Below are positions 1-64,000 of a DNA stretch of 64,000 nucleotides, piece after piece. Under the pieces are notes generated by a model. That model searched no databases. It saw only the letters and a list, made by a program, of their open reading frames with translations, and was not told the origin of the DNA. Position numbers and translations under genes: made by a program. Origin of the DNA: Ornithinicoccus hortensis (GTDB lineage: Bacteria; Actinomycetota; Actinomycetes; Actinomycetales; Dermatophilaceae); NCBI RefSeq assembly GCF_006716185.1, contig NZ_VFOP01000001.1:806001-870000 (forward strand), in the 5' to 3' direction. Position 1 is the first letter of the stretch; every line of letters begins with the position of its first letter.

Positions 1-1
1 C

Positions 2-856
2 GACACCGGCCGCTACGGTGTCGGCACGTGGGACGCGACGTGGAACGCCGACGGGTCCAAGCTCGCCTTCGTCCAGCCCGGCAGCCGGAACAGCCAAGGT
101 GTCCAGGACGTGGTCTGGGTCCTTGACCTGGCTACCGGCGCGGCCGAGCCGGTGACGCCGGAGGAGTGGATCGCGGATACCCCGGACCTGGCCTGGGCGG
201 GGGACGGACGGTTGCTCTACACGTGGGCCACGGACGCCCGGACCGAGCTGAGGACCCTCGACGTCGACGGGCCGACCGGCGAGCCGGAGACCGTCGCGAC
301 GCTGGAGGAGGTCGAGGTCCGGGGCCTGTTCGTGGTGGATGGTGTCCCGTGGGTGGCCGGTGAGGTGCGCGAGGGGGAGTCGGCCACGAGAGCGGGGTTG
401 TATGCCGTGTCGGACGGAGTGTCGGGGGCCCCGGCCGATCTCCGACCGGTCCTGGAACACAGCCCCGACGAGAGCCTGGTCGGGCTGTCACCGGACGGCG
501 CCCGCGCGGTGGTGCAGGGATGGGACACCCACTTCGCCGTCCCGCCGGAGGTGCACGACCTCGCGACGGGCGAGCGCACCAGGATCAATGCCGACGGTGG
601 CCCGGAGGAGGCGGTCGCCGCCGTGGCGTTCGGGCCAGACGGGCACGATCGGCTGGTGTCCGTGTCCTACGACGGCGTCGGCACCAGTATCTCCCTGTTC
701 GACGAGGACCTGGACCTGGTCGGCGAGCGGTGGATCGACCGCGCCGAGCGGACCTACTACTACAACGGGGTCGGCCTCACCGACCGTGGGATCACGGTGG
801 TCAGCAGCACCGACGGACAACCGCAGCAGGTGCTGGTCTTCCCGATCGGGGGCTGA
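2..856 (+). CDS. C-terminal part of a WD40/PD40-like beta-propeller protein (5' truncated by window)
   Basis: The reading frame is open from base 2, so the N-terminus lies outside the window; 284 residues are visible. Blade-like segments recur with patterns such as WNADGSKLAF, LSPDGARAVV and FGPDGHDRLV, typical of TolB/PD40-type propellers that make protein or ligand contacts outside the membrane. No catalytic residues are visible and the signal sequence, if any, is missing. The next gene on this strand is far away, so it probably ends a transcription unit. The fold call is firm, the function unknown. Confidence 0.6.
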   Translation, partial: DTGRYGVGTWDATWNADGSKLAFVQPGSRNSQGVQDVVWVLDLATGAAEPVTPEEWIADTPDLAWAGDGRLLYTWATDARTELRTLDVDGPTGEPETVATLEEVEVRGLFVVDGVPWVAGEVREGESATRAGLYAVSDGVSGAPADLRPVLEHSPDESLVGLSPDGARAVVQGWDTHFAVPPEVHDLATGERTRINADGGPEEAVAAVAFGPDGHDRLVSVSYDGVGTSISLFDEDLDLVGERWIDRAERTYYYNGVGLTDRGITVVSSTDGQPQQVLVFPIGG

Positions 857-893
857 ACACCCGACGGTCCGGCGGACCCGACGGGGAGTGCGG

Positions 894-1058
894 TCAGCGC
901 TGGCGGCTGAGCATCTCCAACAGTTCGTTGCGCACGTGCTGCGGACGGGCGGCCAGCTCCTTGCGCAGCTGGGCGTCCTGACGGCGCTCGCGCCACGTGA
1001 GGCGGGCGCTGGCCGGGGCGTCGGTGCGGGGGCGGGGCTGGGTGAGACGGGGTCCCAT
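894..1058 (-). CDS. small basic hypothetical protein (54 aa)
   Basis: ATG at 1058 is preceded by a GAGGAAC ribosome-binding site about 8-10 bases upstream, and a TATACC -10-like box lies at 1085-1090. The product is 54 residues, charged, rich in Arg and Gln, with a predicted helical C-terminus (WRERRQDAQLRKELAARP). There is no signal peptide or membrane segment. A longer in-frame reading to 1232 exists but has no ribosome-binding site and an unlikely Arg/Cys-rich extension. I do not recognise the family. It could be a small nucleic-acid-binding or regulatory protein, but that is only a guess from charge. Confidence 0.5.
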   Translation of the reverse strand: MGPRLTQPRPRTDAPASARLTWRERRQDAQLRKELAARPQHVRNELLEMLSRQR

Positions 1059-1219
1059 GGGGGCTGTTCCTCGGTGTCGGAGCGGGTATACGAAAAGGCG
1101 CCGGGTGGCAGAACCAAAAACGGCTCCACTGCCCGACGCATCCTCGTCAACGCCCGCGCGGCTGCCGGTCTTCCCGGGTGTAGCGCACCTCACACCAGGG
1201 AGCCGCTGTCGTGCCCGTC

Positions 1220-1253
1220 CGGCCCGGCCCACCGGGTGCGGTGGGCCGGGCCG
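1220..1253 (-). terminator. hairpin terminator after the toroid-CWB2 gene
   Basis: A perfect 13-bp inverted repeat (1220-1232 with 1241-1253; arm CGGCCCGGCCCAC) has an 8-base loop and lies 17 bases past the stop codon at 1270. There is no long T run, as is common in actinobacteria. Confidence 0.7.
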
Positions 1254-1269
1254 ACGTGGTCCGGTGCAG

Positions 1270-3114
1270 TTAGCCGGCGTAGTTCAGCGCCTCCAGCGTG
1301 GTCAGCACGGCGCCGTCGACGGCGGCGGACCCGCCGAGGACGTGCAGCTCGGGCGCAGCCAGCCGCACGAGCTCCTCGCCGGTGACGGGCGGCACCTGGG
1401 CCTGCTGGACCAGCAGCAGCGGCTCGCCGAGCTGGCCGGCGCGGGCGGCACCGGTCAGGGCGTCCGGCCAGTCCTGACCGGTGGCCAGGAGCACCGACTC
1501 GGCACCCTCGTGGCGCTGGGCCAGTGCCGCGGCGGTCTCGTAGCGGTCCGTGCCGTAGACCCGCTGGACGAGGCCGAACGCCCCGAGGTCGGTCACCACG
1601 TCGTCGTCGATGGCGGCCGAGCCGCCGAGCACGGTGATGGTGTCCGGGTCGAGTTCGGTCAGCGCGGCAGCCGTCTCGTCCGGCACCTCGTCGGGGCGGA
1701 CCAGGAGCACCGGAGCGTCCACCGCGCCGGCGTAGGCCGCGGCGCTCAGGGCATCGGCGTAGTCCCGGCCGGTCGCGACGAACACCTCCGTGGCCCCGTC
1801 GAACTCGGACGCGACCGCGGCAGCGGTGCCGTACCGAGTCGAACCGGAGATCCGCTCCACATCCCCGGGCGTGAACCCGCCGAGCGTGGTCACCACGTCG
1901 TCGGAGACCGCAGCCGTGCCGCCGAGGACGGCGATCGACCCGGGCTGCAGCCGGGTGAGCTCAGTCGCGGTTTCCTCGGGGACGTCCCCGGGACGGACGA
2001 GCAGGACCGGGGAGTCCTGGCTGCCGGCCAGGGCCGAGCCGGCGAGCGCGTCGGCATACTCCCGGCCCGTAGCCACGTAAACGACCGGGACGCCGGGCTC
2101 GGTAGTGGACGAGACGGCGGCCGCGGTGGCGTACCGGTTCGGTCCGGAGACCCGGTCGACCTTCTCGGGGCCCAGGACGAGGTCGACCCGGTCTTCCCCG
2201 CCCTCGCCCACCGACAGGTAGCTCTCACCGGTGAAGACCAGCATTCCCTGGACGGTTGCTCGCAGGTCCGAGCTCTCGCCGTCGAGCACGTTCGGAAGAC
2301 CGCCATCGGGCAGCTGCTGACCCACCATCCAGTCGACGGACAGGTCGATGTCGTCGCCGACCAGCTCGAGCGCGGGGGCGACCAGGCCCGTGGTGTTCAC
2401 CGGGGAGAAGTTCTCCCAGTAGCCCTCCTCCGTCATGGCCTCCCGCAGGTAGTTGCGGACCTGAACGGCGGACGCGGTGGCGCCCTCCTGCTCGGTGACC
2501 GCGGCCAGCGCCGCGAGCCCGAGCCCGGACGCTTCGTTGTCGGGGACGAAGTCGTCCCCCGCGTAGTAGCCGAGAGCTCCCGTCTCGGGGTCCTGGTAGG
2601 TGAACATGTTCGTGACCGCGGCGGAGGGCACCTCGGCCCCTGCACGATCCAGACCCAGGATGCACAGCGCCTGGCCGAAGGCGTAGCCCCAGCTGCCACA
2701 CGTGCCGTCGTCACCGATGGAGCCCTCGACCGCGGCGATCAGGTCGACACCACCGAAGTCGGTGGCGTCCCGCCCGGTGACGGCGGCCACCAGGGCCACC
2801 TTCCCGGCGGCTGGTCCGCCGGCGCCGGCGTATGCCTGTGCCTGCGTTTCCAGCCAGTCGGTCATCGACTCGACCTCGGCGTCGTAACCGTCCACTGCCA
2901 GCAGGGCGAGGATGCCGTCGGCGGTGGCACCGGGGTCGCCGAGGTTGTCGTCCGAGATCTGCGATACGACGTAGTCGGCGGCGGCCACTGCCGCCGCCTC
3001 GTCTGCGGCGGGCGCCGGAGCCGGTGCAGCATGTGCGCTGACGACGGGTGTCAGGGGAGCGAGGAGCAGGCCGGCCGTTGCCACGAGACCGAGCCGGCGG
3101 GGTGTGAGGGACAT
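1270..3114 (-). CDS. secreted alpha/alpha-toroid protein with three cell-wall-binding CWB2 repeats (transcobalamin N-domain-like)
   Basis: 614 residues. ATG at 3114 follows a GAAAGG ribosome-binding site; a longer in-frame reading to 3261 would run through the riboswitch and is rejected. Residues 1-30 are a signal peptide ending in an AHA/AP-type site. Residues about 35-310 resemble the alpha-helical toroid shared by prenyltransferases, terpene cyclases and transcobalamin/intrinsic factor (helix-turn patterns ATADGILALLAVDG, EASGLGLAALAAV, NTTGLVAPALELVG). Residues about 319-614 are three CWB2 (PF04122) repeats, each starting with an RxxGxxRYxTA motif and ending with VLGGxAAV, which in other Gram-positives anchor proteins to secondary wall polymers. 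It follows a cobalamin riboswitch and sits just downstream of the ECF genes. Inference: a wall-anchored half of a B12-binding receptor. The ligand is not proven by sequence alone. Confidence 0.8.
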   Translation of the reverse strand: MSLTPRRLGLVATAGLLLAPLTPVVSAHAAPAPAPAADEAAAVAAADYVVSQISDDNLGDPGATADGILALLAVDGYDAEVESMTDWLETQAQAYAGAGGPAAGKVALVAAVTGRDATDFGGVDLIAAVEGSIGDDGTCGSWGYAFGQALCILGLDRAGAEVPSAAVTNMFTYQDPETGALGYYAGDDFVPDNEASGLGLAALAAVTEQEGATASAVQVRNYLREAMTEEGYWENFSPVNTTGLVAPALELVGDDIDLSVDWMVGQQLPDGGLPNVLDGESSDLRATVQGMLVFTGESYLSVGEGGEDRVDLVLGPEKVDRVSGPNRYATAAAVSSTTEPGVPVVYVATGREYADALAGSALAGSQDSPVLLVRPGDVPEETATELTRLQPGSIAVLGGTAAVSDDVVTTLGGFTPGDVERISGSTRYGTAAAVASEFDGATEVFVATGRDYADALSAAAYAGAVDAPVLLVRPDEVPDETAAALTELDPDTITVLGGSAAIDDDVVTDLGAFGLVQRVYGTDRYETAAALAQRHEGAESVLLATGQDWPDALTGAARAGQLGEPLLLVQQAQVPPVTGEELVRLAAPELHVLGGSAAVDGAVLTTLEALNYAG

Positions 3115-3128
3115 TGTCGGGGACCTTT

Positions 3129-3153
3129 CGAAGGGTGGCTGCGGCACCCTTCG
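3129..3153 (-). promoter_or_regulatory. hairpin next to the ribosome-binding site (candidate riboswitch expression platform)
   Basis: A perfect 9-bp stem (3129-3137 with 3145-3153, arm CGAAGGGTG) with a 7-base loop directly abuts and slightly overlaps the AAAGG Shine-Dalgarno of the gene starting at 3114. Together with the aptamer upstream this suggests ligand-controlled translation initiation. Confidence 0.6.
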
Positions 3154-3204
3154 GCGGGGATGGGGGCAAGGTCCCGCCTCCGGCTCGTCCCGCAGACCAC
3201 GGCG

Positions 3205-3315
3205 GTTCACATCGAGCCCAAGGGCCGGCAGGCATTCCGGCTCCACGCGGGGGCGTGTCACGGTTGCGGGTCAGCGCCGGAATCGCACCGGCTTCCCCTA
3301 CCTGTCCTTCGGTAG
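3205..3315 (-). promoter_or_regulatory. cobalamin riboswitch (copy 2)
   Basis: On the minus strand the core reads GGGGAAGCCGGTGCGATTCC, then GGCGCTGACCCGCAACCGTG, then a small CACGC/GCGTG stem, then the B12-box variant GAGCCGGAATGCCTGCC. These are the conserved blocks of the cobalamin riboswitch in the right order. The peripheral arm between CAACCGTGA and GAGCCGG is very short, so this is a compact aptamer. It lies between the ECF S-component stop and the toroid-CWB2 start and controls only that gene. Confidence 0.9.
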
Positions 3316-3319
3316 CCGA

Positions 3320-3325
3320 ACTCTA
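3320..3325 (-). promoter_or_regulatory. -10 box overlapping the S-component stop codon
   Basis: TAGAGT on the minus strand shares its first three bases with the TAG stop of the S-component gene and sits about 7 bases before the expected 5' end of the riboswitch. No convincing -35 is seen. Confidence 0.45.
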
Positions 3326-4183
3326 GCGCGACCGTGCTCCGGGCGTGCCGTCGGCGTCGAAGGTGGGGCGCACCCCGAACGAGGCGCGCCGCGCGGCCCG
3401 GCGGAAGGTCGCCAGTAGCGCCGGCCCGATGAGCACGATGGCGACGGCGTTGGTGATCGCCCGACCGGTGTCCCACCCGGCCGTGGAGGTCAGCAGCGTG
3501 AAGATCAGGAAGCGGTGCAGGTTCTCCAGGACCGGCGCACCGGGCACGTAGGAGATCGAGCCGTCGTAGTAGTCCAGGCTGGCCCCGGTGATGAACGGCC
3601 AGAACCACATGTTCATCAGCATGCCGAAGACGTAGGCGACGACCACGCCGTAGGCCGCGAGCATGGCGATCTCGGCCTTACCGGTCACCCGTCGCGGCAG
3701 CAGGCCGGCGCCCAGCCCGATCCAGGCGGAGCACAACATCTGGAACGGCAGCCAGGGCCCGACCCCGGCGGTGAGCAGCGCCGAGGCGAACATGGAGGTG
3801 CAGCCCAGCACGAACCCGAAGCCCGGGCCGAAGACGCGGCCGGCCAGCACCAGGACGAAGAACACCAGCTCGATGCCGGCCGTGCCCGCCCCGAGCGGGC
3901 GCAGGGCGGCGTTGACGGCGGAGAGGACGCCGAGCATGGCCAGCGCCTTGGAGTCCATGCCGCCCTCGCTGATCTGGGCGAGCACGATCAGCACCAGGAC
4001 CGGCAGGACCGCCATGAAGACGAACGGGGCGTCGGTCCCGTGCTGCATCGGGGACGGCTCGACCTGGGTGAACAACGGCCAGAGGAACATGGCCAGCCCG
4101 GCGACGGAGGCCAGGGTCAGGACGATCGCCGACCGGGGCCCGAGCCGGACGGCACGGACGGGCACGGCGGCCCGGGGGGTCAC
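3323..4183 (-). CDS. ECF transporter S component, predicted cobalamin/corrinoid specific
   Basis: 286 residues. GTG at 4183 overlaps the ATPase stop (GTGA) and follows a GAGGT ribosome-binding site. Six or so hydrophobic segments are visible, with a short polar N-terminus and a basic C-terminal tail. Length and topology fit the substrate-binding S component of energy-coupling factor vitamin importers, which bind substrate in the membrane and topple when docked on EcfT. The family is of the type predicted elsewhere as CbrT-like B12 importers; I assign B12 here mostly from context (cobalamin riboswitch at each end of the locus and transcobalamin-like partners), not from diagnostic residues. It is the last gene of a six-gene coupled operon. 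Confidence 0.75.
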   Translation of the reverse strand: MTPRAAVPVRAVRLGPRSAIVLTLASVAGLAMFLWPLFTQVEPSPMQHGTDAPFVFMAVLPVLVLIVLAQISEGGMDSKALAMLGVLSAVNAALRPLGAGTAGIELVFFVLVLAGRVFGPGFGFVLGCTSMFASALLTAGVGPWLPFQMLCSAWIGLGAGLLPRRVTGKAEIAMLAAYGVVVAYVFGMLMNMWFWPFITGASLDYYDGSISYVPGAPVLENLHRFLIFTLLTSTAGWDTGRAITNAVAIVLIGPALLATFRRAARRASFGVRPTFDADGTPGARSR

Positions 4184-5820
4184 GGGGAGACCTCGAGCGC
4201 GGTCCGGACGTCGTCCACGGTGAGCCACGGGGCGCCGAGCACCTTGGCCACCTGGGGGCCGAAGATCGGCGAGGCGGCGATGACGTCGGTGGCGGGCCCG
4301 TCGGCGACCACTTCACCCTCGGCCAGCACCATGACGCGGTCGGCGACGGCGGCCACGAACTCCACGTCGTGGGTCGCCACGACGACGGCCGTGCCGCCCG
4401 CGACCAGGCCGGTGAGGACCTGCGCCAGCTGGGCCTTGGCGCCGTAGTCCAGCCCCCTGGTGGGCTCGTCGAGCAGCATCACCCCGGGGGTGGCGGTCAG
4501 CTGGACCGCCAGCACCAGGGAGAGCCGCTGCCCCTCGGACAGGTCCCGCGGGTGCCGCGCGCCCGGGATGTCCGGCGCCATCCGGTCCAGCAGCCCACGG
4601 CAGGTGCCCGCGGCGGAGCCGGACTCCTCGTCCGCGGCACGACACTCGGCGTCGACGGTCTCCAGGTAGAGCAGGTCGGCCGCGCTCTGCGGGACCAACC
4701 CCACGAGCCGCCTCGCGTCCCGGGCGGACAGCGTGGCGGTGTCCCGACCCTCGACGGACACCGTGCCGGAGTGTCGCCGCCCGGAGCCCTGGACCGCCCA
4801 GAGCAGGGAGGACTTGCCGGAGCCGTTGCGGCCCATCAGCGCCGTCACCCGTCCGCGACGCAGTTCGAGGTCGACGCCGCCGACGGCGACCACGTCGCCG
4901 TAGCGGACCACGATCTGGTGCGCCCGCAGCACGACGTCCGCCCCGTCCGACGAGGGGTGTCGCACCGGTGTCGGCCTGCGGTCCTCCGGCACCCTGGCCA
5001 GTCGTTCCCGCAGTTCCGGCGCCCGGCGGCGGGCGTCGCGGACCGACAGGGGCAGCGGCTCCCAGCCGGCCAACCGGCCCAGCTGCACCACCGGCGGGGC
5101 CACCGGGGCCGTGCGCAGCTGCTCGTGCGGCTCCCCGTCGGTTACCCCGCCGCCACGATGCCCGTCCGGCGGGGTGACGACCAGGAGACGGTCGGCATAC
5201 TGCACCACCCGCTCCATCCGGTGCTCGGCCATCACGACGGTGACCCCGAGGTCGTGCACCAGGCGGGTGATCGCCGAGAGCGCCTCCTCGGCGGCCGTCG
5301 GGTCCAGCGCCGAGGTGGGCTCGTCGAGGACCAGGACGCGCGGGTTCATGGTCAGGACGGAGCCGATCGCGACGCGCTGCTGCTGACCGCCGGAGAGGGT
5401 GCGCAGCGGCCGGCGACGCAGCTCGGCGATGCCCAGCAGGTCGAGCGTCTCCTCGACCCGCTTGCGCATCACGTCCGGCGCCACGGCGAGTTGCTCCATG
5501 CCGTAGGCGAGCTCCTCCTCGACGGTGTCGGTGACGAACCCCGCCAGCGGGTCCTGACCGACCATCCCGACCAGGTGCGCGAACTCGCGCGGCGGGTGGT
5601 CCCGGGTGTCGACGCCGTCCACCGTGACCCGACCCGACAGGTGACCGCCGGTGAAGTGCGGCACCAGGCCGTTGATCGCCCGCAGCAGGGTGGACTTGCC
5701 CGCGCCGGTGCGGCCCACGATCAGCGCCAGCTCGCCCTCGGGGATCCGCAGGTCGACGTCCTGCAGCACCGGGCGTTCGGCCCCGTCGTAGGTGATGGTG
5801 ACCCCGTCGAACCGGATCAT
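4180..5820 (-). CDS. fused double ECF ATPase (EcfA-EcfA')
   Basis: 546 residues. ATG at 5820 overlaps the EcfT stop by 4 bases (ATGA); the upstream open frame to 7002 is EcfT read out of frame. Two ABC domains occur in one chain. Domain 1 (about residues 1-235) has Walker A GRTGAGKST, signature LSGGQQQR, Walker B VLVLDEPTSALD and the switch His in MAEHR. Domain 2 (about 310-546) has Walker A GRNGSGKSS, a modified signature LSEGQRLSL, Walker B VMLLDEPTRGLD and ATHD. Fusion of both ECF ATPases is common in actinobacteria. It powers the S component through EcfT. The two halves are not equivalent, which suggests one fully consensus and one degenerate nucleotide site. Confidence 0.9.
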   Translation of the reverse strand: MIRFDGVTITYDGAERPVLQDVDLRIPEGELALIVGRTGAGKSTLLRAINGLVPHFTGGHLSGRVTVDGVDTRDHPPREFAHLVGMVGQDPLAGFVTDTVEEELAYGMEQLAVAPDVMRKRVEETLDLLGIAELRRRPLRTLSGGQQQRVAIGSVLTMNPRVLVLDEPTSALDPTAAEEALSAITRLVHDLGVTVVMAEHRMERVVQYADRLLVVTPPDGHRGGGVTDGEPHEQLRTAPVAPPVVQLGRLAGWEPLPLSVRDARRRAPELRERLARVPEDRRPTPVRHPSSDGADVVLRAHQIVVRYGDVVAVGGVDLELRRGRVTALMGRNGSGKSSLLWAVQGSGRRHSGTVSVEGRDTATLSARDARRLVGLVPQSAADLLYLETVDAECRAADEESGSAAGTCRGLLDRMAPDIPGARHPRDLSEGQRLSLVLAVQLTATPGVMLLDEPTRGLDYGAKAQLAQVLTGLVAGGTAVVVATHDVEFVAAVADRVMVLAEGEVVADGPATDVIAASPIFGPQVAKVLGAPWLTVDDVRTALEVSP

Positions 5821-7025
5821 GCGGGAGCCTCCTCGTGGTCGTCCGTGCCGCGGCCGGGCATGGGCCTGCCGGGGGTGTCCCCGGAGGCCGTATGCCGATC
5901 GCGGGCCCTGCGCAACGCGTCCAGTGTGAGCGGGGCGGGTGGGGTGGCGAAGGCCGGGACCGCGCCGAGGAGGACGGCCACCACCATGGCGCCCGACAGC
6001 TGCGGCCACTGCAGCGGGCTGAGACTGGGGTTGATGTTGCTGGGATCGACGGCCAGCGTCAGGTAGACGGCGACACCGGCCGCGGCGCCGCTGCCCGCGG
6101 CCACGAGCTCGGCCAGCCCCCACCGGTCGGGCCGGTAGCGGGAGCGCTGCACCCGGCGGCCGGTGACCGCGAATCCGACGGCGGCCAGACCGAGGCCGAG
6201 GGCCAGCATCGGCATCCCGAGGTAGCGGGGTGTGGTCCCGTCCAGCACGCCGTAGATGCCGACGCACACCCCTACGAGCCCGAGGATGGTGCAGCTCCCG
6301 GCCAGTAGCCGGGCACGGGGCGGCACGTGCGCGGAGCGCCCGTAGCCGCGGGAGTCCATCGCCGAGGCCAGCATCAGCGAGCGGTCCAGGGCGTCCTCGA
6401 GGACCGGGATGACGATCCCCTTGAGGGCGTGCAGCCCCTTGCCGGACCCGCCGCGCAGGCTGCGGGCGCGCCGCACCCGCAGCACCGACTCGGCCAGCTG
6501 GGGGAACACGGAGATCGCGACGACCACGGCGGTGCCGACCTCGTAGAGCGCGCTGGGCACCGACTTCAGCAACCGCTTGGGGTTGGCCAGGGCGTTCGCC
6601 GCGCCGATGCAGACGATCATGGTGGCCAGGCGCAGGCCGTCGTAGAAGCCGCCCAGCAGCGCCTCCGCGGTCACCGGGCCGAGCAGCCGGATCCCCGCGG
6701 CCCACGCGGGCAGCGGGATCTCCGGCAGGTTCAGCAGGATGTGGACCCCCTCGCCGCCGCCGAAGACGACCCGGAAGAACACCCGCATCAGCACCACGAA
6801 GGCCGCCACGATGCAGTAGAGGCGGAACGCCAGGGCCCAGGGGGCGTCCGTGCGGCGGGCCACGACCACGGTGGTCGCGACGGCGATGATGAGGCCGAGC
6901 AGCAGCGGGTTCGTGGTGCGGCTCGCGGCCGTCGCCAGCCCCAGGGCCCACACCCACCACGCGAACGGGTGGAGGGTCCGGGGCAACCAGTAGACGTGCC
7001 AACGGTCCGCCACGGGGGTTGACAC
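5817..7025 (-). CDS. ecfT: ECF transporter transmembrane coupling protein EcfT
   Basis: 402 residues. GTG at 7025 shares one base with the preceding stop (TAGTG) and follows a GGGAGGA ribosome-binding site; a longer frame to 7181 is rejected. Five or more hydrophobic segments are interrupted by a cytosolic helical region with two EcfT signature motifs, RARSLRGG and AMDSRGYGRS, which contact the two ATPase domains. A C-terminal extension of roughly 130 residues adds three more hydrophobic segments, longer than a minimal EcfT. Its neighbours on both sides are coupled by overlapping codons, so transporter and surface proteins are made together. Confidence 0.88.
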   Translation of the reverse strand: MSTPVADRWHVYWLPRTLHPFAWWVWALGLATAASRTTNPLLLGLIIAVATTVVVARRTDAPWALAFRLYCIVAAFVVLMRVFFRVVFGGGEGVHILLNLPEIPLPAWAAGIRLLGPVTAEALLGGFYDGLRLATMIVCIGAANALANPKRLLKSVPSALYEVGTAVVVAISVFPQLAESVLRVRRARSLRGGSGKGLHALKGIVIPVLEDALDRSLMLASAMDSRGYGRSAHVPPRARLLAGSCTILGLVGVCVGIYGVLDGTTPRYLGMPMLALGLGLAAVGFAVTGRRVQRSRYRPDRWGLAELVAAGSGAAAGVAVYLTLAVDPSNINPSLSPLQWPQLSGAMVVAVLLGAVPAFATPPAPLTLDALRRARDRHTASGDTPGRPMPGRGTDDHEEAPA

Positions 7026-8149
7026 TAGGTGGTCCTCCCGGACCGCCGCCGGGCGGCTGTGGTGCCGACGATGGTCAGGGCCAGGGCAGCCAGCAGGGTC
7101 CACCACACACCGGAGGGAAGGCCGAGCCAGCCCCCGCCGTCCGTCTCTGCCCCGGAGGCCAGTTGCTCCCCGCCGCTCCACGCGACGTCTCCGGTAGCGG
7201 CTGCGGCGTCGCCGGGGCCCGCCGTCCCGTCGGCGGACTCCGGTCCGGACGTGCGGGTCGCGTCCGCCGGCGCCGTGGCGTCTGCCCCGTCGCGGGGCTG
7301 TCGCGGCAGCGGCGCCGGACCGTCCGTTCCGGGGCCGCTCCCGTCGGCAGTGGTGGCACCTGGCTGGCCGGTGCCGCCGTCGGTGCCATTGCCCGTGCTG
7401 GTGTCGCTGCCGCCAGCGGCGCCGCTCCCACCGGCAGTGCTACCGGCGTCGCCGCCAGCACTGCCGGGGCCGTCCTGCCCCGGGTCGTCGCCGCTCGTCG
7501 AGCCGCCCCCGCCGGAGGTCTCACCCCCACCGGTGGGTACGGGATCACCCGCGCCGGGCGGGGTGGGATCGGCCGGTCGGGCCTGACGGACGGGGGTGAA
7601 CCGGGGGGCCGGGTTGGCGTCCGCCGTGGCGTTCAGCGAGAAGGACCAGCCCTCGAAGCCGCCCGCGACGGGGGTGCGGTTCTTCAGGCCCCACTGGGAG
7701 TACTGCCAACTGCCACCGTTGGTGGCGTGCCAGTAGGACCAGTAGGCGGTGGCGGGCGGGGTGTCGATGCACGACTCGGTGTATCCCTCGTCGCCGCGGA
7801 CCGGCAGCGCCTCGCCGGGCGACGGGGTGTTCTCGATCCGGCAGACGAACGAGTCGCCCCACCGGCGGACGCCCTCCATCTGGAACCCGGCGTTGCGGAG
7901 CACGTCCAGACCCGTCCCGTCCGCGGAGGGGGAGCACCGGACGATCACCTCGCCCGAGCCCACCTGCTGGAAGTCCACGACGACGGTGACGCCGGTGTCG
8001 TCCGGGCACGGGCCGGGTGTGCCGCGGGCGGGGTCGACGGCCGCGGCCGTCGGCGCGCCCCCCGGGGCGGTGAAGGGCCACCCGGTCGCGGTCAGCAGGA
8101 CGAACAGCACGGCCGCCACGGTCGCCAGGCCGGGTCGACGCCGGGTCAC
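7025..8149 (-). CDS. membrane-anchored DUF4430-like protein (transcobalamin C-domain-like)
   Basis: 374 residues. GTG at 8149 overlaps the upstream stop (GTGA). Residues 1-37 form a signal sequence, 48-183 a DUF4430-like domain, about 185-330 a Gly/Ser/Thr/Asp-rich flexible linker, and 345-363 a C-terminal membrane helix followed by an RRR-containing tail. Four Cys (48, 72, 103, 127) match in order those of the paralogue at 10758-12266, suggesting two disulfides. Shared blocks include DTPPATAYWSYW and GGFEGWSFSL. DUF4430 is the bacterial counterpart of the small beta domain that closes over B12 in transcobalamin (family knowledge). Inference: a membrane-tethered B12 handover subunit on a long tether. 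Confidence 0.8.
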   Translation of the reverse strand: MTRRRPGLATVAAVLFVLLTATGWPFTAPGGAPTAAAVDPARGTPGPCPDDTGVTVVVDFQQVGSGEVIVRCSPSADGTGLDVLRNAGFQMEGVRRWGDSFVCRIENTPSPGEALPVRGDEGYTESCIDTPPATAYWSYWHATNGGSWQYSQWGLKNRTPVAGGFEGWSFSLNATADANPAPRFTPVRQARPADPTPPGAGDPVPTGGGETSGGGGSTSGDDPGQDGPGSAGGDAGSTAGGSGAAGGSDTSTGNGTDGGTGQPGATTADGSGPGTDGPAPLPRQPRDGADATAPADATRTSGPESADGTAGPGDAAAATGDVAWSGGEQLASGAETDGGGWLGLPSGVWWTLLAALALTIVGTTAARRRSGRTT

Positions 8150-10761
8150 GGGGCGGACCCCCCGGCGGTGCCGCGCCTGCCGGCGCTCACCCGGCCCAGG
8201 ACGAAGGCACCGGCCGCGACCAGCAGCCCCAGCAGGCCGAGCAGCCACCCGGACGGACCGTCGGCAGGCGCGGAGGGTGGCGCGGCCGCGGGAGCCGCGG
8301 CGGTCGTCGCCGCAGCGTCGTCGGCGCCGGTGGCGGACGGGTCGACGGTGGTCGCGGGCAGCAGGAGGCCGTCCGGAACAGTGAGGTAGGAGGAGCCGGC
8401 CAGGGCCGGCAGGGCGGCGACCGTGGCCTCACGGTCGGCCTCGCCGCCTTCTGCGGCCGGGAGCCCGGAGTCCTCGACCTGCTGCCCGATCAACCAGTCG
8501 GCACTGGGGGTGCCGTCGACCCCGACGGCGACCAGGCCCGCCGCGGCCCACCCGGTCACGGTCACCTCGGGAAGCTCCCCGGCCTCGAAGGCGCCGGCGT
8601 CCGAACGTGCCTGCACCAGGGCGGCGGCGGCCGAGCGCAGCGCGGTCGCATGGCCGGGTGGTCCGGTGGTGGGGTCGGTCGTGGCATTGAGCGCCTGGAC
8701 GGCCAGCCCGGTGACCGCGGCCGACCCCGCGGTGCAGCCGTCGTCCGGCTCCGCCGGGAACAGGCCGTCGGTGCACTGCTGGCCGGCCAGGGCCCGTGCC
8801 GCCGCCGCAGCCGCATCGTCCTGACCCGCGGCGGTGAGCGCGAGCACGGATACCGCCTGGCTCCGGGTGTCCGACTGGTCCCCGAGGTCGCTGGTGTCGG
8901 CCAGCCACCCGTCGGCATCCTGCTGGGCGACCAACTCGGCCGTCAGCGTCTCCGACGGTCGACCGGACAGCGCGCCGATGAGCACGAGGTCCGCCAACGG
9001 CCCGGCATACCGCGCGTCGTCCGCGTCGTAGGGCACCCCGTGGGCGTAGGCCGCCGCCTGGTCCTCCTCCAGCAGGAAGTCCGTCACCGGAGCCAGGTCG
9101 TCGACCGGGACGCCGGCGGCGTACAGCCCGAGCCAGGCCCGCGCCGTCGCGCCGTGGTCCACGAAGGTGGTGCCATCGACCTCGGTGCGCAGGTGGGTCC
9201 CCCCGACGAACTGTGCGGCGAGAAAGCCCGCCGCGGCGTCGACCCGGTCGCTTCCGGTGGACGTGAGCTCGAGCCCCTCGTCGGGGCCGGCGGTCTGGTC
9301 GGTGGCATCGTCCCCTGCCCCGGTGGGGAGGACGGCTGTCCCACCGGCGTTGCGCGGTGCCGGCCCCGCGACCGGACCGGACCCGCGGTCACCGGACGCG
9401 GCTCCCGTGGAGTCGCCGGGACCGGTCCCCGTGCCGGGCCCGGTCGCCCCCGGCGCAGAGGTCGCCGGCGGGGTGGTCGGGGTCGGCGGCGTCGGACCCG
9501 GTGCCGGTGTGGGGGTCGGCGCGGGCGTCGGGCTCGGAGACGGCGTCGGGGTGGGCGTCGGCTCCGGGGTCGGGAGGGGCGGGTCCGGCAGCAGGGGGTC
9601 CTGGCCGATCCGGCCGAACGGGACCGGCGCCAGGGCGAACACCGCCTGCGGGGTGCTCCGGCGCCACTGGTCCCGGCTCCCGTCGAGACCGGACGCGAGG
9701 GCCGCGTCGAGGTTCTCCCGGTCGTAGGCGATCCCGCCGACCTCGCCGGCCAGTGCGGTCCCGGCGACCCGGTCGGGGTCCAGGTGGAGGGTCGCGACCT
9801 GGCTCCGGCCCTGGGCCGCGGCGGAGTCCCGGCCCCCCGCGGTGAGCGCCTGGACGGCCAGCCCGGTGGAGTTGGAGTTCGGACCGTCGGTGCCGACGCC
9901 GCCACCGAACGAGCCGTCCTCGCGCTGGGCCCCCACCAGCCAGGTCAGGCCGGCGTCGATGTCGTCCTGGAGGCCGGACACCCCGGCGTCGCGCGCGGCC
10001 ATCAGCGCCTGGACCCCCATCGCGGTGCCGTCGACGTCGGGCGCGGACATCCCCGCGGCCTTGCCCCCGTCGCAGGTCAGTGCGGGGTTGCTGTCGTGGT
10101 CGTTGTTGTACATCCGGAAGTAGCCCTCGGAGCACTGGTACTTGTCGAGGAAGGTCACGGCCGAGTCCGGGAGGCCACCGGAGCGGGCGAGGCCGATCAC
10201 CGTCAGGGACTGAGCGAAGACGTTGCTGTCGTCCCGGCCCGGGGAGGAGACGATGCGGTCCTTGATCCGTCCGTGCTCCGCGTCCGCAGGGTCCTCGACG
10301 ATGAGCGACAGGGTGTCGGCGTGGACGTCCCTCCCGCCGAAGGCGTGCACGTCCACGCCGCTGACGACGCCCGCGACCAGCAGTTTGGCGGTCGGCCCGG
10401 CCAGGCGGGTGTCGGCATCGGGGTACCACGCCGGCCCGGCGTAGTCGGCCACGTGGGCGGCCAGGCCGGCGGTCACCTGCTGCGCGGCGGCGTCGCCGTG
10501 ACCGGTGGCGTGCAGCGCGAACAGCACGTCCGCGGTCAGGCCCCAGTCGGCCGCACCACCCGGCCCGGGCACCGCGCCCGTGCTCGGGTCGATCTGCCCG
10601 ATCAGCCAGCCGGCGGTCTGCGCCGAGCGGTCCGCGACGGACACCTGGGCGCCTGGGGCGTCCGACCCGTCGGGCGCGGCGACCGCCGCCACGGGGCCGG
10701 CGAGGAGCAGGCCCGCCGCCAGCCACCCGGCATACCGGGTCGTGGTCGCGCCACGCGTCAC
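8146..10761 (-). CDS. membrane-anchored protein with two alpha/alpha-toroid domains (tandem transcobalamin N-domain-like)
   Basis: 871 residues. GTG at 10761 overlaps the upstream stop (GTGA). A signal sequence (1-30) leads to toroid 1 (about 45-385), a Pro/Thr-rich spacer with TPEPTPTPTPSPSPTP-type repeats (about 390-440) and a Gly/Asp-rich stretch. Toroid 2 follows (about 500-805), then an Ala-rich linker and a C-terminal membrane helix (about 838-860) with a basic tail. Toroid repeats show the hydrophobic pattern also seen in transcobalamin and prenyltransferases (STGLAVQALTAGG, GTAMGVQALMAARDAG, VTGLAVQALNATT). No prenyltransferase zinc-ligand set is evident. It probably presents two ligand sites, or one site plus one structural domain, near the ECF importer. 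Confidence 0.78.
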   Translation of the reverse strand: MTRGATTTRYAGWLAAGLLLAGPVAAVAAPDGSDAPGAQVSVADRSAQTAGWLIGQIDPSTGAVPGPGGAADWGLTADVLFALHATGHGDAAAQQVTAGLAAHVADYAGPAWYPDADTRLAGPTAKLLVAGVVSGVDVHAFGGRDVHADTLSLIVEDPADAEHGRIKDRIVSSPGRDDSNVFAQSLTVIGLARSGGLPDSAVTFLDKYQCSEGYFRMYNNDHDSNPALTCDGGKAAGMSAPDVDGTAMGVQALMAARDAGVSGLQDDIDAGLTWLVGAQREDGSFGGGVGTDGPNSNSTGLAVQALTAGGRDSAAAQGRSQVATLHLDPDRVAGTALAGEVGGIAYDRENLDAALASGLDGSRDQWRRSTPQAVFALAPVPFGRIGQDPLLPDPPLPTPEPTPTPTPSPSPTPAPTPTPAPGPTPPTPTTPPATSAPGATGPGTGTGPGDSTGAASGDRGSGPVAGPAPRNAGGTAVLPTGAGDDATDQTAGPDEGLELTSTGSDRVDAAAGFLAAQFVGGTHLRTEVDGTTFVDHGATARAWLGLYAAGVPVDDLAPVTDFLLEEDQAAAYAHGVPYDADDARYAGPLADLVLIGALSGRPSETLTAELVAQQDADGWLADTSDLGDQSDTRSQAVSVLALTAAGQDDAAAAAARALAGQQCTDGLFPAEPDDGCTAGSAAVTGLAVQALNATTDPTTGPPGHATALRSAAAALVQARSDAGAFEAGELPEVTVTGWAAAGLVAVGVDGTPSADWLIGQQVEDSGLPAAEGGEADREATVAALPALAGSSYLTVPDGLLLPATTVDPSATGADDAAATTAAAPAAAPPSAPADGPSGWLLGLLGLLVAAGAFVLGRVSAGRRGTAGGSAP

Positions 10762-12266
10762 GGCCGCACCACGTACTGCTTCAGCTGGTTGAGGACGCTG
10801 TCGCTGACCGTGGTCGTGCCGCCCAGGACGATGATCGTCTGCGGGTCCAGCCGGCCCAGCTCCCTGGCCGTCTCCGGGGGGATCGTGTCCTGCCTGGTCA
10901 GCAGCACGGGGCCCCGGGTGCGACCGGCCAGGGCCGACCCCGCGAGGGCGTCGGGGAAGTTGGCGCCGGTCGCGACGTAGGCCACCGGCACGCCCGGGGT
11001 GAAACCGGTCCGGGAGACCTGCTCGGCCGTCCCGTAGCGGTTGGCGCCGCTGAGCCGGGTGACCGTCCCGGCGTGCTGCCGCAGCTGGGTGACCACCGCG
11101 TCGCTGATCACCGTGCTGCCGCCGACGACGAAGATCTGCGTCGGCTGCAGCCGGTTCAGTGCCGTCACTGTCTCCTGGGGGAGTTCGCCCTTCCGGGTGA
11201 GCAGCACGGGGACGCCCTGGCTGCCGGCCCGCGCCGAGGCGGCCAACGCGTCGGGGAAGTTGTCGCCGGTCGCCACGTAGACCCGCGTGGTGGAGACCGG
11301 GAACTGCCGGGAGACCTGCTCCGCGGTGGCGTAGCGGTTGGCGCCGCGGAGCCGGGTGACCGTCCCCGAGGTGTACTTCTTGAGGGCGGTCACCACCGGG
11401 TCGGAGACGACGGTGGAGCCGCCGAGCACGACGATCCGCTTCGGCTTGAGCCGCTGCAACGCTTCCACGGTCTCGGCCGGGAGCTCGTCCGGCGCGGTGA
11501 GCAGCACCGGCACGTCCTGACGCCCGGCCAGTGCTGACCCCGCCAGTGCGTCCGGGAATCCCCGGCCGGTGGCCACGTAGACGACGTCCACCCCGGTCAC
11601 GTACTTGCCCGCGACCTCCGCGGCCGTGGCGTACCGGGTGCTGCCGGAGAGCCGGTCGGCCAGCGGACGGACGGCCGCCGACCGTGGCGGCGGGTTGGTG
11701 GTGGCCGAGCGGTTCAGCGAGAAGGACCACCCCTCGAACCCGCCCGGGATCGCCGACCTGCTCGTGAGACCGACCGTGCTGTAGGTCCAGGCCGCGCCGT
11801 CGTCGGCATACCAATAGGACCAGTAGGCGTTCGCCGGCGGGGTGTCGACGCACGCCTCCCGGTAGGTGGGGTCGCCCTGGCGCGGGATCGTCTCGTCCGC
11901 GGCGGGCCGGCCGTCGAGCCGGCAGGCCATGGTCAGGCCCCACCGCTCCGTGCCGGTCATGTCCACGCCCGCCTCGCGCAGCGCGTCCCGTCCCGTCCCC
12001 GCAAAGTCCTTGCCTTCTGCGGGGCCGGGCGCGCAGCGGACGATGGTCTTCCCGTCGTGCCCCTTCCAGGCGCCGAGGTCCTGGAAGTCGACGACAACCG
12101 TCATGCCGTGCCCGTCCAGGCAGTAGCCATCGTAGCCCAGCGCGGAGTTCTGCTGCGGCGGCGCGTCGGGCCCGGTGTCGGTGGTGCTGGTGCTGCCGAC
12201 CGCGGGTGCGGCGGCGGCGAGGACCAGGGCCAGCGCGGCGGTGACGGCGCGGCGGATCGGTGGCAT
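10758..12266 (-). CDS. secreted DUF4430-like protein with three CWB2 cell-wall-binding repeats
   Basis: 502 residues. ATG at 12266 is the first gene after cobalamin riboswitch 1. Signal peptide 1-24; DUF4430-like domain about 45-195 with Cys49, 78, 115 and 139 and the blocks CVDTPPANAYWSYW and GGFEGWSFSL; then three CWB2 repeats from about 205 to the C-terminus (RLSGSTRYATA, RLRGANRYATA, RLSGANRYGTA, each ending in a VLGG/VVGG block). It is the wall-anchored partner of the membrane-anchored DUF4430 protein encoded two genes downstream. Together with the toroid-CWB2 protein it would rebuild, as two chains, the two-domain plan of animal transcobalamin. The B12 role is inferred from riboswitch, domains and transporter context. 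Confidence 0.82.
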   Translation of the reverse strand: MPPIRRAVTAALALVLAAAAPAVGSTSTTDTGPDAPPQQNSALGYDGYCLDGHGMTVVVDFQDLGAWKGHDGKTIVRCAPGPAEGKDFAGTGRDALREAGVDMTGTERWGLTMACRLDGRPAADETIPRQGDPTYREACVDTPPANAYWSYWYADDGAAWTYSTVGLTSRSAIPGGFEGWSFSLNRSATTNPPPRSAAVRPLADRLSGSTRYATAAEVAGKYVTGVDVVYVATGRGFPDALAGSALAGRQDVPVLLTAPDELPAETVEALQRLKPKRIVVLGGSTVVSDPVVTALKKYTSGTVTRLRGANRYATAEQVSRQFPVSTTRVYVATGDNFPDALAASARAGSQGVPVLLTRKGELPQETVTALNRLQPTQIFVVGGSTVISDAVVTQLRQHAGTVTRLSGANRYGTAEQVSRTGFTPGVPVAYVATGANFPDALAGSALAGRTRGPVLLTRQDTIPPETARELGRLDPQTIIVLGGTTTVSDSVLNQLKQYVVRP

Positions 12267-12272
12267 CGGGTA

Positions 12273-12352
12273 GACCTCGTTCCCCTGTTGGGTCGAGGTC
12301 CCCGGGTGCCGGGGGTGGTGGTGCCCGCCGGACTCCTCCCGCAGGCCTCGAC
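12273..12352 (-). promoter_or_regulatory. competing stems between riboswitch 1 and the first gene
   Basis: Three complementary segments exist: GTCGAGG (12346-12352), GTCGAGGTC read on the plus strand at 12292-12300, and CGAGGTC on the minus strand at 12273-12279. The middle segment can pair with the upstream one or with the downstream one, which covers the GAGG-type ribosome-binding site before the ATG at 12266, but not with both. That is the layout of a translational switch. Confidence 0.5.
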
Positions 12353-12354
12353 GG

Positions 12355-12470
12355 GTGTGTGGAGCGGGCCACTCCCGGGCATTCGGGCTCGCCGGCGACG
12401 GGTGTCTCCGGCCTACCGTTGCGGGTCAGCGCCGGACTCGGACCGGCTTCCCCCGTGGGTGGCGTGGTCC
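12355..12470 (-). promoter_or_regulatory. cobalamin riboswitch (copy 1)
   Basis: The minus-strand core reads GGGGGAAGCCGGTCCGAGTC, then CGGCGCTGACCCGCAACGGT, then a short arm and the B12-box variant GAGCCCGAATGCCCGGG. Block order and spacing match copy 2 and the cobalamin riboswitch family. It heads the six-gene operon that ends at 3323. Confidence 0.88.
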
Positions 12471-12474
12471 GGAC

Positions 12475-12480
12475 AGTCTA
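12475..12480 (-). promoter_or_regulatory. -10 box of the B12-uptake operon
   Basis: TAGACT on the minus strand lies about 7 bases before the expected 5' end of riboswitch 1, in the gap after the SRPBCC gene stop at 12504. No clear -35 is visible. Confidence 0.45.
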
Positions 12481-12503
12481 GCCGAGGGGCGATCCGCCCC
12501 GGG

Positions 12504-13028
12504 CTACCGGACGGAGGGCCCGGCCGGCGACCCGTCCGAGCGTTCCGCGGCCGCCGCGATGTCCGCCAGGTCGGTCTCCATCGCCTTGCGGGTCGCCCGG
12601 AGGCCCAGGGCCCCGAAGGCCTTCCAGAGCACCTTCTGCACGCCTGTCGGGTCCGGGGTGTGGGCGCTGAAGTGCATCGTCAGCGAGGTGCCCTCGCCGT
12701 CGGGGGACAGCGTGAAGACACTGCGGTTGTCGGCGCCACCGGAGGAGGCCGCGACCTCGGTCCGCCGGTGCGGGTCGCTGTCGACGACCCACATCTCCTC
12801 CGTCACGGTGCGCCCCATCATCGTCCGGGTCTCCCGCCACCGGGTGCCCACGGCATACGGTCCGTCGGTGAGCAGCTCCACCGAGCGGACCCCGCTGAGC
12901 ACCTGCGGGGCGTGCTTGAGGTCGGTGAGCACCTGCCAGACGCGGGACGGCGTGGCCTCGATCCGCCGGCTGAGCGTCAGCTCGTGCCCGCTGCCCCCGG
13001 GCGTCGACCCCGAGGACCCCGCGCTCAC
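12504..13028 (-). CDS. SRPBCC (START-like) family protein
   Basis: 174 residues. GTG at 13028 overlaps the upstream stop (GTGA). The pattern LSRRIEATPSRVWQVLTDL at the start, a central TRWRETR...MMGRTVTEEMWV strand region and the C-terminal long helix fit the polyketide cyclase/dehydrase-like SRPBCC fold, a hydrophobic-ligand-binding cavity. No catalytic residues are defined in this family. Tight coupling to the LytR_C gene suggests co-expression. It is not obviously part of the B12 locus, which has its own promoter downstream. Confidence 0.75.
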   Translation of the reverse strand: MSAGSSGSTPGGSGHELTLSRRIEATPSRVWQVLTDLKHAPQVLSGVRSVELLTDGPYAVGTRWRETRTMMGRTVTEEMWVVDSDPHRRTEVAASSGGADNRSVFTLSPDGEGTSLTMHFSAHTPDPTGVQKVLWKAFGALGLRATRKAMETDLADIAAAAERSDGSPAGPSVR

Positions 13029-13567
13029 CGGTCGCCCCCGGTGGAGGTGGGCTCGGACTCCTCGTCCTCGATCTCGGGGAACTCCTCGAAGTCCGGTCCG
13101 AGCACCAGGTCGATCTCGGCGCTCTCCCGCTCGTCCTCGAGCAGCTCCGCGTCCGGGACCAGGTCGTGGAGCACCGCGGCCGCCTCGGCGCCCTCGGGTC
13201 CGAACCGGATGTGGGCGGCCCCCTCGACGGTCGACTTCTCGGGGTCGTTGTCGGAGGTCTGGACGTCGTAGCCGCGTGCGTCCAGGGCCGCGGCGGTCCG
13301 CGTGGCCAGCCCGGCCCGGTCGGTGGCGTTGTAGACGTTCACCTGGACGTCCTCCGGCTGCAGCGGCTCCGCGGTGGCGGTCGCCGTGACCTGCTCGCCG
13401 TCGCCCCCGGCGGACTCCTCGTCGGAGCCCAACCACCCCTTGTAGTAGGCCCCGGCGTAGGCGAACACGGCGATCAGGAGGACGAGCAGGCCGGTCAGGA
13501 CCAGGGCGGTGCGACGTCGCCGACGGCGGGCCGCGGTGGACATGCCGGCGGTGCGGACGTAGCCCAT
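13025..13567 (-). CDS. LytR_C-domain membrane protein
   Basis: 180 residues. ATG at 13567 follows a GGAGAGG ribosome-binding site. A basic cytosolic N-terminus (RRRRRRT) precedes one membrane helix (about residues 20-40), then an extracytoplasmic domain (about 72-160) resembling the C-terminal domain of LytR/CpsA/Psr proteins (VNVYNATDRAGLATRTAAAL), and an acidic Glu-rich tail. Stand-alone LytR_C proteins are common in actinobacteria and are thought to act at the cell wall. There is no LCP catalytic domain here. Confidence 0.75.
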   Translation of the reverse strand: MGYVRTAGMSTAARRRRRRTALVLTGLLVLLIAVFAYAGAYYKGWLGSDEESAGGDGEQVTATATAEPLQPEDVQVNVYNATDRAGLATRTAAALDARGYDVQTSDNDPEKSTVEGAAHIRFGPEGAEAAAVLHDLVPDAELLEDERESAEIDLVLGPDFEEFPEIEDEESEPTSTGGDR

Positions 13568-13617
13568 GGCCTCTCCTTCCTCGGGACTCTCCGGTAAGGC
13601 ACGGTACCCAGGGTGGG

Positions 13618-13914
13618 TCAGTCAATCACCAGGACACGCCCGTGGACGAAGGGGCGCTGTGCCAACGCGGCCCGCAGCGCCCGGTGCAGGCCGTCCTCCA
13701 GGTAGAGCTCGCCGCCATACTGCACGACGTGGCAGAAGATGTCGCCGTAGAAGGTGGAGTCCGGCGACAACAGCAGCTGCAGGTCCATCGTCGACTTGGT
13801 GGTGGTGAGCTCGTCCAGCCGGATCATCCGGGGCGGCAGGTGGGACCAGTCCCTCGGGTCGTCCAGACCGTGGGGAGGGTAGGGGCGATCGTCCCCCACG
13901 GCCTTGAAGATCAT
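13618..13914 (-). CDS. conserved short actinobacterial protein (sometimes named VapB-family antitoxin)
   Basis: 98 residues with a near-invariant look: MIFKAVGDDRPYPPHGLD at the N-terminus, then TTTKSTMDLQLLL, DSTFYGDIFCHVVQ and EDGLHRALRAAL. I recognise this as a short protein widespread in actinobacteria that databases often label a type II antitoxin, though no toxin gene is adjacent. The DGLHR-A motif recalls ParB/sulfiredoxin-like folds. It lies divergent from the HerA-like ATPase with about 45 bases between starts. Function uncertain. Confidence 0.65.
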   Translation of the reverse strand: MIFKAVGDDRPYPPHGLDDPRDWSHLPPRMIRLDELTTTKSTMDLQLLLSPDSTFYGDIFCHVVQYGGELYLEDGLHRALRAALAQRPFVHGRVLVID

Positions 13915-13945
13915 GAGGACAGTGTAGGGACGACACCGGATTCAC

Positions 13946-13951
13946 TAGAGT
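13946..13951 (+). promoter_or_regulatory. -10 box of a probable leaderless gene
   Basis: TAGAGT ends 7 bases before the GTG at 13959, placing the transcription start at or next to the start codon. This favours GTG 13959 over the earlier TTG at 13953. Confidence 0.5.
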
Positions 13952-13958
13952 CTTGTGC

Positions 13959-15590
13959 GTGAGCGACGACGCCAAGACCTCCCAGCTCGATGCCATCACC
14001 GCGGGATACGCCTTCGAAGGGCCCTCGATCACCCTGGGCGCGGCCCTGGACGACGACGGGACCGCGGTCCCCGAGGCCACCGTCCGCCTGCCGCTGGGGT
14101 CGATGAACCGACACGGCCTGGTGGCGGGCGCCACCGGCACCGGCAAGACGGTGACCCTGCAGGTGATGGCCGAGCAGTTGTCCGCCGCCGGGGTGCCGGT
14201 CTTCCTCGCCGACATCAAGGGCGACCTGTCCGGGTTGGCCACCCCCGCGGCCGAGCACGAGAAGATCGCGGCGCGGATGCAGGCGCTGGGGCAGGACTGG
14301 ACGGGCACGGCATACCCCGTGGAGTTCCTCAGCCTCGGCGGTCAGGGGACGGGCGTGCCGATCCGGGCGACGATCACGGCGTTCGGGCCACTGCTGCTGT
14401 CCAAGGTGCTCGGGCTCAACGCCACCCAGGAGTCCAGCCTCGGCCTAGTCTTCCACTACGCCGACAAGAACGGCCTGGCGCTGCTCGACCTGAAGGACCT
14501 GCAGGCGGTCATCAAGCACCTGCTCTCCGACGAGGGCAAGGCCGACCTCAAGGGCCTGGGCGGGCTGTCCTCCTCCACCGCGGGGGTCATCCTGCGCCAG
14601 CTCATCGCCTTCTCCGACCAGGGCGCCGAGGACTTCTTCGGCGAGCCGGAGTTCGACACCGCCGACCTGCTGCGGGTCCGGGAGGACGGCACCGGCGTGA
14701 TCACCTGCCTGGAGCTGCCGGGAGTGCGGGACAAGCCGGTCGTCTTCTCCACCTTCCTGATGTGGTTGCTGGCCGACCTGTTCCAGGACCTGCCCGAGGT
14801 CGGTGACCCGGAGAAGCCGAAGCTGGTCTTCTTCTTCGACGAGGCGCACCTGCTCTTCGACGACGCGTCCAAGGCGTTCCTGGACTCGGTCGAGCAGGCC
14901 GTCCGGCTGATCCGCTCCAAGGGGGTCGGGGTCTTCTTCGTGACGCAGACGCCCAAGGACGTGCCGGACGGTGTGCTGGGGCAGCTGGGCAACCGGGTCC
15001 AGCACGCGCTGCGCGCCTTCACCCCCGAGGACGCCAAGGCGCTGCGGGCCACCGTGCGCACCTTCCCGAACAGCGAGTACGACCTGGAGGAGGTGCTGAC
15101 CCAGCTGGGCACGGGTGAGGCCGTCATCACCGTGCTCTCCGAGCGGGGTGCGCCGACGCCGGTGGCCCGGACCATGCTGCGCGCGCCGCAGGCCCGGATG
15201 GGACCGTCGGAGGAGGCCCTGGTCCAGGAGACCGTCGCCGGCTCGGAGCTCGCGCCGAAGTATGCCGAGCCGCTGGACCGCGAGTCCGCCTACGAGAAGC
15301 TGACGGCCGGGTTGGCGGCCGCCGCCGACGAGGACGGCACGCCGCAGGTGGCGGGCGACCCGGCCGGTGGTTCGCTCGAGGCCGACCTGGAGAAGGCCGG
15401 CGCCGACGGGCGCTGGCCCGAGGACGAACCAGCGCCGGCGCGGAAGGGCCGGGCCGAGCCGAAGGAGGAGTCCCTGCTGGAGAAGGTGGTGGACTCCGGT
15501 GCGTTCCGCTCGATGCTGCGGTCGGCCGGCACCGTGATCGGGCGCGAGGTGAGCCGCAGCATCCTGGGGACCGGGCGGCGCCGCCGCTGA
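13959..15590 (+). CDS. HerA-like/DUF853 helicase-type ATPase
   Basis: 543 residues. GTG at 13959 chosen from the -10 spacing and the usual VSDDAK-type start. Walker A GATGTGKT at about residue 57, Walker B LVFFFDEAHLL at about residue 290, and the downstream segments VFFVTQTPKDVP and LGNRVQHALRAFTP match the stand-alone HerA-C/DUF853 family of hexameric DNA-motor ATPases. An acidic, charged region (about 430-510) and a basic C-terminus follow. There is no NurA nuclease next to it. The cellular role of these bacterial proteins is poorly known. A strong hairpin follows the stop. Confidence 0.88.
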   Translation: MSDDAKTSQLDAITAGYAFEGPSITLGAALDDDGTAVPEATVRLPLGSMNRHGLVAGATGTGKTVTLQVMAEQLSAAGVPVFLADIKGDLSGLATPAAEHEKIAARMQALGQDWTGTAYPVEFLSLGGQGTGVPIRATITAFGPLLLSKVLGLNATQESSLGLVFHYADKNGLALLDLKDLQAVIKHLLSDEGKADLKGLGGLSSSTAGVILRQLIAFSDQGAEDFFGEPEFDTADLLRVREDGTGVITCLELPGVRDKPVVFSTFLMWLLADLFQDLPEVGDPEKPKLVFFFDEAHLLFDDASKAFLDSVEQAVRLIRSKGVGVFFVTQTPKDVPDGVLGQLGNRVQHALRAFTPEDAKALRATVRTFPNSEYDLEEVLTQLGTGEAVITVLSERGAPTPVARTMLRAPQARMGPSEEALVQETVAGSELAPKYAEPLDRESAYEKLTAGLAAAADEDGTPQVAGDPAGGSLEADLEKAGADGRWPEDEPAPARKGRAEPKEESLLEKVVDSGAFRSMLRSAGTVIGREVSRSILGTGRRRR

Positions 15591-15601
15591 GCCGGATGCC
15601 A

Positions 15602-15633
15602 CGAACCCCCGGACCTGCTGGTCCGGGGGTTCG
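15602..15633. terminator. bidirectional hairpin terminator between HerA-like gene and tRNA-Ser
   Basis: Perfect 13-bp inverted repeat (15602-15614 with 15621-15633; arm CGAACCCCCGGAC) with a 6-base loop, lying between convergently transcribed units. It can serve both strands. Confidence 0.75.
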
Positions 15634-15654
15634 GCGATGTCCTGCGACATCCGC

Positions 15655-15742
15655 TGGCGGAGGATGGGGGATTTGAACCCCCGAGGGTTTTATCCCAACA
15701 CGATTTCCAATCGTGCGCACTAGGCCGCTATGCGAATCCTCC
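15655..15742 (-). tRNA. tRNA-Ser (anticodon GGA)
   Basis: A cloverleaf is visible on the minus strand: acceptor GGAGGAT/ATCCTCC, anticodon arm CACGATTGGAAATCGTG with anticodon GGA, a long variable arm typical of serine tRNAs, T-arm GGGGGTTCAAATCCCCC, discriminator G and an encoded CCA (15655-15657). Reads UCC/UCU codons. Confidence 0.95.
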
Positions 15743-15752
15743 GCCGGAGAGG

Positions 15753-16562
15753 TTACCCGAACTCTGGCCCGGAACGTGAACCGGTGGCCGGGTCCGGACC
15801 GGTGGAGGGCTCCGGGGGCGCGGCTGTCGGGTCCTGGGTCGTCGCCATCGGAGCCGTCGTCATCGGGGCCGAGAAGCCGGCCGTGACCGACGGCGCCCGG
15901 TAGGTGGAGGTCAGGCGGAGGCCGATGCCGCGGATCGCCTGACCGATGTGCGGTCCGCCAGCCTCGGTGACCTTGCGCCGCAGCCGGCTCAGGTGCGGCG
16001 CGACGGAGGCGTCCTCGGTGCGCAACCCGATCTGTTCGGCGAGTTCCCTGCGGGTCTGGATGTGCAGCGGCCGGCTCATCAGCGCGGCCAACAGGTCGAA
16101 CTCGGTGCGGGTCAGGTCCAACGCACGGCCGCCGACCCAGGCGATCCGGTCGTCCAGGTCGACCACGAGCCGGTCGAACTCCAGCCGGCGGGTCACCTGC
16201 CACCGGGTGGCCCGCCGCAGCAGAGCCTCGACCCGCGACTGGAACACCGAGGGGTGGAACGGCGCGACCACCACGTCGTCGGCACCCGCCCGCAGGTAGC
16301 TGGTCTCCGCGTGGGGATCCAGCGGTTGGCCGGACAGCAGCAGCAGCGGGATCCCGGACGGGAACAGGTCGCGGCTCGTCGCGACCGGGTCGGGGAGCAG
16401 GGAGATCATGGCGACGGCGAGGGTCGGCCGCGTCCTCCCGGACACGCCCAGCAGGTCCTCGGGCGTCTCGGCCTCGAGGACCGCAAGCCCGTCCTGGGCC
16501 AGGCAGAACCGGGCGCTGCGACCGATCAGGCCGTCGTCCGCGAGGAGGGCCACCAGGGGCAT
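15753..16562 (-). CDS. atypical OmpR/PhoB-type regulator with a degenerate receiver domain
   Basis: 269 residues. ATG at 16562 has a strong AGGAGGT ribosome-binding site. Residues 1-118 have the length and pattern of a response-regulator receiver and keep the acidic pair (ADD near residue 9). The phospho-acceptor Asp is absent (segment LAVAMISLLPDP) and the conserved Lys of the TKPF motif is replaced (VVVAPF). Residues about 125-225 are a winged-helix DNA-binding domain (ALDLTRTEFDLLAALMSRP, SRLRRKVTEAGGP, IRGIGLRL). A Pro/Thr-rich tail of about 45 residues follows. No histidine kinase is adjacent. Inference: a phosphorylation-independent regulator. It is divergent from the giant surface protein, an obvious candidate target. 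Confidence 0.8.
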   Translation of the reverse strand: MPLVALLADDGLIGRSARFCLAQDGLAVLEAETPEDLLGVSGRTRPTLAVAMISLLPDPVATSRDLFPSGIPLLLLSGQPLDPHAETSYLRAGADDVVVAPFHPSVFQSRVEALLRRATRWQVTRRLEFDRLVVDLDDRIAWVGGRALDLTRTEFDLLAALMSRPLHIQTRRELAEQIGLRTEDASVAPHLSRLRRKVTEAGGPHIGQAIRGIGLRLTSTYRAPSVTAGFSAPMTTAPMATTQDPTAAPPEPSTGPDPATGSRSGPEFG

Positions 16563-16741
16563 GAGACCTCCTGTGTCGGGTGCGGATTCGTTATGGAAAT
16601 TACATCAGAACGCAAAGAATCCGCAAATAATTCACGACAAGGTAACGAGCGAGTCTGAATTTCGCCTCGGAACGTGCGTTCCGCAAAGGCACGGGGAAGC
16701 CGGACTCATCGCCCTCGTTCGCCGCCCAGAAAGTTCCTGCC
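16563..16741. promoter_or_regulatory. AT-rich divergent promoter region
   Basis: About 180 bases separate the regulator start (16562) and the surface-protein start (16742). The stretch 16588-16675 is visibly AT-richer than anything nearby (ATGGAAATTACAT, CAAATAATTCACG, CTGAATTTCG). Repeated GAATCCGC/GGATTCG-type blocks occur at 16583-16590 and 16617-16624. It probably carries promoters and operators for both genes. Confidence 0.5.
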
Positions 16742-19700
16742 GTGCAGAACACACCGTTGCGCAAGCGCCCGTTCGACCGGGTCCGCCGGTCCCGCACCTC
16801 CGTCGCCGTGCTGGCGACGATGGCGATGCTGCTGTCCTGGTTCGGCACCGCAGGCGCGGTGGCCGACGAGGACACGGAAGCCGGCCCGGTCCTGGGCACG
16901 GCGACCCTGCTCAGCATCGACGACGCCGGGGCCCCGGTCGGTGGGACGACCTTCGAGCTGACCGACCCGGCTTCGGGCGAGGTCCGCACCGTCGCCGACG
17001 GCGGCGACGACGACGGTGACCCCGCCGACGGCGCCGTGCTGGTCCGGGACCTGCCGGCCGGCTCCTACGTCGCCAGCCTGGCCGTGGCACCCGAGGGCTT
17101 CTCGGCACCGGAGACGCCGCAGACGGTCGTGGTGACCGGCACGCAGGCGGACGACATGCTCGAGACGAGCTTCGTGACGCTGCCCCTGCCCAACGCGCCG
17201 CCCGCCGGCGAGGAGGATGGGGAGACGCAGGACGAGGCCGTCGTGGAGCAGGACCCGGCGGAGGAGGACGCCGGGGCGGAGGACCCAGCTGGTGAGGAGC
17301 CCGCCGAGGAGGAGGCGGCTGTCGAGGAGCCCGCCGCGGAGGACGCTGCGGAGGACGCCGGTGAGAGGGCGGAGTCGGACGAGGAGTCGGCGGAGACCGC
17401 GGAGCCCGGCTTCTCGGTGCAGGCCATCCCACCGGGGAACCCGGGCAACAACCAGGCCAAGCTGATCGTGCGCAAGGGTGGCGACCGGGTGGGTGACAGC
17501 ACCACCGTGACCGGGCTGACCGGCGCCACGTTCCAGTTCTACCGCGTGAACAGCTCGACCGCTCTGACCGGCGGCACCCTCGTCGGGACCTGTACCACCG
17601 AGGCGGCTGACAACGGGCAGTGCGGCGTGATCGTGGACCTGCCCAACAACAGCAACTACTTCTACGTGGCCGAGACCTCGACCCCGGCCGGGTGGACCGC
17701 ACCGGGGACCTGGGGGTCCAGCTCGGACTACGTGCGCTACAACACGGGAAACATCACGAGCGGTGGCCCGGTCGCAAGCCGCACGGTGACCTTGCCGACA
17801 GCGCACCAGTACAACGACAACCGGACCTTCCCCGACCTGCGGGACAACCCGCCGATCGTGGAGAAGTGCGGCCTGGACATCGCGCTGATCTTCGACCTGT
17901 CCTACTCGGTCAGCGGCAACAGCACCTACTTCCCGCAGTACAAGGCCGCCGGCAAGGGCTTCGTCAGCGCACTCGAGGGCACGCCGTCGCAGATCGCGCT
18001 CTACACCTTCGCCTCGGACGCGCCGGCGGGCGGTGCGGCCAACACCACCATGCCGCTGACCTCGGTGGCCAGCAGCGCGGGTGCGAACGCCCTGCGCAGC
18101 AAGATCGACGGCTACACCGCGCCGTCCAGCCCCCGCTACTACACCAACTGGGACCTCGGCCTGGCGCAGATCCCGCTGGACACCTATGACGCGGTGATCT
18201 TCCTCACCGACGGTGACCCCACCGTGGCGCGGACCCAGGTCAGCGGCGGTTCGAACTCCTCCCTGTTCCACGTCGAGGAGGCCGTCCACTCGGCCAACCG
18301 GGTCAAGGCCGATACGCACCTCATCGTGGTCGGCATCGGCGGGTCGGTGAACACCGACGCCGGCAAGAAGCGGCTGAGCATGGTCTCCTCCGACTACCAC
18401 ACGGCCGGCTTCGAGGAGGTCGGCGCGCTGCTCCGGGAGATCGCGCTCGAGCCCTGCCTGGGCAGCCTGACGGTGGTCAAGCAGATCCGGGGGCTCGACG
18501 GGCAGCTCACCCCCGGCGTCGACTGGACCTTCTCGACCCCGACCGACGAGGTGACCCCCGCCGAGGGGCAGACCGACGGCAACGGTGCCCTCAACTTCCA
18601 GGTCGAGGGCTACAGCGACACCGTCGCCTCCCGTGCGGTGGAGGTCACCGAGACCCAGCAGTCCGGGTACCTCCTGGAGCAGCAGAGTGGCCGCAACGCC
18701 AGCTGCACCAACACGGCCACCGGGCAGCCGGTGACGCCGACGAATGCCGGTGACCTCGGCTTCACCGTCAGCGTCCCGCGCGACGGGGCCATCTCCTGCA
18801 CGGTGATCAACGCCGAGCAGGTCGGTGACCCGACCATCAGCAAGACCGCGACCCCGGCATACGCGGTGGACCACGAGTGGGACATCGACAAGCAGGTCAG
18901 TGACGACGACCGGGTCACCTACCCCGAGGGCGGGGACGTCCCGGAGCTGGCGTACACCCTCGAGGTGACCCCCGTCCAGCGGGTCGAGAGCGGCTGGGAA
19001 GTGACCGGTGAGATCACCGTCGACAACCCCAACGCGGTGAGCATCCAGGGCCAGCTGGTCGACGCCGTCGACAACGGCGGCACCTGCACCCTGGACGACG
19101 GCGGCGCCAGCGTCACCGTCGAGCCCGGGGTCAACACCTTCCCCTACACGTGCACCTACGACTCGGCCCCGGCCCAGTCGGCCGGGCAGAACACCGCCAC
19201 GCTGACCTGGGACGCCGCGGCCTACCCCGGCACCACCGGCGAGATCACGGCCGTTGAGTCGTTCGACTTCGCCACGGTCGAGCCGGACCCGAACGTCCAC
19301 GAGACCATCACCGTCGTCGACGACATGGCCGACGACTCGCCGTGGACGATCACCTGGCCGGACGACGGCGAGACCGTCACCGAACTCACCTACAGCGTCC
19401 CCGCGACCGGCACGCCGGGTGAGTGCACGACGATCGACAACACCGCGACCATCGTGGAGACCGGCCAGCCCTCCTCGACGACGACGGAGGTGTGCGTCGG
19501 GCAGGACCTGAGCGTCACCAAGAACGTCGTCGTCTCGCTCGAGCGCACCTACCTGTGGACCATCCTCAAGGAGGCGGCGGCGACGGTCGTCACCGTCGAC
19601 CCGGAGACCGGGGAGGCCACCTTCGAGTACACCGTCACGGCCACCCCGGCGGGATACGACGACTCGAACTGGCAGATGCGCGGCGAGATCACGATCGAGA

Positions 19701-22700
19701 ACCCCAACGACTGGCAGGACATCGACGCGACGGTGACCGACGCGGTCAGCATCCCCGGTGCGGTCTGCCTGGTCAACGAGGGTGACAACACCGTCACGGT
19801 CGGGGCCGATGATTCCGTCACCCTGCCGTACACCTGCACCATCACCGACATGGACGAGGCCGACTACGACGGCACCAACACCGCCACGGTGACCTGGGAC
19901 GCCGAGGCCGCGAGCACGCCGACCGGCGAGGACGTCGGCACGGCCGAGTTCACCGAGGAGGACTGGGGCATCACCCCGGTCAACGAGACCGTCGAGGTCT
20001 GGGACGACATGACCGACCCGGACAACCCGGTGCTGCTCGGTGAGGCCACCTGGAACGAGGACGGCACACCGTTCACCGAGACCTATACCGTCACCAAGGA
20101 CGGCGTGCCCGGCGACTGCGTGAGCTTCACCAACGTGGCCTGGATCGAGGAGACCGGCCAGCAGGCCACCGAGGAGGTCACCGCCTGCTCCGACATGGCG
20201 CTCACCGTGGTGAAGGACGCGGACGCCACCTTCGACCGGACGTATGAGTGGACGATCGAGAAGTCGGCGGAGGAGACCGAGCTGGTCGTGGACCCGGTGA
20301 CGGGGCTTGCGACGGCGGTATACCGCGTGGTGGTCGACTCCGACGGTTTCGAGGACGGGTCCTATGAACTGTCCGGCACCATCGAGGTGACCAACGACCT
20401 CGGTTTCGGTGACCCGGTGGTCGTCGACGTGACCGATGTGCCGGACGTGGGTGCGGGTGTTACCTGCACGGTGACCGACGGTGAGGGTGTCGAGGTCCCG
20501 GCCGGTGAGTCGGTGACCCTGGACTACGTGTGCGACATCCCGGAGGGGACGGTCCCGACCGACGGGACCAACACCGCGACGGTCACCTGGGACGGCGGCT
20601 CGGCCACCGGGTCGGCGGACGTGGAGTTCGTCCTGGACGAGGAGTTCGACGACGTCGTCACGGTGGTGGATGACCAGACCACCCCCGGTGAGGAGGTCGA
20701 GCTCGGCACGGTGAATGTGCACGAGGACGAGCTGCCGACGACGTTCGAGTACTCCCTGGACCTGGAGGGCACGCTCGGTGAGTGCGTGACCTACGACAAC
20801 ACGGCCACGATCGTGGAGACCGAGCAGCCGGCGGACGCCTCCGTGCAGGTCTGTTCCGAGATCGCGCTCACCGTGGTGAAGGACGCGGACGCGACCTTCG
20901 ACCGGACGTATGAGTGGGAGATCGAGAAGTCCGTGGACGAGACGGACGTGGTCGTGGACCCGGAGACGGGTGAGGCCACCTTCGGTTACACGGTCGAGGC
21001 GGTCCAGGCCGGCTACGACGACTCCGGCTACGAACTCTCCGGCACCATCGAGGTGACCAACCCGCACGAGTTCGGCGCCGTCGTGGTCGACGTGACGGAC
21101 GTGCCCGACGTGGGCGAGGGTGTCACCTGCACGGTGACCGACGGCGAGGGTGTCGAGGTCCCGGCCGGTGAGACGGTGACCCTGGACTACGTGTGCGACA
21201 TCCCGGAGGGGACGGTCCCGACGGACGGGACCAACACCGCGACGGTCACCTGGGACGGCGGCTCGGCCACCGGCTCCAGCGACGTCGTCTTCGAGATCGA
21301 CACCGAGACGGACAAGACGGTCCCGGTGGTCGATGACCAGACCGACCCGGCGAACCCGGTCGAGCTGGGCACGGTCACCTGGGACGTGGACCTGCCGCAC
21401 GTGTTCACCTACGAGCTGACCCACCAGGGCGTTCCGGGTGAGTGCGTGGACTTCACCAACACCGCGTGGGTCGAGGTCGAGGCGGGCGACAACCCGACCG
21501 ACTCCGAGACGGTCACGCTGTGCCAGTACGAGGACCTGACGGTGGCCAAGACCGTGGACGCCTCGTTCGCCCGCAACTACGACTGGACGCTGCACAAGAG
21601 CGCCGACGAGACCCGTCTGGTGGTCGACCCGGAGACCGGTGAGGCCACGTTCGAGTACACAGTCGTCGCGGATGCCGCCGGCTACCGCGACTCCGGGTGG
21701 GCGATGTCGGGCACCATCACGGTGGGCAACCCAAACGTGTTCTCCGCGCTGACGGTGGACGTCGTCGACGACTCCGGCATCGAGGGTGTCGAGTGTGTGG
21801 TCGACGGGGGCACCGGCGCGGTCGTGCCGGCCGACGGGTCGCTGCCCCTGACCTACTCCTGCACGATCGAGGAGCTCGGCGAGGACGACTATGAGGGTGT
21901 CAACACCGCCACGGTGACGTGGGACAACGGTGAGGACGCCGGTGAGGTCTCGGCCACCGCGCCGATCGAGTTCGTCGAGGACGAGGACGCGGCGGTCGAC
22001 CGGACCGTCGAGGTGTGGGACGACAAGACCGACCCGGAGAACCCGGTGCTGCTGGGCGAGGCGACCTGGGGCGTGGACACCCTGAAGGAGTTCACCTACG
22101 AGCTGACCCACGAGGGCGTTCCGGGGCAGTGCGTGGACTTCACCAACACCGCCTGGCTGGTGGACGACCAGGAGACCGGCGACGACCAGACCGTCACGGT
22201 CTGCGTCGAGCAGCCGCTCACCGTGGAGAAGACCGCGGAGGGCAGCTACGACCGGACCTACTTCTGGGGCATCGCGAAGATCGCCGACCGGACCGAGGTC
22301 ATCGTGGACGAGGCGACCGGTGAGGCGACCTTCGGATACACCGTCACCGCCACGGCCGACGGCTACGACGACAGCGGCCACGAGCTCGGCGGCACCATCA
22401 CCGTGGGCAACCCCAATGCCTTCGGCGAGCCGTATGTCGTGGACGTCACCGACGTGGTCGACATCGACGGGATCAGCTGCACCGTCACCGACGGTGAGGG
22501 CGTCGAGGTCCCGGTCGGTGGGACGGTCACCCTGGACTACACCTGCACCTTCGACGAGGACGGCCCGCAGTTCTACGAGGGCGTCAACACCGCGACCGTC
22601 ACCTGGGACGGTGGCTCCGCCCAGGGGCAGGCCGCGGTGGTCCTGGAGCTCGACGAGCAGACCGACTACACCGTCGAGGTGTGGGACGACCAGACCGACC

Positions 22701-24487
22701 CCGAGGCCGACCCGGTCCTGCTGGGCGAGGCGACCTGGGGTGTGGACACCCCGAAGGAGTTCACCTACCTGCTGACCCACGAGGGCGTTCCGGGTGAGTG
22801 CGTGGACTTCACGAACACCGCATGGGTCGACCTGACCGAGGGCGAGGACCCGGAGGCGGACGAGACCGTCACGGTCTGTGTCCTGGCGGACCTGGCGGTC
22901 GACAAGGAGGTCGAGGCGACCTTCGACCGGACGTATGAGTGGGCGGTCGAGAAGTCCGTGGACGAGACGGACGTGGTCGTGGACCCGGAGACGGGTGAGG
23001 CCACCTTCGGTTACACGGTCGAGGCGATCCAGGTCGGCTATGCCGACTCCGGGCACTCGTTGGGCGGCACCATCACGGTGACCAACCCGAACGACTTCGC
23101 GCCGGTCGTGGTCGACGTGACCGATGTGCCGGACGTGGGCGAGGGTGTCACCTGCACGGTGACCGACGGTGAGGGTGTCGAGGTCCCGGCCGGTGAGTCG
23201 GTGACCCTGGACTACACCTGCGTGGTCCCGGAGGACGTGGACTACGAGGGTTCCAACACCGCGGTGGTGGCCTGGGAGCTGGACGGTGAGCCGTTCGGTG
23301 CCGAGGTGACGGTGCCGGTGGTCTTCGAGGTCGATACCGAGACGGACAAGACGGTGCCGGTGGTCGATGACCAGACGGACCCGGAGAACCCGGTCGAGTT
23401 GGGCACGGTTACCTGGGATGTGGACCTGCCGCACGTGTTCACCTACGAGCTGACCCACGAGGGCGTTCCGGGTGAGTGCGTGGACTTCACCAACACCGCG
23501 TGGGTGGATGTCACGCCCGGTGACGGTGACGGGGCAACCCAGCCCGACGTGATCGACGACGGCGATCCCCGGGACAGCGAGACCGTCACGGTCTGTGTGC
23601 TCGAGGACCTCGAGGTGGAGAAGACGGCCGATGCTGCATACGACCGCGAGTACTCCTGGCTGATCGACAAGACCTCCTCGGTCGACTCGGTCGAGGTCGA
23701 GGCGGGCGCGGCAGTCGACCTCGACTACCAGGTCACCGCGACCCCGGCAGGGTTCGTGGACTCCGGCCACGAGCTGAGCGGGACCATTACGGTGACCAAC
23801 CCGAACGACTTCGGCACGGTCGTGGCCGACGTCACCGACGTCCCGGCCGTGGGTGACGGCGTCACCTGCACCGTCGCCGACGGCGAGGGCCTGCAGATCG
23901 CCGGCGGCGAGACCGTCACGCTGGACTACTCGTGCAGCCTGCCGGACGACTTCGAGCCGGCAGAGGAATCCAGCAACACGGCCGTGGTGACCTGGGAGGC
24001 CGAGGACGGCGCCCTGGACGGCACCTCGGAGAGCACCGTGTGGGTGGACTTCCAGCTGGACGAAGAGGTCAACAAGACGGTCACCGTCGAGGACGACCTG
24101 TTCGGCGGCGTGCTGGGCGAGGCGACCTGGAACGAGGAGGGCACCCCGACCGTGTTCGACTACACGATCACGGTGGACGCCCCGGAGACCGGGTGCGCGA
24201 CGGTCGACAACACCGCGACCATCGTGGAGACCGGCCAGGATGACTCGGCCAGCGTGGAGGTCTGCGCCGAAGAGGTCCCGCCGGTGGACCCGCCCGTTGA
24301 CCCGGTGGACCCGCCGGTCGACCCGGTGGTCCCGCCGGAGAAGCCGGAGATCCCCACGGGTGCCCCGGAGGCGAGCGGCCCGAACGGCGGCATGATCGCC
24401 GCCGGTGCCGGGATGATCGTCCTGGCAGCCCTGCTCGGTGGTGCCTATGTCCTGCGCCGTCGGGGCGAGGGAACCGGCAGCAACTGA
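16742..24487 (+). CDS. giant vWA surface protein with SpaA-like domains and eight stalk repeats
   Basis: 2,581 residues from GTG 16742. A signal peptide (1-40) leads to a SpaA/prealbumin-like domain (about 45-145), a Glu-rich acidic stretch (about 155-225) and a second SpaA-like domain (about 240-350). A von Willebrand A domain with an intact MIDAS motif (DLSYS, Asp385-Ser387-Ser389; TDGDP later) spans about 378-580, followed by a prealbumin-like domain (about 580-695). Eight tandem repeats of about 220-240 residues begin near residues 698, 923, 1153, 1376, 1599, 1825, 2050 and 2290, each opening with an L-x-V-x-K...FDRTYEW-like strand and containing NTATVTWD blocks and paired Cys. The C-terminus has a Pro-rich wall segment, an IPTGAPEA sorting-like motif, a hydrophobic stretch and RRR. 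A sortase follows. Inference: sortase-anchored adhesin with a tip vWA domain on a long stalk. Confidence 0.88.
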   Translation: MQNTPLRKRPFDRVRRSRTSVAVLATMAMLLSWFGTAGAVADEDTEAGPVLGTATLLSIDDAGAPVGGTTFELTDPASGEVRTVADGGDDDGDPADGAVLVRDLPAGSYVASLAVAPEGFSAPETPQTVVVTGTQADDMLETSFVTLPLPNAPPAGEEDGETQDEAVVEQDPAEEDAGAEDPAGEEPAEEEAAVEEPAAEDAAEDAGERAESDEESAETAEPGFSVQAIPPGNPGNNQAKLIVRKGGDRVGDSTTVTGLTGATFQFYRVNSSTALTGGTLVGTCTTEAADNGQCGVIVDLPNNSNYFYVAETSTPAGWTAPGTWGSSSDYVRYNTGNITSGGPVASRTVTLPTAHQYNDNRTFPDLRDNPPIVEKCGLDIALIFDLSYSVSGNSTYFPQYKAAGKGFVSALEGTPSQIALYTFASDAPAGGAANTTMPLTSVASSAGANALRSKIDGYTAPSSPRYYTNWDLGLAQIPLDTYDAVIFLTDGDPTVARTQVSGGSNSSLFHVEEAVHSANRVKADTHLIVVGIGGSVNTDAGKKRLSMVSSDYHTAGFEEVGALLREIALEPCLGSLTVVKQIRGLDGQLTPGVDWTFSTPTDEVTPAEGQTDGNGALNFQVEGYSDTVASRAVEVTETQQSGYLLEQQSGRNASCTNTATGQPVTPTNAGDLGFTVSVPRDGAISCTVINAEQVGDPTISKTATPAYAVDHEWDIDKQVSDDDRVTYPEGGDVPELAYTLEVTPVQRVESGWEVTGEITVDNPNAVSIQGQLVDAVDNGGTCTLDDGGASVTVEPGVNTFPYTCTYDSAPAQSAGQNTATLTWDAAAYPGTTGEITAVESFDFATVEPDPNVHETITVVDDMADDSPWTITWPDDGETVTELTYSVPATGTPGECTTIDNTATIVETGQPSSTTTEVCVGQDLSVTKNVVVSLERTYLWTILKEAAATVVTVDPETGEATFEYTVTATPAGYDDSNWQMRGEITIENPNDWQDIDATVTDAVSIPGAVCLVNEGDNTVTVGADDSVTLPYTCTITDMDEADYDGTNTATVTWDAEAASTPTGEDVGTAEFTEEDWGITPVNETVEVWDDMTDPDNPVLLGEATWNEDGTPFTETYTVTKDGVPGDCVSFTNVAWIEETGQQATEEVTACSDMALTVVKDADATFDRTYEWTIEKSAEETELVVDPVTGLATAVYRVVVDSDGFEDGSYELSGTIEVTNDLGFGDPVVVDVTDVPDVGAGVTCTVTDGEGVEVPAGESVTLDYVCDIPEGTVPTDGTNTATVTWDGGSATGSADVEFVLDEEFDDVVTVVDDQTTPGEEVELGTVNVHEDELPTTFEYSLDLEGTLGECVTYDNTATIVETEQPADASVQVCSEIALTVVKDADATFDRTYEWEIEKSVDETDVVVDPETGEATFGYTVEAVQAGYDDSGYELSGTIEVTNPHEFGAVVVDVTDVPDVGEGVTCTVTDGEGVEVPAGETVTLDYVCDIPEGTVPTDGTNTATVTWDGGSATGSSDVVFEIDTETDKTVPVVDDQTDPANPVELGTVTWDVDLPHVFTYELTHQGVPGECVDFTNTAWVEVEAGDNPTDSETVTLCQYEDLTVAKTVDASFARNYDWTLHKSADETRLVVDPETGEATFEYTVVADAAGYRDSGWAMSGTITVGNPNVFSALTVDVVDDSGIEGVECVVDGGTGAVVPADGSLPLTYSCTIEELGEDDYEGVNTATVTWDNGEDAGEVSATAPIEFVEDEDAAVDRTVEVWDDKTDPENPVLLGEATWGVDTLKEFTYELTHEGVPGQCVDFTNTAWLVDDQETGDDQTVTVCVEQPLTVEKTAEGSYDRTYFWGIAKIADRTEVIVDEATGEATFGYTVTATADGYDDSGHELGGTITVGNPNAFGEPYVVDVTDVVDIDGISCTVTDGEGVEVPVGGTVTLDYTCTFDEDGPQFYEGVNTATVTWDGGSAQGQAAVVLELDEQTDYTVEVWDDQTDPEADPVLLGEATWGVDTPKEFTYLLTHEGVPGECVDFTNTAWVDLTEGEDPEADETVTVCVLADLAVDKEVEATFDRTYEWAVEKSVDETDVVVDPETGEATFGYTVEAIQVGYADSGHSLGGTITVTNPNDFAPVVVDVTDVPDVGEGVTCTVTDGEGVEVPAGESVTLDYTCVVPEDVDYEGSNTAVVAWELDGEPFGAEVTVPVVFEVDTETDKTVPVVDDQTDPENPVELGTVTWDVDLPHVFTYELTHEGVPGECVDFTNTAWVDVTPGDGDGATQPDVIDDGDPRDSETVTVCVLEDLEVEKTADAAYDREYSWLIDKTSSVDSVEVEAGAAVDLDYQVTATPAGFVDSGHELSGTITVTNPNDFGTVVADVTDVPAVGDGVTCTVADGEGLQIAGGETVTLDYSCSLPDDFEPAEESSNTAVVTWEAEDGALDGTSESTVWVDFQLDEEVNKTVTVEDDLFGGVLGEATWNEEGTPTVFDYTITVDAPETGCATVDNTATIVETGQDDSASVEVCAEEVPPVDPPVDPVDPPVDPVVPPEKPEIPTGAPEASGPNGGMIAAGAGMIVLAALLGGAYVLRRRGEGTGSN
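18833..24260 (+). repeat. eight tandem coding repeats, about 650-720 bp each
   Basis: Repeat starts at about 18833, 19508, 20198, 20867, 21536, 22216, 22888 and 23608. Some pairs are nearly identical at DNA level: the block around 20929-21000 (repeat 4) recurs at 22949-23020 (repeat 7), and the block around 21301-21440 (end of repeat 4) recurs at 23330-23470 (end of repeat 7). Other pairs share only the protein pattern, so some units have been homogenised recently. Confidence 0.85.
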
Positions 24488-24568
24488 CGCCGTCACCGTA
24501 GGAGGGGCGGGTCGCAGCAGCACCATGCGGCCCGCTCCTCCCGCGTACAGTTGCCGAGGGAGGAGCAG

Positions 24569-25312
24569 ATGAAGGTCCGGAGCGTCCTGGTGGGGCTGGT
24601 CGTCCTCGCGCTGCTGGCCGCGGGCGGTCTCCTCGTGTGGCGCGGCCTCGCGGAACAGCCACCGGAGGCGACCCCGACGCCGTCCGAGGAGTTCACCATC
24701 ACGGCCGAGCAGGCCCGGGAGCTCGCTCTCGGCGCCGCGGCGGACGGTGACTTGTTCCGGATCCCGGAGGGGGAGGACTTCGGACCATACGTCCGGACCG
24801 AGCCGGTGCCGACGCCACCGGACGGGGGGACAGCATCCGCGGACTGGAGCGGCCGGCTGCAGATCCCCTCGATCATGGTCGATGCGCCGATCATCGACGA
24901 GGGCGTCACCCCGCAGAACACGATGTCCCTGCCGGACGACCTGTCCCTGGTCGGCCGGCTCGAGACGACCGCACCCCTGGAAGCCGCCGAGGGGGTCACC
25001 CTGCTGGCCGGACACGTCACCTGGCGCGGTGACCACGGTGCCCTGTACTTCCTCGGCGAGGTCGGGCCGGGGGCCCGGGTCGACACCTGGGACGAGCAGG
25101 GTGAGCGCACGACCTGGGCCGTCTCCTCGGTGGAGCTGTTCGACAAGCAGGCGTTGCCGGACCGGCTGTTCACCCCAGACGGTGAGCGGCGCCTGGTCCT
25201 GGTGACCTGCGGCGGTCCGATCATCCAGCTGGGCGGAGGCGACTGGACCCACGAGTCCAACATCGTCGTGACGGCGGTGCCAGTCGACAGTGCGGCCTCG
25301 ACGGCTCGATGA
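24569..25312 (+). CDS. class E/F-like sortase
   Basis: 247 residues. ATG at 24569 follows a GGGAGGAGC ribosome-binding site. An N-terminal membrane helix (about 5-27) leads to a sortase beta-barrel with catalytic His149 (LLAGHVTWRG) and Cys214 (LVTCGG). In many class E/F enzymes an Arg lies in a Y-R-x-N-V-V-like strand after the Cys; here that strand reads DWTHESNIVV (225-234), with no Arg visible. It lies 81 bases after the giant surface protein, so it is the likely dedicated enzyme that links that protein to peptidoglycan. Confidence 0.85.
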   Translation: MKVRSVLVGLVVLALLAAGGLLVWRGLAEQPPEATPTPSEEFTITAEQARELALGAAADGDLFRIPEGEDFGPYVRTEPVPTPPDGGTASADWSGRLQIPSIMVDAPIIDEGVTPQNTMSLPDDLSLVGRLETTAPLEAAEGVTLLAGHVTWRGDHGALYFLGEVGPGARVDTWDEQGERTTWAVSSVELFDKQALPDRLFTPDGERRLVLVTCGGPIIQLGGGDWTHESNIVVTAVPVDSAASTAR

Positions 25313-25334
25313 GGGCATAGCCGCGCACGTCCCG

Positions 25335-25340
25335 TAGACT
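25335..25340 (+). promoter_or_regulatory. -10 box of SRP RNA
   Basis: TAGACT ends 8 bases before the first base of the SRP RNA at 25349. Confidence 0.5.
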
Positions 25341-25348
25341 GCTCCGCA

Positions 25349-25436
25349 GACCCCCCGTGTGGTGGTACCTCACTGAACTCCCCCAGGGCAGGAATGCAGC
25401 AAGGGCAGGTGAGCTCTTCCAGGTACGCGGGGGGTC
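25349..25436 (+). ncRNA. ffs: signal recognition particle RNA, small bacterial type
   Basis: About 88 bases. The ends GACCCCCCG and CGGGGGGTC pair, and the apical conserved block reads CAGGGCAGGAATGCAGCAAG then GGCAGGTGAG, the Ffh-binding symmetric and asymmetric loops of 4.5S-type SRP RNA. Confidence 0.93.
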
Positions 25437-25506
25437 CTTCCCGTCCGTGACCGGACCGTGACCCGACCGAGGGAACCGCACGGCATACGACCGCCGTCGC
25501 AGACAC

Positions 25507-27189
25507 ATGAACAAGCGGATGATGGCAGCGCTGTTGGTGGTGGGGCTCGGAGCCACAGCGTGCTCAGGGGATACCGAGCCACCGGTCGGGCCGGGCGGTG
25601 ACCAGGGCGGAACCACGACCGAGGGTCCGGCCGACACCAGCCGTGCCCGGGACTTCTACGACAACTACGAAGAGGACCGTGAGGCGGACGGCGCAGGAGC
25701 CATGCCGAACGCGGCCCCGACCGGCGCGGGCGGCGCCATGGACGCGGGGGCACCTGACGTCTCCGAGCCGCTGCCGGTGCCACCCGGGCCGCCGGGCCCG
25801 TTCGATGACAACAGGTTCGAGGACGTCGGAGACGCCCCGTGGGTGGAGACCGCGGAGGCGCCCGAGTCGACCTTCGCCCTGGACGTCGACACCGGGTCGT
25901 TCAGCGTGGCGCAGGGATTCCTGGACCAGGGGACCCGGCCCGACCCCGACTCGATCCGGGTGGAGGAGTGGGTGAACGCGTTCGGCTACGGCGACGCCCC
26001 GCCCGACGACGGTGCGATCGGGCTCACCGTGGAGAGCGGGGCAGCCCCCCGGGCGGAGGACGGCACGGCGCTCGTCCGGGTCGGCGTGAGCACCCAGGAG
26101 ATCAGCGACGAGGAGCGTCCGCCGGCCAACATCACCTTCGTGATCGACACCTCGGGCTCGATGGACCTGCAGGACCGGCTGGGCCTGGTCAAGGCCTCCC
26201 TGGCGCTGCTGGTGGAGAGCCTGCGGCCGGACGACACCATCTCGATCGTCACCTACGGCGACTCGGCCGAGCCGGTGCTCGAACCCACGTCGGTGTCCGA
26301 CGCCGGGCGGATCCTGAACGCGATCGAGGACCTGCAGCCGGGCGGCAGCACCAACATGGAGTCCGGCCTCCGGATGGGCTACTCCCAGGCCCGGGAGGGC
26401 CTGCGCGAGGACGGCATCAACGTGGTGGTGCTCGCCTCCGACGGCGTCGCGAACGTCGGGCTCACCGACGCCGACGGTCTCACCCAGGAGATCACCCAGG
26501 CCGGGGAGGACGGCATCCACCTGGTGACCGTCGGCTACGGGATGGGCAACTACAACGACACGCTGATGGAGCAGCTGGCCAACCGCGGCGATGGGTTCTA
26601 CAGCTACATCGACACCTTTGAGGAGGCGGAGCGGCTGTTCGTCGAGGAACTCACCCCGACGCTGACCGTGGTCGCCGCCGACAGCAAGGCCCAGGTCGTC
26701 TTCGACGAGGAGCAGGTGGCCCGCTACCGGTTGATCGGCTACCAGAACCGTGGCCTGGAGACCGAGGACTTCCTGGACGACACGGTGGACGCCGGCGAGC
26801 TCGGCGCCGGGCACCAGGTGAGCGCGCTGTATGAGGTGGTGCCGGCGACCGAGGTCGACCCCGGCTCCTCCCTGGGCACCGTGAGCCTGCGGTGGCGGGC
26901 CCCAGACAGCGGCGTCAACGAGCAACTGGACGCCGACATCCTGTGGCCGGAGGCCGGGGAGTCGACCGACTCGCTGCTGCTGGCCGGGCTGGTCGCCGAC
27001 ACGGCCGAACTGCTCAAGGGCAACTCGGTCGCCACCGAGCGCGGCCTGACCCTGGAGGACTTGGCGGAGCAGGCCCGGACGCTCGCGGACCGCGACGTGC
27101 AGGGCGCCGACGAGATACTGAAGTTCATCCAGCGGGCGCAGGAACTGCCGCCGGCTCCCGAGGGTGGCGAGGACGACTGGCAGGACTGA
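25507..27189 (+). CDS. YfbK-like vWA-domain lipoprotein
   Basis: 560 residues from ATG 25507. N-terminal signal with a lipobox-like ATAC (Cys19). A low-complexity Gly/Pro/Asp region runs to about residue 110, then a vWF_A N-terminal region (TFALDVDTGSFSVAQGFL), a vWA domain (about 205-385) with complete MIDAS (VIDTSGSMD), and a DUF3520-type C-terminal region (about 390-550). This is the YfbK/BatA-like family of secreted or lipid-anchored vWA proteins of unknown ligand. No clear ribosome-binding site precedes the ATG. It ends at a 40-bp palindrome shared with the convergent neighbour. Confidence 0.85.
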   Translation: MNKRMMAALLVVGLGATACSGDTEPPVGPGGDQGGTTTEGPADTSRARDFYDNYEEDREADGAGAMPNAAPTGAGGAMDAGAPDVSEPLPVPPGPPGPFDDNRFEDVGDAPWVETAEAPESTFALDVDTGSFSVAQGFLDQGTRPDPDSIRVEEWVNAFGYGDAPPDDGAIGLTVESGAAPRAEDGTALVRVGVSTQEISDEERPPANITFVIDTSGSMDLQDRLGLVKASLALLVESLRPDDTISIVTYGDSAEPVLEPTSVSDAGRILNAIEDLQPGGSTNMESGLRMGYSQAREGLREDGINVVVLASDGVANVGLTDADGLTQEITQAGEDGIHLVTVGYGMGNYNDTLMEQLANRGDGFYSYIDTFEEAERLFVEELTPTLTVVAADSKAQVVFDEEQVARYRLIGYQNRGLETEDFLDDTVDAGELGAGHQVSALYEVVPATEVDPGSSLGTVSLRWRAPDSGVNEQLDADILWPEAGESTDSLLLAGLVADTAELLKGNSVATERGLTLEDLAEQARTLADRDVQGADEILKFIQRAQELPPAPEGGEDDWQD

Positions 27190-27232
27190 GGAGGTCCGGC
27201 CGCGTCCGGCCACGCCCACTGGTAGACGGTTC

Positions 27233-27272
27233 GGGGCACTGGTAGCACGTTCGAACGTGCTACCAGTGCCCC
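27233..27272. terminator. perfect 40-bp palindrome between convergent genes
   Basis: The left arm GGGGCACTGGTAGCACGTTC is followed immediately by its exact reverse complement, giving 20+20 bp with no spacer. It lies between the vWA lipoprotein (stop 27189, plus) and the alcohol dehydrogenase (stop 27329, minus). It would fold on either strand and so probably works as a bidirectional terminator. A partial copy of its left half (ACTGGTAGACGGTTCG) lies just upstream at 27218-27233. Confidence 0.7.
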
Positions 27273-27328
27273 TAACGTTCTCCTAGTCGCGGACGGCTTC
27301 GGCTCAGGGGCGGTGCCGGGCCGGTGGC

Positions 27329-28375
27329 TCAGGGCTCGAGCAGCACCTTGATCGCGCGTCGCTCGTCCATCGCGGTGTAGGCGTCGGCGACCTGCTCCAG
27401 CGGCAGGGTCAGGTCGAAGACCTTGCCCGGCTCGATGCCACCGGCCAGCACGCCGTCCCGCAGCTGCTCCAGGTAGTCCCGGACCGGGGCGACCCCGCCG
27501 GCCAGCCCTACGTTGCGGCGGAACATGGTGGTGATCGGCGCCTCCGCGCCGTGCGGGACGCCGACGAAGCCGACCGTGGACCCGGGACGGGCGCAGCCGA
27601 AGGCCTGCTCCATCGCCGGGCCGGTGCCGACGCACTCGAGCACCGCGTCGGCCCCCACCCCGTCGGTGAGCTCGAGGACGGCGGCAATGCCGTCCTCACC
27701 GCGTTCGGCGACGACGTCGGTCGCCCCGAACTCGCGGGCGAGGGCCTGGCGGCTCTCGTGCCGGGACATCGCCACGACCCGCTCGGCGCCCATCCGGGAC
27801 GCGGCGAGCACGCCGCACAGGCCCACGGCCCCGTCACCGACGACCACGACCGTGTGACCCGGCTGCACCCCGGCGCTCACCGCGGCGTGCCAGCCGGTGC
27901 CCATCACGTCGGAGCAGGCCAGCAGCGACGGGACCAGCGCGTCGTCCGGGACCTCGGGCGTCGCGACGAGGGTGCCGTCGGCCAGCGGGACCCGGACGTA
28001 CTCGCCCTGCCCGCCGTCGACCGGGTGGCCGTCCCGGTCGGGGCCTCCCCAGCCACCGCCGTGGGCGCAGACGGACTGCATACCGACCCGGCAGTGCGGG
28101 CAGGTGTTGTCCGAGTAGAGGAAGGGGGCGATCACGAACTGGCCCGTGCGCAGGGAGGTGACCTCCTTGCCGACCTCCTCCACGATGCCGACGAACTCGT
28201 GCCCGATCCGGCGGGGCCGGCTGACCTTGCTGACACCGCGGTAGGGCCACAGGTCGGACCCGCAGACGCAGCTGGCGGTGACCCGCACGAGTGCGTCGGT
28301 GGGGGCGATGATGCCCGGGTCGGGGACGTCTTCGACGCGGATGTCGCCGGGGGCGTGGATGAGGGTGGCTCGCAT
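27329..28375 (-). CDS. zinc-dependent alcohol dehydrogenase (MDR family)
   Basis: 348 residues. ATG at 28375 sits 6 bases after a CACAAT box, suggesting a leaderless mRNA. Catalytic zinc ligands are seen in CVCGSD (Cys near 37) and GHEFVG (His near 59). The structural zinc loop is incomplete ([12 protein letters not shown]), and the NAD(P)-binding motif is [12 protein letters not shown]. Family: medium-chain dehydrogenase/reductase, broad substrate range. Neighbours do not indicate a pathway. It is divergent from arginine deiminase. Confidence 0.85.
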
Positions 28376-28456
28376 GGCCCTATTGTGCCGGGCGAGCGCT
28401 GTCGGTCGATGGGCCCGGGTGGCAGGATGGGCGCGACGTCGCGAGAGAGGACCCTT

Positions 28457-29710
28457 ATGACCTTCCACGTGGGCTCCGAGGTGGGCCGGCTCCGCCAGGT
28501 GATCGTGCACCGGCCGGGGCTGGAGATGCACCGTCTGACGCCGGAGAACAAGGAGCGGTACCTCTACGACGAGATCCTCTGGGTCGAGCGTGCCCAGGAG
28601 GAGCACGACGAGTTCGTGCAGGTGCTGGAGAGCCGGGGGGTCACGGTCTACCTGTTCGACCGTCTCCTGGAGGAGGTCCTGGCGATCCCCGAGGCGCGTG
28701 CCCGGATCCTGGAGCAGTCCCTGGACGAGCGTCACGTCGGGCCGCTGGCCGCCGAGCAGCTCCACGCGATGTTCGACGGGATGGACGACCAGGAGCTCAC
28801 CTCCCACCTGATCGGGGGCATCACCAAGGCCGAGGTGCTCGAGCGGATCCCCGCCCCGAACTCCGTGGTCATCGACCAGCTGGCCGGCCACGACTCGCTG
28901 CTGGCGCCGCTGCCCAACCACCTGTTCACCCGGGACACCTCCGCCTGGCTGTACGGCGGCGTCGCCGTCAACTCGATGCACAAGAAGGCCCGGCGCCGGG
29001 AGACCGTGCACTACGAGGCGATCTACCGGCACCACCCGATGTTCGCCGGCGCCGACTTCTCCTGGTGGGCCGAGGGCGTCGAGGACGGGCCGGCCACCGC
29101 CGAGGGCGGCGACATCCTGGTGCCCGGCAACGGGACCGTCCTGGTCGGGATGAGCGAGCGCACCACCTCCCAGGGAGTCGAACGCCTCGCCCGCCGGTTA
29201 CTGGCCAGCGGCCAGGCGGAGCGGATCGTCGCGCTGGACATGCCGAAGGCGCGGGCGCTGATGCACCTGGACACCGTCATGACGATGGTCGACCGGGGGA
29301 CCTTCACCCGTTACCTGGGGCTGCCGGACCTGCCCTCCTGGACCATCACCGCCGCCGACGGGGCCGCGGCCGGGGAGGACCCCGCGGGGGTCGACCTGCA
29401 GGTGGAGGCCCACCCCGCCGAGCAGATGGAGCAGGTGATCGCGCAGTCCCTGGGGCTGGACGAGATCACCATCCTGGCCGCCGACCAGGACCCACGGGGC
29501 GCGGCGCGCGAGCAGTGGGACGACGGCTGCAACCTGTTGGCCATCGAGCCCAACGTGGTCGTCGCCTACCAGCGCAACACGCTCACCAACGACTACCTGC
29601 GGGGCAAGGGCGTGGAGGTGCTGGAGATCTCCGGGAGCGAGCTCGGCCGCGGCCGCGGTGGACCCCGGTGCATGTCCTGCCCGATCGAGCGCGACCCGCT
29701 CGGCGACTGA
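28457..29710 (+). CDS. arcA: arginine deiminase
   Basis: 417 residues. ATG at 28457 follows GAGAGAGGA; the longer upstream open frame is antisense to the dehydrogenase. Hydrolyses L-arginine to citrulline and ammonia. Family signatures are complete: [29 protein letters not shown] (catalytic His and Asp) and catalytic Cys405 in GGPRCMSCP. Full family length. There is no arcB, arcC or antiporter beside it, so the complete ADI energy pathway is not encoded here. The next gene starts 4 bases after the stop. Confidence 0.93.
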
Positions 29711-29713
29711 GCC

Positions 29714-30079
29714 GTGCCACCGCGTCGCCGCGTCGCCGTCGCGGACGGGGAGCAGGCCCTGGCCGTATGGCGTGCCGCCGGTGCCGAGGCGCCCCGCCAG
29801 GAGCTCGCCACCGCCGTGCGCTACCTCCTGGAGGAGCTGTCGGTGCGCTCCCCGGGCCGGTCGGTCGAGGTGCGGGTGCCGCCGTACGGCGCGGTGCAGT
29901 GCATCGAGGGGCCCCGGCACACCCGTGGCACCCCGTCCAACGTGATCGAGACCGACCCGCAGACCTGGCTGGCGCTGGCCACCGGGGCCACCACCTGGGG
30001 TGACGCCGTGGGGTCCGGAGCCGTCCGGGCCAGCGGCGGACGGGCCGACCTCACGGCCTACCTGCCCCTCACCGACTGA
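29714..30079 (+). CDS. sterol-carrier-family (SCP_3-like) protein
   Basis: 121 residues from GTG 29714, four bases after the arcA stop. The segments VEVRVPPYGAVQC, PSNVIETDPQTWLALATG and GRADLTAYLPL match the small actinobacterial sterol-carrier-like family usually found near purF. It probably binds a hydrophobic ligand; no enzymatic role is known. Here too it lies just upstream of purF, separated by a small membrane-protein gene. Confidence 0.75.
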   Translation: MPPRRRVAVADGEQALAVWRAAGAEAPRQELATAVRYLLEELSVRSPGRSVEVRVPPYGAVQCIEGPRHTRGTPSNVIETDPQTWLALATGATTWGDAVGSGAVRASGGRADLTAYLPLTD

Positions 30080-30097
30080 CCGGATCGCCCGCTGACG

Positions 30098-30170
30098 CGT
30101 CCGGTGGCGCACTGGGGCCGCCCGCTCGCACGTCCGGTGGGGTCCTGGGGCCGCCCGCTCACGCGTCCGG
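30098..30170 (+). repeat. 33-bp direct repeat, about 2.2 copies
   Basis: Units start at 30098, 30131 and 30164 with CGTCCGGT and share GGGGCCGCCCGCTC. The repeat lies between the SCP-like gene and the small membrane-protein gene, just before the latter's promoter. Confidence 0.75.
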
Positions 30171-30199
30171 TCGGGGGTGGGGGCGGGTGCGCCAGGAGG

Positions 30200-30205
30200 T
30201 ACCGT
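30200..30205 (+). promoter_or_regulatory. -10 box of a probable leaderless gene
   Basis: TACCGT is followed by 6 bases and then GTG 30212. Confidence 0.4.
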
Positions 30206-30211
30206 GGGAGG

Positions 30212-30493
30212 GTGAGCGAGCAGCAGGAGCGGGAGGTCGGCATCCCCGTCGACGAGGTCCCCCGGGGGACGCGGGGCGAGCGTCCGCTCCGGCGGCCCCG
30301 GCTGGTGCCGTTCCTGGCGACCGGCGCGCTGCTGGGGTCCTTCCTGGGGTTGCTGCTGGTCGTCTTCGGCACCGAGGTCGAGGATGTGAGCATCGGGCGG
30401 GAGACGATCATCCTGGGCGGCATGGGGGCGCTGCTCGGCGGGCTGGTGGGGGCCATCGCCTACCTGGTGGCCGAACGGGTCATCACCCGCTGA
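30212..30493 (+). CDS. small two-helix membrane protein upstream of purF
   Basis: 93 residues from GTG 30212. A charged N-terminus (about 35 residues) leads to two membrane helices (about 31-53 and 64-87) separated by a short charged loop (GTEVEDVSIGRET). I do not recognise a functional family. The gene lies 22 bases before purF and probably shares its transcript. A longer in-frame reading back to 30104 would run through the 33-bp repeats and is less likely. Confidence 0.6.
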   Translation: MSEQQEREVGIPVDEVPRGTRGERPLRRPRLVPFLATGALLGSFLGLLLVVFGTEVEDVSIGRETIILGGMGALLGGLVGAIAYLVAERVITR

Positions 30494-30515
30494 GCGGCTG
30501 TGGGAGGATTGTCCC

Positions 30516-32003
30516 GTGGCACGCGGTGACGGACGGCTTTCGCACGATCTGCTTCCCGACGAGAAGGGCCCGCAGGACGCCTGCGGGGTCTTCGGGGTCT
30601 GGGCACCCGGGGAAGAGGTCGCCAAACTCGCCTACTACGGGCTCTATGCGCTGCAGCACCGGGGACAGGAGGCAGCCGGGATCGCGGCCAGCGACGGACA
30701 CTCGCTGCTGGTCTACAAGGATGTCGGCCTGGTCTCCCAGGTCTTCGACGAGTCCAGCCTGGCCTCGCTGCGCGGGCACCTGGCGGTGGGCCACTGCCGG
30801 TACTCCACCACGGGCCGCAACTCCTGGGAGAACGCCCAGCCGACGCTCGGCGGCACTTCCCACGGCACGGTCGCCCTGGCCCACAACGGCAACCTGACCA
30901 ACTCGGCGGAGCTGCGCGAGGAGTTGTCCCGCGCGCACGGCGGCGATCTGCGGCTGGCGCCGGGTGAGGTGCGCCGCGGCAACACCACCGACACCGCCCT
31001 GATCACCGGCCTGTTGTCCGCCGAGGAAGACCTGTCGCTGGAGGCCGCGGCGATGAAGGTGCTGCCGATGCTGCGGGGCGCCTTCTCCCTGGTCTTCTGC
31101 GACGAGCAGACGCTGTATGCCGCGCGCGACCCGCAGGGGGTCCGTCCCCTGGTGCTGGGCAGGCTGGAGCGCGGCTGGGTGGTGGCCTCCGAGACGGCCG
31201 CCCTGGACATCGTCGGCGCCAGCGTCGTGCGCGAGGTGGAGCCGGGCGAGCTGATCGCGATCGACGAGGACGGGCTGCGCACCCAGCAGTTCGCCCCGCC
31301 GGTCCGCAAGGGCTGCGTCTTCGAGTACGTCTACCTGGCCCGGCCGGACACCACCCTGAACGGCCGGGAGGTCTACGCCTCCCGGGTGGAGATGGGCCGG
31401 CAACTGGCCCGGGAGCACCCGGTCGAGGCGGACATGGTGATGCCGACCCCGGAGTCGGGCACGCCGGCCGCGATCGGCTACGCCGAGCAGTCCGGGATCC
31501 CCTACGGCCAGGGCCTGGTGAAGAACGCCTACGTCGGGCGCACCTTCATCGCCCCGAGCCAGACCATCCGGCAGCTCGGCATCCGGCTCAAGCTGAACCC
31601 GTTGCGGGACGTCATCAAGGGCAAGCGCCTCGTGGTGGTCGACGACTCGATCGTGCGCGGCAACACCCAGCGGGCGCTGGTGCGGATGTTGCGCGAGGCC
31701 GGGGCCGCCGAGGTGCACGTGCGCATCTCCTCCCCGCCGGTGCGCTGGCCCTGCTTCTACGGCATCGACTTCGCCACCCGCGCCGAGCTCATCGCGACCG
31801 GGCTGGACGTCGCCGACATCACCGCCTCGATCGGCGCCGACAGCCTGGGCTACATCAGCCAGGAGGGGATGGTCGCGGCCACCGAGCAGCCCCCCGAGAC
31901 GCTGTGCACCGCGTGTTTCTCGGGGGTCTACCCGATCGAGTTGCCCGCGGAGGACAAGCTGGGCAAGGACGTCCTCGAGCTGGAGTTCTCCGCCCGCACC
32001 TGA
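30516..32003 (+). CDS. purF: amidophosphoribosyltransferase
   Basis: 495 residues. GTG at 30516 follows GGGAGG. First committed step of purine synthesis: PRPP plus glutamine gives phosphoribosylamine. An N-terminal propeptide of 22 residues precedes the catalytic Cys23 (DACGVFGVW), then the glutaminase domain (AVGHCRYSTTG, LAHNGNLTN) and the phosphoribosyltransferase domain with PRPP loop VVVDDSIVRGNT. Four Cys suited to an Fe-S cluster (for example GCVF, RWPCF, CTACFSG) place it with the processed, cluster-containing class. purM follows. Confidence 0.96.
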   Translation: MARGDGRLSHDLLPDEKGPQDACGVFGVWAPGEEVAKLAYYGLYALQHRGQEAAGIAASDGHSLLVYKDVGLVSQVFDESSLASLRGHLAVGHCRYSTTGRNSWENAQPTLGGTSHGTVALAHNGNLTNSAELREELSRAHGGDLRLAPGEVRRGNTTDTALITGLLSAEEDLSLEAAAMKVLPMLRGAFSLVFCDEQTLYAARDPQGVRPLVLGRLERGWVVASETAALDIVGASVVREVEPGELIAIDEDGLRTQQFAPPVRKGCVFEYVYLARPDTTLNGREVYASRVEMGRQLAREHPVEADMVMPTPESGTPAAIGYAEQSGIPYGQGLVKNAYVGRTFIAPSQTIRQLGIRLKLNPLRDVIKGKRLVVVDDSIVRGNTQRALVRMLREAGAAEVHVRISSPPVRWPCFYGIDFATRAELIATGLDVADITASIGADSLGYISQEGMVAATEQPPETLCTACFSGVYPIELPAEDKLGKDVLELEFSART

Positions 32004-32088
32004 GCCCCCTTCACTTCGCGCGTCCGCAGCCGCCCCACAGCGTCGGCGTGGACCCGCACCGCACCGACAGCCTGCACGAGGAGACCGG

Positions 32089-33207
32089 ATGACCGACCAG
32101 CCGATCACGTATGCCGCTGCGGGGGTGGACGTCGCCGCGGGCGACCGCGCGGTGGACCTGATGAAGTCCGCCGTGGCCCGTGCCCAGCGACCTGAGGTCC
32201 TCGGGGGGCTCGGTGGCTTCGCCGGTCTGTTTGACGCCTCGGCACTCACCGGCATGGACCGGCCGGTGCTGGCCACGAGCACCGACGGGGTGGGCACCAA
32301 GCTGGCGATCGCCCGTGCCATGGACGTGCACGACACGGTCGGGATCGACCTGGTCGGGATGGTCGTCGACGACATCGTGGTCAGCGGCGCCGAGCCGCTG
32401 TTCATGACCGACTACATCGCCTGCGGCAAGGTCGTGCCCGAGCGGATCGCGGCGGTCGTCAGCGGCATCGCCCGCGGCTGCGAGCTGGCCGGGGTGGCCC
32501 TGGTCGGCGGCGAGACCGCGGAGCACCCGGGCCTGATGGACGACGACGAGTACGACATCGCCGGTGCCGCGACCGGGGTCGTCGAGCACGACCGGATCCT
32601 CGGCCCGCACCGGGTCCAGGACGGTGACGTCGTGCTCGCCCTGGCCTCCTCGGGGCTGCACTCCAACGGCTACTCCCTGGTGCGGCGGGTCGTCGCCGCA
32701 GCCGGGTGGGACTGGGACCGGCAGGTCGAGGAGCTGGGTCGCACCCTGGGCGAGGAGGCGCTGGAACCCACCCGGATCTACACCCGCCTGCTGCTCGACA
32801 TGATCGGGGAGCCGACCGCCGACGGGGAGCGGGTGCACGCGCTGTCGCACGTCACGGGCGGCGGCCTGGCCGCCAACCTTGCCCGGGTCCTGCCGCAGGG
32901 CCTGACCGCGACCGTCGACCGGTCGACCTGGACCCCACCCCCGGTCTTCTCGGTGGTCCAGTCCCTGGGCGCGGTCCCACGGGACGACCTGGAGCGAACG
33001 CTCAACATGGGGGTCGGCTTCGTCGCGGTGCTGCCGGCCGACCTGGTCGACGCGGCCACCGGCGTCTGTCGAGCCGCTGGGGTCCCCGCGTGGGTCCTGG
33101 GCGAGGTGACCTCCGCCACCGACGCGGACGGGCCCGACACCGTCCAGGGCGCCAAGGGCGTCGACGGCGGCAGCGTCCGGATGGTCGGGGAGCACCCCGC
33201 CGGCTGA
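32089..33207 (+). CDS. purM: phosphoribosylformylglycinamidine cyclo-ligase
   Basis: 372 residues. ATG at 32089 follows GAGGAGA. Converts FGAM to AIR with ATP in purine synthesis. Family motifs: STDGVGTKL near residue 63, GIDLVGMVVDD, LVGGETAEHPGL and LASSGLHSNGYSLVR. Full length. The 85-base gap from purF has no terminator, so the two are probably co-transcribed. Confidence 0.96.
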   Translation: MTDQPITYAAAGVDVAAGDRAVDLMKSAVARAQRPEVLGGLGGFAGLFDASALTGMDRPVLATSTDGVGTKLAIARAMDVHDTVGIDLVGMVVDDIVVSGAEPLFMTDYIACGKVVPERIAAVVSGIARGCELAGVALVGGETAEHPGLMDDDEYDIAGAATGVVEHDRILGPHRVQDGDVVLALASSGLHSNGYSLVRRVVAAAGWDWDRQVEELGRTLGEEALEPTRIYTRLLLDMIGEPTADGERVHALSHVTGGGLAANLARVLPQGLTATVDRSTWTPPPVFSVVQSLGAVPRDDLERTLNMGVGFVAVLPADLVDAATGVCRAAGVPAWVLGEVTSATDADGPDTVQGAKGVDGGSVRMVGEHPAG

Positions 33208-33264
33208 CCCCGTTGGTCCTCAGCCGGGTGGCCCGCCGGTAGCCCCACAGCCCGCGGATCCGGG

Positions 33265-34386
33265 TCAGAGGTCCAGCGGCTCCCAGGTGTGCCCCCCGTC
33301 CTCGGTCCGGAAGACGACGCTGGTCCCCACGGACGCGTAACCGGCGACGAGCACCCCGTGGTCCGGGTCCTGGAAGGCGAGGTCCTGGACGGGGCCGGTG
33401 TCCTCGGCAAACAGGGTGGTCTCCCAGGTCTGTCCTCTGTCGAAGGTCATGTGCACGATCCCCGCGTCGCCACCGGTAGCTCCGATCGCCACCACGCCGG
33501 CTCCGACGGTGGCGAAGTCGCTGGTCAGACCCTGGTCGGGCGGGGTCGTGCCGACCGGGTCGAAGGTGCCGTCGCCGCCGGAGACCCGGAGCTCCTTCGC
33601 CATCCGCCCGCGCCCCGGGTTCTCGCTGCAGAGCACGTACTGGTGCGCCTCGTCGGCGAAACCGAAGAACTGGGTGGCCAGCTCCCCGCACGGCGCATCG
33701 ATCTCCTCCAGGTCGGTGGCATCGGGTCCGGCCCAGGCGTGGGCCGGCGTGCCGTAACCGGTCTCACCGACCAGCCGCGGACCCCCGGGGTCGACCGCGA
33801 TGTCGCTCATCACCGACGACAGCGAGGTCTGCACCTCGGCCGAGACACCCGGCACGGGTTCCCAGGAGGATCGCGTGCCCGGGGTGCGCCAGAGGGTGGT
33901 GGTGAGTTGGTCGCCCGCCGCGGTGTGCGCCGCGAGGTAGATCCCCTCCGAGGTGGCAGCCAGGTCCCCGACGGCGTCCGCCGGCAGGTCGACCGGTCGC
34001 CAGGACCCGCCGCCGTCCGTGCTGATCACGGTCTCCTCGGTGTTGCTCGCCACCAGGGTGGTCACCCACCGGGACTGGGTGGCCACCAGGTGGCTGACGT
34101 TGCCGAACTCGGACGGATGCAGCCCCGGGGGTCGCATGGTCGACCAGGAGGATCCGCCGTTCATGGTGTGCAGCACCGAGGCGCAGCTGCCCTCGGCGCA
34201 GGGGGCGTAGCCGAGGACCCAGCCCTGCTGTGGGGAGACCCAGCTGGTCGCCGCGGGGCTGAACCCGTCCGGGACGGTCGTGGCGCCGTGGTGCGGGGGA
34301 TCCGCCGCGCCCGCGGCGCCGCCCCCGAGGGCCAGGCCGAGCGCGAGCAGCGCTGCGGTCGGGATGGAGTACCTGAGTCTGCGCAT
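33265..34386 (-). CDS. secreted BNR/sialidase-like beta-propeller protein
   Basis: 373 residues from ATG 34386 with an upstream GGAAGG. Signal peptide 1-27 (AAGAADPP). Repeated BNR-type S/T-x-D-x-G-x-x-W motifs are visible (STDGGGSWRP, TFDRGQTWET, TEDGGHTWEP, TMNGGSSWST), giving a propeller like sialidases and Ycf48-type proteins. No sialidase catalytic Arg triad is evident, so an enzyme role is unlikely. It ends convergent with purM. Function unknown. Confidence 0.72.
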   Translation of the reverse strand: MRRLRYSIPTAALLALGLALGGGAAGAADPPHHGATTVPDGFSPAATSWVSPQQGWVLGYAPCAEGSCASVLHTMNGGSSWSTMRPPGLHPSEFGNVSHLVATQSRWVTTLVASNTEETVISTDGGGSWRPVDLPADAVGDLAATSEGIYLAAHTAAGDQLTTTLWRTPGTRSSWEPVPGVSAEVQTSLSSVMSDIAVDPGGPRLVGETGYGTPAHAWAGPDATDLEEIDAPCGELATQFFGFADEAHQYVLCSENPGRGRMAKELRVSGGDGTFDPVGTTPPDQGLTSDFATVGAGVVAIGATGGDAGIVHMTFDRGQTWETTLFAEDTGPVQDLAFQDPDHGVLVAGYASVGTSVVFRTEDGGHTWEPLDL

Positions 34387-34504
34387 GGTCAGTGACCTTC
34401 CCCTGTCTGCGGGGGCGCGTCCGTGCGTCCCCCCACCTTTCGACGGTAGACCCATCGGTCGGGGGTCGCGACCGGTATGTCCGTCCGGCCGTCCGCGGCG
34501 GGGG

Positions 34505-35056
34505 TCAGTCCGCCGGAGCCCCCTCGGGGCCGAAGAGCAGGATGAACCGGGTGCCGCCGTCGGGCCGGAACGGGCCGGTGAACCTCTGCGCTGCCCGGTC
34601 GTTGTTGAGCTCCCCGACCACCATCGGGCCGCCGGAGTTGTAGTCACCCTGGAGCACGGTCTGCCGCGGGACCGCGGTGTCGACCTGATAACTGAGCTCA
34701 ATGGACTTGATGGGGATCCGGTCCATGATGATGCGGCTGCCGGAGTGCGACACGGGCGGCCGACCCTGGGCAAGGTGGAAGACCGAGACGTCGACGTCCA
34801 CCTCACCAGGGGTGCACCCCGCCCGCAGATAGGCGTTCCACGGCTCGCCGGGGGTGATGTCCTCGGAGCACACCCACGTGTCGATCGAGATGTCTGCGAG
34901 CGGCACCTTGATCCGGGAGTCGTAGTAGGACCAGGCGAAGATCAGTCCGGCGAGCAACACCAGCACGGTCCAGCCCGGTGGCATCCACCTCGGCCGCCAC
35001 CGACCCGGCTGTGCCGGACGGAACTCCCGCTCTGTCTCCTCGATGGCTGCTCCCAC
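34505..35056 (-). CDS. single-pass membrane protein of unknown function
   Basis: 183 residues from GTG 35056, chosen because GGGGAGCGGA precedes it. An alternative GTG at 35095 would add 13 residues but has no ribosome-binding site. One membrane helix (about residues 28-46) is followed by an extracytoplasmic domain of about 130 residues with two Cys (WVCSED, AGCTPG), probably a disulfide. I do not recognise the domain. It could be a surface-exposed accessory to the secreted propeller gene downstream. Confidence 0.6.
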   Translation of the reverse strand: MGAAIEETEREFRPAQPGRWRPRWMPPGWTVLVLLAGLIFAWSYYDSRIKVPLADISIDTWVCSEDITPGEPWNAYLRAGCTPGEVDVDVSVFHLAQGRPPVSHSGSRIIMDRIPIKSIELSYQVDTAVPRQTVLQGDYNSGGPMVVGELNNDRAAQRFTGPFRPDGGTRFILLFGPEGAPAD

Positions 35057-35206
35057 TCCGCTCCCCGTGACGTGCCCCGGACCGTCCGCCGGCACGGTAT
35101 CGCCGGTGGGTGACGAGCCTAACCCAGCGACGGCCGGGTCACCACGGTTTTGACGGGCGTGGGTGACCGGTGGATCGGTCGGGCGGCGACGTCGCCGGGA
35201 GATGAC

Positions 35207-37003
35207 TCAGTCGGGGACGGCGAGGCCGGTCTGGACGGCCCAGAGGTCCGCGTAGCTGCCACCGCGGGCGACCAGTTCGTCGTGGGTGCCGGCCTCGGCC
35301 ACCCGGCCCGCCTCCAGCACCCAGATCCGGTCGGCGTGCCGCACTGTCGACAGGCGGTGGGCCACGACCACGGTGGTGCGCCCGACGGTCACCTCCGCCA
35401 GCGACCGTTGGATCGCGGCCTCGGTCTCGTTGTCCACCGCAGAGGTGGCCTCGTCGAGGATCAGCACGGCCGGGTCCCGCAGGATGGCCCGGGCCAGGGC
35501 CAGCCGTTGGCGCTGGCCGCCGGACAGGGTGACGCCGCGCTCACCCACGTGGGTGTCGTAGCCGTCGGGCATCTGCTGGATGAACTCCTCGGCAGCGGCC
35601 TGTTGGGCGGCCCGGACGATCTGGTCCCGGGAGGCGTCGGGCGCCCCGTAGGCGATGTTGTCCGCGACGGACCCCTCGAACAGGAAGACGTCCTGGGCGA
35701 CGTAGCCGATCCGTCCGCGCAACGTCTCCCACTGGAGCTCCCGCAGGTCCACCCCGTCGAGGCGGACCGCACCCTCGCGGGGGTCGGCGAACCGCAGCAG
35801 CATCCGGAGGACGGTCGACTTCCCGGCACCGGTGGGGCCCACGATCGCGTGCACCTCGCCGGCGGGGATGTGCAGGTCGAGCTGGCGCAGCACGTCCGGA
35901 CCGTCGCCGTATCCCGCGCGCACCCCGGCCAGCTCGAGTTCACCCCGGACCGCGGGCAGCGCCACGTCGCCGGGGACCGTCACCGGCCGCTCGTCCAGCA
36001 GGTGCAGGATGCGACGGACCGAGGCCATCGCCCGCTGGTAGAGGTCGAGCACCTCGCCGATCGAGGTGAGCGGCCACAGCAGCCGCTGGGTCATGAAGAC
36101 CAGCACCGAGTACAGACCGACCTCGAGGCGCCCGTCCAGGGCATAGAACCCGCCGAGCAGCAGCGTGGTGGTGAAGCCGGTCAGGATCGCCATCCGGATC
36201 AGCGGGACGAAGGCCGAGGAGGCCCGGATCGCCTCGGCGTTGGCCTGCTTGTAGTCCTCGGACGCGGCGCGGACCCGCTCCAGCTCGCGGGACTCGGCCG
36301 TGAACGTCTTGATCGTCGACATGCCGCCGAGGTTGGCGCTCACCAGGCCGGAGATGGTCGCCACGGTCGCCCTGACCCGGGCGTAGCGGTGCTGCAGCCG
36401 GCGCTGGAACCACATCGAGCCGACCACGATCACCGGGATCGGCAGGAATGCCAGCACGGTCAGGGTCACCGAGGTGAGGGCGAAGACGGCACCGACCAGG
36501 AGCACGTTGAGCGCCACCTGGTACAGCTTGTCGACCCCCGTGTCCAGGAACCGTTCGAGCTGGTTGATGTCGTCGTTCAGGACGGCCAGCGTGGAGCCGG
36601 TGGGGCGGGACTCGTGCCAGGCCATGTCCAGGCCCTGGACGTGGCCGTAGGCCTCCAACCGCATGTCGTGCTCGACCTGCTGCGCCAGGTTGCGCCAGGT
36701 GAGGGCCGCGAGGTAGTCGGCGGTCGACTCCAGGATCCAGACCACGGCGTTGATCACCGCGAGCCAGATCAGCTGCTCCTGGCGGCTCTCCACCCCGAGC
36801 GCGCCGGCCACGAAGGAGTCGGCGCCCCGCACCACGACGTCGATGGCGGCACCGATCAGCAGCTCGGGCACCACGTCCATGATCTTGCGGATCGTGGACA
36901 GCAGAAACGCCAGGACCACCCGGCGGCGGTACTGGCGGTATCTGCCCCACAGTTGGGTCAGTGGGTGACCGGAACGCTCCTCAGTGCTCCCGGCGGCGCT
37001 CAA
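35207..37003 (-). CDS. ABC exporter, fused permease and ATPase
   Basis: 598 residues. The start is a TTG overlapping the DUF3073 stop (TTGA); no other in-frame start lies near. The N-terminal six-helix exporter domain (about 20-320) is followed by an ABC domain with Walker A GPTGAGKST, Q-loop YVAQDVF, signature LSGGQRQR, Walker B VLILDEATSAVD and VVAHRLST. It would work as a homodimer to export lipids, drugs or peptides; substrate cannot be read from sequence. Translational coupling to DUF3073 is unusual and may set its level. Confidence 0.88.
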   Translation of the reverse strand: MSAAGSTEERSGHPLTQLWGRYRQYRRRVVLAFLLSTIRKIMDVVPELLIGAAIDVVVRGADSFVAGALGVESRQEQLIWLAVINAVVWILESTADYLAALTWRNLAQQVEHDMRLEAYGHVQGLDMAWHESRPTGSTLAVLNDDINQLERFLDTGVDKLYQVALNVLLVGAVFALTSVTLTVLAFLPIPVIVVGSMWFQRRLQHRYARVRATVATISGLVSANLGGMSTIKTFTAESRELERVRAASEDYKQANAEAIRASSAFVPLIRMAILTGFTTTLLLGGFYALDGRLEVGLYSVLVFMTQRLLWPLTSIGEVLDLYQRAMASVRRILHLLDERPVTVPGDVALPAVRGELELAGVRAGYGDGPDVLRQLDLHIPAGEVHAIVGPTGAGKSTVLRMLLRFADPREGAVRLDGVDLRELQWETLRGRIGYVAQDVFLFEGSVADNIAYGAPDASRDQIVRAAQQAAAEEFIQQMPDGYDTHVGERGVTLSGGQRQRLALARAILRDPAVLILDEATSAVDNETEAAIQRSLAEVTVGRTTVVVAHRLSTVRHADRIWVLEAGRVAEAGTHDELVARGGSYADLWAVQTGLAVPD

Positions 37004-37206
37004 CGCTCGTCGGGAGCCCAGGTGTCGTAGTCGTCGTCGCCTACGTCCTCGGCGTCATCGACACCCACGGTGTCGGGTGCTGCACCGTGTCCGTTGGACT
37101 CGGAACGCAACTCCCGTTCGAGTGCGGTGAGGTCGGTGTCCGGAGAGTAGTACTTCAGTCTCCGGGCGACCTTCGTCTGCTTGGCTTTGGCCCGGCCGCG
37201 CCCCAT
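37000..37206 (-). CDS. DUF3073 family protein
   Basis: 68 residues. ATG at 37206 follows GAGGGGG. The N-terminus MGRGRAKAKQTKVARRLKYY is the hallmark of the actinobacterial DUF3073 family, here with a shorter-than-usual acidic C-terminal tail (DDAEDVGDDDYD). Function unknown. Confidence 0.88.
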   Translation of the reverse strand: MGRGRAKAKQTKVARRLKYYSPDTDLTALERELRSESNGHGAAPDTVGVDDAEDVGDDDYDTWAPDER

Positions 37207-37365
37207 GGCGTGACCCCCTCATGCGTCTGCCGGGGCGACATCGCATCCGGGTCGGCACGGCGTACCGATCCAGACCGCGGAGTCGGCCCGGGAATCGTGT
37301 GTTCTCGTACCCCTACGGTACATCAGCCGGGCGCTGGGCGTGTATCCGGACCGGTCAGGGCGGGG

Positions 37366-38010
37366 TCAGCGGGAGTTGCGGACGACCCTGACCACGACGG
37401 CACCCAGCCCCAGCAGGGCCACCACGATGACCGCCCAGGTCCAGACCGGCATACCACCGGAGTCCTCCTGGTCGGTGGTGTCCGCAGCGTCCGGGGCGGC
37501 CGTCTCGGTGTCACCGGTCTCGTTGTCAGCGGTCGCGGTGTCGGCGGGGTCGGTGGCGTCGTCGTCGCCGGCGGGTGGCGCAGTCGTCTGGTTGGCCTCC
37601 TCCGTGCTCTCCGTGTCGTCGGCCGGGACCTCCACGGTGAAGGTGTACTCACCGGAGATGGGGTGCCCGTCGGAGGAGGTCACCCGCCACGCCACCTGGT
37701 AGTCGCCGGCCGGGAGGTCGGCCGCCAGGGGCTGGGTCACCGTGAACCCCTCCACCTCGGGGGCGCCCTCCGAGACGACCCCGTCGGGCCCGGTGGCCTC
37801 GACGGCGGCTCCCACGGAGGCGATCTCGCCGCTGAAGGTGAGCACCAGCTCGGTCGGGGGCGGGCCGCTGTCACCGTCGGCCGGCGAGCTGTCGGTCAAC
37901 GAGTCGTGGGCCAGTCCCGGGGCGGCGGTGATCAGGGTCAGCAGGAGGGCCAGCAGGAACCCGAAGGCCCCAACCCGCATCGGCCGGAGCGCGGGGGCGA
38001 AGGTGGTCAC
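37366..38010 (-). CDS. CopC-domain copper-binding membrane-anchored protein
   Basis: 214 residues from GTG 38010 (an ATG at 37980 is possible). Signal peptide ends in LAHDSL, leaving the N-terminal His that coordinates Cu(II) in CopC. The second ligand region VTSSDGHPISGEYTF is present. A Thr/Asp/Glu-rich linker (about 128-180) precedes a C-terminal membrane helix and basic tail, the YcnJ/YobA-like surface architecture. Role: periplasm-like copper binding or delivery. No copper exporter or oxidase is adjacent. Confidence 0.82.
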   Translation of the reverse strand: MTTFAPALRPMRVGAFGFLLALLLTLITAAPGLAHDSLTDSSPADGDSGPPPTELVLTFSGEIASVGAAVEATGPDGVVSEGAPEVEGFTVTQPLAADLPAGDYQVAWRVTSSDGHPISGEYTFTVEVPADDTESTEEANQTTAPPAGDDDATDPADTATADNETGDTETAAPDAADTTDQEDSGGMPVWTWAVIVVALLGLGAVVVRVVRNSR

Positions 38011-38016
38011 GCCCCT

Positions 38017-38041
38017 ACTGTAGGCAGCCGCACCGTAGGCT
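38017..38041. promoter_or_regulatory. back-to-back leaderless promoters
   Basis: Minus-strand TACAGT (38017-38022) lies 6 bases before GTG 38010. Plus-strand TAGGCT (38036-38041) lies 6 bases before GTG 38048. Only 37 bp separate the two start codons and 13 bp the two -10 boxes. Confidence 0.5.
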
Positions 38042-38047
38042 GACTCG

Positions 38048-38695
38048 GTGCCCCTGACCCGCTACGCGACGCTCGCCGCGCCGGTCGTCGCCTCAGTCGA
38101 GGACCGCAGGTCGGTCTTCGAGTGCTGGCTGCGCCGCGCGGACGACGAGGCCGCCGCGAGGGCGGTGGTCCAGGAGGCACGCCAGACCCACTGGGACGCC
38201 CGCCACCATTGCTCGGCCTTCCTGCTCGGTCCCGCCGGCGAGGTCGCCCGGTCCAGTGACGACGGTGAGCCGTCGGGGACGGCCGGCCTGCCCATGCTCG
38301 AGGTGCTCCGGCACGGCGGCCTGAGCGACGTGGTCGCGGTGGTCACCCGGTGGTTCGGCGGCACCCTGCTCGGCACCGGCGGCCTGGTCCGCGCCTACTC
38401 CGAGGCGGTCCGGGCCGCCCTGGACGGGGCCGTCCCACTCGAGCGGGAGCTGCGCCGGGTCGCCCGCCTCGACGTGGACCACGCCGAGGCCGGGCGCCTG
38501 GAGCACGAGCTGCGGTCCGAGGGTGTCGTGGTCGCCGACGTCCGGTATGCCGCGCGCGTCACCCTCGAGCTCGCCGTCCCGGCGAACCGGGAGGAGGAGT
38601 TCACCCAGCTGGTCGCCCGCGGCACGGGCGGGCAGGGCGAGGTCGCCTGGGGGAGCGCCCGCTGGGTGGACCTCGACGCCGGGTCCGGGACCTGA
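38048..38695 (+). CDS. YigZ/IMPACT family protein
   Basis: 215 residues from GTG 38048. Motifs DARHHCSAFLLG, SSDDGEPSGTAGLPMLEVL and VTRWFGGTLLGTGGLVRAYSEA define the UPF0029/IMPACT N-terminal domain, followed by a DUF1949-like C-terminal domain. Proposed to bind nucleic acid or ribosome-associated factors; biochemical role not settled. Confidence 0.9.
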   Translation: MPLTRYATLAAPVVASVEDRRSVFECWLRRADDEAAARAVVQEARQTHWDARHHCSAFLLGPAGEVARSSDDGEPSGTAGLPMLEVLRHGGLSDVVAVVTRWFGGTLLGTGGLVRAYSEAVRAALDGAVPLERELRRVARLDVDHAEAGRLEHELRSEGVVVADVRYAARVTLELAVPANREEEFTQLVARGTGGQGEVAWGSARWVDLDAGSGT

Positions 38696-38729
38696 ACGAT
38701 CCTCGCGACCGGAGCGGCCGGTCGCCCGC

Positions 38730-39977
38730 TCAGAAGCCGGTGTCGGTCGGCTGCCAGTAGTAGCGGCGGTACTTGCGGACGTAGTTGGCCATGGCGGTCA
38801 GCCGGTATGCCTTGCGCCACAGCGAGTCCGGGTACTTCAGCGGGTGGAAGACACCCTTCTTGGCGACCCGCTTGAGCAGCGCCAGGTCCGCGCCGGACAG
38901 GTACCGCTTGACCAGCGGGATCGGCAGCACGCTGTAGAGGACCTCGTTGCGCACCACGACCTTCTCGTGCGGCGCGTTCTCGATCAGGTCGGTGACGATG
39001 AACTCCGCGACGTTGGCGCCGGCCGCGGTGACGTAGTAGTTGTTCCGCCCGATCCGCGGGTTCACCTCGAAGAACTTCATCACGCCGTCCCGGGGGTCCA
39101 GCTTGACGTCGAAGTTGGCGAAGCCCCGGTAGCCCACGTGGGTGAGCAGCCGCTCCGCCTGCTCCATCAGCTCGGGGAAGGGGGTGGTCACCATCGCGGC
39201 GGGGTTCCCGAGCGCGAGCGGGGTGTGCTCCTGCAGCAGGACCTGGGCGGTGGCCAGCAGGGTGGCCTTCCCCGACTGGTCGATGTATGCCGTGATGGAC
39301 CGCATCGCGGTGTCGTCCCCGGGGATCAACTCCTGGACGACGAACCGGTCCCGGAAGCCGGCCTCACGCACCCGGTTGAGGATGGTGGTCAGGTCGTCCG
39401 GGGTGTCGACCTTGTAGATCTTCTGCATCCCCTCGAAGGACAGTCCCTCGTACCGGGCGCCGACGGCGGCCTTGGCCACGACCGGGAAGGCCAGGTCCAC
39501 CTCCGGCGGCGTCCATCCCGCGGAGTCCGCGTCGGTGAAGTCGGCCACGAGGGTGCGGGGGGTCGGGATGTCGAGTTCCTCGCAGAGGCGGGCGAACTCG
39601 ATCTTGTCGGCGATCGTGTCGAGCACCTGGGCGTCGACCGCGGGCACGACATACCACTGCCGCAACCAGTCCGCCTGCTCGCTCAGCATCCGGCTGAACG
39701 TGTCGGCGTTGGCGAGCAGGAGGGTGGTCCGGCCGCGCGCCTTGCGCTCCTTGCCGATCCGTTCCAGGGCCGCGAGGTTCTCGGCGCGGCCCCCCGCGTG
39801 CCCCAGGTCGACGATGTCCAGGATGTTGGAGTTGGCGATCGGTCCGCCGACGACCCGGGTGATCACGGTGCTGCGGATGCCGTAGCGCTCGTGGAAGGCG
39901 CGGGCCAGGGCGTAGATGCCGATGTCGGTGCCGAGCAGGACGACGTCGAAGCCGGGGTCGGGGGATGACTGGTTCAT
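38730..39977 (-). CDS. ATP-grasp carboxylate-amine ligase (possible D-aspartate ligase)
   Basis: 415 residues from ATG 39977 with CTGGAG upstream. An N-terminal Rossmann-like domain (VVLLGTDIGIYALARAFHE) leads to an ATP-grasp core with AFPVVAKAAVG, FVVQELIPGDD and MKFFEVNPRIGRNNYYVT (metal/ATP residues). It resembles ATP-grasp ligases such as D-aspartate ligase that build peptidoglycan cross-bridges, and Orn/D-Asp-type bridges occur in related families (inference). Substrate not readable. Divergent from a HEGMH lipoprotein, 72 bp apart. Confidence 0.75.
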   Translation of the reverse strand: MNQSSPDPGFDVVLLGTDIGIYALARAFHERYGIRSTVITRVVGGPIANSNILDIVDLGHAGGRAENLAALERIGKERKARGRTTLLLANADTFSRMLSEQADWLRQWYVVPAVDAQVLDTIADKIEFARLCEELDIPTPRTLVADFTDADSAGWTPPEVDLAFPVVAKAAVGARYEGLSFEGMQKIYKVDTPDDLTTILNRVREAGFRDRFVVQELIPGDDTAMRSITAYIDQSGKATLLATAQVLLQEHTPLALGNPAAMVTTPFPELMEQAERLLTHVGYRGFANFDVKLDPRDGVMKFFEVNPRIGRNNYYVTAAGANVAEFIVTDLIENAPHEKVVVRNEVLYSVLPIPLVKRYLSGADLALLKRVAKKGVFHPLKYPDSLWRKAYRLTAMANYVRKYRRYYWQPTDTGF

Positions 39978-40037
39978 GGTGCTCCAGGGGGCGTGGGCAA
40001 CAGGGGGCGAGATCCGAGCGTACCGATCGTGGCGGCG

Positions 40038-40043
40038 TATTCT
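40038..40043 (+). promoter_or_regulatory. -10 box of a probable leaderless gene
   Basis: TATTCT is followed by 6 bases and ATG 40050, with no ribosome-binding site. Confidence 0.5.
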
Positions 40044-40049
40044 GACCAC

Positions 40050-41507
40050 ATGACGGGCTCGGGGGGATCTCGCAGGGGTCTTGTCGGGGCGCTGCTGGCC
40101 TCGCTCCTCGCCCTCGGCGGGTGCGCGACAGGGGCACCGCCGACGCTCACTCCAGCCGCGCCCCGCGACACGACGGGCGCCGAGGGTGCTCCGTCCCAGG
40201 GCGGTGCACCCGTCCGGCCGCCCGGCCCGGTGCCGGACCCGTTCGTGCCCGCGGGGGACGAACTGACCGACGAGGACCTGCAGGCCTTCGGCGCCCGGCT
40301 CACCGACGCCCTGGAGTCCGGGGACGTGGAGCACTGGCTGTCCTACTTCGCCCTCGACGACGAACAGACCGAACGGCAGCGGCAGTGGTTCACCGCCGTG
40401 CAGGCCGTGCCGATGGAGGTGCGGGAGATGCACCCGACCCTCTGGCTCGGTCCCGACGGCGCCGAGGTCGGCGCGGACGGGGAGTGGTCCTCCGAGGAGC
40501 GGGTGCGCTTCGGTTTCCGGCACCAGGTGTCGGGCGCGGACCCGGTCCCCTCGGTCGAGCTCTACGACGTCGGGCTCGAGCGGTCCGAGGACGACGGGGG
40601 GCTGCGGATCAACGACCTGGCGGGCGACCCGGACCAGGGGGACTACCCGCAGCTGTGGGACGTGGGGCCGGTGGAGGTCCTCGAGAGCGACCACCTGGTG
40701 GTGCTGACCGACCCCGAGCAGCGGGAGTTGGTCCGGGAACTCCTGCCGAGCCTTGACCTGGCCGCCGCCGAGACGCTGTCGGAGGTGCCGGTCGACGGCG
40801 TGGACCGGATGGTGGTCACGCTGACCTCGGCCGAACGGGTGGCGACCCTCTTCGGGGAGGGGGAGGTCAACGAGCTCGCCGGCTTCGCGATGCCGGTGAC
40901 CGGGATCCGTGAGGTCGGACAGTACGACGGCCTGGCGGACCTCGACCCGACCGACGACCTGACGGTGCGCCTGGTGCTGGACCTGGAGTACACCGCGGAC
41001 GAGCTGGACAACTACGGGGAGGACGTCGCGGGCGGGTCCCCGCTGTTGCGCCACGAGGGGATGCACCTGGCGATGCTGCTGCGGCACCTGGAGGCCAACC
41101 CCCCGAAGTGGGTGTCGGAGGGCTTCGCCGGCTGGTTCGAGGTCGCCGCCGCGGACGAGCCCGCCGAGGACCTGGAGTGGTGGTACGGCGTGCTCCTCAA
41201 GGGCGCCGGGCTGCCCACCGAGCTGCCGCCCTCGCTGTGGCTGGCCTTCGAGGGCGAGGGCCCGATGGATATCGACCGCAACTATGCCGCCTCCGCCATG
41301 GTCTTCCGCTACGTGGAGGAGACCTACGGCTACGAGACCACCGTCGCCCTCGGGGACCGGTTGCACCAGATCGCCCTGTGGGACGACTGGGACGGCGCCA
41401 TCGACGACGCGCTGCATGAGCAGCTCGGCACCGGGTCGGCGGAGTTCGTGGACGGTTGGACGGCCTGGGTGGCCGACCGGTACCCCGACGTGGGGTCCGG
41501 CGACTGA
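40050..41507 (+). CDS. putative zinc metallopeptidase lipoprotein (gluzincin-like)
   Basis: 485 residues from ATG 40050 (leaderless signature). Lipobox LALGGC. After a Pro/Thr-rich stretch, a domain of about 180 residues with an NTF2-like look is followed by a peptidase-MA-type region: HEGMH at 335-339 (HExxH zinc and catalytic residues) and the third ligand candidate Glu357 in WVSEGFAGWFE, the H-E-x-x-H...E layout of gluzincins. Substrate unknown. Its position opposite an ATP-grasp ligase hints at a wall-related role but does not prove it. Confidence 0.75.
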   Translation: MTGSGGSRRGLVGALLASLLALGGCATGAPPTLTPAAPRDTTGAEGAPSQGGAPVRPPGPVPDPFVPAGDELTDEDLQAFGARLTDALESGDVEHWLSYFALDDEQTERQRQWFTAVQAVPMEVREMHPTLWLGPDGAEVGADGEWSSEERVRFGFRHQVSGADPVPSVELYDVGLERSEDDGGLRINDLAGDPDQGDYPQLWDVGPVEVLESDHLVVLTDPEQRELVRELLPSLDLAAAETLSEVPVDGVDRMVVTLTSAERVATLFGEGEVNELAGFAMPVTGIREVGQYDGLADLDPTDDLTVRLVLDLEYTADELDNYGEDVAGGSPLLRHEGMHLAMLLRHLEANPPKWVSEGFAGWFEVAAADEPAEDLEWWYGVLLKGAGLPTELPPSLWLAFEGEGPMDIDRNYAASAMVFRYVEETYGYETTVALGDRLHQIALWDDWDGAIDDALHEQLGTGSAEFVDGWTAWVADRYPDVGSGD

Positions 41508-41542
41508 CGGGCCGGGCGGCCCTTCGCGGGGGCGGTGCTGCC

Positions 41543-42679
41543 CTACTCGGAGTCGGCGTGGCCCTGCTCGGGGTCGGTGCGGCCGCCGCCCGGGCGCGGA
41601 CCTGCCACCCCGCGCCGGGAGGTGCGGGTGGACTCGGCGGCCTCCCGGCTGGCCCCGGCGGCCTCCTCCCGGGCCCGGCGCAGGGCCTCGCCCGGGTCCT
41701 CCAGGTCCACCGAGCCGAGCCCGTCCCCGTCGCCGGTGCCGGCGCCCTCCTGCATCGCCCCCGCGGCGGCGTCGAGGTGGGCGTGGCCCGGTGAGCCGGG
41801 GGCGCCGAGTGCGGACCCGATGCCCTGCAGGGCCTGGGTCAGCTCGGTCGGGACCACCCACAGGGTGTTGGCGTCTCCCTGGGCGATCTGCGGCAGCATC
41901 TGGAGGTACTGGTAGGCCAGCAGCTTGCTGTCCGGGTTGCCCTTGTGGATGGCGTCGAACACCTGGAGGATGGCCCGGGCCTCGCCCTGGGCCTCCAGGA
42001 TCGCCGACTGTGCCGACCCCTCGGCGCGCAGGATCGCAGCCTGCTTCTCGCCCTCGGCGGTCAGGATCTGGGACTGCTTGACGCCCTCGGCGTTCAGGAT
42101 CGTGGCGCGCCGGTCGCGCTCGGCCCGCATCTGCTTCTCCATCGAGTCCTGCACGCTGGGCGGCGGGTCGATGGCCTTCAGCTCCACCCGGTTGACCCGG
42201 ATGCCCCAGCGGCCGGTGGCGTCGTCGAGCACCCCGCGCAGCTGCCCGTTGATCTGGTCGCGGCTGGTCAACGTCTGCTCCAGGTCCAGCGAACCCACCA
42301 CGTTGCGCAGCGTGGTGACGGTGAGTTGCTCGACACCCTGGATGTAGTCGGCGATCTCGTAGGTGGCCGCCTTGGGGTCGGTCGGCTGGAAGTAGATGAC
42401 GGTGTCGATGCTGACCACCAGGTTGTCGCTGGTGATCACCGGCTGCGGCGGGAAGGAGACGACCTGCTCCCGCAGGTCGATGTGCTTGCGGACCCGGTCC
42501 ATGAACGGGATCAGGAAGTGCAGTCCGGGTTCGAGGGTGCGGTGGTAGCGGCCGAGCCGCTCCACGATGAGCGCGGTGGCCTGGGGCACGATTTTGATGG
42601 CGCGCGAGATCGCCACGGCCACGAAGATCAGCAGCAGCAGGAGAACGACGTACAGGGCGATGTCTGCGGGGTTGGGCAT
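41543..42679 (-). CDS. SPFH/Band 7 (stomatin-like) membrane protein
   Basis: 378 residues. ATG at 42679 has an AGGAGGT ribosome-binding site. An N-terminal membrane helix (about 7-27) is followed by an SPFH domain (VPQATALIVERLGRYHRTLE, LREQVVSFPPQPVITSDN), a helical coiled-coil rich in AEGxKQ repeats (about 205-260) and an Ala/Gly/Arg-rich tail. Forms membrane microdomain scaffolds and typically pairs with NfeD, which lies just upstream in the same direction. Confidence 0.92.
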   Translation of the reverse strand: MPNPADIALYVVLLLLLIFVAVAISRAIKIVPQATALIVERLGRYHRTLEPGLHFLIPFMDRVRKHIDLREQVVSFPPQPVITSDNLVVSIDTVIYFQPTDPKAATYEIADYIQGVEQLTVTTLRNVVGSLDLEQTLTSRDQINGQLRGVLDDATGRWGIRVNRVELKAIDPPPSVQDSMEKQMRAERDRRATILNAEGVKQSQILTAEGEKQAAILRAEGSAQSAILEAQGEARAILQVFDAIHKGNPDSKLLAYQYLQMLPQIAQGDANTLWVVPTELTQALQGIGSALGAPGSPGHAHLDAAAGAMQEGAGTGDGDGLGSVDLEDPGEALRRAREEAAGASREAAESTRTSRRGVAGPRPGGGRTDPEQGHADSE

Positions 42680-42704
42680 GCTGATGACCTCCTGGTCGGT
42701 GGGA

Positions 42705-43166
42705 CTAGGGCGACGGATCGGCCGGGACGAGGGCGACGACGGCGGTGGCGCCCTCGATGCGGACGACGGCCACCCGGGCACCCAGGGGGATCGCGGGGCC
42801 GGACTCGGTGCGGGCGGTCCACTCCTCACCGGCGAGCTTCACCAGACCGGAGGTGTCGGTCACCTCGCTCAGGACGACCGCCGTGCGCCCCACGTGGGCC
42901 GCGGTGTTGGTGAGCTGTCCCTCTCCCGGTGGCTTGAGCTTGCGCAGTGCGAGCGGCCGGAGCAGGGCGAGCAGGGCGAGGGCGGTGATGATGAAGACGA
43001 AGACCTGGCCGACGAAGCCGAGACCGAAGTAGGCCGCGACCGCTGCCGCCACCGCCGCCAGGGCGAGCATGCTGAACACCAGGTCCAGGGAGGCGATCTC
43101 GATGAGCCCCAGTGCCAGCGCCGCCCCGGCCCACCAGAGCCACTGCGTCTCCCGCAAGAACTCCAT
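42705..43166 (-). CDS. NfeD family membrane protein
   Basis: 153 residues. ATG at 43166 follows GGAGGTG. Two or three membrane helices (10-85) precede a C-terminal OB-fold NfeD domain (about 92-150; VGRTAVVLSEV, GARVAVVRIEGATAVV). Short form without the ClpP-like protease. It is the partner of the stomatin-like gene 25 bases downstream. Confidence 0.9.
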   Translation of the reverse strand: MEFLRETQWLWWAGAALALGLIEIASLDLVFSMLALAAVAAAVAAYFGLGFVGQVFVFIITALALLALLRPLALRKLKPPGEGQLTNTAAHVGRTAVVLSEVTDTSGLVKLAGEEWTARTESGPAIPLGARVAVVRIEGATAVVALVPADPSP

Positions 43167-43245
43167 CGCGCACCTCCGCCCGTCGTTGCCCCATGGTAGG
43201 GGACGAGGCGGGTGGGACAGGAGTGGCGGACGACCGGGGACCGGT

Positions 43246-44508
43246 CTACCAGAGGCCGCCACCGCTGAAGACGGACTCCTCGGCGGAGACCGCCGGGCGG
43301 GCCCGCTGGAGGCGGGACGGAGCTTGGCCGGCGTCCCGGGTGACCGGCGCCCTGCCCTGCGTCGGCGTGGTGCCGTGCGCCGGTGCCCGGTCGGAGAATC
43401 CGCCATGGTCGCGGACCGGCCGGTCCGCCAGCGCGTCGGCGATGATCGCGAAGACCTGGTCGGTCTCGATCAGGAAGCCGTCGTGGCCGTATGGCGAGTG
43501 GATGGTGGCCAGGCCCCGGCACGCGGGGGCGGTAGCGATCAGCGCGCCGTCCTCGGGGGTGAAGAGCCGGTCGCTGTCGACCACGGCGACGGTCAGGTCG
43601 GCGGTGATCCGGCGCAGGGCGGCGTCCACCCCGCCCCGGTCGCGGCCGATGTCGTGACCGTTCATCACCTCGGTCAGGTGCAGGTAGGTGTTCGCGTCGA
43701 ACCGTCGGACCAGCTTGCGGCCGTGGTGCTGCAGGTAGGACTGCACGGCATACCGTCCGCCGTGTGCCGGGTCCTCACCCCGCTGGGGCTGGTTGCCGAA
43801 GCGCTCACCCATCTCCCCGCCGCTGCGGTAGGTGGCGTGCGCGATCTGGCGGGCGACCTCCAGGCCGGCGCGCGGACCCGGGCCGGGGTAGTAGTCGCCG
43901 CCGTGGAACGCCGGATCGGCGCGGATCGCATACAGCTGCGGTGTGGCCCAGGCGATCTGGTCGGCAGTAGCGACGGCCCCGGTCGCGATCGGCAGGCAGC
44001 GCTTCACCCGGCCGGGGAAGGTGACCGCCCACTCCAGGGCGCGCATCCCACCCATCGACCCGCCGACCACGGCGGCGAAGCTGCGGATGCCGAGGCGGTC
44101 GGCGAGCAGCGCCTCGGCCCGGACCTGGTCCCGGACGGTCAGCCGGGGGAAGAGCGAACCCCACGGCCGACCGTCCTGTCCCGGGGAGGAGGGCCCGGTG
44201 CTGCCCCGGCAGCCGCCGAGGACGTTCGGTGCGATGACGAAGTAGCGGTCGGTGTCGAGGGGGCGGCCCGGCCCGATCAGGCCGGGCCACCACCCCGCGG
44301 TCGGGCTGTCCGGTCCGGTGTCACCCTCGACGTGGGAGTCGCCGGTGAGTGCGTGCAGCACCAGCACCGCGTTGTCGCCCGCCTCGTTCAGACGTCCCCA
44401 CGACTCGTACGCGAGGCGGACGTCGGGCAGCGTCTGCCCCGACTCCAGGGTGAGGTCGCCGACGACGCGTGAGCGTCGCCGGGTCCCGGTGGACAGCCCG
44501 ACCGGCAT
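43246..44508 (-). CDS. metX: homoserine O-acetyltransferase
   Basis: 420 residues. ATG at 44508 shares one base with the metY stop (TGATG). Alpha/beta-hydrolase: oxyanion region LHALTGDSHV, nucleophile Ser in VVGGSMGGMRALEW, and catalytic Asp and His in VDSDRLF and SPYGHDGFLIE. Acetylates homoserine to feed MetY. A 55-residue C-terminal tail rich in Arg and Pro exceeds the usual length. Coupled to metY under SAM-IV control. Confidence 0.93.
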   Translation of the reverse strand: MPVGLSTGTRRRSRVVGDLTLESGQTLPDVRLAYESWGRLNEAGDNAVLVLHALTGDSHVEGDTGPDSPTAGWWPGLIGPGRPLDTDRYFVIAPNVLGGCRGSTGPSSPGQDGRPWGSLFPRLTVRDQVRAEALLADRLGIRSFAAVVGGSMGGMRALEWAVTFPGRVKRCLPIATGAVATADQIAWATPQLYAIRADPAFHGGDYYPGPGPRAGLEVARQIAHATYRSGGEMGERFGNQPQRGEDPAHGGRYAVQSYLQHHGRKLVRRFDANTYLHLTEVMNGHDIGRDRGGVDAALRRITADLTVAVVDSDRLFTPEDGALIATAPACRGLATIHSPYGHDGFLIETDQVFAIIADALADRPVRDHGGFSDRAPAHGTTPTQGRAPVTRDAGQAPSRLQRARPAVSAEESVFSGGGLW

Positions 44509-45818
44509 CAGGCCCCCTTGGCCGCCACGAACCCGAGCTCGAGGTCCGCGAGGATGTCGTCGATGTGCTCCAGCCCGACGGCCAGGCGGACCAGGCCCGG
44601 GGTGACCCCGGCCGCGCGCTGGGCCTCCTCGGTCAGCTGCTGGTGGGTCGTCGAGGCCGGGTGGATGACCAGCGAGCGGACGTCACCGATGTTGGCCACG
44701 TTGGAGTGCAGCTCCAGCGCCGACACGAACCGCTTGCCGGCCTCGAGGCCGCCCTGGATCTCGAAGGCCAGGACCGCGCCGGCCCCGCCGGGCAGGTAGC
44801 GCTGGGCCAACTCGTAGGAGGGGTGGCCCGGCAGCCCCGCGTAGGAGACCGACTCCACCTGGTCGTGGTCCAGCAGCCAGTTCGCCACGTGCTTGGCGTT
44901 CGCGACGTGGCGCTCGATCCGCAGCGAGAGCGTCTCCAGCCCCTGGGCGATCAGGAAGGCGTTGAACGGTGCGATGGCCGGCCCGAGGTCGCGCAGCAGC
45001 TGCACCCGTGCCTTGAGGATGTAGGCCAGGTTGGCCCCGAGCGGGCTGCCCACCCCGAGGTCGCGGGCGAAGACCAGCCCGTGGTAGCTCTCGTCCGGGG
45101 TGTTGAACCCGGGGAAGCGCTCCGCGTGCTGCGCGTAGTCGAAGTTGCCGGAGTCCACAATCACGCCGCCGATCGCGGTGCCGTGGCCGCCCAGGTACTT
45201 CGTCGCCGAGTGCACCACGATGTCCGCGCCGTGCTCGATCGGACGGGTGAGGAAGGGCGTCGGGATGGTGTTGTCCACGATGAGGGGCACCCCGATGCGG
45301 TGCGCCACGTCGGCCACCGCGGCCGTGTCCAGCACCTGGCTGCTGGGGTTGGCCAGCGACTCGGCGAAGAACACCTTGGTGCGGTCGTTGGCGGCGGCGG
45401 CCCACGACTCGGCGTCGGTCGGGTCCTCCACGAAGCTCACCTCGACCCCGAGCTTGGGCAGGGTGTGGGCGAACAGGTTCTGGGTGCCGCCGTAGAGGCT
45501 CGGGGACGCGACGACGTGGTCACCGGCCTGGGCGACGTTGAGGATCGCCAGGGTGGTGGCCGACATGCCGGAGGCGAGCAGCAGGGCGCCCACCCCGCCC
45601 TCGAGGTCGGCGATCCGCGCCTCGACGGTCTCGTTGGTCGGGTTGCCGATCCGGGTGTAGATGGGGCCGAGGTCCTGGAGGGCGAACCGGGCCGCCGCCT
45701 CGTCGGCGTCGTCGAAGACGAAGGAGGTCGTCTGGTAGATCGGCAGTGCGCGGGCGCCGGTGGCGGCGTCCGGGGTCTGTCCGGCGTGGATCTGGCGGGT
45801 GGCGAAGGACCAGGTCAT
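44508..45818 (-). CDS. metY: O-acetylhomoserine sulfhydrylase
   Basis: 436 residues from ATG 45818. PLP enzyme of the Cys/Met metabolism family; PLP Lys in VVHSATKYLGGHG, with YTRIGNPTNETVEARIADLEGG and ASGMSATTLAIL near the N-terminus. Makes homocysteine from O-acetylhomoserine and sulfide. The long 5' leader holds a SAM-IV riboswitch and a short Cys/Met ORF. metX follows with overlapping codons. Confidence 0.95.
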   Translation of the reverse strand: MTWSFATRQIHAGQTPDAATGARALPIYQTTSFVFDDADEAAARFALQDLGPIYTRIGNPTNETVEARIADLEGGVGALLLASGMSATTLAILNVAQAGDHVVASPSLYGGTQNLFAHTLPKLGVEVSFVEDPTDAESWAAAANDRTKVFFAESLANPSSQVLDTAAVADVAHRIGVPLIVDNTIPTPFLTRPIEHGADIVVHSATKYLGGHGTAIGGVIVDSGNFDYAQHAERFPGFNTPDESYHGLVFARDLGVGSPLGANLAYILKARVQLLRDLGPAIAPFNAFLIAQGLETLSLRIERHVANAKHVANWLLDHDQVESVSYAGLPGHPSYELAQRYLPGGAGAVLAFEIQGGLEAGKRFVSALELHSNVANIGDVRSLVIHPASTTHQQLTEEAQRAAGVTPGLVRLAVGLEHIDDILADLELGFVAAKGA

Positions 45819-46038
45819 GGTCGGTGTCTCCTGATTCGTGGGGATGCATCCGTGGGGATGGTGGTGGGGATATTCGTGGGGATGTGTGCGTGGGGACGGT
45901 GGTGCGGGAGCCGGCGGCGCATCGGCAGGGCGGGCTGCGCCACGGCGCCCGACGGCATACGGGTAACCCCGCCCGTGCCGGGGGACGGCCGACGGGCCGA
46001 GCGGCGGTGGGGTGGGGGCAGGGGTCTGCGTGCCGGGC
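45819..46038 (-). other. metY leader, gene-free, with repeated CATCCCCACG units
   Basis: Between the short ORF and metY the minus strand carries four to five CATCCCCACG-like units at about 45835-45900 and GC-rich complementary segments (GCCCGT at one side, ACGGGC at the other, around 45975-46000) that could form an attenuator stem. I see no further ORF that I would defend. Confidence 0.5.
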
Positions 46039-46065
46039 TTAGCGGCTACACATTCGACAGGTCAC
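46039..46065 (-). CDS. leader peptide MTCRMCSR upstream of metY
   Basis: Eight codons and a TAA. GTG at 46065 is preceded by AAGGAGCGCCGCT, a good ribosome-binding site at normal spacing. The product has two Cys and an internal Met, sulfur amino acids made by the pathway it precedes. It lies 82 bases past the SAM-IV core and 221 bases before metY. Inference: ribosome stalling on Cys or Met codons adds a second control to the riboswitch. Confidence 0.65.
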   Translation of the reverse strand: MTCRMCSR

Positions 46066-46084
46066 AGCGGCGCTCCTTCGTCAG

Positions 46085-46225
46085 CGTCTCTGGGCCTCTC
46101 GGGTGAGTGGCCCGCGCTTGCGAGAACGCCGTATGGCGTCCCGCCAGGTCATCACCCGGGGCACCCCACCGCGAGTGGAGGGTTGCCGTCCAGCAAGCCG
46201 GGGCTCGAAGCTGGAACTCATGACC
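46085..46225 (-). promoter_or_regulatory. SAM-IV riboswitch
   Basis: The minus strand reads GGTCATGAGTTCCAGC, GAGCCCCGGCTTGCTGGACG, GCAACCCTCC, GGTGGGGTGCCCCGGGTGAT then GACC, the conserved SAM-IV pattern, with P1 closed by GGTCAT and ATGACC (46147-46225) and about 60 bases of 3' extension. It precedes metY-metX. Confidence 0.9.
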
Positions 46226-46233
46226 TTGGGACA

Positions 46234-46264
46234 CATATAACCCCACACAATCCCGCGAAGTCAA
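46234..46264 (-). promoter_or_regulatory. promoter of the met operon
   Basis: -35 TTGACT (46259-46264) and -10 TTATAT/TATATG (46234-46240) with 18-19 bp spacing, ending about 9 bases before the riboswitch P1. Confidence 0.6.
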
Positions 46265-46284
46265 TGCGCTCATCGGGGCCATCA

Positions 46285-46321
46285 ACCGGTCGTGACTGAA
46301 GATGCTTCGGTAACGACTGGT
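46285..46321. promoter_or_regulatory. 37-bp imperfect palindrome in the divergent met/lipoprotein region
   Basis: Left half ACCGGTCGTGACTGAAG, centre ATG, right half CTTCGGTAACGACTGGT: symmetric with only three mismatched pairs. It lies upstream of the met promoter and about 35 bases upstream of the lipoprotein -10. An operator is as likely as a hairpin. Confidence 0.5.
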
Positions 46322-46356
46322 GTGGCGGCGTGGTGCTTCGGCGGTGGCCGGAGGGC

Positions 46357-46362
46357 TACTGT
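46357..46362 (+). promoter_or_regulatory. -10 box of a probable leaderless gene
   Basis: TACTGT is followed by 6 bases and ATG 46369. Confidence 0.5.
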
Positions 46363-46368
46363 CGTTCC

Positions 46369-47499
46369 ATGCCGCTTCGCCCCCGCCTCGCCGCAGTGTC
46401 GGCCCTGGTCGTGGTCTCGGTCACAGCCTGCGCCGGACAGGGACCGTCGGACGACCGGGAGGAGGCCACCGGCGTCGCCGTGGGCAGCGGGTCCGACGCG
46501 GCCGGGGCGTCCGGGCCGGGGGACGAGTCCCGGTCGCAGGACGCGACCCGGACGACCGGAACGGCTCCCGCCCGGTCCGGCACACCGTCCGGCGCGGTGC
46601 TGTTCCTGGTGCCGGACACCGCGACCCACGTGACGATCACCGACTTCGACGCCATCCGCGAGCGCCTCGGCGTGCCCGAGATGACCTCGGAGTGGTTGAT
46701 GACCGACCGGATCGAGTTCTGGGGGCAGGTGTCGCAGAGCACCGTCCTGCTGACGGACGGCGCGCTGCGCGAGGAGAACTCCCGGTTCATGCTGCGGTAC
46801 GGCTTCACCCAGGACGACGTCGACTGGGAGGCGCGCTGGACGGGGGACGCCCCGGGCCTGGCCCTCGGGCTCCGGCCCGACCTGGACCCGGACGGCGTCG
46901 AGCGGGCGGTGGCCGACGGCGTGGGACCGCTGGCCGGCGCGCACCTGGAGCAGGAGGAGTCGGTGGTGGTGTCGGGGGGTGCGACCGGTGGGGATGCCAC
47001 GATCGCCGCAGACCCTGCGGTGGTCAGGCTGGCCGGGACGGATGCCGAGTCGCTCTACCTGCGCCGTGGCTGCATCCCGTTCCACGAGGCGCTCGGGGTG
47101 GATGCCACCGAGGAGGACCAGGACGAGGTCGTGGCGGACCACGACGTGCCAGGCCTGCTCCGGGTCGAGGGGATCGCGGTGGCCTTCACCGGCCGGTCGG
47201 CCACGGTCCGGCTGGCCTACCCCGAGGGGGTGACCGAGGAGGCGGCGATGGTCGACCTGGGCGCCCGGGCCGACCTGGCGGCGGACTGGCCACTGGTGGA
47301 GTCGATCACGTTCGCCGACGGGTTCGTGGTGGAGCCGCCCCCGCCCGTCGGGTTCGCCGACGGGGTGGGCGAGCTGACCTATCCGGTCGCCGCGCCGGGC
47401 GGGGCGGCCACCCTGACGCTCACCGGGTTGTTGCCGGTCGGGGTCTGCAACGAGGTGCCGCCCATGGAGGAGCCGACCGGTCTCACCCCCGGGGGATGA
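46369..47499 (+). CDS. secreted lipoprotein of unknown function
   Basis: 376 residues from ATG 46369 (leaderless signature). Lipobox SVTAC. A low-complexity Gly/Ser/Asp stretch (about 28-75) precedes a soluble domain of about 290 residues with no motif I can name; two Cys (RGCIPF, VGVCNE) may pair. It looks like an ordinary actinobacterial surface lipoprotein. Confidence 0.7.
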   Translation: MPLRPRLAAVSALVVVSVTACAGQGPSDDREEATGVAVGSGSDAAGASGPGDESRSQDATRTTGTAPARSGTPSGAVLFLVPDTATHVTITDFDAIRERLGVPEMTSEWLMTDRIEFWGQVSQSTVLLTDGALREENSRFMLRYGFTQDDVDWEARWTGDAPGLALGLRPDLDPDGVERAVADGVGPLAGAHLEQEESVVVSGGATGGDATIAADPAVVRLAGTDAESLYLRRGCIPFHEALGVDATEEDQDEVVADHDVPGLLRVEGIAVAFTGRSATVRLAYPEGVTEEAAMVDLGARADLAADWPLVESITFADGFVVEPPPPVGFADGVGELTYPVAAPGGAATLTLTGLLPVGVCNEVPPMEEPTGLTPGG

Positions 47500-47524
47500 C
47501 CGGGGGTGAGCCCGGTCGGAGGGT

Positions 47525-47971
47525 TCATTCCTGACTGCGACGACCGGCCAGCCCGACCAGGCCCACCAGCACCAGGAGGGCGCCCACCCCCGCGAAGGCG
47601 AGGGGTGCGGCATACCTCCAGTCCACGGTGATGTCCACGAACTGCAGGGTGAGCGCGCCGGCGGCCACCGCCAGACAGACGACTCCGAAGGCCACGGTGC
47701 CCCAGGCCGGCCCGGTGGGTGCCGGGATCCGCTCCGGCTGCGGGGGTGGGGGCGTCGGGTCGGCGTCGGTCGTGGCTCCCGGGTGGTCCCTGCCGCCCGA
47801 GCCGGAGGACGCCCAGCCATCGGTGGGTTCCTCGGCCGCGGGAGGCCCGGGCACCTCCCGGGTCCGGTCGTCATCGGCGGCGACCTGTCGCCACTCCGGG
47901 ATCTCGGTGCGCTCGACCGGGAAGTCCGGGGTCTCCGCGTGCGGTCGGAGCTGGTTGTCGTCGTTCATCAT
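47525..47971 (-). CDS. two-helix membrane protein in PspC operon
   Basis: 148 residues from ATG 47971 (a second ATG follows immediately). A charged, Pro-rich cytosolic N-terminus of about 85 residues precedes two membrane helices (about 89-110 and 118-140). It lies 2 bases after the PspC gene stop, so it is translationally coupled. No family recognised. Confidence 0.65.
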   Translation of the reverse strand: MMNDDNQLRPHAETPDFPVERTEIPEWRQVAADDDRTREVPGPPAAEEPTDGWASSGSGGRDHPGATTDADPTPPPPQPERIPAPTGPAWGTVAFGVVCLAVAAGALTLQFVDITVDWRYAAPLAFAGVGALLVLVGLVGLAGRRSQE

Positions 47972-47973
47972 CC

Positions 47974-49290
47974 TCAGTTCCTCTCCACCGTGACCTGGCC
48001 GATGCCCACCTGGGCGTCGATCACGAGATCCACCGGACCGTCGCCGACGACGAGGTCCTCGTTGACGTTGAGCCCGCCGGTGACCGAGAACCCCTGGTCC
48101 TGGAAGGGCGGGCCGCTCAGGTTGACCGTCCCGATGCCGGAGCCGGCCTCGATCCGGACGGTCAGGTCCTCGGGCAGTTGGATGCGCAGGTGGCCGACGT
48201 TCACATCGGCCCGGATCGTCTCTCCGTCGACCGCGTCCGGGTCCAGCCCGGTGAGGTCGAGGATGCCCTCGCCCGCACCGAGGGCGAACTGCTCGCCCGC
48301 CGTGACGCTGGTCGGTCGCCAGGTGTCCTGGCCGACCCGGGTCGAGACCTGGTAGTCGTCCGGCAGCGGGGCGAAGGCGACCGTCCCGACCAGGCTGACC
48401 AGGGCCAGGAACCCGACCCACCCGCTGTGGCGTCCGGCGGCCCCGAGCCCCAGGACGACCACGGCCAGCACTGCCAGAGCCCCTGCGCAGGCGAGCGCCA
48501 GGGTGTTGCCGGGCAGGTCGTACTGCGCCCCCGCCCACAGCAGGCCGCCGAAGGTGAGCATGGCCAGTCCGGTCGCGATGAGTCCCGTCGTGGCGCCGGC
48601 CGTCTTGCGGCGCTCGCGGATCGGACGCGGTGGTGCGGGCTGCCGGGGTGGCCGCGGCGGGGTTGCGGTGCCGCGCCGGGGCGGCCGGGGTCCGTCGGGG
48701 GCGCCCACGGCACCCGCCCAGCCCGGACCGGTGTCCTGGGAGCCCGCCCAGCCCGGACCGGTCTGCTGCGAGCCGGTCCAGCCTGCACCGGTGGTCTCGT
48801 GCCGGAACGTGCCGCCACGGTTCGGGTCGGACCCGTCGAGCACCCCGGTCGAGCGCAGCAGCATGACGACGCCGATCACGACGGCGACCGTGAGCACCAC
48901 GGAGGCGAACCACCAGCCGCCGCCCCACCAGCCACCGGGACCGCCCCACCAGGGCAGGATCCCGATCGTGGCGAAGGTGGTGACCACCAGCAGCAGGATG
49001 GACTCCCCGCGGCCCTCCCGGAGGCCCTGCTCCAGGTGGGTGCGCTCGGACCGGTCCGGCACCAGCAGCCAGGCCCAGAGGTAGAGCGCGACGCCGAAGC
49101 CGAAGATCAGTGCCGCCACCACGAAAGCGATCCGGATCACCAGCGGGTCCAGCCCGAAACGTCGCGCGGTCCCGGCGGCCACACCCCCGATCCAGGCGTC
49201 GGGGTCGCGGCGCAGGTCGATCCGGCGCAACGCGTCGAAGAAGGAGTCGGTGCCGGGGTGGTGCCCCTGGCCCCCAGGTGTGTTCGTCAT
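47974..49290 (-). CDS. PspC-domain protein with a C-terminal LiaF-like toastrack domain
   Basis: 438 residues from ATG 49290. An N-terminal PspC domain (about 18-80; LRRDPDAWIGGVAAGTARRFGLDP) is followed by further membrane helices, a Pro/Arg-rich cytosolic loop with repeated GPGWAGSQ-type units (about 165-205), two more helices and a beta-rich C-terminal domain (about 330-438) like LiaF/toastrack envelope-stress sensors. Divergent from the PspC histidine kinase, it is probably part of its signalling system. Confidence 0.8.
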   Translation of the reverse strand: MTNTPGGQGHHPGTDSFFDALRRIDLRRDPDAWIGGVAAGTARRFGLDPLVIRIAFVVAALIFGFGVALYLWAWLLVPDRSERTHLEQGLREGRGESILLLVVTTFATIGILPWWGGPGGWWGGGWWFASVVLTVAVVIGVVMLLRSTGVLDGSDPNRGGTFRHETTGAGWTGSQQTGPGWAGSQDTGPGWAGAVGAPDGPRPPRRGTATPPRPPRQPAPPRPIRERRKTAGATTGLIATGLAMLTFGGLLWAGAQYDLPGNTLALACAGALAVLAVVVLGLGAAGRHSGWVGFLALVSLVGTVAFAPLPDDYQVSTRVGQDTWRPTSVTAGEQFALGAGEGILDLTGLDPDAVDGETIRADVNVGHLRIQLPEDLTVRIEAGSGIGTVNLSGPPFQDQGFSVTGGLNVNEDLVVGDGPVDLVIDAQVGIGQVTVERN

Positions 49291-49403
49291 ACCCCCACGG
49301 TGCCGGTTGCGGGCCGACCCTCGCCATGAGGGGCGACCCTGACCGGACCCTGGCCGCACCCTGAGTTCGGTCGATCACGGTGGGACCAGCGCCCACGGTG
49401 GGA

Positions 49404-49409
49404 CAGGAT
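49404..49409 (+). promoter_or_regulatory. -10-like box before the PspC kinase
   Basis: CAGGAT is followed by 6 bases and GTG 49416; GAGGGG directly abutting the GTG is too close to act as a ribosome-binding site. Confidence 0.35.
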
Positions 49410-49415
49410 GGAGGG

Positions 49416-50684
49416 GTGCAGACCATCGACCATCCCCGCCCGCCGCTGCGGCGCGCCGTGCACGGGCGCGAGCTGGCGGGTGTCTGCGCGGGACTGGCCG
49501 AGCACCTCGGGCTGCACCCGAACGCGCTGCGGGTGGGCTTCGTCCTGCTGGCGTTCGCCGGGGGCCTGGGCTTCCTCGTGTATGGCGTGCTGTGGGCCAC
49601 TGTCGCCGAGGACCCCGGGGAGCGACCGGGCCGGGAGACGGGGGAGGAAGCCGCGCAGGGTGGCCCGACCGGCTGGTTGGGGGACCGCCTGCGGGTCCCG
49701 GACTCCGCGCTCTGGGTGCTGTTCATCGGGGTGGCGCTGATCGTCACCGGCGCCGTGTTCGGGTTGCAGGGCCTGGGGGTGAACCTGCGGCTGGACCTCA
49801 CCATCCCGTTCCTGGTGGTGGCCCTCGGCGCGGTGTTCGCCTGGTCCCAGCTGGACGAGGCGACGCGTCGTCGCTGGGTGCCCGGTGAAGGCCCGCAGCG
49901 GAACCAGGCGGTCACCCGGCTCGCGATCGGGGTGGCCATCGCCGTCGTCGGGCTGATCATGGTGGTGAGCCGCGACCAGGGCCTGGGCGAACTGTGGGAC
50001 ATGGCCGTCGCGGTGCTCGTCGTCCTGGTCGGGGTGACCCTCATCGTCGCCCCCTACGCCATGCGGCTGTGGCGCGACCTGCGCCGGGAGCAGACCGAGC
50101 GGATCCGTGCGACAGAGCGGGCCGACATCGCCGCCCACCTGCACGACTCGGTGCTCCAGACGCTGGCGCTGATCCAGCGCCGCGCGGACGACCCGGCCCA
50201 GGTCAACCGGTTGGCCCGGGCCCAGGAACGGGAGCTGCGCAACTGGCTGTATGCCGGACCCTCTGGCAGCGACAGCAGCCTCGCCTCGGCCATCACCGCC
50301 GTTGGCCACGAGGTCGAGGACCTGCACGGCGTGCCGATCGAGGTCGTGGTGACCGGCGACCGTGACCTCGACCAGACCGGAAACGCCCTGGTCAGCGCGC
50401 TGCGCGAGGCGATGACCAACGCAGTACGGCACGGCGCCCCACCGGTCTCCGCCTACGTCGAGGTCGGGCCGTCCGGGGTGGAGGCCTTCGTGCGCGACCA
50501 CGGGCCCGGCTTCGACCCGGAGGCGGTGTCGCCCGACCGGCTCGGGGTCCGGGAGTCCATCCTGGGCCGGATGCAGCGGCACGGCGGCACGGCCCGGATC
50601 CGGAGACTGGACCACGGCACCGAGGTGAGCCTGACCCTGCCCGGTGCGAGTCCCCATACGCAGAGCGACGAAGGAGCACCCTGA
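49416..50684 (+). CDS. PspC-domain sensor histidine kinase (NarL/LiaS type)
   Basis: 422 residues from GTG 49416. PspC domain (about 10-65; RELAGVCAGLAEHLGLHPNA), then four membrane helices, a HisKA_3 dimerisation box with phospho-His (AAHLHDSVLQTLALIQRR), and an HATPase with N box REAMTNAVRHG and G box RDHGPGFD. Overlaps the response regulator by one base (TGATG). Sensing is presumably through the PspC and membrane part, with the divergent toastrack protein as partner. Confidence 0.9.
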   Translation: MQTIDHPRPPLRRAVHGRELAGVCAGLAEHLGLHPNALRVGFVLLAFAGGLGFLVYGVLWATVAEDPGERPGRETGEEAAQGGPTGWLGDRLRVPDSALWVLFIGVALIVTGAVFGLQGLGVNLRLDLTIPFLVVALGAVFAWSQLDEATRRRWVPGEGPQRNQAVTRLAIGVAIAVVGLIMVVSRDQGLGELWDMAVAVLVVLVGVTLIVAPYAMRLWRDLRREQTERIRATERADIAAHLHDSVLQTLALIQRRADDPAQVNRLARAQERELRNWLYAGPSGSDSSLASAITAVGHEVEDLHGVPIEVVVTGDRDLDQTGNALVSALREAMTNAVRHGAPPVSAYVEVGPSGVEAFVRDHGPGFDPEAVSPDRLGVRESILGRMQRHGGTARIRRLDHGTEVSLTLPGASPHTQSDEGAP

Positions 50685-51376
50685 TGACCGCACCGATCCG
50701 GCTCGTCCTGGTCGACGACCACCACATGTTCCGCTCGGGGGTGAAGGCCGAGCTCGGGGAGGCGGGCGTGACCGGCGGCGGGCGCCCGCTGGAGGTCGTC
50801 GGCGAGGCCGGCAACGTCGACTCGGCCGTCTCCGTGATCACCCAGACCCGGCCCGACGTGGTGCTGCTCGACGTCCACCTGCCAGGCGGCAACGGCAAGG
50901 GCGGTAGCGACGTGATCACCGGCTGTCCCGGGGCGCTGAGCGAGTCCGGTGGGCCGGTGCGCTTCCTGGCACTGTCGGTGTCCGACGCCGCCGAGGACGT
51001 CATCGCGGTCATTCGGGCCGGCGCCCGTGGGTACGTGACCAAGACGATCAGCGGCACCGAGCTGGCGGGTGCGATCGGACGCGTGGCCGACGGGGACGCG
51101 GTGTTCAGCCCACGGCTGGCGGGCTTCGTGCTCGACGCGTTCGGCGCCGCGGCCGGTGAGATCGCGGAGGTCGACGAGGAGCTGGACCGGCTCAGCGCGC
51201 GGGAGCGCGAGGTGATGCGGCTCATCGCGCGCGGCTACCAGTACAAGGAGGTCGCCAAGGAGCTCTTCATCTCGGTGAAGACCGTGGAGACCCACGTCTC
51301 CTCCGTGCTGCGCAAGCTCCAGCTGTCCTCGCGGCACGAGCTGACCGCCTGGGCGATGGGCCGGCGCCTGCTCTGA
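50684..51376 (+). CDS. LuxR/NarL-type response regulator
   Basis: 230 residues from ATG 50684. Receiver domain with acidic pair VDDHH, phospho-Asp in VVLLDVHLPGG and the Lys in YVTKTISG, then a LuxR-type HTH (LSAREREVMRLIARGYQYKEVAKELFISVKTVETHVSSVL; shown here only as the family pattern LSAREREVMRLIA...VKTVETHVS). An insertion of about 15 residues between the acidic pair and the phospho-Asp (VTGGGRPLE) is slightly unusual. Works with the coupled kinase. Confidence 0.92.
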   Translation: MTAPIRLVLVDDHHMFRSGVKAELGEAGVTGGGRPLEVVGEAGNVDSAVSVITQTRPDVVLLDVHLPGGNGKGGSDVITGCPGALSESGGPVRFLALSVSDAAEDVIAVIRAGARGYVTKTISGTELAGAIGRVADGDAVFSPRLAGFVLDAFGAAAGEIAEVDEELDRLSAREREVMRLIARGYQYKEVAKELFISVKTVETHVSSVLRKLQLSSRHELTAWAMGRRLL

Positions 51377-51430
51377 AGCTGGGGCCGCTTTGCCGCTGTC
51401 CCGGCGCCCCTCGAGCCAAGGCGCAGGATT

Positions 51431-51473
51431 TGTGTGGAACCAAATGGGGGCTATAGGCCCCACAAGTTTCCAC
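51431..51473. repeat. palindromic element, copy 1
   Basis: TGTGTGGAACCAAATGGGGG then CTATAGGCCCCACAAGTTTC and CAC. Internal complementarity GGAAC/GTTTCC and TGGGGGC/GGCCCCA. Confidence 0.7.
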
Positions 51474-51602
51474 GCGAGTTGTGTCCGACCCGGGACCGCC
51501 GGCCTCAGACTCCGCTCACCCTCAGTCTTGCTCCGAGCCTGGGTCCGCTACGCCAAGGTGTTGACCCGGGTCCGGTCGCAGCCGCCGCCCGCGTGCGGGG
51601 TT

Positions 51603-51647
51603 GGTGTGGAAACAAGTGGGGGCTATGGGCCCCAAAAGTTTCCCCAC
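51603..51647. repeat. palindromic element, copy 2
   Basis: GGTGTGGAAACAAGTGGGGG then CTATGGGCCCCAAAAGTTTC and CCCAC: about 90 percent identical to copy 1 and 172 bases away, same orientation. Arms GGAAAC/GTTTCC and TGGGGGC/GGGCCCCA. Confidence 0.7.
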
Positions 51648-51741
51648 AGCCGGCGCCAGTGGCCGGGAGCGCGTCAGTACACGGTCTGCGCCAGGGACCG
51701 GAGCGGTCACCAGCCAGTCAGCGCCAGGGGCCGGGGGCGCG

Positions 51742-53676
51742 TCACCAGTTGGTGATCCGGCCACCCTCCATGGTCGCCAGGTCGAACCGGGAGAGGCCCT
51801 CGTAGTCGACGGCGAAGAGTTGGTCGCCGACGACCAGGACCCGGGCGGGGCCCTCGCCCCAACTGCCCTTCGCGGTCGTGGCCCGGGGCCCCTCGGTGAG
51901 GACGGACCCGTCGATGGTGCCGGTGAGCACGCCGCCGAAGTTCTCCTTCTCGTCCTCGGCCCAACTGTTGGCCGGAAGGAAGACCTGACCCGTGGCGGGC
52001 CAGAAGAGGAAGGCCCGGTGGTCCCACTCGATCGGGGAGTAGGTGTCCGCCCAGGACAGCAGGCCTACCCGTTGCGGGTCCGAGGGGTCGGCGATGTCGA
52101 ACAACGAGACCTGCAGCCCCTCGGTCGCGCCGGTCTCGACGTCGGCGCCCTGCCCGACCCCGAGGAGCAGGTCCTCCCCGACCGGGTGCAGGTATGCCGA
52201 ATAGCCGGGGATCTTGAGCTCGCCCAACAGCGCGGGAGCCGTGGGGTCGGAGGTGTCCACCAGGTAGAGCGGGTCGACCTGGCGGAAGGTGACCACGGCG
52301 GCCAGGTCCGCGGACAGGTAGCGCACCGCGTGGATCTGCTCGGTCTTGCCGAGCCCGTCGACCCGGCCGGTCTCGACCAGTTCGTTGCCCTCCTCCCGGA
52401 GCACAATCAGGGCGGACTCGGAGTCCGGCGACTGCCCCCAGGTGTCCCCGGTGGTGGTCGCCACCCGGATGGTGCCGTCCTGCTCGTCGAGGGCGAACTG
52501 GTTCAGCAGCCAGCCCTGCACCGTCCCCGAGGCGACGTAGTCGGTCGCGGCGGGGTCGCTGATGTCGAAGGTGTGCAGGTCGGTGGCGCTCTCGGGGGGC
52601 TCGGCCAGGTCGGTCGCCCAGCCCATCGACCAGAGGTCCCAGGGGCTGGTGGCGACGACGAGGCGGTCGTGGGAGGCGTAGACGGTCTGGCCCGAGGCCA
52701 CGAGTCCGGTGCCCGTGGTGGGCTCGAGGGCGTCGGTGGTGAGGTCGAAGGTCAGGACCGACAGGGTCGAGAGGCCGCTGAACTGCCGCGGGCTCGAGAT
52801 GTCCGCGCAGTCGAGCACGGGGCGGGTTTCTTGCACGGCGCCCGTGGCGTCCAGCACCTGCAGGTGGGGCACCCAGTCCTCGATGGTGCTCCTGGCGATG
52901 ATCGCCCGGTTGGCCTCCTCGGCTGCCGCTTCCGAGGCCATCGACCCGGTCCGGGGGTAGTTCAGGGCCAACCCCTGCGGTGGGGTCACCATCACCATCC
53001 GCACCGAGCCGTCGATCATCCGGGCCGACCGGTAGTCGCCCTCCAGCCGGATCGAGCCCCGGACCTCGGGCGCAGCCGGGTCGGACAGGTCGATCCGGGT
53101 GACCACGGTCCGGGTGGACGGGAAGGCGGGCATCGTGTCCTCAGCGTGGCCCTGGTACCAGTCGGACCACTGGCCGGACAGCACGAGCAGGTCGTCGCCG
53201 TGCAGGAGCAGTTCGCCGGCGTAGGAGTTCCTGCCCGGCACCGGGATGGTGGACAGCAGGTCGCCACTGTCCACGTCGACGACCCGGACGGTGCCGTCCA
53301 GCGAGGTCACGATGATCTCCCCGTCGGTCTTGACCGTGTCGGCCTCGTCCACCCCGACTTCCTGGTTGTTGGTGCCCGAGTAATCCTCGCCGCTGCTGAG
53401 CGCGACGGCCGACTCCTGGAAGCCCCCGGCCTCCTCGGCCCCGTCGGCGGAGGCGGCCAACGCGTCGTCGCCGTACCCGACGCCGCCCCCGAACCCGTAG
53501 GGGCCGACCAGGTCCGAGGCGTTGTCCTGGAAGTAGCCGAGCAGGTCCGTGCAGTCGGTGAACGGGGTCAGCAGGGCACCGCCCAGCACTCTCGTGGTGA
53601 GCTGCGGCGCGGCCGAGCAGCCGGCCAGCAGCAGGGGGACGACGGTCAGTGACGCGAGGGCTGGGCGAAGGCGCAT
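51742..53676 (-). CDS. beta-propeller lipoprotein (PF09826-like)
   Basis: 644 residues from ATG 53676. Lipobox PLLLAGC. After a linker (to about 70) comes a C-terminal secreted propeller with signature segments NNQEVGVDEADTVKTDGEII and YVVDTSDPTAPALLG-like blades (IDLSDPAAPEVRGSI, LVDTSDPTAPALLGEL, FDIADPSDPQRVG). Matches the secreted beta-propeller family found in archaea and Gram-positives, sometimes beside proteases. Function unknown. Confidence 0.82.
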   Translation of the reverse strand: MRLRPALASLTVVPLLLAGCSAAPQLTTRVLGGALLTPFTDCTDLLGYFQDNASDLVGPYGFGGGVGYGDDALAASADGAEEAGGFQESAVALSSGEDYSGTNNQEVGVDEADTVKTDGEIIVTSLDGTVRVVDVDSGDLLSTIPVPGRNSYAGELLLHGDDLLVLSGQWSDWYQGHAEDTMPAFPSTRTVVTRIDLSDPAAPEVRGSIRLEGDYRSARMIDGSVRMVMVTPPQGLALNYPRTGSMASEAAAEEANRAIIARSTIEDWVPHLQVLDATGAVQETRPVLDCADISSPRQFSGLSTLSVLTFDLTTDALEPTTGTGLVASGQTVYASHDRLVVATSPWDLWSMGWATDLAEPPESATDLHTFDISDPAATDYVASGTVQGWLLNQFALDEQDGTIRVATTTGDTWGQSPDSESALIVLREEGNELVETGRVDGLGKTEQIHAVRYLSADLAAVVTFRQVDPLYLVDTSDPTAPALLGELKIPGYSAYLHPVGEDLLLGVGQGADVETGATEGLQVSLFDIADPSDPQRVGLLSWADTYSPIEWDHRAFLFWPATGQVFLPANSWAEDEKENFGGVLTGTIDGSVLTEGPRATTAKGSWGEGPARVLVVGDQLFAVDYEGLSRFDLATMEGGRITNW

Positions 53677-53805
53677 GGCGGGCTCCACGGTGAGTGCCGG
53701 TGCTGACCTCGGTATGACGCGGGTCACGGTGCTCCGGTTCCCACCGGTTCGGCTCCGTTTCCGACCGGTCTGCGGCGGGCTGCGGGAGGTGGCTCGAGGA
53801 AGGTG

Positions 53806-55008
53806 TCAGGCGGCGCTCTGGGGCGTCGCCCGACGGTGATGCACCAGGGCCAGCACGATCCCGAGGACCAGGATCGCGCCGGACAGGAGCAGCCCGGAGC
53901 CGAGGTCGTGGGTGCGGTCCGAGACCCACCCGGTGAGCGACGGGCCGACGGTCTGGCCCAGCCCGAAGGCCACCGTCGCGAAGCCCAGACCGGCCGTCCA
54001 GTGCGGCTGCGGCAGCGTCTCGCGGACGCTGATGCTGATGGCGGTCACGCAGGCCAGGAAGGTGCCACCGACCAGGACGCCGGACAGGTAGGCCGCGGCC
54101 GTCCCGCCGACGAAGACCGGCAGCACCGTCCCGACGGTGAGCACGGACAGCACCACCGCCATGCCCCGGGCGCCGCCGACCCGGCCGAAGACCGGGCCCC
54201 AGCCGGGCGAGAGCCACGCGGCGACCCCCACCAGCACCCAGAAGCCCGCGATCAGCGGACCGCTCATCCCGCTGTCGGCGAGGAAGGCGGTCATGAAGGT
54301 GAGGTAGGCGATGTACCCCAGCCCGAAGCAGGTGTAGGCGGCGACGACCCAGCCGATGGCGCCCCGGTCCCACCGGGCCGCGCCGGGGGACGCGGGGGCG
54401 GGGTCACGCACGCCGCGCGCACTGACCGTGGCCAGGAGGGAGGCGAGCAGGGAAAGGACGCCCAGCACCAGCCAGCCCTGGCGCCACCCCGTGCCCCCCG
54501 TCGCAGACAGCACCCACGGGACCAGCACCCCGGCCAGGGCGATGCCGGCCCCGACGCCGCCGTAGTAGACGCCCAGCATGAGGGCGGCACGGCCGCGGGT
54601 GGCCCGGTGGCTGGCCTCGGCGACCAGCCCGCCGCCGATGACGAAGGCCAGCCCCCCGCCGAACCCGGCGGCCAGGCGCACGAGCAGCAGCACGGCATAC
54701 CAGTCGCTGGCGGCGGTGAGGGCGATCGCGACCGTCGTGGTCCACACCCCCCACAGGAACACCCGCCGGGAGCCGAGGCGCCGGGCGAGCGGCGCGGCGA
54801 TCACGGCCCCCAGGAGGTAGCCGGCCGCGTTGGAGGTGTTCATCGCGCCGGCCTGCGCGTAGCTCCACGCCAGCTCCTCCCGCATGGAGGGCAGCAGCAT
54901 GGCGTAGGCGAACCGGGCCAGGCCGAGCGCGATCAGCGGCCCGGCGGACAGGCCGAGGGCCACGGCCGTGCTGCCGTGACCCTCCTGCCGTGTCGGACCC
55001 GTCGTCAT
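53806..55008 (-). CDS. major facilitator superfamily transporter
   Basis: 400 residues from ATG 55008, 12 predicted membrane helices. MFS features: PLARRLGSRRVFLWGVWTTT (loop 2-3 G-x-x-x-D/R-x-x-G-R-R-like pattern), AAGFGGGLAFVIGGGLVAEA and a C-terminal half of similar layout. Substrate unknown; resembles YbfB/CynX-like sugar or anion transporters. The gene ends with a short His/Arg tail. Confidence 0.85.
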   Translation of the reverse strand: MTTGPTRQEGHGSTAVALGLSAGPLIALGLARFAYAMLLPSMREELAWSYAQAGAMNTSNAAGYLLGAVIAAPLARRLGSRRVFLWGVWTTTVAIALTAASDWYAVLLLVRLAAGFGGGLAFVIGGGLVAEASHRATRGRAALMLGVYYGGVGAGIALAGVLVPWVLSATGGTGWRQGWLVLGVLSLLASLLATVSARGVRDPAPASPGAARWDRGAIGWVVAAYTCFGLGYIAYLTFMTAFLADSGMSGPLIAGFWVLVGVAAWLSPGWGPVFGRVGGARGMAVVLSVLTVGTVLPVFVGGTAAAYLSGVLVGGTFLACVTAISISVRETLPQPHWTAGLGFATVAFGLGQTVGPSLTGWVSDRTHDLGSGLLLSGAILVLGIVLALVHHRRATPQSAA

Positions 55009-55017
55009 CCGGACGGT

Positions 55018-55371
55018 TCAGACACCGCTCACGGCGAAGTACGTTCGCCGCTCACGGGCCCGACCGTGCTGGTCGTAGTCGATGAAGTCGGCGAAACCGA
55101 GGGTGCGCTCCGTCCCGTCCTTCAGGCGCCCGGTGAAGCTGCCGCGGACGGCCACGGAGGAGCCGTCCACCACGAGCTCGTCCAACGTATGCCGACCCTC
55201 GGCGATCACCCGTTCGCCACCGTAGAACTCGGCCAGGGCGGCACGACCGACCATCGGTTCGTAGCCGGGACGGTGGTAGACGGCGTCGTCGGCGAACCAG
55301 TCGAGGACGCCCTCGACGTCGTTGGCGTCGACGGTCGCGTAGTAGTGGCGGGTGCGTTCGGCCAGGTCCAT
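55018..55371 (-). CDS. NTF2-like/SnoaL-fold protein
   Basis: 117 residues. ATG at 55371 overlaps the dehydrogenase stop (TGATG). Pattern of a cone-shaped NTF2-like fold: YYATVDANDVEGVLDWFADD, YHRPGYEPMVGRAALAEFY, FADFIDYDQHGRARERRTYF. These often bind or isomerise small hydrophobic substrates; specific role not evident. The MFS gene follows within 10 bases, so the three form one unit. Confidence 0.82.
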   Translation of the reverse strand: MDLAERTRHYYATVDANDVEGVLDWFADDAVYHRPGYEPMVGRAALAEFYGGERVIAEGRHTLDELVVDGSSVAVRGSFTGRLKDGTERTLGFADFIDYDQHGRARERRTYFAVSGV

Positions 55372-56438
55372 CAGTGGTCCTCTCGTGCGGTGGCGAGGCG
55401 GCGGGCCGCACGGTCTCGGGCGGCATCCTCCGGGGTCAGGTCGCGGTCCTCCGCCTCGGCGAGGATGTCGGTGACCCGGTCGCCGATCTCCTCCAGGGCG
55501 GTGCTGAGCTGTATGTCGGACCAGCCGGCGATCCCGGCGTGCACCTGGATGACGCCGCCGGCGTTCGCCACGAAGTCCGGCACGACCGTCACCCCGGCGG
55601 CGCGCAGCGCAGCCCCGGCCTCCGGGGAGTCCAGGGTGTCGTTGGCGGCGCCCGCGACCACCCGGGCGCGGACCTTCCCGACGTTGTCGACCGTGAGGAC
55701 GCGGGCGATCGCGCACGGGGCGAAGACGTCGCAGTCGGTGAACGGCGCCTCCGCGGGGTCGACCACGGTGCTGCCGCTCCCGAGTTCCTCGGCGAGGGCG
55801 TCCGCCCTGGCTGCGTCGATGTCGGCGACCGCCACGACCGCGCCGTCCGCGGCCGCCTGCCGGGCCAGGCTGGCGCCGACGTGACCGGTGCCCTGCACGG
55901 TCACCCGCACCCCGTCCATGTCGCGGCCCAGGGCGTGCCGCACACCGGCCCGCATGGCCGCGTAGACCCCGCGCGCGGTGTACGGGCCCGGGTCGACCTC
56001 GTCGCAGAACGCCCTGGCGCCGCGGGACTCGATGAGGCGCATGTCCTGCGGGGTGGTGCCCATGTCGACGCCGGGGACGTAGCTGCCGGCGGTCCGGGCC
56101 ACGAAGTCACCGAACCGGGCCAGCACGGCCTCCCGTTCGGCACCCTGGAGCGGCAGGTCGCCGGTGGCCATGATGACGGACTTGGCGCCGCCGTAGGGCA
56201 GGTTGGCGAGGGCGTGCTTGAGGGTCATCGCCGCCGCCAGGCGTTGGGCCTCCACCACGGCGGCCGCGGGTGAGGGATACCAGCGCCACCGGGTGCCGCC
56301 GAACCCGGGGCCCAGGGTGGTGTCGTCGATCGCGATCACTGCCCGGAGGCCGACCGTGTCGTCCCGGCAGGTGATCACCTGCTCGGAGGCGAACAACTCG
56401 GGGTCCGCCTGTCCGGGGTTCGTGCGTTGGCTGCCCAT
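55371..56438 (-). CDS. Leu/Phe/Val-type amino-acid dehydrogenase
   Basis: 355 residues from ATG 56438. Glu/Leu/Phe/Val dehydrogenase family: FGGTRWRWYPS substrate loop, MTLKHALANLPYGGAKSVIM with the catalytic Lys residues, PGVDMGTTPQDM and Rossmann motif VQGTGHVGASLARQAA. NAD-dependent oxidative deamination of branched-chain or aromatic amino acids. First gene of a unit with the NTF2-like and MFS genes. Confidence 0.9.
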   Translation of the reverse strand: MGSQRTNPGQADPELFASEQVITCRDDTVGLRAVIAIDDTTLGPGFGGTRWRWYPSPAAAVVEAQRLAAAMTLKHALANLPYGGAKSVIMATGDLPLQGAEREAVLARFGDFVARTAGSYVPGVDMGTTPQDMRLIESRGARAFCDEVDPGPYTARGVYAAMRAGVRHALGRDMDGVRVTVQGTGHVGASLARQAAADGAVVAVADIDAARADALAEELGSGSTVVDPAEAPFTDCDVFAPCAIARVLTVDNVGKVRARVVAGAANDTLDSPEAGAALRAAGVTVVPDFVANAGGVIQVHAGIAGWSDIQLSTALEEIGDRVTDILAEAEDRDLTPEDAARDRAARRLATAREDH

Positions 56439-56470
56439 ATCGGCATCCCATCACACGCGGTCCGGCCGGG

Positions 56471-56953
56471 TCAGTCGGGCTCTGCGTCCCACGGGTAGCC
56501 GTGGTCGAGGAAGGCACGACGCACGACCGCCTTGCCGCCCTCGACGTCCCCCTTGAACAGGGTCCTGCCATGCTCGGTCTCCATCACCACGGAGCTGCCG
56601 TCCCGGTACACCGTCGCGACCTGCTCCCGCCGGATGGTGCGCTGCTGACCCTTCTGCTCGACCCGGATCTGCGCGGCGTCGATGTGCAGCACGGGGGAGT
56701 CGTGGATGACGTAGAGGCCGAAGACCGCGCCGAGGGCGAGGCCGGCGAGCGGGACCACCCACGCGGCCCAGGGCTGGTCGGCCGAGGCGATGAGCTCCAG
56801 CGGGCCCTGGAAGGGTGCCCACGGAAGTCCGGCCACCCATCCCGCCAACGGACGGATCACCAGTCCGAGGACCAGGCCCGCGAGCCCGAAGCCTCCGACC
56901 ACCATCAGGTGGGCGCCTCGATCGAACCCCAGTCGTGTCGGTGCTGTCCCCAT
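56471..56953 (-). CDS. YqeB-like membrane protein
   Basis: 160 residues from ATG 56953. Two membrane helices (about 17-40 and 63-82) with a short loop, then a soluble PH-like C-terminal domain (IDAAQIRVEQKGQQRTIRREQVATVYRDG, EHGRTLFKG; quoted in parts). Fits small actinobacterial YqeB-family proteins; role unknown. Confidence 0.68.
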   Translation of the reverse strand: MGTAPTRLGFDRGAHLMVVGGFGLAGLVLGLVIRPLAGWVAGLPWAPFQGPLELIASADQPWAAWVVPLAGLALGAVFGLYVIHDSPVLHIDAAQIRVEQKGQQRTIRREQVATVYRDGSSVVMETEHGRTLFKGDVEGGKAVVRRAFLDHGYPWDAEPD

Positions 56954-57016
56954 GGCCTCATTCCACCACGGACAGCGTCGCGGACGGCTGACCCGACCGC
57001 GACGATGCCGTGCAGG

Positions 57017-58417
57017 TCAGAGGTTGATCATGTGGCCGGCGATGCCGTGCAGCGCCTCCTTGACGGCCTCGCCCAGCGTCGGGTGGGCGAAGACGACGCG
57101 GGACAGCTCGTCCGCGGTCAGGTCCCAGGTCTGCGCAGCGTTCAGGATCGGCAGCAGCTCGGTGGCGTCCGGGCCGATGATGTGCGCACCGATGATCTCG
57201 TTGTGCTCGGCGTCGGCCACGATCTTGGCGAACCCGACACCGGCACCCAGACCCATCGCCTTGCCGTTGGCCGAGAACGGGAACTTGGCGACCTTGACCT
57301 GGTAGCCCTTCTCCTTGGCCTGCTCCTCGGAGTAGCCCATCGAGGCGATCTGCGGGTGGCAGTAGGTCGCGCGCGGGATGAAGTCGAAGTCGATCTCCTG
57401 GGTCTCCTCGCCCGCGAGGGTCTCGGCGGCGACGATGCCCATGGCCTCCGCCGTGTGCGCCAGCATCAGCTTGCCGGTGACGTCGCCGATCGCGTAGACC
57501 CCGTCGACGTTGGTGCGGCCGCGGCTGTCGACCTTGATGGCGCCGCGCTCGGTCGTCTCGACCCCGATCGCGTCCAGGCCGTACCCCTCCAGGCGCGGCG
57601 CGAAGCCGATCGCCGAGAGCAGGCGGTCGGCCTCGAGCACCTGGGAGTCCCCGCCGGAGGCCGGGGAGACGGTGACCTTGACGCCGCTGCCGGTGTCCTC
57701 GACGGACTCCACCTTGGTGGAGGTCAGCACCTTCACACCGAGCTTCTTGTAGTGCTTGGCCAGCTCCTTGGAGACCTCGGCGTCCTCGGTGGGCACCATC
57801 CGGTCCAGGAACTCCACGATCGTCACGTCGACGCCGAAGTTGGCCAGCACGTAGGCGAACTCGACACCGATCGCCCCGGACCCGGCGATGATGATGGACC
57901 CCGGCAGGTCGGCGTCGAGGATCTGCTCCTCGTAGGTCACCACGTTGTCGCTGACCTGCACGCCCGGGATCATCCGGGTGGTCGCGCCGGTGGCCAGGAT
58001 CAGGTGGTCGTAGGTCAGTTCCTGGGAGCCGCCGTCGTTGAGCTCGACGGTCATCGAGGTCGGCGAGGTCAGCGTGCCCCAGCCGTCGACCTCGGTGATC
58101 TTGTTCTTCTTCATCAGGAAGTGGACGCCCTTGACGATCCCGGCGGACACGTCCCGGCTGCGCTTGTGGGTCGGGCCGAAGGACATCGTGGCCTCGCCCT
58201 CGATGCCGTACTTGGCCTTCTCGTGGTGCAGCGTGTGCGCCAGCTCGGCGTTCTTCAGCAGGGCCTTGGACGGGATACAGCCGACGTTGAGACAGACACC
58301 ACCCCAGTACTTCTTCTCCACGACTGCGACCTTCTTGCCCAGCTGGGACGCGCGGATCGCCGCAACGTACCCGCCGGGTCCGGCTCCGAGGACAACGACG
58401 TCAAAGTGATCGGCCAT
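57017..58417 (-). CDS. lpdA: dihydrolipoyl dehydrogenase (E3)
   Basis: 466 residues from ATG 58417, with a CATACT box 6 bases upstream (possible leaderless start). FAD motif [10 protein letters not shown], redox-active Cys42 and Cys47 in [16 protein letters not shown] motif [12 protein letters not shown], and His/Glu dyad HPTLGE near the C-terminus. Reoxidises lipoyl groups of 2-oxo acid dehydrogenase complexes; the other subunits are not in this window. Confidence 0.96.
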
Positions 58418-58907
58418 GGCGACAGTATGCCGTCCGGACGGAACCCGCGTCAGGTGCGGGTCGAGCGTGTTCGGCCCGTCCGGGAACGTTCGGGATCGTT
58501 CGCCGGTGTCCCCGGGGCGGCCCAGACTGTGGGGACGACGCGCAGTGCGGCGTGTCTACATCTCCCGAGCGAGGGCGGCACCCGGGTCCCGGAGTCAGCA
58601 CCGGGTCGGGTGTCGAGGCACCGGACGCGTTCTTGGGGAGTCACGCCCCCGGTCCAGCGGCAACCGCCGCGAGCCGGAGGAGTGGCAGCGCCGGTGCGCA
58701 GCCTCGCCCGGAGCGTGAGGCCCGTGCGGCCTCCGGCGCACCGCTGTCGGGACCACACCGGTCCCGGCAGCGGTGCGTCCGGGTCACTGGAGGAGGTCGA
58801 GATGGGCGTCGTACCACCGGGTCCGGTGCTGCCGCAGGGGGGCAGCACCGGGGGCCGGGTCGCCTATGCTGCTGCCCGGAGCCTCCAGCTGGGAGTGGGT
58901 GGGAAGC
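58418..58907. other. intergenic region with two strong hairpins upstream of the NB-ARC gene
   Basis: 490 bases without a gene I can defend. Hairpin 1: 58737-58754 with 58760-58777 (18 bp, one G-U pair, 5-base loop). Hairpin 2: 58823-58833 with 58841-58851 (11 bp perfect, arm CCGGTGCTGCC). A TATGCT -10-like box at 58865-58870 would start the NB-ARC transcript about 30 bases before its ATG. Confidence 0.55.
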
Positions 58908-61406
58908 ATGACCTCGTCGTCCCCGGTCACCGACCGGGCCCCCGTCCCGCTGGCCGCCACCTCCATCGACGACCTCGTCGCCGCGCTGCGGGGGTTGCGC
59001 GGCTGGGCCGGCAACCCGTCCTACGCCACGCTGGCCAAGCGGGTCGCGCAGGCGCGGCTGGCCCGGGGTGTCCCGCCGAGCGAGGCCACGCCAGGGCGGG
59101 TGACCGTCTACGACTGCTTCCGGGAGGGGCGGCGTCGGTTGGACTCCGACCTGGTGATCAGCCTGGTGGCGGTGCTGGGGGCGGACCGGGAGGCGCAGGC
59201 GGTGTGGCGCCAGGCGATCCGTAGGGTGCTGATGCCCGGTGCGGGCCCGGTGCAGGCCGAGGCCGTGCTGCACCCGGCGCCCCCGGAGGCCTTCGTCGGC
59301 AGGGAGAGGGCGCTGGCGGAGCTGGCCCGGCTGCTGGACGGTTCCGGGGTGGGCGCGGTCGTGCTGGACGGTATGCCGGGCGCCGGGAAGACCTCGCTGG
59401 CGGTCCGGGCTGCGCACGACCTGAGTGCGCGGCTGGGCGCCCCCGACCCCGTCCTGGTCAACCTGCGCGGCTTCTCCGCCGACCGGCAACCGGTGGACCC
59501 GGACTCCGTCGCGGACGCGTTGTTGCGGGCGCTGTCCCCGGGGGAGGTGCCGGTGGCCGGGCAGCGGTTCGCCGCGTTGCAGGCCCTGCTCGCCCGGGAG
59601 CCGGTGGTGCTGATCCTGGACAACGCCGCCACCGCGGACCAGGTGGCGCCCCTGCTGCCCCCGCCCGGCGGTCCGAGCCGGGCCCTCGTCACGACCCGGC
59701 AACAGCTGCCCGGTCTGGACCGGGGCGTGCGCCGGCTCCAGCTCGGCGCCCTCGACCCCGCCGGGGCGCGGGAGGTGCTGATCGCGGCGGCCGGCCAGCC
59801 GCTGCCCGACGACGCCGCGGTGGAGGGGCTGGCCCGCCTGGCGGGCTACCTCCCGCTCGCGCTGTCCCTGATGGGCCGCCGGGTCGCGGCCCGTCCCGAC
59901 TGGCCGCTGGGTGACCACCTCGCGTCCTACCGGGAGCGGTTGGACCGGCTGCAACTGGACGACGGTGTGGAGGTCGCCCTCGGGGTCTCGTATGCCGCGC
60001 TCGCGGAGGGCGACCGGCACGTGCTGCGCGCCTGCGCCCGGCACCCGGGACAGACCTTCGGCGCGGATGCCGTCGCCGCGCTCACCGACACCGCGCCCAC
60101 CGGCAGCACGCCCGACAGCGGAGACGCGACCACCGACGGACTCCGGCCGGCGCTCGATCGCCTCGTCGCGGCGAGCCTGCTCCGGGAGACCGGTCGCGAC
60201 CGCTGGGAACTGCACGACCTCGTGCGCACGTTCGCTGCAGCCCGCTCGGTGGAGGAGGACGCCCCGTCCACGCGGAACCGGGCGACACGGCGGCTGTGCG
60301 ACCGGTACCTCGAGCAGGCGACGGAGGCCGTGGCCGCCCTCCACCCGCAGGCGGTCGACGACTGGGGGTGGGTCGACCGTGCCGAGCTGACGCCGTGGGA
60401 GGTGGGCGAGGCCCGGGACTGGCTGGACGCCGAGCGGGTCAACCTGCTGGCCTGTGCGGGATGGGCCTCGCGGCACCGGGTGGACCTGCCCGCGGTCCGG
60501 TTCGCGGCCGTCCTGGCGCACGACCTGTGGCAGCGCGGCGACGTCGAGACCACCCTGGAGGTGCACCGCGCCGCCATCGCCTCGGCCGCCGCGCTCGACG
60601 ACGCGCCCGGGGAGGCGCTGGCCCACCGGAACACCGGCAACACGCTGCTGCGCGCGGGCCGGTTCGAGCCGGCCCGACCGCATCTGGACCAGGCCCTGCG
60701 CCTGTTCCAGACGGCCGGGCACCCGGGCGGCGAGCAGTCCACGCTGTCCTCGCTGGCGATCCTGGCCAGCGCCATCGGGGACCAGGCCGGAGCGATCGAC
60801 ACCTTCCGCCGGCTCGTCGCACGGTTGCGGACGAGCGAGGAGCCGGGGGAACGCCTGGCGATCGCGCTGAGCAACCTGGCGGTGGCGCTGATCCGGGACG
60901 ACCGGAGGGCGGAGGGTCTGGCCCTGCTGGAGGAGTCGGCCGAGCTCGCCGCCCGGCACGGCTGGGCCGAGCGCGAGCGGAACGCACTGAGCAACATGGC
61001 CTACCTGCTGGTCGAACACGGCCGGCCGCAGGAGGGACTGGACGCCGCCGAGCGCGCCCTGGAACTGTCCGAGGAGGCGGACGACCCGGTGTCCGTCGGC
61101 TATGCCCGGAGCAACCTCGGGGTGGTCCTCGAGCACCTCGGGCGGCGGGACGAGGCGGATCAGCAGTGGCGGGCCGCGCTCGCCGCCGGGCGGTCCCTGG
61201 ACAGTCCCGAACTGGTCGCCTCCGTGCTCAACCACATCGGCGACGGGCACCGTGGGAGAGGGGATCTCGAGGGCGCGCGGACGGCATACGAGCAGGCGTT
61301 GGCCGTGGCCGAGGAGATCGCCGAGGCGACCGAGACGGCCCGGGCCCGGGAGGGGTTGGCCGCCGTGTCGGACGCGGTCGCCGACCCCGTCACCGACATC
61401 GTGTGA
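58908..61406 (+). CDS. NB-ARC (STAND) ATPase with C-terminal TPR repeats
   Basis: 832 residues from ATG 58908 after GGTGGGAAG; earlier in-frame ATGs at 58773 and 58866 are less likely. An N-terminal helical domain (about 15-110; LRGLRGWAGNPSYATLAKRV, then a basic stretch FREGRRRLDSDLVI) may bind DNA or act as adaptor. NB-ARC ATPase (about 135-420): P-loop GMPGAGKTSL, Walker B PVVLILDN, ALVTTRQQLPGL, GYLPLALSL. A winged-helix-like region (about 350-450) leads to TPR repeats (about 560-815; ALAHRNTGNTLLRAGRFEPA, ALSNMAYLLVEHGRPQEGLD). Resembles AfsR-like signal-transduction ATPases without the SARP domain. Trigger and output unknown. Confidence 0.85.
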   Translation: MTSSSPVTDRAPVPLAATSIDDLVAALRGLRGWAGNPSYATLAKRVAQARLARGVPPSEATPGRVTVYDCFREGRRRLDSDLVISLVAVLGADREAQAVWRQAIRRVLMPGAGPVQAEAVLHPAPPEAFVGRERALAELARLLDGSGVGAVVLDGMPGAGKTSLAVRAAHDLSARLGAPDPVLVNLRGFSADRQPVDPDSVADALLRALSPGEVPVAGQRFAALQALLAREPVVLILDNAATADQVAPLLPPPGGPSRALVTTRQQLPGLDRGVRRLQLGALDPAGAREVLIAAAGQPLPDDAAVEGLARLAGYLPLALSLMGRRVAARPDWPLGDHLASYRERLDRLQLDDGVEVALGVSYAALAEGDRHVLRACARHPGQTFGADAVAALTDTAPTGSTPDSGDATTDGLRPALDRLVAASLLRETGRDRWELHDLVRTFAAARSVEEDAPSTRNRATRRLCDRYLEQATEAVAALHPQAVDDWGWVDRAELTPWEVGEARDWLDAERVNLLACAGWASRHRVDLPAVRFAAVLAHDLWQRGDVETTLEVHRAAIASAAALDDAPGEALAHRNTGNTLLRAGRFEPARPHLDQALRLFQTAGHPGGEQSTLSSLAILASAIGDQAGAIDTFRRLVARLRTSEEPGERLAIALSNLAVALIRDDRRAEGLALLEESAELAARHGWAERERNALSNMAYLLVEHGRPQEGLDAAERALELSEEADDPVSVGYARSNLGVVLEHLGRRDEADQQWRAALAAGRSLDSPELVASVLNHIGDGHRGRGDLEGARTAYEQALAVAEEIAEATETARAREGLAAVSDAVADPVTDIV

Positions 61407-61418
61407 CCCGCGTCACGC

Positions 61419-61448
61419 TTGACAGAACCCATCACATGGGGTCATGGT
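61419..61448 (+). promoter_or_regulatory. promoter of the ilv leader
   Basis: Perfect -35 TTGACA (61419-61424), 18-bp spacer, -10 CATGGT (61443-61448), then 6 bases to ATG 61455 of the leader peptide, so the leader would be translated as a leaderless mRNA. Confidence 0.65.
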
Positions 61449-61454
61449 TGCCCC

Positions 61455-61502
61455 ATGCATCTCAGCATCGTACTTATTACCAAGGGGCGCGTCAGCCGGT
61501 AG
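61455..61502 (+). CDS. ilvB leader peptide MHLSIVLITKGRVSR
   Basis: Fifteen codons and TAG. Six of the 15 residues are branched-chain (Leu, Ile, Val, Leu, Ile, Val), the composition expected of an attenuator peptide for an isoleucine-valine-leucine operon. It is followed by a terminator hairpin with a T run and then ilvB. Low charged branched-chain tRNA would stall the ribosome and favour read-through (established mechanism for such leaders). Confidence 0.85.
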   Translation: MHLSIVLITKGRVSR

Positions 61503-61521
61503 CCATACCGAGACGCGTCCT

Positions 61522-61555
61522 CCCTCCGTTTGCCCACCGGGCCGGAGGGTTTTTT
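61522..61555 (+). terminator. ilv attenuator terminator
   Basis: Stem CCCTCCG (61522-61528) with CGGAGGG (61543-61549), an inner GCCC/GGGC pair, then six T at 61550-61555. An upstream pair CGCGTC (61488-61493) and GACGCG (61511-61516) overlaps the leader-peptide end and could act as the competing structure. Confidence 0.85.
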
Positions 61556-61634
61556 GTTGCCCGGACAGAAACCACCACCCAGACCGACCACCGAGAAACG
61601 CCCCCGAGCACCACCCGCAGACGAGGAAGAACAG

Positions 61635-63380
61635 ATGACCGCACAGACCGCCGTCGCTCAGGCGACCGGGGCACAGACCCTGGTCTCTACCCTGCAGAGC
61701 GTCGGGGTAGAGCACATCTTCGGCCTACCCGGAGGGGCGGTCCTCCCGCTCTACGACGCGCTGTACCAGGCGCCGGGCCTGCGGCACGTCCTGGTCCGCC
61801 ACGAGCAGGGCGCCGGCCACGCCGCCCAGGGCTACGCGATGGCCACCGGCAAGGTCGGCGTCTGCCTGGCCACGAGTGGCCCGGGTGCCACCAACCTGGT
61901 GACGCCACTGGCCGACGCCAACATGGACTCGGTGCCGATGGTGGCCATCACCGGCAACGTCCCCAGCGGCGCGATCGGCTCTGACGCCTTCCAGGAGGCC
62001 GACATCCGCAGCATCGCGATGCCGGTGACCAAGCACTCCTTCCTGGTGACCGACCCGGACCAGATCGCCGGCACCGTCCGTGCGGCCTTCCACCTAGCCG
62101 CCAGCGGCCGCCCCGGCCCCGTGCTGGTGGACGTCTCCAAGGACGCCTTCACCGCGCTGACCAGTGGGACCGAGGCGCCGTTGGCGATGACCGGCTACAA
62201 CCCGCAGACCACGGCGGCACCCGAGGCGGTCCGGGACGCGGCCGCGATGGTGCGGGCCGCGCGCAAGCCGGTCCTGTACGTCGGGGGCGGCACCCTGAAG
62301 GCCGGGGCGCACGCCGAGCTGCGGGCCCTGGCAGACCTGACCGGGATCCCGGTCGTGACCACCCTGATGGCCAGGGGCGTGTTCCCGGACAGCCACCCCC
62401 AGCACATGGGGATGCCGGGGATGCACGGCTCGGTCACCGCGGTCGCGGCCCTTCAGAAGTCCGACCTGATCGTCAGCCTGGGCGCCCGCTTCGACGACCG
62501 GGTCACCGGTCAGCGCGAGTCGTTCGCCCCGCACGCCAAGGTGGTCCACGCCGACATCGACCCCTCGGAGATCAACAAGGTCCGGCACGCGGACGTCGCC
62601 CTGGTCGGCGACTGCAAGGAGACCATCGCCGCGCTGACCCAGGAACTGGTGGGTGGGGAGGGTGGGGCCGACTACGCCGAGTGGCTGGCCTTCCTGTCCC
62701 GGATGCGGATGCGGTACCCGGTCGGCTACGACATCCCCGCCGACGGGTCGGTCAGCCCGCAGCAGGTGATCGAGCGGATCGGTCAGATCGCCGGGCCGGA
62801 TGCCGTCTACGCCTCCGGGGTCGGGCAGCACCAGATGTGGGCCGCGCACTTCCTGGGCTTCGAGAAGCCCCGCACCTGGCTGAACTCCGGTGGTCTGGGC
62901 ACCATGGGGTATGCGGTCCCGGCCGCGATGGGCGCCAAGCTGGGCCGGCCGGAGGCCACCGTGTGGGCCATCGACGGCGACGGCTGCTTCCAGATGACCA
63001 ACCAGGAGCTGGCCACCTGCGCCGTCGAGGGCATCCCGATCAAGGTCGCCGTCATCAACAACGGCGCCCTGGGCATGGTCCGCCAGTGGCAGACCCTGTT
63101 CTACGACCAGCGCTACAGCCACTCCACGCTGCACTCCACCCAGGTGCCCGACTTCGTCGGCCTGTCCCGGGCGCTGGGTTGCGTCGGCCTGCTCTGCGAT
63201 CGCCCCGAGGACGTGGACGCCACGATCCACCGGGCGATGGAGATCGACGACCAGCCGGTCGTCGTGGACTTCCGGGTCAGCCAGGAGGCGCAGGTCTGGC
63301 CGATGGTCGCCTCCGGCACCAGCAACGACGCCATCCAGTACGCCAAGGGCATGGCCCCCGTCTTCGAGGAGGACGACTGA
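61635..63380 (+). CDS. ilvB: acetolactate synthase large subunit
   Basis: 581 residues. ATG at 61635 follows GAGGAAGA. ThDP enzyme: catalytic Glu in [17 protein letters not shown]/ThDP domains with GTKL-like segments, ThDP motif [17 protein letters not shown], and substrate region [14 protein letters not shown]. First step of branched-chain amino-acid synthesis. Overlaps or nearly abuts ilvN; ilvC follows. Confidence 0.96.
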
Positions 63381-63457
63381 TGACCACCCTGACCACCCGT
63401 CCCACCGACCGCACGACCCACCCCCGACCGCGCACCACCCCACGAGAGGCACCCGCC

Positions 63458-63778
63458 ATGAGCCGTCACGCACTGTCCGTCCTGGTCGAGAACAACCCCG
63501 GGGTCCTGGCCCGGGTCTCGGTCCTGTTCGCCCGCCGCAGCTTCAACATCGACCACCTGGTGGTCGGCCCCACCCAGGACCCGAAGGTCTCCCGGATGAC
63601 CATCGTGGTCAACGTCGGCGCCGAGCAGCTGCACAAGGTCACCAGCCAGCTGGACAAGCTGATCGAGGTGATCCACATCGAGGAGCTGGAGGACGCCACC
63701 GCGATCCGGGACCAGCTGTGGGCGATCAACGACAACGGCCCGCGGCCGGTCGGCGCGATGGCCGCCGCCTGGGGCTGA
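63458..63778 (+). CDS. ilvN: acetolactate synthase small subunit, short (ACT-only) form
   Basis: 106 residues from ATG 63458 (AGAGG upstream), the family-typical MSRHxLSVLVE start. An alternative ATG at 63380 overlaps the ilvB stop (TGATG) with a good GGAGG and would add 26 Thr/Pro/Arg-rich residues. The ACT domain (LSVLVENNPGVLARVSVLF, SRMTIVVNV, LDKLIEVIHIEEL) is complete, but the protein stops after about 30 further residues, where most actinobacterial IlvN proteins (about 165-175 residues) carry a second C-terminal domain. There is no room for it before ilvC. It should still confer feedback regulation on IlvB. Confidence 0.88.
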   Translation: MSRHALSVLVENNPGVLARVSVLFARRSFNIDHLVVGPTQDPKVSRMTIVVNVGAEQLHKVTSQLDKLIEVIHIEELEDATAIRDQLWAINDNGPRPVGAMAAAWG

Positions 63779-63877
63779 GCGACCCCCGGACCGGTCCCGC
63801 ACACCACCTCGGGGTGCCGCTCCGTAGGGTGGGGTCGTCCCACCCGCCGCGCCCGACACCCACTGACAACCCCCTGA

Positions 63878-64000
<123 letters not shown>

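Follow-up and report, generated by a model that had tools for sequence, protein, structure and literature searches.

Among the closest described systems are the B12 scavengers predicted by Burroughs et al. in 2007, which are secreted or wall-anchored proteins composed of SLBB domains or of SLBB combined with an alpha/alpha toroid (PMC1796856). According to the sections of that paper that deal with them, the operons may encode a second such protein together with CbiO and CbiQ, the hosts usually lack key enzymes of B12 synthesis, and the taxa named for the transcobalamin-like SLBB clade are low-GC Gram-positives, planctomycetes and some euryarchaea, actinobacteria not being among them; the word riboswitch is absent from the main text (PMC1796856). 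ECF-CbrT from Lactobacillus delbrueckii is an ECF importer for B12 whose ECF module is common to other S components, with the gene order nrdJ-cbrS-cbrT-pduO (PMC5997447). BtuH, a surface protein of Bacteroidetes, is an extra B12-binding protein within a transport system (PMC8941943). Little has been mapped of how Gram-positive bacteria take up B12.

The window analysed here (the whole stretch of 64,000 nucleotides from Ornithinicoccus hortensis) contains a cluster that shares several traits with what is described of the 2007 systems, namely exported beta-grasp and toroid proteins, surface anchoring, room for a second protein of this type in the operon, genes for an ECF-type ATPase and a T component, and a predicted role in B12 scavenging (PMC1796856). 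It differs from them in that the Pfam DUF4430 profile misses its beta-grasp domain, the halves mostly occupy separate genes, and the outer pair is unanchored or CWB2-bound. As in the case of CbrT, the importer is of the ECF type, yet its T and A genes adjoin the S gene and exported partners are encoded (PMC5997447); the S component did not match the solved CbrT in single and profile searches of PDB sequences. An additional B12-binding protein is shared with the BtuH system, binding being predicted in the window, but both the bacteria and the importer are different (PMC8941943). In comparison with animal transcobalamin, intrinsic factor and haptocorrin, the domain folds are alike by prediction, and one relative (locus L086) even carries them in the same order on one chain, whereas the window halves are on separate genes and the orientation modelled for the fused chain is dissimilar. 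The view of the preliminary description that no described system has this layout was too strong, since the general idea was already predicted in 2007 (PMC1796856, in the sections concerned). Four traits look new: the families from actinobacteria, the location of the halves on separate genes, an outer pair anchored through CWB2, and the soluble-copy pattern.

Gene set and anchors of the cluster

The seven minus-strand genes in two cobalamin-riboswitch units proposed in the preliminary description were all recovered by Pfam, RF00174 and gene coordinates (Table 1), and its S, fused A and T components of an ECF transporter were borne out by ECF_trnsprt, ABC_tran (two stretches) and CbiQ, respectively. 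Six genes form an operon in the order p1-p2-p3-T-A-S with overlaps of 1 to 4 bases, in which S, T and two ATPase domains compose a dedicated ECF module, while p7 is a single-gene unit behind its own riboswitch. The fused ATPases scored over the cut-off for cbiO and under it for ECF_ATPase_1/2.

Table 1. Features of the cluster in the window.
Feature	Coordinates	Strand	Characteristics
Cobalamin riboswitch 1	12377..12453	-	upstream of six-gene operon; RF00174 31.5 bits, E 3.1e-06
p1	10758..12266	-	exported DUF4430-like (transcobalamin-C-domain-like) protein, three CWB2 wall-binding repeats, 502 aa
p1 DUF4430-like domain	11694..12170	-	jackhmmer family; row 2 of alignment A4 (row 1 = modelled p3)
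p2	8146..10761	-	exported, 871 aa; two alpha/alpha toroid domains, membrane helix at the C-terminus
p2 first toroid	9565..10704	-	family motifs present
p2 second toroid	8338..9321	-	several conserved residues changed
p3	7025..8149	-	exported DUF4430-like protein, C-terminal membrane helix, 374 aa
p3 DUF4430-like domain	7613..8026	-	modelled (AF2); Foldseek
EcfT-like membrane component (T)	5817..7025	-	Pfam CbiQ 2.3e-07
Fused ECF ATPases (A)	4180..5820	-	two domains, 546 aa; two ABC_tran stretches (Pfam)
ECF S component	3323..4183	-	Pfam ECF_trnsprt 4.1e-09
Cobalamin riboswitch 2	3210..3335	-	upstream of p7; RF00174 40.4 bits, E 9.7e-07
p7	1270..3114	-	exported toroid protein, three CWB2 repeats, 614 aa; toroid family by jackhmmer

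Signal-peptide-like N-termini were displayed by p1, p2, p3 and p7, on the sole basis of hydropathy. Pfam CW_binding_2 matched three stretches each in p1 (3.4e-59) and p7 (3.7e-54). By hydropathy, the C-terminal helix of p2 covers residues 836-861, and that of p3 passes the cut-off with an 18-residue window and fails with 19. The idea that each half occurs once with CWB2 repeats and once with a membrane helix thus held for the anchors, not for the single toroid, that of p2 being double; a toroid partner for the DUF4430-like domain is real, with two toroids in p2 and one in p7. The nearest NCBIfam models, SCO2322_fam for p1 (1.4e-05) and p3 (3.2e-07) and SCO2321_fam for p7 (1.3e-11), were matched under cut-off and carry no function; likewise, Pfam Cobalamin_bind matched p2 under cut-off (0.0027). 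Both riboswitches reached the RF00174 gathering score of 31.5 bits, the first one exactly; this first one was missed by the whole-window search and found by a restricted search and by a whole-genome search.

Predicted folds of the two halves

According to its model (AF2 pLDDT 94.6, pTM 0.88), the DUF4430-like domain of p3 shares the fold of the transcobalamin C-domain. Foldseek ranks 1-12 were transcobalamin, haptocorrin and 3u7z, with probabilities of 0.96-1.00 (0.13 for the next match), TM of 0.44-0.52 on the query and E values of 0.004-0.09 (best 0.0043), none of its matches reaching E <= 0.001. The model also displayed the predicted hairpin characteristic of transcobalamin-type SLBB/beta-grasp domains (strands 50-53 and 57-64, after helix 39-45). 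The assignment to the transcobalamin C-domain type made in the preliminary description is hence upheld by the predicted fold and not by the Pfam DUF4430 profile (PF14478), which matched neither p1 nor p3 and, among 40 family members, only one (E 0.12); alignment A4 covers 40 of the 100 beta-grasp domains. Filing the domain as Pfam DUF4430 was dropped because the profile gave no match, and L070, considered as a true DUF4430 protein, found no support in Pfam and was set aside. The beta-grasp family profile retrieved no transcobalamin from PDB sequences and one chance match.

In the L086 fused-chain model, the toroid part is a helical toroid whose best fold matches are transcobalamins and cyclases, and the window toroids (p2, p7) are homologous to it by sequence. 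Terpene cyclases superposed on this part better than transcobalamin (TMt up to 0.64), and the toroid alone does not separate a carrier from a cyclase, be it by fold or by sequence matches. The best PDB sequence matches of the toroid family profile were squalene-hopene cyclases (5.3e-31), transcobalamin being absent among the 60 matches listed; Pfam recognized SQHop_cyclase_C in 19 of 34 members and Cobalamin_bind in one. Alignment A6 comprises 34 of the 103 toroid domains. DxDD is the catalytic motif of type II terpene (squalene-hopene) cyclases. DxDD[TS] was missing from 102 of the 103 domains, the exception (L076) having it apparently at a different position, and 82 displayed DxD followed by another residue.

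Toroid and beta-grasp were found on one chain at 9 of the 120 loci outside the window (L037, L083, L084, L085, L086, L089, L111, L120 and L133), the L086 chain running from toroid to beta-grasp. Transcobalamin was the top PDB match of the modelled chain (1.6e-08), and among the 50 matches listed, at least 468 aligned columns were attained exclusively by transcobalamins and intrinsic factor. The structure comparison with transcobalamin proposed beforehand was favourable domain by domain and unfavourable for their mutual orientation, which was not reproduced in the fused model (rmsd 19-22 A, TMq 0.32-0.37, 2 of 50 alignment rows spanning both domains). In the window, the halves are on separate genes and do not form the one-chain, same-orientation arrangement of a transcobalamin carrier. 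The fused chain was modelled with alignment A5 (50 rows); a mixed alignment (A3) with many additional single-domain rows was discarded, since toroid rows fell on beta-grasp columns.

Distribution, copy pattern and riboswitch linkage

The T-A-S genes with toroid and beta-grasp genes, which the preliminary description suggested searching for in other actinobacteria, turned out to be widespread in Actinomycetota. S component matches (E <= 1e-6) occurred in 74 of 246 genomes of the phylum, own genome included. A first locus set consisted of the best 80 of 567 confirmed loci, so that near relatives are over-represented; T, A and S were together at 76 of these, the remaining four being cut or short. 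For a second set, 40 loci were hand-chosen, which belong to 38 of these 74 matching genomes.

In the best 80 of 567 loci, a beta-grasp gene was absent from 9 and present at 71, as a single copy at 44 and in several copies at 27 (L091, devoid of such a gene, was left out and one L081 shadow frame dropped). Copies ending with the domain, with neither tail nor anchor, were encountered at 16 of the 27 multi-copy loci and at none of the 44 single-copy ones (Fisher 4e-09, kinship ignored), which indicates that an outer pair is a recurrent layout. On the tree, anchored and unanchored copies each grouped together (12 changes of label versus 26.9 in shuffles), although these counts are weakened by near-copies and some wrong labels: CWB2-anchored p1 was itself mislabelled (the long p2 frame also spans the p1 row), and the 'none' rows L076 second copy, L095, L099 and L113 probably have a helix. 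On this tree, p1 stood beside a copy from Ornithinimicrobium cavernae, on a branch that was not starred. A CWB2-bearing pair on separate genes was seen at no other locus, and in six related clusters from the same genus and family neither the beta-grasp nor the toroid gene displayed CWB2; five other clusters of the genus had a single beta-grasp gene, adjoining T.

B12 control is common across the family. With at most two errors, the B12-riboswitch core motif was present at the cluster in 67 of the best 80 of 567 confirmed loci, 82 of its 84 matches lying within 500 nt upstream of a same-strand cluster domain, compared with 1 match over three block-shuffled copies of all loci. Up to four errors gave 43 matches in shuffled loci, so only matches with at most two errors were counted. 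Eight of the 13 loci without the motif start less than 1 kb from a contig end. In the second set, cobalamin covariance matches were recorded in or beside the cluster at 28 of 40 loci (22 of 40 within 700 nt upstream) and not at the other 12. The link to transcobalamin folds and B12 riboswitches provides a likely function for this gene set across Actinomycetota.

A putative two-layer uptake route and its alternatives

We consider it quite likely that the cluster encodes a cobalamin-controlled uptake system in which split transcobalamin-like pairs, arranged in an outer and a membrane layer, feed the dedicated ECF module. The toroid and beta-grasp proteins would be separate-gene relatives of the two transcobalamin halves and, once exported, would pair up and close on a cobamide outside the membrane. 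Membrane-tethered p2 and p3 would present it to the S component for import by T, fused A and S, and p1 and p7, fixed in the wall through CWB2, would add a second capture layer on the outside. Outer copies devoid of an anchor in some relatives are probably freely secreted. Repression by B12 is the usual action of the cobalamin riboswitch class and may be expected for both units.

Within the same uptake system, the second pair might serve only to store B12 or to raise capacity, B12 not being passed in order from one layer to the other. The prevalence of single-copy loci, indicating that one pair is enough, and the lone beta-grasp gene beside T in the other genus clusters make this a serious possibility, if somewhat short of an even chance; yet the domain-ending copy is never alone and anchored and unanchored copies group apart on the tree, which suggests a distinct role, within the limits set by near-copies and wrong labels. 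It is rather improbable that the cargo is a B12 precursor, another corrinoid (cobinamide, incomplete cobamides) or cobalt instead of complete B12. A riboswitch tells of control by cobalamin and not of cargo, and CbiQ/CbiO-type parts also serve cobalt importers, as mentioned in the 2007 paper (PMC1796856, in part). However, most of the confident Foldseek matches to the beta-grasp domain are carriers of cobalamin, and CbiC and CobN, two markers of B12 synthesis, were not found in the own genome, so the organism probably has no need of cobalt to make B12 de novo.

Terpene or squalene-cyclase-like enzymes located next to a vitamin transporter would account for the cyclase matches of the toroid in profile, Pfam and fold searches. 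Yet the toroid as an enzyme was judged unlikely because the cyclase motif is missing, and the exported appearance of the window toroid proteins and the nine fusion loci argue in the same direction, leaving this reading very little weight.

Going beyond the two-layer route, it is conceivable, but on balance doubtful, that many actinobacteria make a two-chain 'cobalophore', whose separate toroid and beta-grasp proteins, secreted or parked by CWB2, would assemble round B12 and deliver it to the matching pair anchored in the membrane at the ECF importer. Free secretion would then be the Micromonospora and Amycolatopsis type, and wall parking that of the O. hortensis genome. If so, two-chain, ligand-driven closing could be the ancestral transcobalamin clamp, and secretion would turn B12 scavenging into a siderophore-like contest. 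With this gene set, the animal B12 clamp can be modelled by simple pairs of proteins, and a soil contest for extracellular B12 becomes testable.

The host is a soil-type actinobacterium. BacA was not found in its genome; nine FecCD permeases, the family of BtuC, scored over cut-off, so another B12 importer is possible. Three B12-dependent enzymes were recorded (NrdJ, methylmalonyl-CoA mutase and the MetH B12 domain), and the whole-genome riboswitch search, which scored 150 of 311 first-look candidates, located a third cobalamin riboswitch before nrdA.

Gene content, control and distribution of the cluster

As put forward in the preliminary description, all seven minus-strand genes and both cobalamin riboswitches of the cluster were present. 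Six genes overlapped by 1-4 bases downstream of one riboswitch and the seventh (p7) formed the other unit. CWB2 repeats were assigned to p1 and p7, CbiQ to the EcfT-like component (T), two ABC ATPase stretches to the fused ATPases (A) and an ECF S component to S. Matches below cut-off were obtained with NCBIfam SCO2322_fam for p1 and p3, and SCO2321_fam for p7. Signal-peptide-like N-terminal stretches occurred in p1, p2, p3 and p7, while the C-termini of p2 and p3 consisted of a hydrophobic helix and then basic residues, with no LPxTG motif. Two toroids were found on the p2 chain; several residues conserved in other toroids were altered in the second one, as in the second toroid of Amycolatopsis (L074), and this domain may have a structural role or another ligand. 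The window also contained a SAM-IV riboswitch.

Coordinates of features in the window
Feature	Positions	Strand	Score (bits)
Seven-gene cluster	1270-12480	minus	
Cobalamin riboswitch, six-gene unit	12377-12453	minus	31.5
Cobalamin riboswitch, seventh gene (p7)	3210-3335	minus	40.4
Second toroid of p2	8338-9321		
SAM-IV riboswitch	46109-46225	minus	115.5

The gene set is real, riboswitch-linked and widespread. Of 246 genomes sampled from the phylum, 74 (own genome included) had a match to the S component at E <= 1e-6. Among the best 80 of 567 loci, T, A and S occurred together in 76; beta-grasp and toroid genes were both present in 63, beta-grasp only in eight, toroid only in one and neither in eight. 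Two genomes from the order to which the window belongs had their T, A and S matches within one frame of about 1015 aa (L052 9508-13099, L053 9537-13015) adjoining a beta-grasp protein, whose L052 copy began with a lipobox-like signal; neither toroid nor riboswitch was found at these two loci.

A strict scan recorded the cobalamin riboswitch core motif at 67 of these best 80 loci. Of its 84 matches, 82 had a cluster domain no more than 500 nt downstream, and loci shuffled three times in blocks of 100 bases yielded a single match. Eight of the 13 motif-less loci started less than 1 kb from a contig end. A covariance search of 38 further genomes gave a match anywhere in 34 and above cut-off in 25; their 40 loci included 28 with a match in the stretch, lying upstream of a cluster domain by no more than 700 nt in 22 and at 1.4-6.7 kb in six, and 12 with none.

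B12 uptake is the likely function of the cluster. Own-genome B12-dependent markers comprised NrdJ, methylmalonyl-CoA mutase and a MetH B12 domain; CbiC, CobN and BacA were not found there. Besides the two riboswitches of the cluster, a third was found before nrdA: a 97-bit element (L001 1501-1720; own genome 2694785) precedes an NrdA-like ribonucleotide reductase large chain (1857-3218), and, with NrdJ also present, B12 probably governs which of the two reductases is used. Nine FecCD permeases scored above cut-off in this genome, B12 and siderophore importers being indistinguishable here, so the cluster need not be the sole B12 route. This caution is consistent with the presence of BtuFCD homologues in > 90% of B12-importing organisms, as reported in PMC2667541.

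Predicted folds of the exported domains

The beta-grasp domain of p1 and p3, previously described as DUF4430-like and related to the transcobalamin C-domain, was not recognised by Pfam; the relationship to transcobalamin was retained at the level of the predicted fold. An AlphaFold2 model of the p3 domain, built with 39 relatives (pLDDT 94.6, pTM 0.88), displayed two strands and a helix, then a hairpin and additional strands. In a Foldseek search of the PDB, ranks 1-12 were transcobalamin, haptocorrin and the Ruminococcus gnavus protein 3u7z (probability 0.96-1.00, falling to 0.13 thereafter). E-values were modest (0.004-0.09, none below 0.001) and TM-scores lay at 0.44-0.52 on the query, with a maximum of 0.63 on targets of a single domain. 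A PDB-sequence profile search with the beta-grasp family did not detect the transcobalamin relationship. We read the modelled domain as having the same fold as these matches while being distant in sequence.

The best sequence-profile match of the toroids was to squalene-hopene cyclases; Pfam assigned SQHop_cyclase_C to 19 of 34 members and Cobalamin_bind to one, and DxDD[TS] was absent from 102 of 103 toroid domains. Nine chains carrying both domains occurred among the 120 loci outside the window (L037, L083, L084, L085, L086, L089, L111, L120 and L133), and that of L037 further included CWB2. In L120 (3759-5565), a single frame encoded a toroid, LAFTG with a membrane helix, then a beta-grasp domain, and thus contained an internal sorting-signal-like stretch. 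The natural fusion of L086, from a Nocardioidaceae genome, was modelled with a 50-row alignment (pLDDT 88.7, pTM 0.78). Its top PDB match was transcobalamin (1.6e-08), and among the 50 matches listed only transcobalamins and intrinsic factor covered at least 468 aligned columns; terpene cyclases had higher TM-scores on the toroid part. The proposed likeness to transcobalamin held for each domain singly and not for their mutual arrangement (rmsd 19-22 A), although domain orientation in this model weighs little either way, because only two of the 50 rows spanned both domains.

Anchored and unanchored pairs

Anatomy and recurrence both support capture in two layers, between which B12 would be handed over. 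Beta-grasp genes occurred in 71 of the best 80 of 567 loci, in more than one copy in 27 and singly in 44. A copy that stops with the domain (no more than 12 residues beyond it) was found in 16 of the 27 multi-copy loci versus none of the 44 single-copy ones (Fisher 4e-09, kinship ignored). In seven loci of Micromonospora, Dactylosporangium and Virgisporangium (L115, L118, L130, L131, L142, L148 and L149), unanchored toroid and beta-grasp genes came first, and an LPxTG-type toroid and a membrane-anchored beta-grasp gene adjoined T. In the tree, p3 fell among membrane-anchored copies (support 98/90) and, with weak support, p1 near unanchored Amycolatopsis-type copies and an Ornithinimicrobium copy. 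The window accordingly resembles this general arrangement, its putative outer pair (p1 and p7) being tied to the wall.

The p1 domain was matched in six of 31 genomes of the genus, own included. CWB2 was not found on beta-grasp or toroid genes in the five other genus clusters and one family cluster; CWB2 frames of other proteins lay within the stretches of three of these six.

The statement that no described system had this layout was too strong, since Burroughs et al. 2007 (PMC1796856) already predicts a system of this kind, mainly from low-GC Gram-positives. The system in the window is a variant of a kind predicted earlier. For the actinobacterial version, SCO2321/SCO2322 in B12 uptake, or the unanchored and anchored pairs, no paper was found in the open-licence literature that was searched.

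Anchor types varied among loci: membrane helices, LPxTG/LAxTG-like signals, SLH repeats (L040) and CWB2 (window and L037). Two Tessaracoccus beta-grasp proteins (L127 5674 and L134 5973) ended at a stop codon right after LPKTG, without the usual membrane helix.
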